A DNA stretch of 21,656 nucleotides, taken from IMG/VR virus record IMGVR_UViG_3300026094_000043, positions 1 to 21,656 of that record. One strand, 5' to 3'. Made by a program: the position numbers and the translations under genes. Shown here in pieces: positions 1 to 21,656 of this stretch. Numbering within the stretch: the first letter of the stretch is position 1; each line of letters begins with the position of its first letter. The notes below the pieces were generated by a model, which searched no databases, was not told the origin of the DNA, and was given only the letters and a program-made list of their open reading frames with translations. The DNA comes from a virus.

Positions 1-46
1 GGGGCGCTCGCCTTAAAAAGCATCGTTTTACATTTAGGAGGAAACT

Positions 47-214
47 ATGATCAGTTCAGATGAGATTGGTCGTGTCCTAATGGAAGCGGTGTCAATCAGT
101 CCAACAAGACCGAAAGATTCTGCTCTTCAGAACTGGACACGAGTAGAGTACAAGAAGGATCAGGCTTACGCGAACAGTGAGCTGCGATCAGGAAGATTAC
201 CCAAGGGTGTCTGA
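47..214 (+). CDS. Small hypothetical protein, 55 aa
   Basis: A short reading frame starts at ATG 47 and ends with TGA at 212-214. It has a strong Shine-Dalgarno site, AGGAGG at 36-41, five bases before the start, which is the best ribosome site in this window. The product begins MISSDEIGRVLMEAV and ends SGRLPKGV. It is hydrophilic, with no cysteines, signal peptide or membrane segment. I do not recognise a family. It runs on the + strand, convergent with the minus-strand tail operon, and is followed within ten bases by a hairpin terminator, so it looks like the last gene of a unit coming from the left. The ribosome site and terminator support a real gene; its function is unknown. Confidence 0.7.
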   Translation: MISSDEIGRVLMEAVSISPTRPKDSALQNWTRVEYKKDQAYANSELRSGRLPKGV

Positions 215-222
215 CAGAACCA

Positions 223-249
223 AACCCCTCTGCACGGAGGGGTTTTTTG
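223..249 (+). terminator. Rho-independent terminator, possibly bidirectional
   Basis: An 8-bp perfect stem (AACCCCTC at 223-230 with GAGGGGTT at 237-244) closes over a six-base loop and runs into a T-tract, TTTTTT at 243-248. On the + strand it ends the small gene at 47-214. On the minus strand the same stem is followed by a weaker T-rich run (TTTGGTTCT), so it could also end the minus-strand tail operon whose last codon is at 253. Confidence 0.85.
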
Positions 250-252
250 TTA

Positions 253-2235
253 TTACGGCGCAGGAGCGAACTGAGTATCCTTGGCGTTTCTGGGCGGACG
301 AGTCGGACCAGGAGCAGGTTTAACGACTGTCTGACTGTTGTTCGTTACATTCGTTGACGAGTTGTTCTGAACATTCAGTCCAGCACCAGCCGCCGGTGTT
401 TCTTCTTCAAGAGAACGTCTTTCTTCTGCGGCCATACTTAACTGTCCACTTGGTCGGCGATCCATACTTAGAGGCTCGACGCCAGTTTCACTGGTTTGTG
501 ATTCGTCATTGTTCGATCCTATAGAACTTGGCGGTGTTGACGATCTACCCAGAACATAGTTGACCTTTGCCACCTGTTCAGCAAGTTCATCAAGCTTGAG
601 CGACGGATCGAGTAGACCGGCACCGAAGTCTATCTTACCTCCACTAAAGAATCCTGCATCATATTCACCACCCTGTGATAGCTTTTGAATGAGAGGAATG
701 GAGCGACCAAGATTCTTTGCAAGTTTTTCAAAGTCTACGTCTCCGGCCGATACCTCGATGCTACTAAACTTACTTAGCGCGTCGCCAATCTTTTCGATTG
801 CATTGGCGCCCTTCATCAGTTTGTCAGAGTTATCCGCAACATCCATGATCTGATCGAACGGCGAGTCCGCACCAAAGAATCCTAATACCTTCTCACCGAC
901 GTTCGCCAACTGTCCTATTGCTTTTGATCCAGTGAAAGCAAGAAGACCAGCAGCTACTTTACTCATGCCGGCAGCAAATCGACCCGCCTTTGAATCCTCA
1001 CCGTCACCGTCAAGCATATCAGTAATCGACAAAAGATCGACAACATTCTGCTTTATCGTTTGTGTCCAGTCCGACTTACTGATTGTATCCGCGATGGCAG
1101 CGGCTGTCTTACCGATACCGAACGCAGCAAGACCGGTTCCGATACCAGTCATGATTGCTACGAACGTTCCGGTCTCTCCGAATGCGGCGAGCTTACCACC
1201 AAGCGCATCCTCGATAGAAAGCAGAGTAAGTACATTGTCCTTTATACTCTGAGCCCATGCCGGATCCTGAAAGTCAGCAATCGCTCCGCCGATACCAGCG
1301 ACTCCTGACCCTGCACCAAAGACTGCAAGACCGGAAGCAATTCCAGTCATAAGTAAGAAGAATGTACCACCCTCAAGGAGAGCGCCGCCCAGTCCATCGA
1401 CCGCATCAGATATTGATAACAGCGTAAGAACGTTGCTCTTTATCGATTCAGCAAAGTTCGGATTCATAAAACTGGTAAGTGCGTCCGCCAAACCGGCTGT
1501 CGCAGAGCCAACGCCAAAAGCGGCCAGACCAACACCAAGCCCAGTCATGGCAGCAACGAATGCACCTCCCTTGGCAAGCATACTAAGGTTACCGCCAACG
1601 GCATCAGGAATCGACAGAAGTACCTTTACATTGTCCTTGATCGTCTGAGCAAATTCACTGTCTTTTGTAAAGTAATTGACCGCGGCAGATACACCGGAAC
1701 CCAGAGCAAATGCAGCGAGTCCTGCACCCAGACCGGTCATTGCGACAAAGAATGTACCACCCTCAACAAAAAATGATCCGGTGCCTCCAACCTCATCAGG
1801 TATAGAAAGCAGCGTGAGAATGTTCTGCTTAAGGCCCTCGGCATCCATGTTAACGATCTGATCAAGAAGATAACCACCACCAGCAAAGAGAGCTCCAATA
1901 CCAGCTGCACCAATACCGAGTCCTGCACCAGCGAGTCCTAGACCTCCAAGCAGTCCACCACCGTCGTCTTCTTCTCCGGATCTACCAGCACCACCGGCAC
2001 CACCGGCACCGGTTTGGCCCTGCAGTGCAGCGAGCATCTGTTCATTCTGACGTTTTTGTTCACGACGATCCTCAAGAGAATCCGAATCGGAATCCATAAG
2101 GAATCCTAGAATGTCACCAAGACCGCCAGAGAGATCTTCAATGCCACCGCTGATCTCTTCTAGGATCTCGTTATTCGCATCCGTGATCTCGTTCAGAGTC
2201 TGTAACTGTTGAGTAACGTCTGAAATCTTATCCAT
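253..2235 (-). CDS. Putative tail tape measure protein with five internal repeats
   Basis: A 660-residue protein. Residues 1-75 are charged and probably coiled. A Gly-rich linker (76-95) and a hydrophobic Gly/Ala segment (94-125) follow. About five repeats of 62-66 residues occupy 134-460, each with an LLSI motif (142, 206, 272, 338, 401) and then a hydrophobic helix such as MTGLGAGLAAF (166, 230, 296, 362, 424). The tail is Asn-rich, then Pro-rich (NVQNNSSTNVTNN near 621). I read it as the tape measure because it is long, helical and hydrophobic, and lies directly downstream of the gp26/gp51-type pair. At about 0.15 nm per residue, 660 residues span about 99 nm, close to a T4-like tail. No sequence match to T4 gp29 is apparent to me, so the call rests on architecture and position. 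It could instead be another long structural protein. The start lies two bases after the upstream TAG, with no clear ribosome site, suggesting translational coupling. Confidence 0.6.
   Translation of the reverse strand: MDKISDVTQQLQTLNEITDANNEILEEISGGIEDLSGGLGDILGFLMDSDSDSLEDRREQKRQNEQMLAALQGQTGAGGAGGAGRSGEEDDGGGLLGGLGLAGAGLGIGAAGIGALFAGGGYLLDQIVNMDAEGLKQNILTLLSIPDEVGGTGSFFVEGGTFFVAMTGLGAGLAAFALGSGVSAAVNYFTKDSEFAQTIKDNVKVLLSIPDAVGGNLSMLAKGGAFVAAMTGLGVGLAAFGVGSATAGLADALTSFMNPNFAESIKSNVLTLLSISDAVDGLGGALLEGGTFFLLMTGIASGLAVFGAGSGVAGIGGAIADFQDPAWAQSIKDNVLTLLSIEDALGGKLAAFGETGTFVAIMTGIGTGLAAFGIGKTAAAIADTISKSDWTQTIKQNVVDLLSITDMLDGDGEDSKAGRFAAGMSKVAAGLLAFTGSKAIGQLANVGEKVLGFFGADSPFDQIMDVADNSDKLMKGANAIEKIGDALSKFSSIEVSAGDVDFEKLAKNLGRSIPLIQKLSQGGEYDAGFFSGGKIDFGAGLLDPSLKLDELAEQVAKVNYVLGRSSTPPSSIGSNNDESQTSETGVEPLSMDRRPSGQLSMAAEERRSLEEETPAAGAGLNVQNNSSTNVTNNSQTVVKPAPGPTRPPRNAKDTQFAPAP
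841..1836 (-). repeat. Five diverged ~195-bp repeats inside the putative tape measure gene
   Basis: Five consecutive units encode a shared pattern: IK.NV..LLSI.DA, a variable turn, then a hydrophobic MTG.G.GLAAF helix. LLSI spacing is 64, 66, 66 and 63 residues. The fifth unit is the most diverged (MSKVAAGLLAF). The units differ at the DNA level, so the duplication is old or under protein-level selection. Confidence 0.85.
1988..2015 (-). repeat. Short 9-bp tandem repeat encoding a Gly-Ala linker
   Basis: About three copies of a CACCACCGG-type unit (+ strand) encode the Gly/Ala linker around residues 75-84 of the 660-aa protein. Replication slippage here could change linker length. Confidence 0.6.
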
Positions 2236-2237
2236 GT

Positions 2238-2372
2238 CTACCGTGTGCCCTTATGTCGGAGCCTTTCGTTCTCCTGCTGAATGTGGTCCACAAGCATTGT
2301 GATGTAGACCTCCCTTTCCCACGGTATCATATCGTCAAGCTCAGTAAGACTATACTTGTGATGCTGCATCAT
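2238..2372 (-). CDS. Small gp51-like protein / downstream half of a frameshifted tail chaperone
   Basis: This frame encodes 44 residues from ATG 2372 to TAG at 2238-2240, beginning MMQHHKYSLTELDDMIPWER. The pattern looks like the short protein found after gp26 in T4-like phages and usually labelled gp51, baseplate hub assembly catalyst; I recall this from the family and have not searched it. The frame is open upstream to 2432 and reads sensibly there (HDNLVNHFKTNFS precedes the first Met). A GTG at 2399 is another possible start. Neither start has a ribosome site, and the ATG falls inside a predicted RNA structure. I therefore think the main product may be a -1 frameshift extension of the gp26-like gene. 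The stop lies two bases before the ATG of the putative tape measure gene. Confidence 0.7.
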   Translation of the reverse strand: MMQHHKYSLTELDDMIPWEREVYITMLVDHIQQENERLRHKGTR

Positions 2373-3130
2373 TGAAAAGTTAGTCTTAAAGTGATTCACA
2401 AGATTATCATGGGAAAGGGCTATCCGAAAAAATTAGCTAGACCTCGAAGCTCCGTGTTGTTTTGATGACCACAGTTGGTGCAGTTAAAAGAAACGTCCAG
2501 TACCGTTGCAGGAATGTTCTCAACGAACTTGCGTACACGAGCGAACTGCTCTGCATTTAGCGACTCGACAAATTCCGTAAGTTCTTGTCTTGATTGAGAC
2601 GATGCGTCAAAGATTTCCTCACCGGAGTAAATCGAATCTATACACTCGAGTAGTAGACCAAAGATCTTTTCAACATTGTTCGTGTTCTGATCAGTTCGCG
2701 AATCGAGAACAGAATTAACCGAGGGATACTTCATCTTAACACCAACGGTATCAGTCAGCTCAATTGTATCGGATACTTCTTCGTTACTTTTAACACGAAC
2801 ATCATTAAGATCGATCGCAACCTCGTTTGAGGTATCACACTCTTCGCACTTCATTGACACCTGCACAGTTTCGCCGACCGACTTTGATCGCAGCTGTGTA
2901 AAGATGTAGTCCATATCAAACATCGTGATGTGGCCGGTATCGACCTCATTGTTCGTACACGCAGAGATTACCTCTTTAATTGCACGAATCATTTGACGAT
3001 CATCGTTGGACTCCATGGCCAACATCAGAATCTTTTCTTCTTTTACAAGATAAGGACGATACGTCACCGTCTTATTTGTCGAAGGAATCGTCAGCTCATA
3101 GCTCGGTGCGTCTAGTTTAGGAAGACCCAT
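2238..3130 (-). CDS. Predicted -1 frameshift fusion of gp26-like and gp51-like frames
   Basis: If ribosomes slip back one base on T_TTT_TTC (2432-2426), translation passes from residue F235 of the gp26-like protein into the overlapping frame, reading RIALSHDNLVNHFKTNFS and then the 44-residue gp51-like sequence. The fusion would be about 297 residues. The layout (short form, longer frameshifted form, then tape measure gene) matches the lambda G/GT-H tail chaperone system. The heptamer, a spacer of six bases and a 12-bp downstream stem are visible in the sequence; actual frameshifting is inferred. Confidence 0.6.
2312..2432 (-). other. Programmed -1 ribosomal frameshift signal (slippery site and nested stems)
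   Basis: The slippery heptamer T_TTT_TTC at 2432-2426 is in the gp26 frame and two codons before its TAG. After a six-base spacer, CCCTTTCCCATG (2419-2408) can pair with CGTGGGAAAGGG (2323-2312): 12 bp with a single G-U pair. Its 84-base loop holds a perfect 8-bp stem (2388-2381 with 2352-2345), which encloses a perfect 5-bp stem with a three-base loop (2371-2367 with 2363-2359). Heptamer, spacer and stem order fit the standard -1 frameshift signal. The pairing was read by eye; no folding energy was computed. Confidence 0.7.
2420..3130 (-). CDS. 26: gp26-like baseplate hub subunit / candidate tail assembly chaperone
   Basis: A 236-residue protein resembling the T4 gp26 family of baseplate proteins; T4 gp26 is 208 residues. 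The N-terminal part, with VTYRPYLVKEEKILMLAME near residues 22-40, has the look of that family. Two CxxC pairs are visible, C95/C98 (KCEEC) and C217/C220 (NCTNC), and are likely to bind one zinc ion. The last residues are LANFFG. The FF codons form the slippery site described separately, so the short product ends here and a longer product would carry the gp51-like tail. GGAG lies seven bases before the ATG, and the gene starts two bases after the tail-tube-like gene. Hub membership is the traditional label; its place before a tape-measure-like gene suggests a chaperone role instead. Confidence 0.8.
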   Translation of the reverse strand: MGLPKLDAPSYELTIPSTNKTVTYRPYLVKEEKILMLAMESNDDRQMIRAIKEVISACTNNEVDTGHITMFDMDYIFTQLRSKSVGETVQVSMKCEECDTSNEVAIDLNDVRVKSNEEVSDTIELTDTVGVKMKYPSVNSVLDSRTDQNTNNVEKIFGLLLECIDSIYSGEEIFDASSQSRQELTEFVESLNAEQFARVRKFVENIPATVLDVSFNCTNCGHQNNTELRGLANFFG

Positions 3131-3132
3131 AA

Positions 3133-3654
3133 TTATTCTCCATCAAGTTTCCAGTTGTCATATACAAATGTTGCGTTTACACGAATCACTTCATTCTCTG
3201 AACCATTATTAAGTTCAATCGAATCCAGTTGTGTTGGGTATGCGTTCATGATGCGAAATCTCTTCATCACATCGTTGCGCGAGTTAAGATGCTCGATCAC
3301 AATATCCCGCGAATACTCCTCACGGAATCCAAGGTTAAACGAGTTTAAGTTTTCAATTCCAATGATAATCTTTTTCTGCCACTCGTAGATAAAGTCCCAT
3401 GCAGTCCACTCGTTGGTCAGCAGAAACGTTACCGATATATCCTCTTGCCCAAACTGATAGGCGAGTTTCTTTTGCTTTAGCGATGTTGTCTTTTCATCGG
3501 TAAAGATCTGACGACCGGGGATGGTTACAGAGTCACACATAATGTCAAGATTACGAGGATCGTACTCAGTTCCTTCAAAAAGAACTCGGTAACGATTACT
3601 TCTAGCAAACCCAGACGAAAAGGTCGCCTTAAGATCGTCGATTGTTGTGCTCAT
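3133..3654 (-). CDS. Tail-tube-fold protein (gp19/gp54-like)
   Basis: A 173-residue protein with features of the T4 tube family (gp19 and the related tube-initiating baseplate proteins gp48 and gp54). It has an N-terminal ARSNRYRVLF strand, a VTIPGRQIFTDE segment near residues 43-54, ISVTFLLTNEW near 73-83, and a C-terminal INATFVYDNW-type strand. The length is close to T4 gp19 (163 aa) and well short of T4 gp54 (320 aa). Because it sits with hub genes and not with a sheath gene, I favour a tube-initiator or hub-ring role over the major tube protein, but cannot separate them here. Its ATG overlaps the upstream stop in an ATGA arrangement, which implies translational coupling. Confidence 0.6.
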   Translation of the reverse strand: MSTTIDDLKATFSSGFARSNRYRVLFEGTEYDPRNLDIMCDSVTIPGRQIFTDEKTTSLKQKKLAYQFGQEDISVTFLLTNEWTAWDFIYEWQKKIIIGIENLNSFNLGFREEYSRDIVIEHLNSRNDVMKRFRIMNAYPTQLDSIELNNGSENEVIRVNATFVYDNWKLDGE

Positions 3655-4232
3655 ATCATTTTCCTGGAGTCGGACCAGACAGCTCGTGTGCCGGCCTTAC
3701 GGAAGGACTCGGTCGGAAGGAACATTGCGATCGGCCACTCCGGTGCGTCCACCTCAACAATCTTTGACTTTACCTTACCGGAGAGGTAGTGCTTAAACGT
3801 TGGCTGAAAGGCAGAGTACCTTGCCGTTCCTTTAAGAATCGAGTAGCTGATGTTCAGCCGAGTCGAGTCGTCGAACTTTTTGTTGTTTGCCGTATCGAGC
3901 AGTGCATCGAATAGTTTTGCTCGAGGTGCTGGTGGCAGATAGTGCAGGTTCAGACCATAGAACCCTCCGGGTGCCGACTCAACGTATAGAATCAGAGGAA
4001 ACGTATCGTAGTACGGCAGCTGATCCTTGGTCTTTGGATCATAGAAGAAAAAATACATTTTCCCTGCACGAGGAGCGTTTCTCTGCGTCAGACGATCGTC
4101 AGAGATAAGATCCATCTTATTGACATCGGTCAGCCCACGAGCCTTCTTGCGGAACCACTCACGCGCCTTCTTTGTACGAGGATTAAGACCCTCGCGAAAG
4201 GCTGCCGCTTGTAGTTCTGTAAAGAGTGACAT
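3651..4232 (-). CDS. Conserved T4-like virion protein, function unassigned
   Basis: A 193-residue basic protein. The first 35 residues are Arg/Lys-rich. The core has the pattern KMYFFFYDPKTKDQLPYYD (58-76), then FPLIL and GGFYGLNLHYLPP (89-101), which I recognise as common in T4-like phages beside tail and neck genes. I cannot fix the name. Position next to gp4 suggests a gp2-type head-completion or DNA-end protein (T4 gp2 is longer, 274 aa), while the company of hub genes suggests a gp28-type hub protein. GAGG lies upstream of the ATG at a workable distance, and a late-promoter motif sits 33 bases before the start. There are no membrane segments. Confidence 0.6.
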   Translation of the reverse strand: MSLFTELQAAAFREGLNPRTKKAREWFRKKARGLTDVNKMDLISDDRLTQRNAPRAGKMYFFFYDPKTKDQLPYYDTFPLILYVESAPGGFYGLNLHYLPPAPRAKLFDALLDTANNKKFDDSTRLNISYSILKGTARYSAFQPTFKHYLSGKVKSKIVEVDAPEWPIAMFLPTESFRKAGTRAVWSDSRKMI

Positions 4233-4265
4233 ACGATTCCTCGTCGTTGTATGTAATGTCTGATC

Positions 4266-4273
4266 TATTTATA
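4266..4273 (-). promoter_or_regulatory. T4-type late promoter, minus strand
   Basis: An exact TATAAATA on the minus strand. By the T4 late-promoter geometry the transcript would start near 4260, giving a leader of about 27 bases that includes a GAGG ribosome site before the ATG at 4232. It would drive the 193-aa protein and everything downstream to 253. Confidence 0.7.
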
Positions 4274-4345
4274 CGGTCGAGAGCCATTTACTGATACACG
4301 GTTCTGTGATATAATAATTTAGTCACCGGCGGGCAGGGGAATATA

Positions 4346-4789
4346 CTATTTAAGAATTTTGATACCAAGGGACTTGAGTGTATCTTCGGTCCAAACTTCA
4401 AACGTCCAACCGCGATCGAGAGCGAATTCCGATGCGGCCTTCCACTTCGATTGATTCTTTACGTAGGTGAGAGACTCCTTGACATATCGACGCGTCTTGC
4501 GTTTCGGTGTCTTGGGTGGTTGAGTCTGTCCCTTGGGCTTTATCTCTATGATGTAGTTCTTACCCTCTTGAGTCTGAAACCAAAGATCCATAAAGTACCG
4601 ATGTACCTTCTTATCGGTCTCACACACATACGGAATCACGAGTTCCTCGCTGTTCCAATGTACGATCGAGCTCTGAGTGTCTATCCACCGAAAGGTATTA
4701 CGCTCCCACAAAGAACGATACACGATGTTCTTCACATCACCGACGTACTTCTCGGGATGCTTTGGTGTGAATTTACCACGGTAAGCCAT
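4346..4789 (-). CDS. 4: gp4-like head completion protein (nuclease fold)
   Basis: A 147-residue protein that matches the T4 gp4 (gp50) head completion family in length (T4 gp4 is about 150 aa) and sequence pattern. A nuclease-like core can be seen: E29 in YRSLWER, D68 in HRYFMDLW, and E82-x-K84 in IIEIKPK, which together fit the TnsA-like PD-(D/E)xK arrangement. The C-terminal half is basic (KTPKRKTRRY), suitable for DNA contact. In T4 this protein acts after DNA packaging to make heads ready for tail joining. The ATG lies within the divergent control region and has no ribosome site ahead of it. A 113-base gap with its own late promoter separates it from the next gene. Confidence 0.85.
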   Translation of the reverse strand: MAYRGKFTPKHPEKYVGDVKNIVYRSLWERNTFRWIDTQSSIVHWNSEELVIPYVCETDKKVHRYFMDLWFQTQEGKNYIIEIKPKGQTQPPKTPKRKTRRYVKESLTYVKNQSKWKAASEFALDRGWTFEVWTEDTLKSLGIKILK

Positions 4790-4796
4790 ATAAATA
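4789..4796 (+). promoter_or_regulatory. T4-type late promoter for the baseplate operon
   Basis: An exact TATAAATA that overlaps the first base of the gp4 start codon on the other strand. The predicted transcript start is near 4802, giving a leader of about 39 bases before the gp48-like ATG at 4841. It is the left arm of an imperfect inverted repeat with the minus-strand promoter. Confidence 0.75.
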
Positions 4797-4829
4797 ACTG
4801 AGTATTCTTCTTATAGTTTATACCGAGTT

Positions 4830-4837
4830 ATTTATCT
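4830..4837 (-). promoter_or_regulatory. Probable late promoter for the minus-strand operon
   Basis: GATAAATA on the minus strand, one base from the T4 late consensus. Its flank, ATAAATAACTCGGTAT, matches the opposing plus-strand promoter flank at 14 of 16 bases. The predicted start is near 4824, giving a leader of about 35 bases before the gp4-like ATG at 4789. Confidence 0.5.
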
Positions 4838-4840
4838 CCT

Positions 4841-5689
4841 ATGGCAATATCAGATATTCAGAGACAGAACCAAGGATTTGTTGGCGCGTCGAATCTTCGA
4901 TTTCCCGAGGATCTTGCCGTTGATGTGTCTCCGTTCTTGACGTTCTCGACACAGCGGCCGGTCTATGATAGTCTTGGAAGCGCGCTTCGGTCCAATCCAA
5001 CAGGTGAGTCGGTTACACTATACATTCCATCCGGTTATGCAGTCTCAGACTCCATAAGCTATGAGAGCGCAGAAGGTGGACTGATCGGATACGTGATCGA
5101 TCGCTTTGCCGATGGATCAATTAGTGATTTTGGCGTAAATGATATTGCCAACATCGCAAAGCAGAACATCGCGGGTGTCGGTGCAACTCTTGCTGGTGGT
5201 GCCGCGGCCGCCGGCGGCAGTATTGCCGGTGGTGCTTTAGCGGGCGTACTAACATCAAGTGCTCTGGGTGGGGAGATTCAGAACCGCGTACGTCGTGCAG
5301 AGGGTCAGACAATTAATCCTCGCCAGTACATGATGTTCAAGGCGCCAGAACTAAGATCGTTTTCGTTTAACTTTAGTATGATTCCTCAGAGTGAAAAGGA
5401 AGCAAACGACGCGATTCGCATCGTTAAGTTCTTTCGTCGTGCATCGTATCCAGCACTCAATGCAACGGGATATACCTATATCTTTCCGGATCTATTTAAG
5501 ATTGCGATTGGTAACAACGACTCGATGATTCGCATTCCTGAAGTCGCGTGTACTGGTGTCGAAGTAACCTACAACTCAAATACTCAGTCGTTCTTTACTC
5601 GAGGTAACATTCCTGTTCAGATCGACCTAGGAGTCTCGTTCCAGGAGATGAAGGCCATCACTCGAGCGGATATAGACGAAGGATTCTAA
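4841..5689 (+). CDS. 48: gp48-like baseplate tail-tube cap protein
   Basis: A 282-residue protein resembling T4 gp48, the tube cap on which the tail tube starts (T4 gp48 is 364 aa). The N-terminal region has LRFPEDLAVDVSPFLTFST (19-37). A Gly/Ala-rich, hydrophobic segment occupies about 112-144 and could be a flexible or helical insertion. The C-terminal domain from about 157 shows tube-fold features, including YMMFKAPELRSFSFNFSMIP (163-182), followed by a typical helix and strand. It is the first gene of the plus operon, directly after the late promoter. The ATG has no Shine-Dalgarno site (the bases before it are TCTCCT, the complement type), so initiation may use another mode. Confidence 0.8.
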   Translation: MAISDIQRQNQGFVGASNLRFPEDLAVDVSPFLTFSTQRPVYDSLGSALRSNPTGESVTLYIPSGYAVSDSISYESAEGGLIGYVIDRFADGSISDFGVNDIANIAKQNIAGVGATLAGGAAAAGGSIAGGALAGVLTSSALGGEIQNRVRRAEGQTINPRQYMMFKAPELRSFSFNFSMIPQSEKEANDAIRIVKFFRRASYPALNATGYTYIFPDLFKIAIGNNDSMIRIPEVACTGVEVTYNSNTQSFFTRGNIPVQIDLGVSFQEMKAITRADIDEGF

Positions 5690-5693
5690 TCGA

Positions 5694-6425
5694 ATGGCTT
5701 ACTACTTTTCATACTTTCAAAGAGGGTCGTACGACTTTGGCGAAACGGTCGTTAAGAACGTCACGAACATTACAAAGTACACTACCATCTTTTCTGAGAT
5801 CGCCGATGACTATTCGTTCTATACATTCTACACAATGCAACCCGGTCAGCGTCTAGACGAGATATCACAGGAGATATACGACACTCCTGATTTTTACTGG
5901 ACGTTTCCTCTGATCAACGATCGCATCGTTAATACCTGGAACGATCTTCCAAAGTCCTATAGTGATTTTATCTCATTCCTTGAGCGCAAGTACGTCGGTC
6001 GTGCGTTCACGTTGAAGGACGAAGAGGAACTCGCCGGTAAGTTTGAGATCGGAGAGAACCTTGTGTACGATTCAACGAATAGAGCCGAGCTCATCGCTAA
6101 GTATCCGACACAGGGTTATATGCAGGTCGTGTTTGAAAACGATGCGTCTTTTCCACAGAACACAGAGTTTACAGTAAGCGGAGAGTCATCCGAAGATTCA
6201 ATCGTTGTGGTCAATCACATTCCTGCGTATCAGGCTCCGGCTCGTCATATTGATCTGAACGGAAACGATGTACCGTATGATGCCGGTCAGACCACAGTCG
6301 TTACGATTCGTCAAGAGGAAGAGGATCGTAACGACATCAACTCTCAGATCAGAGTCATTCGCCCTGAATTCATTTATGAGGTTGCGACGCGCTTCGAGCA
6401 AGAAATGCGTCGCAGAAGGAGATGA
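5694..6425 (+). CDS. 53: gp53-like baseplate wedge subunit
   Basis: A 243-residue protein of the T4 gp53 family (T4 gp53 is about 196 aa). Diagnostic features lie near residues 35-85: DDYSFYTFYTMQPGQRLDEI, followed by IYDTPDFYWTFPLIND and WNDLP, a LysM-like module used in wedge contacts. The C-terminal end is very basic (RRRRR after EFIYEVATRFEQEM). It starts four bases after the gp48-like stop. The AAGGA inside the end of the previous gene may serve as ribosome site. The extra length over T4 falls mainly in the acidic or polar region around 140-215, which I cannot assign. Confidence 0.85.
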   Translation: MAYYFSYFQRGSYDFGETVVKNVTNITKYTTIFSEIADDYSFYTFYTMQPGQRLDEISQEIYDTPDFYWTFPLINDRIVNTWNDLPKSYSDFISFLERKYVGRAFTLKDEEELAGKFEIGENLVYDSTNRAELIAKYPTQGYMQVVFENDASFPQNTEFTVSGESSEDSIVVVNHIPAYQAPARHIDLNGNDVPYDAGQTTVVTIRQEEEDRNDINSQIRVIRPEFIYEVATRFEQEMRRRRR

Positions 6426-6434
6426 TCTACGATC

Positions 6435-7805
6435 ATGGCCGATCCTAATCTGATCGACAAGTTACCGAAGTCGTTCTCTGAATTTCGAGTTCGTCTTACT
6501 TCGTATAACGGTAACGTAACCGACATCAGTGAGCAGATCCTTGAGATCTCTATCTACGAGACGATCTACCGAGCATTCATTTATGGTGAGGTGTTCATTG
6601 TCGATAATGAGGCTATGATATCATCCTTTCCGTTCATTGGTCAGGAAAAGATGCGTATCGAGTGGAAGCGTGATGATGAAAAGTTAGTGAAGGACTTTTT
6701 TGTTACGGATATCTTTGATGTGTCAAGAGTGAATGAAAACAGCACTCTGTACGGTGTGTCCATCACATCGGAGAAGCAGGTGCTTAACGCCGTGAATCTA
6801 TTCTCTCGCTCTTATTCTGGGCGTGGTGAAAAGATCATCAAGGACATATACGATGAGTATCTCAACGACGATCTAGAAGTTTTGATCAACGCAAAGACGA
6901 GCCATAACGTCGTGTTTCCATACATGAAGCCGATGCAGGCTATCGATATGGTTCGTCAGAATGTACTGGCAGAGGACGACTCGCCGATGTATGTTTTTGA
7001 AACTTTGTATCAAGAACGCCCCAGACTCGACTCGTTTCGTCAGATGATGGAGAATGAACCGATCATTGAGCTCAGCCCCTCGACTCCTGTGAAAAAGAAT
7101 ACAGGAACAGGCGACTCCTCACGCGACTCTCTAACGAATCGAGGCGAGATCTACGAGGATAAGATCAACACGGCGTATGATCTGCTCGAGAATCTAAGTA
7201 ACGGATCATACTCATCCTTCTCCACAGTGATCGATCCTTCGCAAAAAATCGGTGCTCGTACTGACTTTGACTTTGTTCGACATGCGCCGCCTGTATCGAA
7301 TAATCATGTCTCTGATTTCTTTACGATCAACGATCAAAGAATGAATCGTCTTTATCAGACTCGCAACATTATCATTCCTCAGAACGCATACGCATTTGAT
7401 AACACACTTCCGAATCTGAACGGTGTGGATGAGCTCGATAAGTCTATTCTTAATGCATACGAGAATCGTTCTGTGCTTACGAGTGTTAAGGTCCACATGG
7501 ATTCGGTTCATATAACCGAAAACGATGATATCTTTTCCGTCGGTCAGGCCGTTACATATAATCGACCAAAGACCACGGTTAAGACCGATCCCGATAAGAA
7601 CCGTGATACCAACGATAAGGTCAATTCAGGTACTTACATCGTTTCTGCGATACATCATCGTCTTTCGCGAGAGGAGTACACGATGTCCGTTGAGCTCATT
7701 CGTGACGGCATCGGCGAGGCTGCTGAGCTCAAGGAGAACGGCGAGGAGCAGGACTTTGATACCGAACCCGTCGTAAGAGAATCAATTCTACCACCGCTGA
7801 ACTAA
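6435..7805 (+). CDS. 27: gp27-like baseplate central hub protein
   Basis: A 456-residue protein in the place and pattern of the T4-like hub gp27 (T4 gp27 is 391 aa), which forms a trimeric ring under the tail tube and holds the gp5 spike. The N-terminal domain reads SFSEFRVRLTSYNGNVTDI (14-32), then IYETIYRAFIYGEVFIVDN, a typical hub barrel. A low-complexity polar stretch near 217-240 (TPVKKNTGTGDSSRDSLTN) looks like a surface loop, and the second barrel returns near 345-420 (DDIFSVGQAVTYN, TYIVSAIHHRL). It lies immediately before gp5, its binding partner. AAGGAG at 6416-6421 is 13 bases before the ATG, which is a long spacing. Confidence 0.75.
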   Translation: MADPNLIDKLPKSFSEFRVRLTSYNGNVTDISEQILEISIYETIYRAFIYGEVFIVDNEAMISSFPFIGQEKMRIEWKRDDEKLVKDFFVTDIFDVSRVNENSTLYGVSITSEKQVLNAVNLFSRSYSGRGEKIIKDIYDEYLNDDLEVLINAKTSHNVVFPYMKPMQAIDMVRQNVLAEDDSPMYVFETLYQERPRLDSFRQMMENEPIIELSPSTPVKKNTGTGDSSRDSLTNRGEIYEDKINTAYDLLENLSNGSYSSFSTVIDPSQKIGARTDFDFVRHAPPVSNNHVSDFFTINDQRMNRLYQTRNIIIPQNAYAFDNTLPNLNGVDELDKSILNAYENRSVLTSVKVHMDSVHITENDDIFSVGQAVTYNRPKTTVKTDPDKNRDTNDKVNSGTYIVSAIHHRLSREEYTMSVELIRDGIGEAAELKENGEEQDFDTEPVVRESILPPLN

Positions 7806-7812
7806 TAATACT

Positions 7813-9141
7813 ATGCTTGGAACAAACCTACATATTGGTGTCGTCGAGGATCGTAATGATCCGAGGAAACTAGGACGAGTACGTGTACGTATTCTGGGTC
7901 TGCACTCGCCGGATCGTAAGTCGGATATTCAGATCACCGACTTGCCATGGGCAACGGTAATGCAGCCGCCGAACGTCTCTACATCAGGACCCACCCTTTC
8001 ACAACTCGTAGAGGGTACATGGGTTGTCGTGATGTTCCTTGATCAGAATCAGCAGGATCCACTCGTTCTTGGATCGGTTCCGTCATCGGCTCGAACCGAG
8101 GAACCAAACTATAACGATGGATTTTCCGATCCCTTTGGCGTGTATCCTCGTTGGACCGGCGACTCAGAGCTCTCGCTGATCTCTGATGAGGAACGATGGC
8201 AGGAACATCCTACTTACGACAACCGAGGCGAGAATCGAGTTACAGAGATTCCTCGTGCACGTAAGTACGAGATGCCCACCGTTTCTTCAACGGTACCCGA
8301 CCAAGAGTACGAAAGATCTAAGTTCAACGAGCCGGATCTTCGCGGTGATCAGGACTCAAAGTATCCGTACAACTCCATTCGTGAGTTCGAGGCGGGGCAG
8401 GTCGAGGAGTACGACTCAACTCCTGATAACAGTCGTATCACAGAGATGCATCAGTCGGGATCGTATCGTGAAATACTTGATGATGGAACAACAACAGTTA
8501 AGATCGTCGGTGACGGTTACTCGATCACGCTGCGCGATCACAACATGTATGTGCAGGGGGATCTTAATTTGACTGTCGAAGGTAACATGCGTCAGCTCGT
8601 TCAGGGTGACTACACTCTGGAGGTCGATGGAAGTTATCATCAATTCGTACGTGGCAATCGTGAGCATAAGATCGGTTCAAACGACTTACTTGAGATTGGG
8701 TCGGATCAGTCGATCAACATTGGTTCCAAGCAGTCCGTTCATACAGGATCCGATCAGACCATACTTATTGACGGCAATCATATCGAGACCATCGGTGGTA
8801 CATCCGGTCAGACTGTAAAAGGCGATCGTACTCAGATCACCACTGCTAACTCTTCTGAGGTCGTCGCGGGCAATGAATCGCTACTGACTGTTGGTACACG
8901 TCTTGTGACGACCGAAGGTAAGCATCGACTCGAGTCCGTCGCGAACATTGAGTTTGATACGGATTCGGATCTTAATCAGACTATTGCTGGTAACGAGAAC
9001 ACAACGGTAACTGCTATGAATATAACCGCTCCATCAAATGTCAATGTGACGGGTGATGTAATTGCTGACGGTGTTAGCCTTAAGACTCACATTCATAGTG
9101 GCGTTACACCTGGACAAAGTAATACAGGACAACCGGTGTAA
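7813..9141 (+). CDS. 5: gp5-like baseplate central spike without lysozyme domain
   Basis: A 442-residue spike protein. Residues 1-92 form the OB-fold domain (LHIGVVEDRNDPRKLGRVRV, then PWATVMQPP and WVVVMFLDQNQQDPLVLGSV). A polar linker at 95-215 replaces the lysozyme domain of T4 gp5. From about 215 the HQSGSYREILDDGT motif leads into a beta-helix with many VxG/IxG eight-residue repeats (245-400), such as VQGDLNLTVEG and IGSDQSINIG. The C-terminal tip has THIHSG with H426 and H428, an HxH pair like the one that binds metal at the tip of P2 gpV. It forms the membrane-piercing needle with gp27. The start has no ribosome site; it lies eight bases after the gp27-like stop. Confidence 0.9.
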   Translation: MLGTNLHIGVVEDRNDPRKLGRVRVRILGLHSPDRKSDIQITDLPWATVMQPPNVSTSGPTLSQLVEGTWVVVMFLDQNQQDPLVLGSVPSSARTEEPNYNDGFSDPFGVYPRWTGDSELSLISDEERWQEHPTYDNRGENRVTEIPRARKYEMPTVSSTVPDQEYERSKFNEPDLRGDQDSKYPYNSIREFEAGQVEEYDSTPDNSRITEMHQSGSYREILDDGTTTVKIVGDGYSITLRDHNMYVQGDLNLTVEGNMRQLVQGDYTLEVDGSYHQFVRGNREHKIGSNDLLEIGSDQSINIGSKQSVHTGSDQTILIDGNHIETIGGTSGQTVKGDRTQITTANSSEVVAGNESLLTVGTRLVTTEGKHRLESVANIEFDTDSDLNQTIAGNENTTVTAMNITAPSNVNVTGDVIADGVSLKTHIHSGVTPGQSNTGQPV

Positions 9142-9144
9142 AGT

Positions 9145-9756
9145 ATGTCTTCTATATTTGATTCTTTATGTGGTGAGTCTGGTCTTGTTAATCAGATCAG
9201 TGATACCCAGGATGAGATCCGTGAGGCAATCACGGCGGGTAAGAACGCGATTAACTCTGTTAAGACTTTTGCCGATGAGGTAGAAACACTTTCAGATGCG
9301 ATTCAAAATCAGCCGGGTGTAGTAACTCGCCGTCTGCAAGAAGACATTTTTAACCTCTTGTCTGCACAGGCTCTGGCAAATCCTGCTGGTACGATTGCTC
9401 AGTTACTCGAGATTCGTGCAGCATATCAGGCGGCCGGCCCTGCAATCGACAGAGTTATCGAAAACGTCGAGCAGTTTATTAAAGATCCTCTGAATACACC
9501 GCTAAACCTTTGTGAAGACATACCCAACATCGTTAAGTTCGGCGAAGAGGTTCGCGAGTTGGCTCAGCCCGGGGTGATTCCGGATAAGCCACCAGAGCTT
9601 CCGCCTGTAGAGGATCTAACAAAAACAGTCGGCGAGTCCATCGAAACCGTTCCTCGTTTTCCTTCTGAAAGCATCTCTCAGGCTCTGGAGGTTGCTGGTC
9701 GATATACCGGAGATCTTGGTCCTGGCGCCGCTCAAGAAGCCGCAATCTCTCAGTAG
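9145..9756 (+). CDS. Hypothetical helical protein between gp5 and gp25
   Basis: A 203-residue acidic protein that I do not recognise by name. Most of residues 1-130 looks helical, with coiled-coil-like stretches (QISDTQDEIREAITAGKNA near 17-35 and IDRVIENVEQFIKD near 101-114). A Pro-rich stretch, GVIPDKPPELPPVEDL, occupies about 142-157. It has two cysteines (C9 and C122) and no signal peptide. It is not a PAAR protein, which is what T4 has near gp5 (gp5.4). It starts three bases after the gp5 stop and ends just before the gp25 promoter, so it is co-expressed with hub genes and is likely a virion or assembly protein. Confidence 0.7.
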   Translation: MSSIFDSLCGESGLVNQISDTQDEIREAITAGKNAINSVKTFADEVETLSDAIQNQPGVVTRRLQEDIFNLLSAQALANPAGTIAQLLEIRAAYQAAGPAIDRVIENVEQFIKDPLNTPLNLCEDIPNIVKFGEEVRELAQPGVIPDKPPELPPVEDLTKTVGESIETVPRFPSESISQALEVAGRYTGDLGPGAAQEAAISQ

Positions 9757-9761
9757 TAGGT

Positions 9762-9769
9762 TATAAATA
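9762..9769 (+). promoter_or_regulatory. T4-type late promoter directly before gp25
   Basis: An exact TATAAATA in the 18-base gap before gp25. Only five bases separate it from the ATG at 9775, so the expected transcript start falls on the A of the start codon. There is no Shine-Dalgarno site. Confidence 0.6.
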
Positions 9770-9774
9770 ACAGT

Positions 9775-10185
9775 ATGGCTGATCTATCAATCAAAGCAAG
9801 GCGCGCCGTATATTCGGATGTCGATTTTTCGTTTCGAGTAATTCCAGTATCGAACGCTCTTGCTCTTAAGAAGGAAGAAGAAGCGGTTAAGCAGTCGGTC
9901 GTTAATATACTTTCGACCAATCGTGGTGAAAGACCGTTCCTTCCTTACTTTGGTGCAAACATTCGTGCATATCTGTTCGAAAACTTTGATAATGTAACCG
10001 CGAGTCTTGTTGAGGATCAGATCCGATCGGCTCTGGCAAACTATGAACCTCGTGTAAGAGTTACAAACGTCGAGGTCAATGCCAGACCCGATAACAATGC
10101 GCTAAGAATCACGCTGGAGTTTGATATCATTTCTCCAAGAGAAGTTTCAACAAGTGTCGACTTTGTCGTTGAGAGACTAAGATGA
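9775..10185 (+). CDS. 25: gp25-like baseplate wedge subunit
   Basis: A 136-residue protein of the GPW/gp25 family (T4 gp25 is 132 aa), the small wedge protein that joins the gp6 ring and starts sheath assembly. The core pattern is visible: VKQSVVNILSTNRGERPFLP (residues 39-58), then FGANIRAYLFE and the conserved EPR-type motif YEPRVRVTNVEV near 90-101. The end overlaps gp6 by four bases (ATGA at 10182-10185), implying coupled translation. It has its own late-promoter motif immediately upstream. Confidence 0.92.
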   Translation: MADLSIKARRAVYSDVDFSFRVIPVSNALALKKEEEAVKQSVVNILSTNRGERPFLPYFGANIRAYLFENFDNVTASLVEDQIRSALANYEPRVRVTNVEVNARPDNNALRITLEFDIISPREVSTSVDFVVERLR

Positions 10186-12017
10186 GTAGAGAATCAAATC
10201 GCCTTAATGTATCGGAACTCGACTTTGATCAGATTCGATCGAACCTTAAAGAATACCTTCGTTCGCAGGATACACTGCAGGACTACGACTTTGAGGGCTC
10301 GGCGATCTCAACGATCATCGATATGCTCTCATACGTTACACACTATAATGCGGTCAATGCGAACCTCGGAATCAATGAGACCTTTCTTGATACCGCTCAG
10401 TTTCGTGGATCGGTCGTAGGACACGCTCGTCAGCTCGGTTACATACCTCGCTCTGCTTCCGCTGCAGTCGCGTATCTCGACATTACCGTAAACGATCCCG
10501 ATACACCAGAACTTACGATTCCTCGTGGCCATCGTTTCAAAGCTAAGATCGGAAACGACACTTTTAACTTTGTTACCGATCGTAGTTATAATACAGAAAC
10601 TGCTGAGTTCACGAACGTTAAGATTCTTCAGGGTACACTAAAAACAACTGAGTTTATTTTTGATGTTCGCTCGAGTGAGAGATTCGTAATTCCTGATGAG
10701 GATGTTGATACATCGGCTCTTCGAGTAGAGATATATGATTCGCGCTCCTCATCCACGTTCACAGTCTTTAACGAGGCAAAAGAACTTACATCAATTCGCG
10801 AAGATTCTCCGGTATACTTTTTGTCAGAGAATCCCGATGGAAAGTACGAAATTGCATTCGGAGACGGTACGATTGGCCAAGCACTCGAAAACGGAAATCT
10901 TATTCGAATCGAGTACCTTGTAACAAAGAAGGACGAGGCAAACGGCGCATCGGTGTTTTCATCCATTGACTCGATTGAGGGTAACACTAATCTTTCAATC
11001 ACTGTGAATCAAAGAGCCAACGGTGGATCCGATAAAGAGTCGATAGAATCGATTCGTCGCAATGCCCCTTTATCATTTGCATCTCAGAATCGTGCTGTCG
11101 TTCCTCAGGACTTTGAGGCAATCGTTCGCGAAAACTTTGCAAACCTTGATACCATGAGAGTCTGGGGCGGTGAGGATAACGATCCTCCTCGATACGGTAA
11201 GGTGTTTATATCCGTAAAACCCAAGGATGCTGAGATTCTAACGGATGAAGAAAGAACCGAGGTTCTTGAAAACATTATTATTCCAAAAAGTGTTTTGACC
11301 ATCGAGCCTGAACTTGTTGATCCTGAGTTCCTTTTTATTGTTCTTGAGGTATTCTTTAAGTATGATCCGTCAATTACGAATCTTACAGAAGTTCAGTTAG
11401 AAAATAAAGTAACCGAGGCAATCGAAGAGTACGATCGTAACGAATTAAGAGAGTTCAATAAGGTCTTTAGATACTCGCAGTTGTTATCAGTTATCGATAA
11501 TGCGGATCCGTCGGTCCTTAACTCATTTGCTCGCATATACGTTCAGCGACGGTTTGTTCCTCGTCTCAATGTTGCGGCAACGTATGAGCTTGATTTTTCT
11601 GTTGATCTATTTAAGAGCTTTGGCACACGGCCAGTTATTTTTCTTTCATCCGAATTCACTGTAGATGGAAAAGACAACTGTCGATTTACAGATGTACTCG
11701 ACAACAATAACGAGCGTCGCATTCAGATCGTTCGTGGTGATCAGGCAAGTCCTCAGGTCGTGGTTGATAACGCCGGCTTTATTGAGGGTAGCAAAATCAT
11801 TCTGGTTAATTTTCAGCCGGAACGAATCGAGGGATCGCAGATTGTCATTGAGTGTATACCAAATTCGTATAACGTATTCGGTAAAAGAAACAGCATACTC
11901 TCTGTCGACTGTAATTGTCCGCAATTCTTTATTGATGGATCAGTTGATACGTTTGCCGTAGGAACTGAATACGCCGGCGATACCTACGAGGTTGCACCGA
12001 AGAATGCCGACTTATAA
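10182..12017 (+). CDS. 6: gp6-like baseplate wedge subunit
   Basis: A 611-residue protein of the T4 gp6/baseplate J family (T4 gp6 is 660 aa), the core wedge protein whose dimers form the inner baseplate ring. The N-terminal region shows LDFDQIRSNLKEYLRSQDTL and FEGSAISTIIDMLSYVTHYN (about 13-50), then the family helix FLDTAQFRGSVVGHARQLGY. The J-like core is near 280-310 (GGSDKESIESIRRNAPLSFA), followed by QDFEAIVRENF and VFISVKPKD. The C-terminal third includes YDPSITNLTEVQLENKVTEA. The last 130 residues (after about 480) form a beta-rich domain. Its stop overlaps the start of the next gene. Confidence 0.92.
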   Translation: MSRESNRLNVSELDFDQIRSNLKEYLRSQDTLQDYDFEGSAISTIIDMLSYVTHYNAVNANLGINETFLDTAQFRGSVVGHARQLGYIPRSASAAVAYLDITVNDPDTPELTIPRGHRFKAKIGNDTFNFVTDRSYNTETAEFTNVKILQGTLKTTEFIFDVRSSERFVIPDEDVDTSALRVEIYDSRSSSTFTVFNEAKELTSIREDSPVYFLSENPDGKYEIAFGDGTIGQALENGNLIRIEYLVTKKDEANGASVFSSIDSIEGNTNLSITVNQRANGGSDKESIESIRRNAPLSFASQNRAVVPQDFEAIVRENFANLDTMRVWGGEDNDPPRYGKVFISVKPKDAEILTDEERTEVLENIIIPKSVLTIEPELVDPEFLFIVLEVFFKYDPSITNLTEVQLENKVTEAIEEYDRNELREFNKVFRYSQLLSVIDNADPSVLNSFARIYVQRRFVPRLNVAATYELDFSVDLFKSFGTRPVIFLSSEFTVDGKDNCRFTDVLDNNNERRIQIVRGDQASPQVVVDNAGFIEGSKIILVNFQPERIEGSQIVIECIPNSYNVFGKRNSILSVDCNCPQFFIDGSVDTFAVGTEYAGDTYEVAPKNADL

Positions 12018-13428
12018 TAACAACGAGGATCGCACGAGTCTTGCACCTCATGTAGACTCTGTAATAGACACTTTTATTCCCGATCATATCAAGTCGAATT
12101 ATCCTGAGCTGATCGCATTCGTTCGTGCGTATCTTTCATATCTTGAGGAGTCTAGCCTTTCTGGTTACTATCAGAACACTCTTCAGAATCAGCGAGACAT
12201 ACGCACTCAGGATCAAGAGTTTCTTAGGCGTATTGAACAAGAGATCGGTCTATTTGTTCCTCAAGATTTTTCAACCGATCCACAGATCTTTTACGATCGT
12301 ATATCCGAGGTCTGGAGATCAAAGGGTACCGAAGAGGGTCTTAAACTCTTCTTTCGTTTATTTCTTGATGATCCGGTTCAAATAAGACTTCCATGGGAAC
12401 AAGTTCTTATTCCTTCAGACGGTCGTTGGGTTATCGAGAATAAGATACGTGTTTCATCAATTTCTGGCAATCCAGAAGACTTTGCTGGTACAAGAATCTT
12501 TCAGATTGAGTCTTTCGCCGAGGCAACCGTTTCAAAAGTTGAAAGGCGAGTCTATTCCGATGGGATCATCTGGGAGTTGGTACTTCTAAAAGGATCGACT
12601 TCCGGTGAATTTACTGAAAATAATACAATTGCAATTGGAACAGACATCGACACTCGTGCAGAAGTATACAGGTCGGTCACTAATATTAATATTGATAACT
12701 CAGGCACGGGTTATAAGGTAGGAGACTTTATCACTCTCGATGGATATGAGGGTGTTACATTTACTGCTTATGTTGATAATGTTAATGAAGATGGTAGTAT
12801 AACAGCAGTACGAATCGCAAACTACGGTTCGGGTAACACACCGAATCACATTCGTGAGTCGAATACAGAAGAAGACTATTATCTTGAAGACTTTCTTCTG
12901 TATGAATACGACACCGATAACCAGGTTGGTGATAGCAGTCTTACATTTAACGTTGATACCGTTAGCGGGTCGGGTGCATCATTCAGTATAGACTATGGTG
13001 CTCTTATTACAACGGAAGGGCGATACGTAGGTGTAAAAGGGCAACTTTCAGAGTCCATTGTGTTGCAGGACTCTTTCTTTTATCAAAAGTATTCATACGA
13101 GGTTTTAACTAACTTTCCAATAAGTACATGGAAGGGACCTCTTAAAAGAACGATTTCACCGGCCGGCACAATTCCTTTCGGTAACATTCGTATCTCTGAT
13201 ACTCTTGATCTTTCAGTAGAGACACAACAGTTCTCTACTGTTACGACCCCAGGAATATATACTATTGAAATTACTGATACACTTAGTGAAAATCTTGTTG
13301 GCCTGAACCAAGACTATAACAATGATTTTTACTTTGGTGATGACTATACCGGCAGTACGGTATTCGATGAGACTTCTTCTGTCGGTACTACATCTTCTAC
13401 CGATTCGTTTACAACTGAATCCATTTAG
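12004..13428 (+). CDS. Baseplate wedge protein in the gp7 position
   Basis: A 474-residue protein starting at ATG 12004 (MPTYNNNEDRTS), inside the end of gp6. A longer reading from TTG 11992 is possible but has weaker support. The N-terminal 150 residues carry NYPELIAFVRAYLSYLEE (near 33-50), TEEGLKLFFRLFLDDPVQI (near 109-127) and LPWEQVLIPSDGRW, a pattern I associate with wedge proteins of marine T4-like phages. The rest is beta-rich, with a GTGYKVGD-type module near 234-276. It lies between gp6 and gp8, the place of gp7 in T4, but T4 gp7 is 1032 residues, so only the N-terminal part could correspond. The Thr/Ser-rich C-terminus looks flexible. Confidence 0.65.
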   Translation: MPTYNNNEDRTSLAPHVDSVIDTFIPDHIKSNYPELIAFVRAYLSYLEESSLSGYYQNTLQNQRDIRTQDQEFLRRIEQEIGLFVPQDFSTDPQIFYDRISEVWRSKGTEEGLKLFFRLFLDDPVQIRLPWEQVLIPSDGRWVIENKIRVSSISGNPEDFAGTRIFQIESFAEATVSKVERRVYSDGIIWELVLLKGSTSGEFTENNTIAIGTDIDTRAEVYRSVTNINIDNSGTGYKVGDFITLDGYEGVTFTAYVDNVNEDGSITAVRIANYGSGNTPNHIRESNTEEDYYLEDFLLYEYDTDNQVGDSSLTFNVDTVSGSGASFSIDYGALITTEGRYVGVKGQLSESIVLQDSFFYQKYSYEVLTNFPISTWKGPLKRTISPAGTIPFGNIRISDTLDLSVETQQFSTVTTPGIYTIEITDTLSENLVGLNQDYNNDFYFGDDYTGSTVFDETSSVGTTSSTDSFTTESI

Positions 13429-13439
13429 GATAGACTAAC

Positions 13440-15029
13440 ATGGCCGTAACAGGTGTTGCAAATAATTTTAGGATTCGTAATGCACTGGATCTCGTCGATT
13501 ATGTGAGATCCGATGATAATAGGATCTATGTGTTTCTTGGACGTACTGGCTCATGGCCGGATGAGGGAGATCCTCCTGAGGCTCTTAATGATCTTGAAGA
13601 AATCCTGCAGACGTGGCACGATCTTAACGGAATTCGTAAAGTCGGTGTAACCGATATCGTCCTAGGTCTTAGAGAGACTCTTTGGAATAGCGGAACTGTG
13701 TACGATCAGTACGAAGACGATACGGATCTTACCGATAAAAACTTCTTCGTTCTTACCGATCAGCTTAACGTCTATAAGTGCATTTCAAATAACAATGGTG
13801 CTGAGTCAACAGTTCTTCCTTCTCATACAACATCCGATATTCCTCTTGAGACGGATGGTTATAAGTGGCGGTATATGTTCTCTGTGACTACATCGCTTCT
13901 TCGTAAGTTTATCGTTCCAGACTTTTTTCCTTTTAATGATGATCCTGCAGTTCTTGCTCCGACAACTCCTGGGACGATTGATAATCTTAGAATAGACTCA
14001 CCCGGATCTGGTTATCCGTCTAATGCTTCGGTAGACAACGATACAGAAATTCCTGTATTCATCGAGGGAGACGGCGATCAAAACGCCAGTGCAACCGTTT
14101 CTCTCAATACGTCCCAGGGTCAGATTACATCCGTTCAGTCTATTACGAATGGAGGATCGGATTACCCTTATGCACCAGAGTCAGACATTCCTGTAGCGAT
14201 CAGACAACTTAGCGGAAGCGGTCCGGTTCAGACTGCATACGGCATTGCTACGACAAATCCTTCAGGCGAGATTGATAGTGTTCAGATCGTTATTGGAGGT
14301 ACTGGTTACACAACTGGTAGTGCTTCTGTCGTTCAGTCATCCTGCAAAGCGTATGCAGAAACGAATCTTGACGGTGAAATTATTAATTCCGACGTACCGA
14401 CCGGTCGTTCTGGTCAAAACTTTACTCGTGCAAATGCTATTGTTGTCGATGATAATGGATCCGGTGCATCGATTAAACCGCTAATCTCTCCTATCGAGGG
14501 CCACGGATCGGATCCTGCCAATGAGCTTCTTGCAAACTATGCACTGATTAATCTGCGTCTTTCTGGCGAGAGTGGCTTTATTGGCCTTAACGATTTTCGA
14601 CGAGTAGGTATTATTGAAAATCCTGTAGAGTTTGACTCGCAACAGTCTGATGGAGACTACCTTGAGTTTGAAGATGATGTTGGAGATGCTAAGTATAGAC
14701 TAACACTTTCCAGCGGTGACAACTCTGGATTCACTGAGGGTGAAACTATCGTTGGCCAAACTTCCGGTGCAGTAGGAACACAGACGAATCTATTTGAAAC
14801 CGATGCAATTCGTACTAATGTTGATAACACTCTTTCTGATGATATTCAGTTTGAAGACGGCGAAACGATCGTCGGTCAAGATTCTGACGCACAGGATACG
14901 ATATCATCGATCACACCTCCTGACATTGAGCCCTACAAAGGTAAGATTCTCTATATAAATAACCGAGAAGTTATTGAAAGTCAGAGTGAACAGCAGATCG
15001 AAACGATTACTCTTGTTCTTGAGTACTAA
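13440..15029 (+). CDS. 8: gp8-like baseplate wedge subunit with inserted repeat modules
   Basis: A 529-residue protein of the T4 gp8 family (T4 gp8 is 334 aa). Family features are NDLEEILQTWHDLNGIRKVG (50-69), FVLTDQLNVYKCISNN (103-118), TDGYKWRYMFSV (138-149) and the end GKILYINNREVI (501-512). The extra length comes from two insertions. Residues about 186-300 hold three GxGY-type modules (GSGY 189, GSDY 239, GTGY 287). Residues about 430-490 hold a duplicated GETIVGQ hairpin (434 and 474). AGGA lies nine bases or so before the ATG. The gene contains a late-promoter motif near its end that could serve the next gene. Confidence 0.85.
   Translation: MAVTGVANNFRIRNALDLVDYVRSDDNRIYVFLGRTGSWPDEGDPPEALNDLEEILQTWHDLNGIRKVGVTDIVLGLRETLWNSGTVYDQYEDDTDLTDKNFFVLTDQLNVYKCISNNNGAESTVLPSHTTSDIPLETDGYKWRYMFSVTTSLLRKFIVPDFFPFNDDPAVLAPTTPGTIDNLRIDSPGSGYPSNASVDNDTEIPVFIEGDGDQNASATVSLNTSQGQITSVQSITNGGSDYPYAPESDIPVAIRQLSGSGPVQTAYGIATTNPSGEIDSVQIVIGGTGYTTGSASVVQSSCKAYAETNLDGEIINSDVPTGRSGQNFTRANAIVVDDNGSGASIKPLISPIEGHGSDPANELLANYALINLRLSGESGFIGLNDFRRVGIIENPVEFDSQQSDGDYLEFEDDVGDAKYRLTLSSGDNSGFTEGETIVGQTSGAVGTQTNLFETDAIRTNVDNTLSDDIQFEDGETIVGQDSDAQDTISSITPPDIEPYKGKILYINNREVIESQSEQQIETITLVLEY
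13995..14309 (+). repeat. GxGY modules in gp8
   Basis: Three copies of a beta module ending in GSGY, GSDY or GTGY, each preceded by a Q/E-I-x-S-V-Q strand in copies two and three. A related GTGY module occurs in the neighbouring gp7-position gene (about 12703-12834). Confidence 0.55.
14727..14897 (+). repeat. Duplicated GETIVGQ hairpin in gp8
   Basis: FTEGETIVGQTSGAVGT (residues 431-447) and FEDGETIVGQDSDAQDT (471-487) are a tandem pair about 40 residues apart. Confidence 0.7.
14954..14961 (+). promoter_or_regulatory. Possible late promoter inside gp8 for the 1648-aa gene
   Basis: An exact TATAAATA followed by ACCGAG. The flank ATAAATAACCGAG differs from that of the operon promoter at 4790 (ATAAATAACTGAG) by one base. 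The predicted start near 14967 would give a leader of about 87 bases before ATG 15054. It lies within a coding region (LYINNREV), so chance is possible. Confidence 0.5.
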
Positions 15030-15053
15030 TTATCATTAAGGAAAAGAATCGAA

Positions 15054-18000
15054 ATGGCGCTTAATTTTAACCGTGCACCTTATTTTAACGATTACGACGA
15101 GGACAAAAAGTTTCATCGAATTCTTTTTCGTCCAGGATTCGCCGTACAGACTCGAGAGTTAAATCAGCTTCAGTCAATTCTTCAGAATCAAATCAGTCGA
15201 TTCGGTGATCACGTTTTCGAGAACGGTTCTCTTGTTATTCCTGGTGCAGTTAAGGTCAATGGTGATATCACCTATGTGCGTGTACAGGAGGGTTCTCTTG
15301 TAAGTTCAGATGATTCGGTCTATGAGGGTGCGAAGGTTGTAGGATCGTCTGGTGTAACGGCTACAATTACGACTCTTTCGCGCGCAGAAGACAACGATCC
15401 CGTTACGTTCTTCCTTACGTTTACCTCGGGCGGTTCTTTTGCTCAGGATGAGACTCTTACGATCACATGGTCTGACGGATCAACAACTACAGAAGATGTA
15501 ACGGTCGAAGACTCGACCGACGCGGTTGGACAAGGGACGATCGTTTCGGTTGAGCGCGGCGTTTACTTTATTAACGACGAGTTTGTTCTGGTAGAATCTC
15601 AGAGCATAGTAGTAGATAAGTACACACCGATCGAGGATATTCCAGGTGAAGTATCGATCGGTCTTTTGGTCAATGAGGATATTGTTACACCAGAAGATGA
15701 TCAGACTCTTCTTGATAATGCTCAGGGTACCTTTAACGAGACCGCTCCTGGTGCCCACCGCTATAGAATAGACGCGGTTCTTACTCTTCGTGACGACGTG
15801 TCTAATCTTAACGACTACGTTGAGATTGCTCGAATCGTTAGAGGAGAGATTGCTCGGGAGGTCCGTGAGAGTGAGTTTGATGTTCTTGGTGATACTTTGG
15901 CTCGTCGTACCTACGAAGAATCGGGTGATTACGTCGTAAAGAACTTTAACCTTGGTGTCGAGCCCAACCCAGATGATTCCGATAAGTTAAGACTTGAACT
16001 TGAGCCTGGCAAAGCGTATGTTCGTGGTTATCGAATCAATACGACGAACACGCAACGTATTGACATTGATAAGGCTCGTACAACAGAATCTTCTGGGTCA
16101 ACACTCATTCCTCTTCAGCAGGGTGAGTACATTCATGTGAAGACCGTCTTTGGTCATCCGGATCTTTTTTCAGAAGTCAAGTTATATTCAGATGCATCCT
16201 TGTCTTTTACTAATGATGTAGTGGACGAGCCATCAACGCAGATTGGTACGGCCACCGTTCGTGCTATCGACTACGATCCGGTTGAGAGTGCGAACGAAGG
16301 AGAAACCGTCGTTCGTTTGCATTTGTTTAACTTTGATTTTAACTCCGGAGAGTCCATCTCCGATGTCAAGACTGTTTATTCCGATGACACCTCACCTGCA
16401 TTTGGTGCAGAGATCGCTAGTGCTTCGATTGATGACGGTGATACCACGCTGCAAGAGCAGAGTGATGATGTTGCGATCTATGAGCTTCCTTTTTCTGAAG
16501 TGGATACGATTACAGAATCCTCATTTAACTTCTATAAAAAGTTTAGCTCAGTTGTGTCTGGCACCGCTGTTACCATCTCAACTCCGGTTGCAGCGGAACA
16601 GTTTCGCGATGAACCGACAGACTTTCTTGTTCATGTTACAAACGTTGTAAGTGGTTCGACTTCTCCCGATACAATCGGTGATATCGACACACCTGATAGT
16701 GTATCCATCACAACGGACAATAAGACTGTAACACTAGAGCTGAGTGGTCTTGGAGTTAATGATGGTGATGAGGTTACGATCCATGCCGTAATGTTTAAGT
16801 CGCCGGGCACAATTAAGTCTAAGTCTCCCGTCATCGGATCGACCATAACAACTGGCTCAAGCCCTGGTTCAACAATCGACCTGGGTAAGGCCGATGTGTA
16901 TGAGGTTACGGAGATCACTGACGGCACAAACGACTATACAAATTACTATACTCTCGACACCGGCCAGTCCGATAACTTCTATGGTATTTCTAAGCTTCGT
17001 TTAAGATCTGGGTTCTCCGCACCGACCGCCGCTCTTACGGTTACCTTTAACTACTTTAATCATGGTGCAGGAGACTTTTTTGTAGCGGATTCGTATTCTT
17101 CTATATCGTATGAAGACATACCTACTTATACCACTGAGTCTGGACAGGACTTTCGTCTTGCAAATTCCATTGACTTTAGACCAATCATTGATAGCTCCGG
17201 AGAATTCTCTAATACTCCCGTAGGATACCGTCCTGATTCGGAGGCTATTCTAGACTTTGATTACTATCTTCCTCGTCAAGACAAGTTGTGTCTGACGAGT
17301 CAGGGCGATTTCGTCATCGTGAAGGGCACACCAAGTCTGGATCCGACTCTTCCGCGCGATCTAAGTGATGCGATAACGATCTACAAGTTGAGTGTAGGTG
17401 CCTATACATTTGGTCCTAAGGATGTGAGTGTAAGCAGTGTACGCCATCCTCGTTATCGAATGAAGGATATCGGTGAGTTAGAGAATCGTATTGATAGTCT
17501 AGAATATTACACTGCGCTAAGTCTTATTGAGCAGGACGCGATTTCTCGTGAATTTGTTGACAAGTTTAAGTCAGGAATTCTTGTTGATTCTTTTACTGGT
17601 CATAAAGTTGGTAATCCTCGAAAAGAAACGTATCGAGCCGCCGTTGATCCGGAGGTGGGCGAGCTTAGACCCGAGGGTTCAACAAAGGCGATTCCTCTTT
17701 TTGATGATGAGAACGGAACCAACTACCAGATGACCGGCAATATCATTACTCTTCCATATACGGAAACGCCGTTAATCGATCAACAAGTTGCTTCTCGCCT
17801 TGAAAAAATACAGCCGTTCATTAAGTATTCTTGGGACGGTAACGTTACTCTTGATCCTTCTTCCGATTCTTGGGTATCGACTCGCCGTGTACCAGATACG
17901 ACTCTTGACGGTGGCACTGAGTTTACCGAGGCATTTGAAAATAATCAGAACAGTCTTGGAACAGTGTGGGGATCGTGGAGAACATTTTGGACGGGTATTC

Positions 18001-20000
18001 TTCCTGAGGTCGCAGTACGCTTTCGCCGCGAGTTAAGAACTCGAGTTGGTGAAAGAATCGTTCGTACAGAAAGTACTGAGACCGAGCGCCTCGGTGATCG
18101 CGTCGTTAATAGGTCAGCGGTTCCTTTCATTAGATCACGTGTGGTTGAGTTTGCCGCAACAGGCCTCAAGCCTCTTACAGATGTTAACGCCTTTTTTGAT
18201 GGTGTTAATGTTAGCGAGTTTTGTACACCATCGGGTGGGAATCAGGGCGATCAGCTAACAACTAATGCGGTAGGATCAATTACAGGTACGTTTGAGATAC
18301 CCAACGAAGATGATATTCGGTTCCGTACGGGTACACGTGTATTTGAATTAAAGGATGCAGAAGTCGACTTTTCTACGATTGCAAATACGACGTATAGCGC
18401 TCAGGGAGTTCTTGAGGAGCTTTCGGAATTCTTTATCGCTACGACCGTTGTCGACATTGAAACTCAGAGAGTGACTGAGACCGAAAGAACCGGACGAACA
18501 ATCGATCCTCTTGCTCAATCGTTTTTGAATCCTCTCGAAGGCGGTGGGTTCATTACGTCGATCGACATTTACTTTGGTCCGCAGGCTGAGACCAATACAT
18601 TTCCAGTTACTGTACAAATCAGAGCAATGGATAATGGTTTTCCTGCTCCTGAGGTTGCTCCGTTCGGCTCTATTACACTTGATGCTGATCAGATCACTGG
18701 GTCAAATGATGGATCCGTCGCAACGAGGTTTACATTTACTTCTCCAGTATACCTTGAGGAAGAGGTCGAGTACTGTTTTGTTGTACTAACAGATTCCGAT
18801 GAACTTACGGTATGGCAGTCGGTACTAGGAGAGGTCGATATCTCAACCGGGCAAAGAATATCGCGTCAGCCATTCCTGGGTTCGCTGTTTAAGTCACAGA
18901 ACAATCGTACGTGGACACCAGCACAGCTAGAGGATCTTAAGTTCCGCATCAATCGTGCTGAGTTTGACACGAGCGTGACGGGTCAAGTTACATTTGAAAA
19001 TGTTGTTTCGTCAAATGATAGCGGTACAGAAGCGGATCCATATCTTGGGTTACTTCCTCTTGATCCGTTTACGTTTAGTGATGGCTCAACTTATATAGAA
19101 GTCAATCATCCTAACCACTCAATGGAAGAAGGTGACACCGTAAGATTCACTGCTGAAAACTCTGGTGCACTCGCTGGTGTGCTGGAATCAGAGATCTTTG
19201 ATACTGATCTTACTGTTAGCGTTGGACCGTCCAGCGAACCGATTGGTGTTGATACGTACTATGTGCAGGTATCAACGAGTGCCGATCGTAACGCGTCTCT
19301 TGGTGGTGCGGCAATATTTGCCACGCAGCACGTTGGATTCTCTGTCATTAATCCAGTGGTCGAAGAGCTTGATTTTCCTAATACATCAACCTCTTGGGAG
19401 TTTAAAGGGACGAGCAAATTCGGTAAAACGCCTGACAGTGGATACGTAAGTATTGACCTGGGTAAGGATAATCTTTTATCTTTCCCAAGAACGTCTGTTG
19501 AATCTGGGGATGGTACCGTATCCGTACGTACCAATTTCACAAGTACGGTTGATAACCTATCTCCGTATATTGATGTTAAGAGGTTCTCTCTTCTTGCAAC
19601 CGAAAACCGAATTAATAATCGAGAAGATACCGATCAAGTTGCAGAGGCAGATGAGGCGGCGGCAAGGTACATTACTAAACCGGTAAATCTTATTAATCCG
19701 GCAAACGAGTTTCGTATATTCTTTGATGCCAATCGTCCACCGGCAACAACAATTGATGTATATTATAAGGTAAGACCAACCGGTAGTGGTACACCTCTTG
19801 AGGATCAGGTCTGGGAGAAGATGGAACTTGATAGTAATGTCCCATCCAACGAAAGCTTTGATTCTTTCAATGAGTATGCCTATACCAAAACGTTTGCTCA
19901 GGACTTTAATGTATATTCAATTAAGATTGTCATGAGATCTGACAATGAGGCTCGTGTACCAAGAATTCGCGATCTTCGAGTTATTGCTATAAAGGACTAG
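15054..20000 (+). CDS. Large DUF4815-type baseplate/tail virion protein, 1648 aa
   Basis: The largest gene here. The N-terminal 65 residues (YFNDYDEDKKFHRILFRPGF, then QTRELNQLQSILQNQISRFG) match the DUF4815 pattern common in large virion proteins of marine T4-like phages. Beta-rich domains follow. A conserved helix, LENRIDSLEYYTALSLIEQD, lies near 808-827, followed by FKSGILVDSFTGHKVG. Near 1150-1300 comes a carbohydrate-binding-like beta domain (DPLAQSFLNP, GGFITSIDIYFGPQAETN). The C-terminus near 1530-1648 has ARYITKPVNLI and RIRDLRVIAIKD. Its exact role is uncertain: peripheral baseplate or fibre attachment, in the region where T4 carries gp9-gp12. AAGGA lies 11 bases before the ATG. Confidence 0.85.
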   Translation: MALNFNRAPYFNDYDEDKKFHRILFRPGFAVQTRELNQLQSILQNQISRFGDHVFENGSLVIPGAVKVNGDITYVRVQEGSLVSSDDSVYEGAKVVGSSGVTATITTLSRAEDNDPVTFFLTFTSGGSFAQDETLTITWSDGSTTTEDVTVEDSTDAVGQGTIVSVERGVYFINDEFVLVESQSIVVDKYTPIEDIPGEVSIGLLVNEDIVTPEDDQTLLDNAQGTFNETAPGAHRYRIDAVLTLRDDVSNLNDYVEIARIVRGEIAREVRESEFDVLGDTLARRTYEESGDYVVKNFNLGVEPNPDDSDKLRLELEPGKAYVRGYRINTTNTQRIDIDKARTTESSGSTLIPLQQGEYIHVKTVFGHPDLFSEVKLYSDASLSFTNDVVDEPSTQIGTATVRAIDYDPVESANEGETVVRLHLFNFDFNSGESISDVKTVYSDDTSPAFGAEIASASIDDGDTTLQEQSDDVAIYELPFSEVDTITESSFNFYKKFSSVVSGTAVTISTPVAAEQFRDEPTDFLVHVTNVVSGSTSPDTIGDIDTPDSVSITTDNKTVTLELSGLGVNDGDEVTIHAVMFKSPGTIKSKSPVIGSTITTGSSPGSTIDLGKADVYEVTEITDGTNDYTNYYTLDTGQSDNFYGISKLRLRSGFSAPTAALTVTFNYFNHGAGDFFVADSYSSISYEDIPTYTTESGQDFRLANSIDFRPIIDSSGEFSNTPVGYRPDSEAILDFDYYLPRQDKLCLTSQGDFVIVKGTPSLDPTLPRDLSDAITIYKLSVGAYTFGPKDVSVSSVRHPRYRMKDIGELENRIDSLEYYTALSLIEQDAISREFVDKFKSGILVDSFTGHKVGNPRKETYRAAVDPEVGELRPEGSTKAIPLFDDENGTNYQMTGNIITLPYTETPLIDQQVASRLEKIQPFIKYSWDGNVTLDPSSDSWVSTRRVPDTTLDGGTEFTEAFENNQNSLGTVWGSWRTFWTGILPEVAVRFRRELRTRVGERIVRTESTETERLGDRVVNRSAVPFIRSRVVEFAATGLKPLTDVNAFFDGVNVSEFCTPSGGNQGDQLTTNAVGSITGTFEIPNEDDIRFRTGTRVFELKDAEVDFSTIANTTYSAQGVLEELSEFFIATTVVDIETQRVTETERTGRTIDPLAQSFLNPLEGGGFITSIDIYFGPQAETNTFPVTVQIRAMDNGFPAPEVAPFGSITLDADQITGSNDGSVATRFTFTSPVYLEEEVEYCFVVLTDSDELTVWQSVLGEVDISTGQRISRQPFLGSLFKSQNNRTWTPAQLEDLKFRINRAEFDTSVTGQVTFENVVSSNDSGTEADPYLGLLPLDPFTFSDGSTYIEVNHPNHSMEEGDTVRFTAENSGALAGVLESEIFDTDLTVSVGPSSEPIGVDTYYVQVSTSADRNASLGGAAIFATQHVGFSVINPVVEELDFPNTSTSWEFKGTSKFGKTPDSGYVSIDLGKDNLLSFPRTSVESGDGTVSVRTNFTSTVDNLSPYIDVKRFSLLATENRINNREDTDQVAEADEAAARYITKPVNLINPANEFRIFFDANRPPATTIDVYYKVRPTGSGTPLEDQVWEKMELDSNVPSNESFDSFNEYAYTKTFAQDFNVYSIKIVMRSDNEARVPRIRDLRVIAIKD

Positions 20001-20007
20001 CGCGAAT

Positions 20008-20211
20008 ATGAAAGGTGTTAAAAAATACTCACCAGTGGAGAACCATAGCGGTTATGTTCGCGATCTTGAGACCAATGCAATTGTTTCAAGTGATAGATCC
20101 GGCTATGAAAGATTTATCGCGAAGAAAGAAGAGAAAAGATCTTTTGTACAACGACTCGACAATTTAGAAAAAACACTCGATAAGATTCTTGAAAAACTGG
20201 ATAACAAATGA
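20008..20211 (+). CDS. Small conserved phage protein with C-terminal coiled coil
   Basis: A 67-residue protein. The first half, VKKYSPVENHSGYVRDLETN followed by AIVSSD (4-29), resembles a small protein seen in many T4-like phages (a PVE...RD...GAI pattern) whose function I do not know. Residues about 46-65 form a heptad-like helix (FVQRLDNLEKTLDKILEKL). It starts eight bases after the large gene and overlaps the next gene by four bases (ATGA at 20208-20211), so it is translated with its neighbours. Confidence 0.75.
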   Translation: MKGVKKYSPVENHSGYVRDLETNAIVSSDRSGYERFIAKKEEKRSFVQRLDNLEKTLDKILEKLDNK

Positions 20212-20651
20212 AAGATCTAATTAGTATTACTGGACGTCCAACGATTACTCTTTACGATCGCCATGGTAATGTAAAGCAGAGTCTCGAAGAAGACAATCTT
20301 ATCGTCGATACCGGTAAGAATTTCATTATTCAAAAGGTGTTTGATCGGTTAAACGATCCTGTTCCAGAGATCGATACAATTGCTGCCGGAGACGGTACGA
20401 CTGCCGCTGCTGCTTCTGATACGTCTCTTGAGAATCAGCTCGGCGAGACGGTTATTAGCAACTATTCGGTAACAGATAATGAGATCACACTCTTTGCTAC
20501 AATCTCAGAAAATGTTGCAACGGGTACGATCAATGAGCTTGGTGTACTGACGAGCGATGATACTCTTATATCTCGCATCGTTGTGTCAACGCCGTTTGAA
20601 AAGGCAGCCAGTGATTTTCTTAACATTAGTTGGTCGATACAAATAGGTTAA
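20208..20651 (+). CDS. Small virion structural protein, 147 aa
   Basis: A beta-rich acidic protein. It begins MKDLISITGRPTITLYDRHG and has the phrase IAAGDGTTAAAASDTSLENQ (near 58-77), a pattern typical of phage tail or fibre-associated proteins (GxGTTxxxxxDTxLxxxL). The following strands (TLFATISENVATGTINELGV, near 105-124) fit a beta-sandwich. No enzyme motifs are seen. It is translationally coupled to the gene before it and sits just ahead of a late-promoter motif. Confidence 0.7.
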   Translation: MKDLISITGRPTITLYDRHGNVKQSLEEDNLIVDTGKNFIIQKVFDRLNDPVPEIDTIAAGDGTTAAAASDTSLENQLGETVISNYSVTDNEITLFATISENVATGTINELGVLTSDDTLISRIVVSTPFEKAASDFLNISWSIQIG

Positions 20652-20653
20652 AG

Positions 20654-20661
20654 TATAAATA
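20654..20661 (+). promoter_or_regulatory. T4-type late promoter directly before the 113-aa gene
   Basis: An exact TATAAATA, five bases before ATG 20667. By T4 geometry the transcript would start on the A of the ATG. This is the same arrangement as at gp25. No ribosome site lies between. Confidence 0.6.
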
Positions 20662-20666
20662 TTACC

Positions 20667-21008
20667 ATGGCGTCGTATGCAAACTTATTTGTTGATCAGG
20701 GTTCAGATTTTTCTACGAACCTTATAGTTGAGGACTCAAATAGGGATCCTCTTGATCTTACTGACTTAACGTTGTCGGGACAGGTACGAAGAACTTATCA
20801 GTCAGAAACATCTTTTGATTTTATACTCAGCAAAGCAGATGTATTCGGAGGAGAGATTCTTATTGAACTCGACAATGAAACGACTGCTAGTATGAAACAG
20901 GGAAGATACGTATATGATATATTTGCGACTGATTCGATAACTGAAAATACTTTTAAGATCATTGAGGGTATACTAGAAATAGTACCACGTGTAACGAGAA
21001 CGAACTAA
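20667..21008 (+). CDS. Small Ig-like virion protein (BppU N-terminal-like pattern)
   Basis: A 113-residue protein that begins MASYANLFVDQGSDFSTNLI and continues DPLDLTDLTLSGQVRRTYQS (near 27-46). This matches a pattern common in small phage baseplate or fibre-adaptor proteins: a DQG-x-x-F strand, then DLT-x-x-x-x-x-x-Q(V/I)R. It ends with a strand, FKIIEGILEIVP, near 96-107. The fold is probably an immunoglobulin-like beta sandwich that joins larger tail parts. The next gene starts at the following base. Confidence 0.7.
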   Translation: MASYANLFVDQGSDFSTNLIVEDSNRDPLDLTDLTLSGQVRRTYQSETSFDFILSKADVFGGEILIELDNETTASMKQGRYVYDIFATDSITENTFKIIEGILEIVPRVTRTN

Positions 21009-21254
21009 ATGTCTGATAAGATACGTGCTAAGTTAAGTACAAGTGGGTCTTCACGTTTACGTAGTAGAATAGAACAAGAAAATGAATTAAATGCGCGCTC
21101 CTCCTTGACGATTGCAAGAAGATTGGAGCAGTTTACAAATATAGATGATACCAATCTAGAAGGTGGATCAGTATTGGTTTATAAAGAACCAACTGAAAAT
21201 TGGACAGCAACAAGAGACCTGAATCAACAGAATGTTGACGGCGGAGAATTCTAA
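21009..21254 (+). CDS. Small fibre-associated protein, 81 aa
   Basis: An 81-residue protein. The first 45 residues are charged and helical (RAKLSTSGSSRLRSRIEQEN). The second half has FTNIDDTNLEGGSVLVYKEP and ends NQQNVDGGEF. The L-x-x-G-S-V-L-V-Y motif and the DGGxF ending are typical of tail-fibre adaptor or repeat modules in marine T4-like phages. It begins immediately after the previous stop codon and precedes the fibre-like gene by 21 bases, so it may help attach or fold that fibre. Confidence 0.65.
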   Translation: MSDKIRAKLSTSGSSRLRSRIEQENELNARSSLTIARRLEQFTNIDDTNLEGGSVLVYKEPTENWTATRDLNQQNVDGGEF

Positions 21255-21275
21255 AAGGTTTAACGGAGACCAATA

Positions 21276-21656
21276 ATGGCAAGTGTCATTCGAATCAAAA
21301 GAAGTGGAACATCGGGCAATCCGTCTACACTGGCTGCAGGTGAGCTAGCGTATTCGGCGGCAGATGCATCCTCGGTACAAGGTGGTGATAGACTTTACGT
21401 CGGCTTTGGTAGCGAGACCAACGGTAATGCAGCAGAACATATCGTTATCGGCGGTGAGTTTTTCACCAAGATGCTCGATCATACAAAGGGTGTGCTTGCT
21501 CCCGATTCTGCTCTAATTGTTGATTCCAATAAGAAGATCGATGAACTTAACGTCGACAATCTTACACTTGACGGAAATACTATATCCTCAACGAACACAG
21601 ATGGTGACATCGTTCTTGAGCCGAATGGCAGTGGTCGCACGATCGCGCACAACCTA
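21276..21656 (+). CDS. Tail-fibre-like protein, 5' part only
   Basis: An open frame from ATG 21276 runs to the right edge with no stop (127 codons). GGAG at 21265-21268 lies seven bases before the ATG. The product begins MASVIRIKRSGTSGNPSTLA, then AGELAYSAAD and GGDRLYVGFG, then HIVIGGEFFTKMLDHTKGVL. It continues with VDSNKKIDELNVDNLTLDGN and DGDIVLEPNGSG. This order is characteristic of long fibre-like virion proteins of marine T4-like phages, with the last motif usually repeated many times downstream. The N-terminal part probably anchors to the baseplate. The full length and receptor-binding part are not in the window. Confidence 0.8.
   Translation, partial: MASVIRIKRSGTSGNPSTLAAGELAYSAADASSVQGGDRLYVGFGSETNGNAAEHIVIGGEFFTKMLDHTKGVLAPDSALIVDSNKKIDELNVDNLTLDGNTISSTNTDGDIVLEPNGSGRTIAHNL

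Follow-up and report, generated by a model that had tools for sequence, protein, structure and literature searches.

A tail assembly chaperone that, like lambda G/GT, comes in two forms, the longer made by -1 ribosomal frameshifting, is very probably encoded on the minus strand of the 21,656-nt viral DNA stretch analyzed here (IMG/VR record IMGVR_UViG_3300026094_000043, positions 1 to 21,656; hereafter the window), the slippage and its rate being inferred from the sequence. An earlier note had pointed to a frameshift signal joining gp26-like and gp51-like frames of a T4-like phage at this locus, and that observation is confirmed. The gp26-like gene (2420-3130, minus strand), which encodes the 236-aa short form, ends in AAT TTT TTC GGA TAG, and direct reading places the slippery heptamer T_TTT_TTC in frame near its 3' end at 2432-2426, with the stop codon TAG at 2422-2420, inside the 6-nt spacer GGATAG (2425-2420). 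The heptamer is in frame as had been claimed, though its position "two codons before" the stop was only loosely right, a single sense codon (GGA) lying between. The -1 frame extension (2426-2238, minus strand) stays open for 62 codons past the slip to a stop at 2240-2238, and the predicted fusion of 235 and 62 residues has the 297 aa that the note had estimated. An SD-like GAGGT (2445-2441, minus strand) lies 8 nt upstream of the heptamer and may act as a stimulator, its computed duplex with the 16S tail reaching -6.6 kcal/mol. Over 129 unique junctions, picked by heptamer presence so that the heptamer count among them is descriptive only, 16S-tail pairing upstream of the heptamer averaged -6.66 kcal/mol, compared with -5.04 kcal/mol for synonymous replacements.

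Both parts of the locus are homologous to the T4 gp26/gp51 family (PF12322, phrog_150, phrog_634). The gp26-like protein matches PF12322 (T4_baseplate; E 5.5e-66) and phrog_150 (baseplate hub; E 1.4e-68), and PF12322 has one match in the 21.7-kb fragment. The extension, a gp51-like T domain, matches phrog_634 (baseplate hub assembly catalyst; E 2e-26), in keeping with the note's account of an open -1 frame that reads into gp51-like sequence as far as 2238. It also matches positions 235-276 of phrog_150, and some phrog_150 members are therefore already fused. The genes upstream encode a tail tube protein (phrog_45, directly adjoining), a DNA end protector and a head closure protein. Directly 3' of the chaperone locus lies a gene for a Gly/Ala-rich, 660-aa protein with a 66-aa repeat period (253-2235, minus strand), for which no family match was found, so that it is only by inference a candidate tape measure protein, a plausible but unproven assignment. 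The head closure (gp4-like) protein of the window (4346-4789) has a further match to PF08722 (E 2e-18), the family of TnsA-like endonuclease N-terminal domains.

The AlphaFold model of the short form of gp26 has a pLDDT of 89, and a second structural comparison returned 3fgx (Z 7.6) and YqbN (3klu; Z 6.8), both tail assembly chaperones, together with HK97 gp13 (2ob9; Z 7.4), ahead of a next match at 4.8; these matches are confined to residues 1-94, and Z-scores below 8 can reflect a common arrangement. The PDB title of 2ob9 names HK97 gp13 as a tail assembly chaperone. Foldseek alone gave a weak match (2ob9 at E 0.13), and a PDB sequence search with gp26 and T4 gp51 returned no matches. The resemblance of the modeled N-terminal domain to solved tail assembly chaperones is thus supportive but not conclusive, and this chaperone-like part is followed in gp26 by further domains, a feature that sets the protein apart from lambda G.

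At the junction between the two frames, an in-frame T_TTT_TT(T/C) is present in 83/83 relatives of a first set (80 viral contigs and three phage records), or 84/84 rows with the window included, and in every complete junction of that set the open -1 frame extends ∼55-69 codons beyond the stop of gp26. In a second set, for which cyanophage S-ShM2 served as the seed, 78 of 78 usable cyanophage-type loci carry the heptamer, as do two KVP40/nt-1-type loci, one rhizobial locus and one Menderavirus locus. It is likewise found in the phage records nt-1, phiM19, RL2RES, RHph_Y68, Yut3, S-CRM01, BUCT-ZZ01, Mosig, ACG-2014d, pf16 and Milchi, and the groups that bear it include Emdodecavirus, Pootjesviridae and Menderavirus in addition to Stenotrophomonas and Pseudomonas T4-like phages. 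Across all groups looked at it takes the form T_TTT_TT(T/C/G), in frame. As a control, T_TTT_TT(T/C) encodes just 3 of 79 other Phe-Phe dipeptides of the same genes, and the residue preceding the two Phe codons is variable (N, S, D, A or T). The stop begins 7, 10, 13, 16 and up to 31 nt past the heptamer start among relatives, while the heptamer-to-stem distance in the window's clade is constant at 6 nt as the stop shifts. Relatives lacking the heptamer or an open -1 frame, which the earlier note had named as the counter-evidence to seek, were confined to a few side groups; the canonical heptamer is absent from T4 itself and AB1I1P, from Ackermannviridae and from Vibrio K474/VPALA. In Pelagibacter phage Mosig (L202, 2797-3528) a distance of 31 nt separates the heptamer from the gp26 stop downstream of it, and gp26 and the -1 frame overlap more than in other relatives. 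A Menderavirus contig (L200) carries a one-T deletion within the slippery run around position 2240, likely a homopolymer sequencing error; the contig was considered as a natural gene fusion and rejected, as the deletion leads into the wrong frame.

RNA polymerase can slip on T runs, and a transcriptional origin of the shift, through gain or loss of a U in the transcript, would draw on the six T of the window and the at least seven of some relatives. This explanation is very improbable, given that the register is always the in-frame X_XXY_YYZ, that many relatives have six T only, and that the 6-nt stem spacing and the SD-like enrichment fit ribosomes.

In the window's clade, variation among 66 unique sequences indicates that the -1 frame is already coding ahead of its first ATG. 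Over the stretch examined a -1 stop occurs in none of the 66, and the other two frames meet a stop within ∼20 codons in 65 and 62 of them. No member has an ATG before codon 13 of the -1 frame, the first mostly falling at codon 17-18, and codon-position entropy upstream of that first ATG (0.58/0.39/1.20) shows coding-like variation. An earlier GTG or TTG exists in some members, the window included (codon 7-8 in 15/66), and lies within the conserved stretch. The lack of an early ATG combined with coding constraint ahead of the first one implies that in this clade the -1 frame upstream of the first ATG must be translated by entry from gp26. These data bear on the possibility that gp51 is a separate protein, initiated internally or by termination-reinitiation past the gp26 stop, with the poly-T incidental. 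Such an arrangement would suit nt-1, RL2RES, Yut3 and phiM19, where an ATG overlaps the stop (TAATG/TGATG), S-ShM2-type cyanophages, where an ATG follows the stop by a few bases, and public records, which give gp51 its own CDS or omit it. For the window it is nevertheless highly unlikely, as a gp51 begun at the first -1 ATG would miss the conserved upstream stretch, and the heptamer is retained even where the stop is 31 nt away (Mosig). A mixed outcome, compatible with frameshifting in the window, has rather better prospects, though it is still on the doubtful side: every phage with the heptamer would make the fusion, and the TAATG/TGATG lineages would in addition make a free T peptide by stop-start coupling. 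The heptamer and an overlapping ATG do co-occur in nt-1, RL2RES, RHph_Y68, Yut3 and phiM19 (L087, L089, L090, L091 and L093), but the ATG may be a relic and the window has none. A separate T peptide is accordingly possible in relatives with an ATG at the stop, a feature that the window's clade does not have.

Downstream of the heptamer, the 12-bp stem that the note had placed 6 nt on, with its partner 84 bases further, holds up in full. Its 5' arm, CCCTTTCCCATG (2419-2408, minus strand), starts directly after the GGATAG spacer and pairs along all 12 bp, one of them G-U, with the 3' arm CGTGGGAAAGGG (2323-2312) across an 84-nt loop. A 141-nt region, folded as the note had proposed, reached -40.7 kcal/mol; dinucleotide shuffles gave -27.6 kcal/mol (z -3.5), and only one in 200 of them did equally well. 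The nested stems of 8 bp (TAAGACTA/TAGTCTTA, 2388-2381/2352-2345, minus strand) and 5 bp (TGATG/CATCA, 2371-2367/2363-2359, minus strand) that it had also described are present in the window but are not conserved among relatives. RNAalifold consensus folds of 25 and 49 sequences contain the outer stem only, and the inner 8-bp stem is paired in 68.5% of cells vs. 67.3% in shuffles, so the inner stems were rejected as conserved elements and are probably incidental and specific to the window. An Rfam scan returned no match.

Conserved residues are encoded by both arms of the outer stem (ALSH and PWERE codons), which raises the question of whether the pairing is a by-product of protein constraint, with the heptamer alone driving the shift; several pairs are invariant, and cyanophages carry the heptamer without such a stem. 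Codon-preserving shuffles, in which synonymous codons are permuted within the -1 frame and both protein and codon content are kept, speak against this in the clade. For the window alone the energy z is -2.15, and its 12 pairs, set against a mean of 10.3, are equalled by 17% of shuffles. The 25 closest sequences pair better than their shuffles, with a mean energy z of -2.7 and a mean z of +2.0 for the number of stem positions paired, values that fall to -2.5 and +1.3 in the wider clade and to -1.5 and +0.2 in the remaining sequences. In a set of 49 sequences, selected for intact stems, 92% of outer-stem cells are paired vs. at most 69% in slid registers, and covariation exceeds that of all 500 shuffles and of any slid register. 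The two arms are in register, third codon position facing third codon position, so synonymous changes can compensate, and pairs are indeed kept by double synonymous changes: position 11-110 goes from T-A to C-G between the sister groups L040/L067 and L039-L047/L046-L074, and T-A stands at pair 8-113 in the clade of L039 and in L082. In L055, pair 7-114 has become G-C through a protein change. In a tree-aware simulation, no single pair covaries significantly, the two best pairs having P of about 0.36 and 0.44. Over all 66 clade sequences, pairing fails at 7-114, 8-113, 11-110, 14-107 and 17-104 in some branches of the tree, and only 7-9 of the 12 pairs are retained by one subclade (e.g., L035, L042, L048). 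A by-product of protein constraint is therefore an unlikely account of the stem, and the comparative case for its selection in the window's clade is good but not conclusive, with its strength lying in the clade and not in the window alone.

Under the frameshift reading, the majority of ribosomes would end gp26 at the TAG and release the 236-aa short form. On a fraction of the ribosomes that reach T_TTT_TTC, where the 12-bp hairpin follows 6 nt downstream and the SD-like GAGGT may assist from upstream, both Phe tRNAs would slip back one base. These ribosomes would bypass the stop and append 62 codons, and their product would be the long form (G+T) of 297 aa. If lambda is a guide, the short form would coat the tape measure protein, probably the product of the next gene, the T domain of the long form would recruit tail tube subunits, and both forms would be absent from the virion. 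In T4, the same long form would come from the separate, duplicated and fused gene 51.

The alignments of the T4 proteins are consistent with such a role for gene 51. T4 gp26 aligns to phrog_150 positions 14-235 only, T4 gp51 aligns to positions 13-280 of the same family and, at its C-terminus, to phrog_634, and the two are homologous to each other. T4 gp26 is the homolog of the short form and T4 gp51 is, by alignment, colinear with the predicted 297-aa fusion of gp26 and T; unlike the window, T4 has two separate, divergent genes and no frameshift. A fused gp26+T protein in T4, together with the predicted gp26 fold, supports the lambda G/GT analogy drawn in the note. Among 16 phages, T4 alone has two PF12322 genes and each of the other 15 has one, with the T domain located beside it by profile search in 13 of these 15. 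A "hypothetical protein" of Acinetobacter phage AB1I1P (L095, 1625-2380) resembles a fused long chaperone of the T4 gp51 type, divergent from gp26, and this phage appears to have the T4 arrangement.

In a gp26/gp51 tree built with FastTree, in which long branches make the groupings tentative, the T4-type short and long genes cluster (support 0.83), and the heptamer-less Ackermannviridae/Vibrio group lies beside heptamer-bearing lineages (support 0.945). Together these placements tentatively suggest that frameshifting is ancestral and that T4 gene 51 is a frozen duplicate. The fuller scenario for the T4 superfamily has roughly even chances of being correct: -1 frameshifting would be both ancestral and the commonest route to the long chaperone, gene 51 would be a duplicate that froze the frameshift product, the Ackermannviridae-like clade would have lost the canonical heptamer in favor of another route (either an ATG or AUU start that overlaps the stop, or a shift of non-canonical type), and the window's marine clade would have evolved the third-position-paired stem. 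In Ackermannviridae (L086, 3311-3470; L094; L181-L198), gp26 is followed by an unannotated -1 ORF of ∼50 codons with a T-like domain (phrog_9633; weakly phrog_634), and no canonical heptamer was found at these loci. A -1-frame codon overlaps the stop there as TAATT in most cases and as TAATG in L195-L197, which suggests that the T domain is begun by an AUU/AUG restart or reached by an unusual shift.

Many tailed phages make the long form of the tail chaperone by the same -1 slip. Lambda G/G-T shares with the window the short and (in the window, predicted) -1-extended forms, a slip site just before the stop, and a location between the tail tube gene and the (in the window, candidate) tape measure gene, but it uses another heptamer, and the strong 12-bp downstream hairpin is a feature of the window. 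The P2 E/E' and Mu tail chaperones also combine a -1 frameshift with a poly-T type site and a contractile tail, although their proteins are probably unrelated or very distant; Christie (2002) and Xu (2004) are cited for these frameshifts. Escherichia coli dnaX resembles the window in its SD-like motif, heptamer and downstream hairpin, and differs in being a cellular gene with the heptamer A_AAA_AAG. Closer in kind is the chaperone locus of Vandenendeviridae and Andersonviridae, a myovirus gene annotated as two for which there is comparative evidence of a -1 frameshift, albeit with a GTTTTT motif and in other phage families (PMC12846349). G-T frameshifting has been described as widely conserved "except T4" (Atkins et al., 2016). 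In the passage of the PRFect paper that cites Vladimirov, Gautam and Davidson (2022), some T4-like phages are said to have a short gene and a fused long gene instead of frameshifting (PMC10885494). The identification of T4 gp26 and gp51 as tail assembly chaperones is credited to Vladimirov et al. (2022) in the relevant lines of PMC10885494 and PMC12846349, and poly-T shift sites in T4-like phages are credited to the same work where later papers mention it. From this literature, the kind of system is known and, going by these secondhand accounts, its occurrence in T4 relatives probably is as well. No described gp26-gp51 frameshift in cyanophages or pelagiphages was found in the open-access papers searched, which does not show it to be undescribed. 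What the present analysis adds is the marine clade with its RNA stem, and the range of phages over which the heptamer is conserved.

In most of the public phage records examined, the two halves are given as separate "hub subunit" and "hub assembly catalyst" genes, or the second half is omitted. If the two halves were read as a single frameshifted chaperone, annotations would be corrected in hundreds of genomes of cyanophages, pelagiphages, Vibrio phages and rhizobial phages. Such a reading would also point to the tape measure gene in phages that have none assigned, and would tie the long-puzzling gp51 of T4 to the frameshift product of its relatives. In Synechococcus phage ACG-2014d (L203, 1508-1694), the T domain is unannotated and falls in the space that the record leaves empty after gp26, before the gene that follows.
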